Below the pieces are notes generated by a model. It did no database searches and was not told the origin of the DNA. It was given only the letters and a program-made list of their open reading frames with translations. A stretch of 6,446 nt of DNA from NCBI GenBank assembly GCA_017939025.1, contig JAGBAI010000091.1:1-6446 (forward strand), in the 5' to 3' direction. This DNA comes from Oscillospiraceae bacterium (lineage in GTDB: Bacteria > Bacillota_A > Clostridia > Oscillospirales > Oscillospiraceae). Positions within the stretch are counted from its first letter, which is position 1. Each line of letters starts with the position of its first letter. Shown here piece after piece: positions 1-6,446 of this stretch. Both the position numbers and the translations under genes were made by a program.

Positions 1-59
1 CAACTGTCAATAGTTCCAAATTTCCTTTACGCCATAAGCAAAGAGAAGTGAATTGCTTG

Positions 60-88
60 TTGACAAACGAACATAAGTTCGTTATAAT
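60..88 (+). promoter_or_regulatory. Sigma-A promoter, consensus
   Basis: A perfect -35 hexamer TTGACA (60-65) and a perfect -10 hexamer TATAAT (83-88) are separated by exactly 17 bases. Transcription should start near 95 and run into the folded leader and the small genes from 377 onward. This is the strongest promoter visible in the left half and is likely to drive the 377-1412 gene set. The bases before it (1-59) hold no gene I can support, only a 6-bp inverted repeat AAGCAA/TTGCTT (36-41 and 53-58). Confidence 0.88.
68..81. promoter_or_regulatory. LexA/DinR (SOS) box-like operator
   Basis: CGAACATAAGTTCG is a 5+4+5 palindrome matching the core of the Gram-positive LexA (DinR) operator, CGAAC-N4-GTTCG. 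It deviates from the fuller consensus only at the last spacer base. It sits entirely between the -35 and -10 hexamers, where repressor binding would block RNA polymerase. The reading is that the promoter is held off by LexA and released by DNA damage. The palindrome and its position are seen; LexA control is inferred. Confidence 0.7.
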
Positions 89-94
89 AACACC

Positions 95-376
95 ATAAAA
101 CTGCATAGAGAATTGTGACACCGAGCAACGGGGTGCGCTGAACGTCAGCGCAATGAAACACCACCAAATTGCCGGGCGCAAAAGTGTAACGCATGTCTGC
201 GACAGAGTATCTGCCAGATATGGGTTAGGCTTTTGTGCCCGGCTTTTTGCGTTCTGTGCCAGATTCATCTATGGAAAGGAAGTGATACCACCACTCATTC
301 ATAAGCCGCCCACAGGCGGAGGAACCGAGCCAAAAGCCAGGTTCCTCCGTCCCATAAAGACAGAGAGGAGGATGCC
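95..376 (+). ncRNA. Highly structured 5' leader RNA, unclassified
   Basis: About 280 bases separate the predicted transcription start from the first credible start codon, and they are dense in inverted repeats. TGCGCTGA-ACG-TCAGCGCA (134-152) is an 8-bp stem with a 3-base loop. A 14-base arm pair (171-184 with 230-243) encloses the small hairpins 190-201 and 209-219. CCGCC-CACA-GGCGG (306-319) shares bases with a 10-bp perfect stem (317-326 with 340-349), so those two cannot form together. A 75-codon ORF from 153 crosses the region but lacks a ribosome binding site. I do not recognise a named RNA family. An attenuating leader or cis-acting RNA is the inference. Confidence 0.5.
171..248 (+). 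terminator. Intrinsic-terminator-like hairpin in leader (attenuator candidate)
   Basis: GCCGGGCGCAAAAG (171-184) pairs with CTTTTGTGCCCGGC (230-243) at 13 of 14 positions, and the odd position is a G-U wobble in RNA. Five T residues follow immediately (244-248). The 45-base interior can form its own small stems. A GC-rich stem base followed by a T run, placed between a strong promoter and the first gene, is the layout of a transcription attenuator. The unusually long loop lowers certainty that it terminates efficiently. Confidence 0.5.
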
Positions 377-523
377 ATGAAGAAAGATATATGGCAGTTT
401 TTCAGAACAAAAAACAACAGGATTTCCTATCACAAAAAGTGTCTGGGATGCGTCCACGATTGCAAGCAGAGCTTTCGTGTAAAGGCAATCTATTGCACCA
501 GATATAAGAAACGAGGGAGATGA
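377..523 (+). CDS. 48-aa cysteine-containing miniprotein, element-borne
   Basis: The ATG at 377 is preceded by a strong GAGGAGG site (365-371) at good spacing, which makes this small ORF credible. The protein begins MKKDIWQFFRTKN and has cysteines at residues 22, 25, 29 and 40 in a C-x2-C-x3-C-x10-C pattern, with histidines at 19 and 27 close by. It is strongly basic, ending KKRGR. The Cys/His spacing suggests a small metal-binding fold, and the charge suggests nucleic-acid binding; both are inference. It is the first gene behind the SOS-box promoter and structured leader. I do not know a characterised homologue. Its stop overlaps the ATG of an 18-codon ORF (ATGA at 520-523). Confidence 0.6.
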   Translation: MKKDIWQFFRTKNNRISYHKKCLGCVHDCKQSFRVKAIYCTRYKKRGR

Positions 524-576
524 CCATATGCAATATGTATAGTGACCAGATGGTTCCGAAACACTTGCAGGAATAA
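520..576 (+). CDS. 18-codon overlapping ORF, possible coupled peptide
   Basis: This ORF starts at the ATG that overlaps the preceding stop as ATGA, a classic translational-coupling arrangement, and reads MTICNMYSDQMVPKHLQE before a TAA. It has no independent ribosome binding site beyond GGGAG (515-519), which lies immediately next to the start. It may be a short leader peptide, the remnant of a longer gene, or chance. In the frame of the 48-aa gene, sequence stays open from the end of that gene to the TAG at 713-715, but there is no good start there. Confidence 0.25.
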   Translation: MTICNMYSDQMVPKHLQE

Positions 577-779
577 GGCTGGCACCTTTCTGGGCGCTCA
601 GCCGGTTCACAGGGTCCGGCAATGCCGGTCCCGGAACGGATTTTCGGATTTCAGCTTCCGGGGTCACTTTCTGGGCGGTTTTCGACCATTGGGAACAATT
701 TCGATAATCCCTTAGAGAAGCAAGCGCTTTCCTGGGGTCAATTTTAAGACCATCGGCAATATCAACAAAAGGAGGACTA
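524..779 (+). other. Gene-free, hairpin-bearing stretch (operator or oriT candidate)
   Basis: No convincing gene lies here. The visible structure is a hairpin, GGG-T-CCGGC-AAT-GCCGG-T-CCC (612-632, one T-T mismatch), and imperfect direct repeats: ACCTTTCTGGGCG (584-596) with ACTTTCTGGGCG (665-676), and GGGGTCA at 660-666 and 734-740. The stretch ends in the strong AAAAGGAGG site (767-775) of the ribbon-helix-helix-like gene. A protein of that type often binds the DNA just upstream of its own gene, either as an autorepressor or as part of a relaxosome at an origin of transfer. No relaxase is visible to support the second reading. Confidence 0.3.
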
Positions 780-1187
780 ATGAAAGAGAAGAAACAAAAA
801 TTCGCCCTGTGGATTTATCCATCCACGATGGATACGATTGAACGTTATTTGGAAAAAAGCGAGTGCCGCAGCAAGTCGGATTTCATAGAGAAAGCGATCC
901 TGTTTTATGCGGGATTTCTTTCGGCGCAGACTTATCAGGACTACCTTCCCAATGTGGTGGTCTCCTGTATGAAAGGTACTCTGGGATCATTTGAACGGCG
1001 CACTTCCAATATCCTGTTCAAGGTAGCGGTGGAACTGTCCATGATGAATTTCCTACTGGCATCCGCACACAGAGTCAGCAAGACAACCATGGAGGATTTG
1101 CGTAACATGTGCATCCGGGAAGTAAGAAGCTATAACAGCAGCATCACATTGGAGGATGCGGCTGGGTTCCTGCGAGATGACCAATAG
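780..1187 (+). CDS. Ribbon-helix-helix-like DNA-binding protein
   Basis: A 135-residue protein with an AAAAGGAGG site four bases before its ATG. Residues 7-17 (KFALWIYPSTM) look like the DNA-contacting beta strand of a ribbon-helix-helix protein. They are followed by a helix (about 16-27), a turn with CRSKSDF (29-35) and a second helix (35-47). This matches the MetJ/Arc/CopG-type layout, in which a dimer binds operator or oriT DNA. The rest (50-135) is mostly helical and is not part of the minimal fold; it may mediate oligomerisation or contact a partner. It lies 21 bases upstream of the TnpW-like gene and probably shares its transcript. Likely roles are transcriptional repressor of the element or accessory relaxosome protein. 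The fold is reasonably supported; the role is inferred. Confidence 0.65.
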   Translation: MKEKKQKFALWIYPSTMDTIERYLEKSECRSKSDFIEKAILFYAGFLSAQTYQDYLPNVVVSCMKGTLGSFERRTSNILFKVAVELSMMNFLLASAHRVSKTTMEDLRNMCIREVRSYNSSITLEDAAGFLRDDQ

Positions 1188-1208
1188 AAATAACTGGAGG
1201 AAAAGAAA

Positions 1209-1412
1209 ATGAATAAAGGAATATTTCATAAAGTCCAGAAAGACACACGCACAGTGGAATACCAACGCCGCCATGTCTATACCAGGAATACTGTTTCTGT
1301 GAAAGGCATGACTTACAATATCATTTCAGTGGCTCCGTTTCCTGATGCCAACTACCAGCCAGAAGGGATTGAGGACAAGCTGAAATATCTAATCAACGTT
1401 GGAAAATCTTAG
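1209..1412 (+). CDS. TnpW-like transposon-encoded small protein
   Basis: A 67-residue protein with GGAGG (1196-1200) eight bases before its ATG. The C-terminal half, from GMTYNIISVAPF (33-44) to GIEDKLKYLI (53-62), matches the pattern I recall for the TnpW family first named in Tn4451: a G-x-x-Y strand followed by E-D-K-hydrophobic helix, usually near 60-70 residues. TnpW proteins have no established biochemical activity but are recurrent companions of large serine recombinases in Clostridia elements. The N-terminal 30 residues are basic and less typical. Its place between the RHH-like gene and the recombinase supports the call. The family match is from memory of the motif, not a search. Confidence 0.6.
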   Translation: MNKGIFHKVQKDTRTVEYQRRHVYTRNTVSVKGMTYNIISVAPFPDANYQPEGIEDKLKYLINVGKS

Positions 1413-1433
1413 TAGGTATTGACGCTAGACTTT

Positions 1434-1500
1434 CAAACCGGGTAGTGATATGTTGGGTGTACATCCTACCCGGTTTGATTTACAGAACCGTACCCGGTTC
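1434..1500 (+). promoter_or_regulatory. Competing hairpins ahead of the recombinase
   Basis: CAAACCGGGTAG (1434-1445) pairs perfectly over 12 bases with CTACCCGGTTTG (1466-1477), with an inner ATGT/ACAT helix in the loop. A second hairpin, GAACCG-TACC-CGGTTC (1485-1500), abuts the ribosome binding site GGAAAGGA (1501-1508). TACCCGGTT occurs in both (1467-1475 and 1491-1499), so AACCGGGTA (1436-1444) can pair with either copy and the folds are mutually exclusive. There is no T tract, which points to control of translation, RNA stability or protein binding more than to termination. TTGACG at 1419-1424 has no good -10 partner. The pairing is seen; the regulatory role is inferred. Confidence 0.55.
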
Positions 1501-1520
1501 GGAAAGGAACTTATAGAAAC

Positions 1521-3170
1521 ATGAAATCAAACCACAATTTAATAACCGCCCTCTACACCCGCCTGTCTCAGGAGGATCTGCTGCAGGGTGAATCCAATTC
1601 CATCCGCAACCAAAAGCTCATCCTGCAAAAGTATGCGGACGATCATGGCTTCCATAACTGCCAGTTCTATGTGGACGATGGTTACAGCGGTGCTGACTTC
1701 AACCGCCCGGACTTCAAACGAATGATGGCCGATATTGAAGCTGGTAAGGTCGGTACGGTCATTGTGAAAGATCAATCCCGGCTGGGCAGAGATTATCTGC
1801 AAACTGGTATGCTCATGGAGATCACCTTCCCGCAGTATGATGTTCGGTTCATTGCCATCAACGATGGTGTGGACAGTGCAAACGGTGTCAGTGATTTCTC
1901 AGGCATCAAAAACTACTTCAATGACTTCTATGCCAGAGATACCAGTCGAAAGATCCGGGCCGTCATCAAAGCGAAGGGAGAACGTGGAGAGAGAATCAGC
2001 ACAGCTACTCCTTACGGATTTATGCGTGACCCGGAGAATCCGAAGAAGCTGATTCCTGATCCGGAAACCGCACCAATCGTAAAACGGATTTTTGAGATGC
2101 GTGTCAATGGCATGGGTGTAGTTAAAATCTGTGATACACTCAGTCGTGAAAAGATCATCAATCCCGGTTTATATATGTTCCGAAGAAATGGTAATCGTTC
2201 TGGGCAGCCAAATCCGGATCGTCCTTATCACTGGGCACAGAACACCGTCCGAAAGATACTTGCCAACCGGGAATATGTGGGTGACACGGTGAACTTCAAA
2301 ACCTATTCCAAGTCCAACAAACTGAAGAAACGGCTAAACAATGCACCAGAGAACATACTGATCTTTGAAAATACCCATGAAGCAATCGTTGACCGTAAGA
2401 CCTTCGATCTTGTTCAAAAGCATTTCGCAGGAAGGAAGCGTCCCGATATTCAAGGTGAGGTGGATAAGTTTGCTGGCTATGTATACTGCGGCGAATGCGG
2501 AAAGCGATTGTATCTGCACCGGGGCAAAACAATCAAACCGGAAAACAATCACTTCCAATGCGGAGGTTTCCAAAGCAGAACAACAGACTGCACTGCACAT
2601 TACATCCGGGAATCTGTTCTGGAAGAGATCGTGTTGACAGACCTGAGAAAAATGACTGTTCTCGCAAGAGAACAGCCAGAGGAATTCTATAGAATGGCGA
2701 TGGCAAACGGTGAGGAAGAAGCCAGGATGTTCCATGACACCGCAACCCGGCAGCAAAACAAATTGAACGCAAGAATCAAAGATCTGGACAACATCATCCG
2801 ATGCCTGTACGAGGACAGAGTCTGCGGACGGATCACCTTGGAACGCTATGATACCATGGCTGGTAGCTACGAGCAGGAACAGGCAGAATTGAAACTGGAA
2901 CTGGAAAGTATCTCCGCACAGATCAGCGAAATGAATCTGCGGGAAAAGTATATCAAAGACTTCATGGAAAATGCCCGGACATACATCGAGATGACGAAGC
3001 TGACACCGGAACTCCTGAGAGTATTCATCCACCGAATCGATGTATACGAAAAAGAAGAAAAGTATTCCAGAACCTGTGGAAACACCATCATGATTCACTA
3101 CACATTTAAGGTATCCCTAAGCAAAACTGCGGCTGCCATAAAAACAGCCGCAGAGAAACAAGAAAAATGA
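1521..3170 (+). CDS. Large serine recombinase, TndX/TnpX type
   Basis: A 549-residue site-specific recombinase that should excise and integrate the element by concerted double-strand cleavage through a serine-DNA link. The resolvase catalytic domain spans about residues 7-155. The nucleophile is Ser16 in ALYTRLS, with the conserved arginine motif SRLGRD at 86-91. The Recombinase domain (about 163-305) is followed by a zinc ribbon with C323, C326, C347 and C357, a coiled-coil stretch (about 410-475) and a DUF4368-like C-terminus (about 472-528). Length is close to TndX of Tn5397 (533 residues). All key residues are present and the frame is intact, so it is probably active. The start has GGAAAGGA about 12 bases upstream, a rather long spacing, and sits just after the competing hairpins. 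Confidence 0.95.
   Translation: MKSNHNLITALYTRLSQEDLLQGESNSIRNQKLILQKYADDHGFHNCQFYVDDGYSGADFNRPDFKRMMADIEAGKVGTVIVKDQSRLGRDYLQTGMLMEITFPQYDVRFIAINDGVDSANGVSDFSGIKNYFNDFYARDTSRKIRAVIKAKGERGERISTATPYGFMRDPENPKKLIPDPETAPIVKRIFEMRVNGMGVVKICDTLSREKIINPGLYMFRRNGNRSGQPNPDRPYHWAQNTVRKILANREYVGDTVNFKTYSKSNKLKKRLNNAPENILIFENTHEAIVDRKTFDLVQKHFAGRKRPDIQGEVDKFAGYVYCGECGKRLYLHRGKTIKPENNHFQCGGFQSRTTDCTAHYIRESVLEEIVLTDLRKMTVLAREQPEEFYRMAMANGEEEARMFHDTATRQQNKLNARIKDLDNIIRCLYEDRVCGRITLERYDTMAGSYEQEQAELKLELESISAQISEMNLREKYIKDFMENARTYIEMTKLTPELLRVFIHRIDVYEKEEKYSRTCGNTIMIHYTFKVSLSKTAAAIKTAAEKQEK
3127..3153 (+). repeat. Inverted repeat inside the recombinase 3' end
   Basis: CTGCGGCTG (3127-3135) and CAGCCGCAG (3145-3153) are perfect 9-bp arms around an AT-rich 9-base loop. 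They lie within the last codons of the recombinase, where they encode an Ala/Lys-rich tail. No T tract follows, so it is not a standard terminator. It may protect the mRNA 3' end or simply reflect the repetitive KTAA codons. Confidence 0.45.
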
Positions 3171-3376
3171 AAAGCCGCCTAAATGCAAAAACCGGAAGGT
3201 CAAATGACCTTCCGGTGATGCACCCCAATCAATTCTCCGTTAAGAACACGGAACAAAAGGTTAGGGCTTTTTTCTGCCTAAAAGTGTCCACTGGATACTT
3301 TGCCAGAGAACACTATGCCGCATAGCACGGTAAACTTCAATTTTGGGTGTGTTCCGGAGGAACCCCATATCCTTTC
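3171..3376. other. Right end of the integrative element and junction with host DNA
   Basis: Elements with this recombinase type usually end shortly after the recombinase gene, and here base composition shifts from AT-richer to GC-richer between about 3270 and 3340. The stretch holds several dyads: the 12-bp hairpin at 3191-3216, AGTGTCC-ACT-GGATACT (3283-3299, 6 of 7 paired), CTATGC-C-GCATAG (3313-3325, perfect) and GTTCC-GGA-GGAAC (3351-3363). One of these may be the attachment-site core, which in this family is an imperfect inverted repeat around a dinucleotide. The exact crossover cannot be placed because the opposite end is outside the window. Confidence 0.45.
3191..3216 (-). terminator. 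12-bp perfect hairpin, leftward terminator
   Basis: ACCGGAAGGTCA (3191-3202) and TGACCTTCCGGT (3205-3216) form a perfect 12-bp stem with AA between them. Read on the minus strand, the stem is followed directly by TTTTTG, the form of an intrinsic terminator for transcripts coming from the host side toward the element. On the plus strand the tail is GATGCACC with no T run, so stopping of recombinase transcripts here is less certain. Confidence 0.6.
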
Positions 3377-3405
3377 TTGACGAACGGGTTCCTGAATATT
3401 ATAAT
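3377..3405 (+). promoter_or_regulatory. Sigma-A promoter for the membrane protein gene
   Basis: TTGACG (3377-3382) and TATAAT (3400-3405) are separated by 17 bases, and the start codon at 3434 is 28 bases after the -10 box. A short dyad GAAC-GG-GTTC (3382-3391) overlaps the spacer; its 2-base gap is wrong for a LexA box. The promoter lies on the GC-richer side, so it probably belongs to the host gene. The element appears to have inserted just upstream without removing it. Confidence 0.8.
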
Positions 3406-3433
3406 GTAGGAAAACAACGGGAGGGAGCTTGCG

Positions 3434-5170
3434 ATGGTGAAACGATATACGCCTGTATCGAAGACCCGCCTCTTTATTCAAGGGTTTCTGATCTATGCCT
3501 GGGCCACAGTGCTGTCTGTCCTGTCGGTAACCGACACCTGGTACAGTGTATACCTGCTGTGTGCACTGATGGGTGCTCTGTGCCTGTATGACAACCAGAT
3601 GGTGCCATGGCTTTATACGTTCCGGCAGAAGTGGATGACCGGCATATTTGCCGGTGTGTTTTCCTGCGCAGTGGCACTGGCAAATTATACGCTGTTTTCG
3701 CCTCTGGCAGTATTGCAGAATCTGTTTGATCTTACCTGTGTTCTGGCAGGCGGCTGGGTCATTGGTTATCACATTTTGCTGTGCCTTCTTCGGCGGCTGC
3801 CGCTGGAATCCGATGCCGGTGGACGGCACCACCCGGGATGGGTGTTCCTGGGGGTATTTTTCGCCGTGGCTGCCATAGATCTGGCCTATTTGCTGCTGGC
3901 ACTGTATCCCGGGGTATTGACTACAGATTCTTTTTCAACACTGCGGCAGTTTATGGGCCAGCAGGCTTATAACAATGTGATGCCCTTCTGGCACACGGTG
4001 ACAGTAGAAGTGTTTGTGAAGCTGGGACTGAAGCTGTTTGGGGATATCAACGCGGCGATTGCCCTGTTCCATGGGGCGCAGATCCTGTTTATGGCGGCTT
4101 GTTTTGGCTACACGGTAATGACCATGTACCAGATGGGTGTGCCGAAGCTGCTGCTGGCGGCTGTGTTTGGAATTTATGGCCTTCTGCCCTATAACATTGT
4201 ATACAGTGTTACGATGTGGAAGGACATTCCCTTCGGTGGGGCGGCGCTGCTGATGGTCACGGCGTTGTACCGGGTTCTGAAAGGTCTCGGCCGCAGACAT
4301 TGGCTGGATTGGCTGCTGCTGACGGCCGGTGCCGTTGGTTTCTCCCTGTGGAGAACCAACGGTTGGTATGCTTTTTTTGCTCTGACAGTGTTGATGTTCC
4401 TGCTGCTGAGAAAACGGCACAAGGGTTTGCTGATCCTGATGGCGGTGGTGCTGGTACTGTGCTGGCTGCTCATCGGGCCGGTGCTGGATGCCTGGGGCGT
4501 GGAGGAGACCAATTTTGTGGAGGCTTTTGGTATTCCCATGCAGCAGATCGCCAGAGTTCTCCACAACGGCCGGGAGCTGGCGGAGGAGGATATGGAGATG
4601 CTGTCTCAGATCTTCTTCGTGGAACGGACGGCAGAGGTTTATGATCCGCTGACGGTGGATCCGGTGAAATTCCAGACCTTCTACTATGACCAGGTACCCT
4701 ACCTGATGGAGCACCTTGGGGAATATGTGAAGCTGTATCTGCGCATTGGATTGCAGTACCCAACGGACTACTGGCAGGCCTGGGTGGAGCAGACCAAGGG
4801 CTACTGGCATGGCGGCTACCATTTCTGGACCTACACGCTGAAAATGGGCGGCACGGAATTCGGCGTTGCTCAGACACCGGGAGATAATCTGGTGGCGAAG
4901 CTGTTTGCGGCCTGGTTCCGGTATGTGGAGAAGCCTGCGATTTTCCAGTGCTTTACCAGCATCGGCCTGCATGTATGGGCGCTGGTCAGCTGTGCGGTGC
5001 TGTGCGGTATGCGGAAACGGGAGGAAGGACTGCTGACGGTACCGGTTTTGGTGCTGATCGCCGGCCTTTGGCTGGGAACGCCGGTGTTCGCGGAATTCCG
5101 GTATGCCTATCCCATGATCCTTAGCATGCCAATGATTCTGGCAGCAACGGTATTTGAACCAAGAGAATAA
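3434..5170 (+). CDS. Multipass membrane protein, DUF6020 / GT-C-like
   Basis: A 578-residue polytopic membrane protein with GGGAGGGA (3419-3426) seven bases before its ATG. About twelve hydrophobic segments are visible, for example near 14-32, 37-52, 69-88, 136-158, 237-258, 290-323, 331-350, 503-525 and 557-574. After the first cluster comes LYPGVLTTDS (157-166), then MPFWHTVTVEVF (183-194) and MWKDIPFG (261-268). An acidic, soluble-looking stretch (about 355-500) precedes the last helices and FRYAYP (555-560). A Y-P-G-x-x-x-x-D-S motif followed by a conserved H-T after the next loop is what I associate with DUF6020 proteins. These resemble GT-C glycosyltransferases, which transfer sugars from lipid carriers at the outer membrane face, with D165 a candidate active-site acid. 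The substrate is unknown. It is a single-gene unit with its own promoter and terminator. Confidence 0.7.
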   Translation: MVKRYTPVSKTRLFIQGFLIYAWATVLSVLSVTDTWYSVYLLCALMGALCLYDNQMVPWLYTFRQKWMTGIFAGVFSCAVALANYTLFSPLAVLQNLFDLTCVLAGGWVIGYHILLCLLRRLPLESDAGGRHHPGWVFLGVFFAVAAIDLAYLLLALYPGVLTTDSFSTLRQFMGQQAYNNVMPFWHTVTVEVFVKLGLKLFGDINAAIALFHGAQILFMAACFGYTVMTMYQMGVPKLLLAAVFGIYGLLPYNIVYSVTMWKDIPFGGAALLMVTALYRVLKGLGRRHWLDWLLLTAGAVGFSLWRTNGWYAFFALTVLMFLLLRKRHKGLLILMAVVLVLCWLLIGPVLDAWGVEETNFVEAFGIPMQQIARVLHNGRELAEEDMEMLSQIFFVERTAEVYDPLTVDPVKFQTFYYDQVPYLMEHLGEYVKLYLRIGLQYPTDYWQAWVEQTKGYWHGGYHFWTYTLKMGGTEFGVAQTPGDNLVAKLFAAWFRYVEKPAIFQCFTSIGLHVWALVSCAVLCGMRKREEGLLTVPVLVLIAGLWLGTPVFAEFRYAYPMILSMPMILAATVFEPRE

Positions 5171-5176
5171 TGGAAA

Positions 5177-5207
5177 GGGCGGCACGAAAGTGCCGCCCTC
5201 AGCTTTT
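5177..5207 (+). terminator. Intrinsic terminator after the membrane protein gene
   Basis: GGGCGGCAC-GAAA-GTGCCGCCC (5177-5198) is a perfect 9-bp GC-rich stem with a GAAA tetraloop, starting six bases after the stop codon. It is followed by TCAGCTTTT, a modest T tract. On the minus strand the tail is TTTCC, so weak bidirectional action between the convergent genes is possible. Confidence 0.75.
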
Positions 5208-5220
5208 CGATAAAACAGAC

Positions 5221-5252
5221 CGTAGGGGGCGATGTGGGCATCGCCCCCTACG
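5221..5252. repeat. 14-bp palindromic repeat with CGTAGGG ends
   Basis: CGTAGGGGGCGATG (5221-5234) and CATCGCCCCCTACG (5239-5252) are perfect 14-bp arms around TGGG. It is more GC-rich than its surroundings and has the same CGTAGGG/CCCTACG termini as the 144-bp element at 6290-6433, so the two look like members of one dispersed family. The plus-strand tail (5253-5278) is T-rich, so it could also act as a second terminator for the gene ending at 5170. Confidence 0.75.
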
Positions 5253-5284
5253 AATTTACATTTTTGTGTTTTTTGACAGCCTGT

Positions 5285-5305
5285 GGCCCCTCGGGTGAGG
5301 GGGCC
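5285..5305 (-). terminator. Weak hairpin after the lipoprotein gene
   Basis: GGCCCCTC (5285-5292) pairs with GAGGGGGCC (5297-5305) with one bulged G, seven bases beyond the stop of the minus-strand gene. The minus-strand tail is A-rich instead of T-rich, so this is a poor intrinsic terminator. It may stall or protect the 3' end only. The 60-base gap 5253-5312 otherwise holds T-rich sequence with no gene. Confidence 0.35.
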
Positions 5306-5312
5306 TGTGCCG

Positions 5313-6230
5313 TTACTCTTTCGTTTTCTTTTTTCTTCTGGGGAGCTTTTTGAAAAGCACAAAGGCAATGGCAGCAAACACGGCAAAGACAGCAATGTAC
5401 GGGGAACAGACAATGAGCCACACGAAGGCATCCACGAAGCCTTCGCCCACGCCTTCCAGACTGTCTTTAAAACCGCCGGTGATCCGCTCCCAGATGGTGG
5501 GATCCTCCACGGGAGTATATTCCTGCACTTCACGCAGACTCAGGTGAATGGTGGCAAAGTCCACCTGGTTGTTGTAAAGCCGCAGCTGGGAAGTAACAGT
5601 CTCCAGTTCATAGCGAACATCGGTAAGCCGGGCCTCGATCTCCAGAAGATCCGCCATTGTTTCGGCCTCGGCCAGCAGCTCCAGCAGCCGGGCTTCCTCG
5701 GCCTGCAGGGCCTTCATGCGGCTTTCTGTGGCAGTATAGGTCAGGGTGATGTCTTCCAGTGACTTTTCCTTGCTGACAACATTGGCAATGCCAGCCACTT
5801 CTTCCGTAAATTCGTCCACCCGTTCTGCGGGGATCCGGACGGTCAGATTGGCATTGCGATAGCGGCGGTTGGCGTAGGCGCTGCCGTTGTAGATGCTCTG
5901 GTTTTCCACATAGCCGCCCATTTGGGTGATATGGGCATCAATGCCGGTGATGGCAGTGTCCAGATCCTCGGCCTCGGCATCCATGTAGACGGTGACGATC
6001 CATTTACGCTCCTGGGGAAGCGCGGTGGAGGAAGGTTCCGCACCTCCCTCGGTCAGGGCTGCGGCGGAGTCCATGGCCACTGCCTCCTCCGCATATTCCA
6101 TGGGCGCACCCATGCTGGAATTCATGGCAGCAGGCGCAGCGGCCTCGGTCTTGTAGTTGCTGCCGGCACTGGCACCGCAGCCGGTCAGCAGCAGAAGCAG
6201 CGCAAGGGTCAGAGCCAATAAGCGTTTCAT
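5313..6230 (-). CDS. DUF4349 lipoprotein with C-terminal membrane anchor
   Basis: A 305-residue protein with AAGGAGGA (6238-6245 complement) seven bases before its ATG. Residues 1-18 form a lipoprotein signal, with MKR, a leucine-rich core and the lipobox LTGC, so Cys18 should be lipidated outside the cytoplasmic membrane. A low-complexity Ala/Met/Glu linker (about 19-75) follows. The DUF4349 domain then starts at a beta region (about 77-165, including GGYVENQSIY and LTVRIPAERVDEF). It continues with a helical coiled-coil hairpin (about 168-220) and a strand (223-232). A hydrophobic segment (about 266-294) and a basic tail PRRKKKTKE make a C-terminal anchor, so the domain would be tethered at both ends. 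The function of DUF4349 proteins is unknown to me. The gene is convergent with its neighbour and bracketed by the two CGTAGGG repeats; no strong promoter is visible in 6246-6289. Confidence 0.85.
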   Translation of the reverse strand: MKRLLALTLALLLLLTGCGASAGSNYKTEAAAPAAMNSSMGAPMEYAEEAVAMDSAAALTEGGAEPSSTALPQERKWIVTVYMDAEAEDLDTAITGIDAHITQMGGYVENQSIYNGSAYANRRYRNANLTVRIPAERVDEFTEEVAGIANVVSKEKSLEDITLTYTATESRMKALQAEEARLLELLAEAETMADLLEIEARLTDVRYELETVTSQLRLYNNQVDFATIHLSLREVQEYTPVEDPTIWERITGGFKDSLEGVGEGFVDAFVWLIVCSPYIAVFAVFAAIAFVLFKKLPRRKKKTKE

Positions 6231-6289
6231 TTTCTTTTCCTCCTTATGGTATTTTAATTTCAGTTTATCGGGCTGTTTGAATACGTCAT

Positions 6290-6433
6290 CGTAGGGACCG
6301 TCCTCCCGGACGGTCCGCCCAGAAATCCGACCTCAATGGGCGGATTTCTGGAATTTATACGGCGAACGTTGCGAAAAAATTGCCCATCGAGGTCAATTTT
6401 TTCGACGGACCGTCCAGGAGGACGGTCCCTACG
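6290..6433. repeat. 144-bp four-hairpin palindromic element (MITE/REPIN-like)
   Basis: The ends are 28-bp inverted repeats (6290-6317 and 6406-6433) matching at 27 of 28 positions. Each end also folds on itself as GGACCGTCC-N4-GGACGGTCC (6295-6316 and 6407-6428). Inside are two further hairpins with perfect 11-bp stems and 11-base loops: 6319-6351 and 6372-6404. They are placed symmetrically, two bases from the outer hairpins, around a 20-base centre. Loop ACCTCAATGGG (6330-6340) is complementary to loop CCCATCGAGGT (6383-6393) at 10 of 11 positions. No ORF is present and no target-site duplication is obvious. A non-autonomous mobile repeat is the best reading. Confidence 0.8.
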
Positions 6434-6446
6434 CCAATTCGATAAA

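What the first reader, a model, noticed from the sequence alone, without database searches (positions are those of the whole stretch)
6290..6433. Mirror-image four-hairpin element whose inner loops are conserved and complementary while the stems covary
Read as inverted copies, hairpins 6319-6351 and 6372-6404 share 10 of 11 loop bases (ACCTCRATGGG), but their stems differ at 5 of 11 positions, and all five differences keep base pairing on both sides. That is a compensatory signature within a single sequence, implying selection for each hairpin and for the loop sequence. The complementary loops could kiss in RNA or single-stranded DNA, or be recognised by a transposase or other protein. This goes beyond a plain MITE with terminal inverted repeats.
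Basis: seen in the sequence. Interest (0 to 1): 0.72.

Follow-up and report, generated by a model that had tools for sequence, protein, structure and literature searches.

The report
REP-type mobile repeat with loop-conserved hairpins
This is a real, repeated 142-base element of four hairpins that looks like a small passenger of a bacterial single-strand-DNA transposase; its two inner hairpins keep the same loop and the same mismatch while their stem letters change in matched pairs, which makes it a good test of what such enzymes read.

Summary
The element is window 6291-6432 (GTAG...CTAC, 142 bp). I collected 76 elements with 117 inner hairpins from the window and ten other genomes. The outer hairpins are inverted GTAG-tagged REPs. 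The inner hairpins lie 39-43 nt from the GTAG in 115 of 117. They share the apex CTCRATG and mostly a purine-purine mismatch two pairs below it (101 of 117); their 11-bp stems differ but stay paired. Chosen by loop alone, 33 of 39 exact matches in four genomes sit in a stem, and all 33 follow a REP foot; the other 6 have neither.

Best explanation: a REPIN mobilised by RAYT (HuH/Y1) transposases, each end being a double-hairpin module. REPs identical to the element's lie in or beside RAYT genes of three host genomes. One RAYT unit (L238; 1 of 50 RAYT loci examined) has the same inner hairpin beside its REP. There is no target duplication of 4 bp or more (0 of 76).

Kissing loops are not supported: loop variants do not covary (30 of 41 same, 31.3 expected). 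Double-hairpin REP ends have precedents (PMC3733652), so this is a new variant of a known kind. What reads the conserved loop is unproven.

The parts
6291..6432 (.). whole element, GTAG...CTAC, 142 bp, mirror-symmetric
   Evidence: relatives with the same ends
6291..6316 (+). left outer REP: GTAG foot (6291-6294) and 9-bp hairpin with loop TCCC
   Evidence: foot as described for REPs in PMC6006769 passages
6319..6351 (+). inner hairpin 1, apex CTCAATG at 6332-6338, A.G mismatch at 6330/6340, 11-bp stem
6352..6371 (.). spacer; the most variable region in relatives (mean diversity 0.50 in G002, 0.28 in G151, 0.23 in G004)
6372..6404 (-). inner hairpin 2, apex CTCGATG on the minus strand (6385-6391), A.G mismatch, 11-bp stem of different sequence
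6407..6432 (-). right outer REP, inverted: 9-bp hairpin (6407-6428) and GTAG foot on the minus strand (6429-6432)

Best explanation
The element is a non-autonomous REPIN (inverted dimer of GTAG REPs) of gut Oscillospiraceae and relatives, copied in trans by RAYT (TnpA-REP, HuH/Y1) transposases that act on folded single-stranded DNA. Each end is a double-hairpin module: GTAG foot, REP hairpin, then a second hairpin whose pentaloop TC(G/A)AT lies about 41 nt from the foot. Shown: anatomy, repeated occurrence, fixed geometry, loop and mismatch conservation with covarying stems, identity of its REPs with RAYT-borne REPs in three host genomes, one RAYT unit with the same second hairpin at one end. 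Inferred: that a RAYT moves it, that the second hairpin folds in single-stranded DNA, and that it is read by loop and mismatch (by the RAYT or a partner protein), so that the stem need only stay paired.
For: 33 of 39 loop-only matches in stems, all 33 behind a REP foot. 100 CTCRATG hairpins in all fetched loci: 95 have GTAGG 39-42 nt upstream, 5 a damaged or shifted foot; control heptamers gave 9 hairpins at 454 sites. Apex 39-43 nt from GTAG in 115 of 117, mirror orientation in 41 of 42 two-hairpin elements, purine-purine slot in 101 of 117. RAYT genes of G151 (L255) and G150 (L253) carry, and that of G126 (L251) is flanked by, REPs identical to REPs of elements L180, L194 and L213 of the same genomes. 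L238 in G134: REP, 151-aa RAYT, TC hairpin, inverted REP. No target duplication. Known TnpA-REP proteins read GTAG plus loop bases or mispaired positions (PMC8266576).
Against: The RAYTs found in G002 and G005 carry other REPs, G004 has only a weak fragment, G003 and G141 have no match of this class. Only 1 of 50 RAYT loci has a TC hairpin in its unit, at one end only. The inner hairpin has no GTAG foot of its own. L251 has a stop in frame. Inner slots can be filled by unrelated hairpins or be empty, so the TC hairpin is not indispensable. Within G151 and G004 the stems are no more variable than the loops. No binding or movement was tested.
Confidence: 0.72

Rival explanations
1. The stems stay paired mainly because hairpins template their own repair (template switching at quasi-palindromes), and the loop is largely inherited; selection on the inner hairpin is weak.
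For: L036 has one inner hairpin flipped within the element, as a hairpin-based exchange would do. Paired double changes are about as common as single ones in G002 A-type hairpins: 9 double, 10 single. In G004 one apex (0.21) is almost as variable as the spacer (0.23).
Against: It does not explain a heptamer kept across eleven genomes with different stems (pooled diversity 0.07 against 0.47), nor a mismatch that is kept unpaired in 101 of 117, which templated repair should remove.
Confidence: 0.12
2. The element works as RNA (mRNA 3' or 5' structure, kissing loops, terminator).
For: Very stable fold. G-T outnumbers A-C 35 to 16 in the CTCRATG strand among 93 distinct hairpins.
Against: The two hairpins show their preferred strand in opposite directions. 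No loop-loop covariation: 30 of 41 same, 31.3 expected. No Rfam match, no terminator or promoter call at 6200-6446. The G-T excess is weak: copies are related and the hairpin caller accepted G-T.
Confidence: 0.08
3. A MITE of a DDE transposase with long terminal inverted repeats.
For: 52-nt arms, 85% complementary; several dispersed copies in relatives.
Against: Target duplications: 0 of 76 at 4 bp or more, 1 at 3 bp (1.1 in shuffles), 1 at 2 bp (3.4 in shuffles). Ends are GTAG REPs shared with RAYT loci. No search for DDE transposases with matching ends was made.
Confidence: 0.03

Closest known systems
REPINs / head-to-head GTAG REP dimers with RAYTs (PMC3733652: outline, abstract, passages and section 16; PMC3116915: search listing only)
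   Same: two inverted GTAG-footed hairpins, dispersed copies in relatives, RAYT genes flanked by REPs
   Different: here each REP is followed at a fixed distance by a second hairpin with a conserved loop and mismatch; that paper's main text has no occurrence of Firmicutes, Clostridi- or Ruminococc-
REP units joined to a second stem-loop at RAYT ends in Pseudomonas putida and P. fluorescens; A. tumefaciens CGTC-3 dimers with two stem-loops in the spacer (PMC3733652)
   Same: double-palindrome ends and four-hairpin dimers exist elsewhere
   Different: the passages read describe no loop kept while stems covary; the sequences were not compared here
E. coli and Marinomonas REP hairpins read by TnpA-REP (PMC8266576: passages and section 27)
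   Same: recognition can rest on loop bases (Marinomonas) or an unpaired stem position (E. coli), with stem changes partly tolerated
   Different: there the read hairpin is the REP itself beside GTAG; in E. coli loop letters were not enriched and in Marinomonas an added mismatch lowered activity; here the conserved loop and mismatch are in the second, foot-less hairpin
Subclass 2.4 RAYTs with in-frame REPs and 'double foot' REPs (PMC6006769 section 13)
   Same: 29 of 48 RAYT loci here hold a head-to-head REP pair inside the gene; the window has a double-foot palindrome at 5222-5251
   Different: subclass membership was not tested by a tree

Membership tests
REPIN (RAYT-mobilised inverted REP dimer) | GTAG/GTGG tetranucleotide at the foot of a hairpin | tested here: met
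   6291-6294 and 6429-6432 (minus strand), hairpins directly next to them
REPIN (RAYT-mobilised inverted REP dimer) | two REPs close together in inverted orientation, GTAG outside | tested here: met
REPIN (RAYT-mobilised inverted REP dimer) | multiple dispersed copies in one genome | tested here: met
   met in relatives, e.g. 17 places in G002 and 11 in G004; the window's own genome is not held
REPIN (RAYT-mobilised inverted REP dimer) | RAYT gene in the same genome with the same REP | tested here: inconclusive
   identical REP in G126, G150, G151; other REPs in G002 and G005; weak fragment in G004; no match in G003 and G141; not testable for the window's genome
REPIN (RAYT-mobilised inverted REP dimer) | mobilisation by the RAYT | not testable with these tools
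   needs an assay
DDE-type MITE | target-site duplication | tested here: not met
   0 of 76 at 4 bp or more
RNA kissing-loop element | covariation between the two loops | tested here: not met
   30 of 41 same, 31.3 expected
Known RNA family (Rfam 15) | match at gathering score | tested here: not met
   0 matches in the window

The most novel reading that the evidence does not exclude
The TC(R)AT hairpin is a second, foot-less recognition site read only through its loop and mismatch, in the manner of attC or IS200 hairpins. It is shared by units with quite different REPs, so perhaps read by one common factor, and gives REP ends a two-hairpin code with freely drifting stems.
Probability: 0.3. 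Interest if true: 0.65.

Novelty: new variant of a known kind. Interest (0 to 1): 0.48.

Why it matters
Nature has run the mutagenesis: about 90 distinct hairpins keep the loop and usually the mismatch while the stem changes in pairs. If the inner hairpin is a protein site, the long-standing question of what a single-strand transposase reads in a folded substrate (letters, loop or unpaired bases) becomes directly testable with ready natural variants, in a clade that the REP papers I read hardly cover.

Tried and rejected
Plasmid and phage BLAST gave no match; the strict two-loop pattern gave 0 in viral contigs. Of the 15 loci, seven carry the element (L003, L005, L006, L007, L010, L012, L013). 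Seven show no REP foot and no such stem (L001, L002, L008, L009, L011, L014, L015). L004 (Polyangiaceae) has the loop motif three times inside one GTAG palindrome, but the genome's other matches are not in such structures; I treat it as chance or unrelated.

Order-wide loop-pair pattern: 19 of 295 genomes matched (backward control in 4); of 19 loci fetched only the G002 one has a TC hairpin. In the family of G002, R1 hits in 25 of 120 genomes; none of 44 loci fetched from other genomes there has a TC hairpin.

I first read the 180-197-bp REPINs with RAYT-coding interiors as deletion derivatives; they are parts of RAYT genes with REPs inside, already in print for subclass 2.4.

Selections to tell. 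A1: 20 of the 27 elements, the less regular ones dropped. A2: 23 hairpins picked from the 54 rows, degenerate ones dropped, so its 98.8% paired is flattering. The 117 hairpins passed a pairing threshold (7 of 10) and come from elements partly found with a structure model; one false call (in L211) was removed. The type split is contaminated in G151 and G005, so only its G002 A-type line is used. The gene-context scan is crude: 15 of 31 elements in a gap between frames, 16 overlapping an open frame. PF01797 also catches IS200-type genes. R1 scored only part of the candidates and listings were cut.

Full report
Observation. The window holds a 142-bp element at 6291-6432, GTAG...CTAC. Two outer hairpins (6295-6316, 6407-6428) and two inner ones (6319-6351, 6372-6404) have fully paired stems; as single-strand DNA they fold to -11.1, -11.4, -14.1 and -11.9 kcal/mol. 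The region's RNA fold has z = -11.75.

Relatives. The window's genome is not held. A loop-only pattern found relatives in four GTDB MAGs: Oscillospiraceae RGIG3015 (G002), RGIG4139 (G004) and RGIG5457 (G005), and Lachnospiraceae RGIG4182 (G003). There 39 sites match ACCTCRATGGG exactly: 33 are in a stem and have a REP foot upstream, 6 have neither; the backward pattern matches 3 times. A covariance model of 20 elements (R1) hit 4 of 5 genomes and 20 of 41 genomes of the G004 genus. I found inner TC hairpins in G004, G005, G126, G140, G141, G150, G151 and G154 and in G135. In the family of G002, 25 of 120 genomes had R1 hits, but 44 loci fetched from genomes other than G002 hold no TC hairpin; those I read are REPINs with other interiors or RAYT genes. 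So REPINs are widespread in that family and the four-hairpin form is narrower.

Anatomy. I collected 76 elements with 117 TC hairpins: 42 elements have two, 33 have one, 1 has none (after removing one false call). Of the 42, 41 are mirror images; the exception, L036, has one hairpin flipped. CTCRATG starts 39-43 nt from the GTAG end in 115 of 117; the others are a truncated copy and the flipped hairpin. Two pairs below the loop is a slot with A-G 71, G-A 15, G-G 12, A-A 3 (101 of 117 purine-purine), 11 Watson-Crick, 3 T-G, 2 C-A. Pooled over genomes, mean diversity is 0.07 in the heptamer and 0.47 in the stems. Stem cells are 1211 Watson-Crick, 36 G-T, 16 A-C and 24 others of 1287. Among 35 distinct A-type hairpins the outer pairs occur as two to four Watson-Crick types, while three A-T pairs hardly vary; 56 distinct T-type hairpins vary at more pairs (the split is crude). 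Within one genome the picture is softer: G002 apex 0.09-0.12, stems 0.16-0.26, spacer 0.50; G151 apex 0-0.02, stems 0.03-0.12, spacer 0.28; G004 apex 0.04 and 0.21, stems 0.02-0.05, spacer 0.23. So the hairpins as a whole are kept against the spacer; that the loop is kept against the stem is plain mainly across genomes and hairpin types. The second slot can hold an unrelated hairpin (G150, G126, some of G005) or none.

Link with REPs. Among all loci then fetched I found 100 CTCRATG hairpins: 95 have GTAGG 39-42 nt upstream, the other five a damaged or shifted foot; 16 of 236 sites outside hairpins also have GTAGG nearby; four control heptamers gave 9 hairpins at 454 sites, one of them with GTAGG. 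Most loci were chosen for holding elements, so free-standing TC hairpins were not met rather than excluded.

Link with RAYTs. The L238 protein finds relatives in 11 of 14 chosen genomes and in 44 of 200 of the family at 1e-20. Genes in G151 (L255) and G150 (L253) hold REPs identical to those of elements L180 and L194; the gene in G126 (L251, one stop in frame) is flanked by the REP of element L213 and has another AT-rich hairpin beside its right REP. In G134 (L238) the unit reads REP, RAYT of 151 aa, TC hairpin, inverted REP, the apex 39 nt from the GTAG end. This is 1 of 50 RAYT loci with a TC hairpin in the unit (L255 has a separate element about 1 kb away). The L238 protein matches PF01797 at 31.5 bits, above its cut-off of 23, and NCBIfam REP-associated tyrosine transposase at 74.1 bits, below its cut-off of 80. 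Against the link: RAYTs seen in G002 and G005 carry other REPs, G004 has a weak fragment, G003 and G141 have no match.

Insertion. Target duplications: 0 of 76 at 4 bp or more, 1 at 3 bp, 1 at 2 bp, no more than in shuffles. A pyrimidine precedes GTAG at 132 of 152 ends, with lineage-specific dinucleotides (CT in G002, TC in G151 and G150). PMC8266576 speaks of CT- and CA-carrying cleavage substrates (passages), which fits loosely.

Mechanism. TnpA-REP proteins bind folded single strands in a strand-specific way, through GTAG plus loop bases or mispaired positions; in E. coli the unpaired state matters more than its letters (PMC8266576: passages and section 27). A hairpin with a fixed loop, a fixed mismatch, a fixed distance to the foot and a free but paired stem is what such a reader would leave behind. 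I infer that the inner hairpin is read like this; no call shows binding. A weak sign of strand preference agrees: G-T outnumbers A-C 35 to 16 in the CTCRATG strand of 93 distinct hairpins, with the caveats that copies are related and the caller accepted G-T.

Rivals. Kissing loops lack covariation. There is no Rfam match and no terminator or promoter call. Template switching at palindromes can add paired changes and would explain the flipped hairpin of L036, but not the kept loop and kept mismatch. A DDE MITE fails on target duplications.

Known ground. REP dimers with structured spacers, and REP units joined to a second stem-loop at RAYT ends in Pseudomonas, are in print (PMC3733652: outline, abstract, passages, section 16). 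In-frame REPs inside RAYT genes and double-foot REPs are in print (PMC6006769: passages and section 13). My searches for this clade or motif listed nothing that describes it; I read three papers in part, and the library lacks most subscription journals. Hence: new variant of a known kind.

Noticed in passing
L252-L255, L259, L260, L262, L263, L271-L274, L276-L282, L284, L286-L293, L295: 29 of 48 RAYT loci hold a head-to-head pair of GTAG REPs inside the RAYT gene; frames read run through them. The kind is already described (PMC6006769 section 13).
   Followed up: partly
window 5222-5251: A lone perfect palindrome GTAG...CTAC ('double foot' REP) just downstream of the 578-aa DUF6020 protein.
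   Followed up: partly
window 1521-3170: Large serine recombinase (Resolvase, Recombinase and zinc-ribbon domains, DUF4368), with small unnamed frames before it: the left half of the window looks like part of an integrative element.
   Followed up: no
L036 (G002:C157:13476-13615): One inner hairpin is flipped relative to its REP, the only one of 42 two-hairpin elements; suggests hairpin-based exchange.
   Followed up: partly
L192-L202 (G150), L213 (G126), L135 and L136 (G005): One inner slot is filled by an unrelated hairpin (e.g. a TCC-loop hairpin in G150): the inner hairpins behave as exchangeable modules.
   Followed up: no
L076 (G004:C96): Another Y1 gene with several GGGGACGGTTC-type repeats around it and no GTAG REPs: perhaps a different transposase-repeat pairing.
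   Followed up: no
L005 (G003): A single full element in a Lachnospiraceae MAG on a 7.5-kb contig: transfer or mis-binning cannot be told apart.
   Followed up: no
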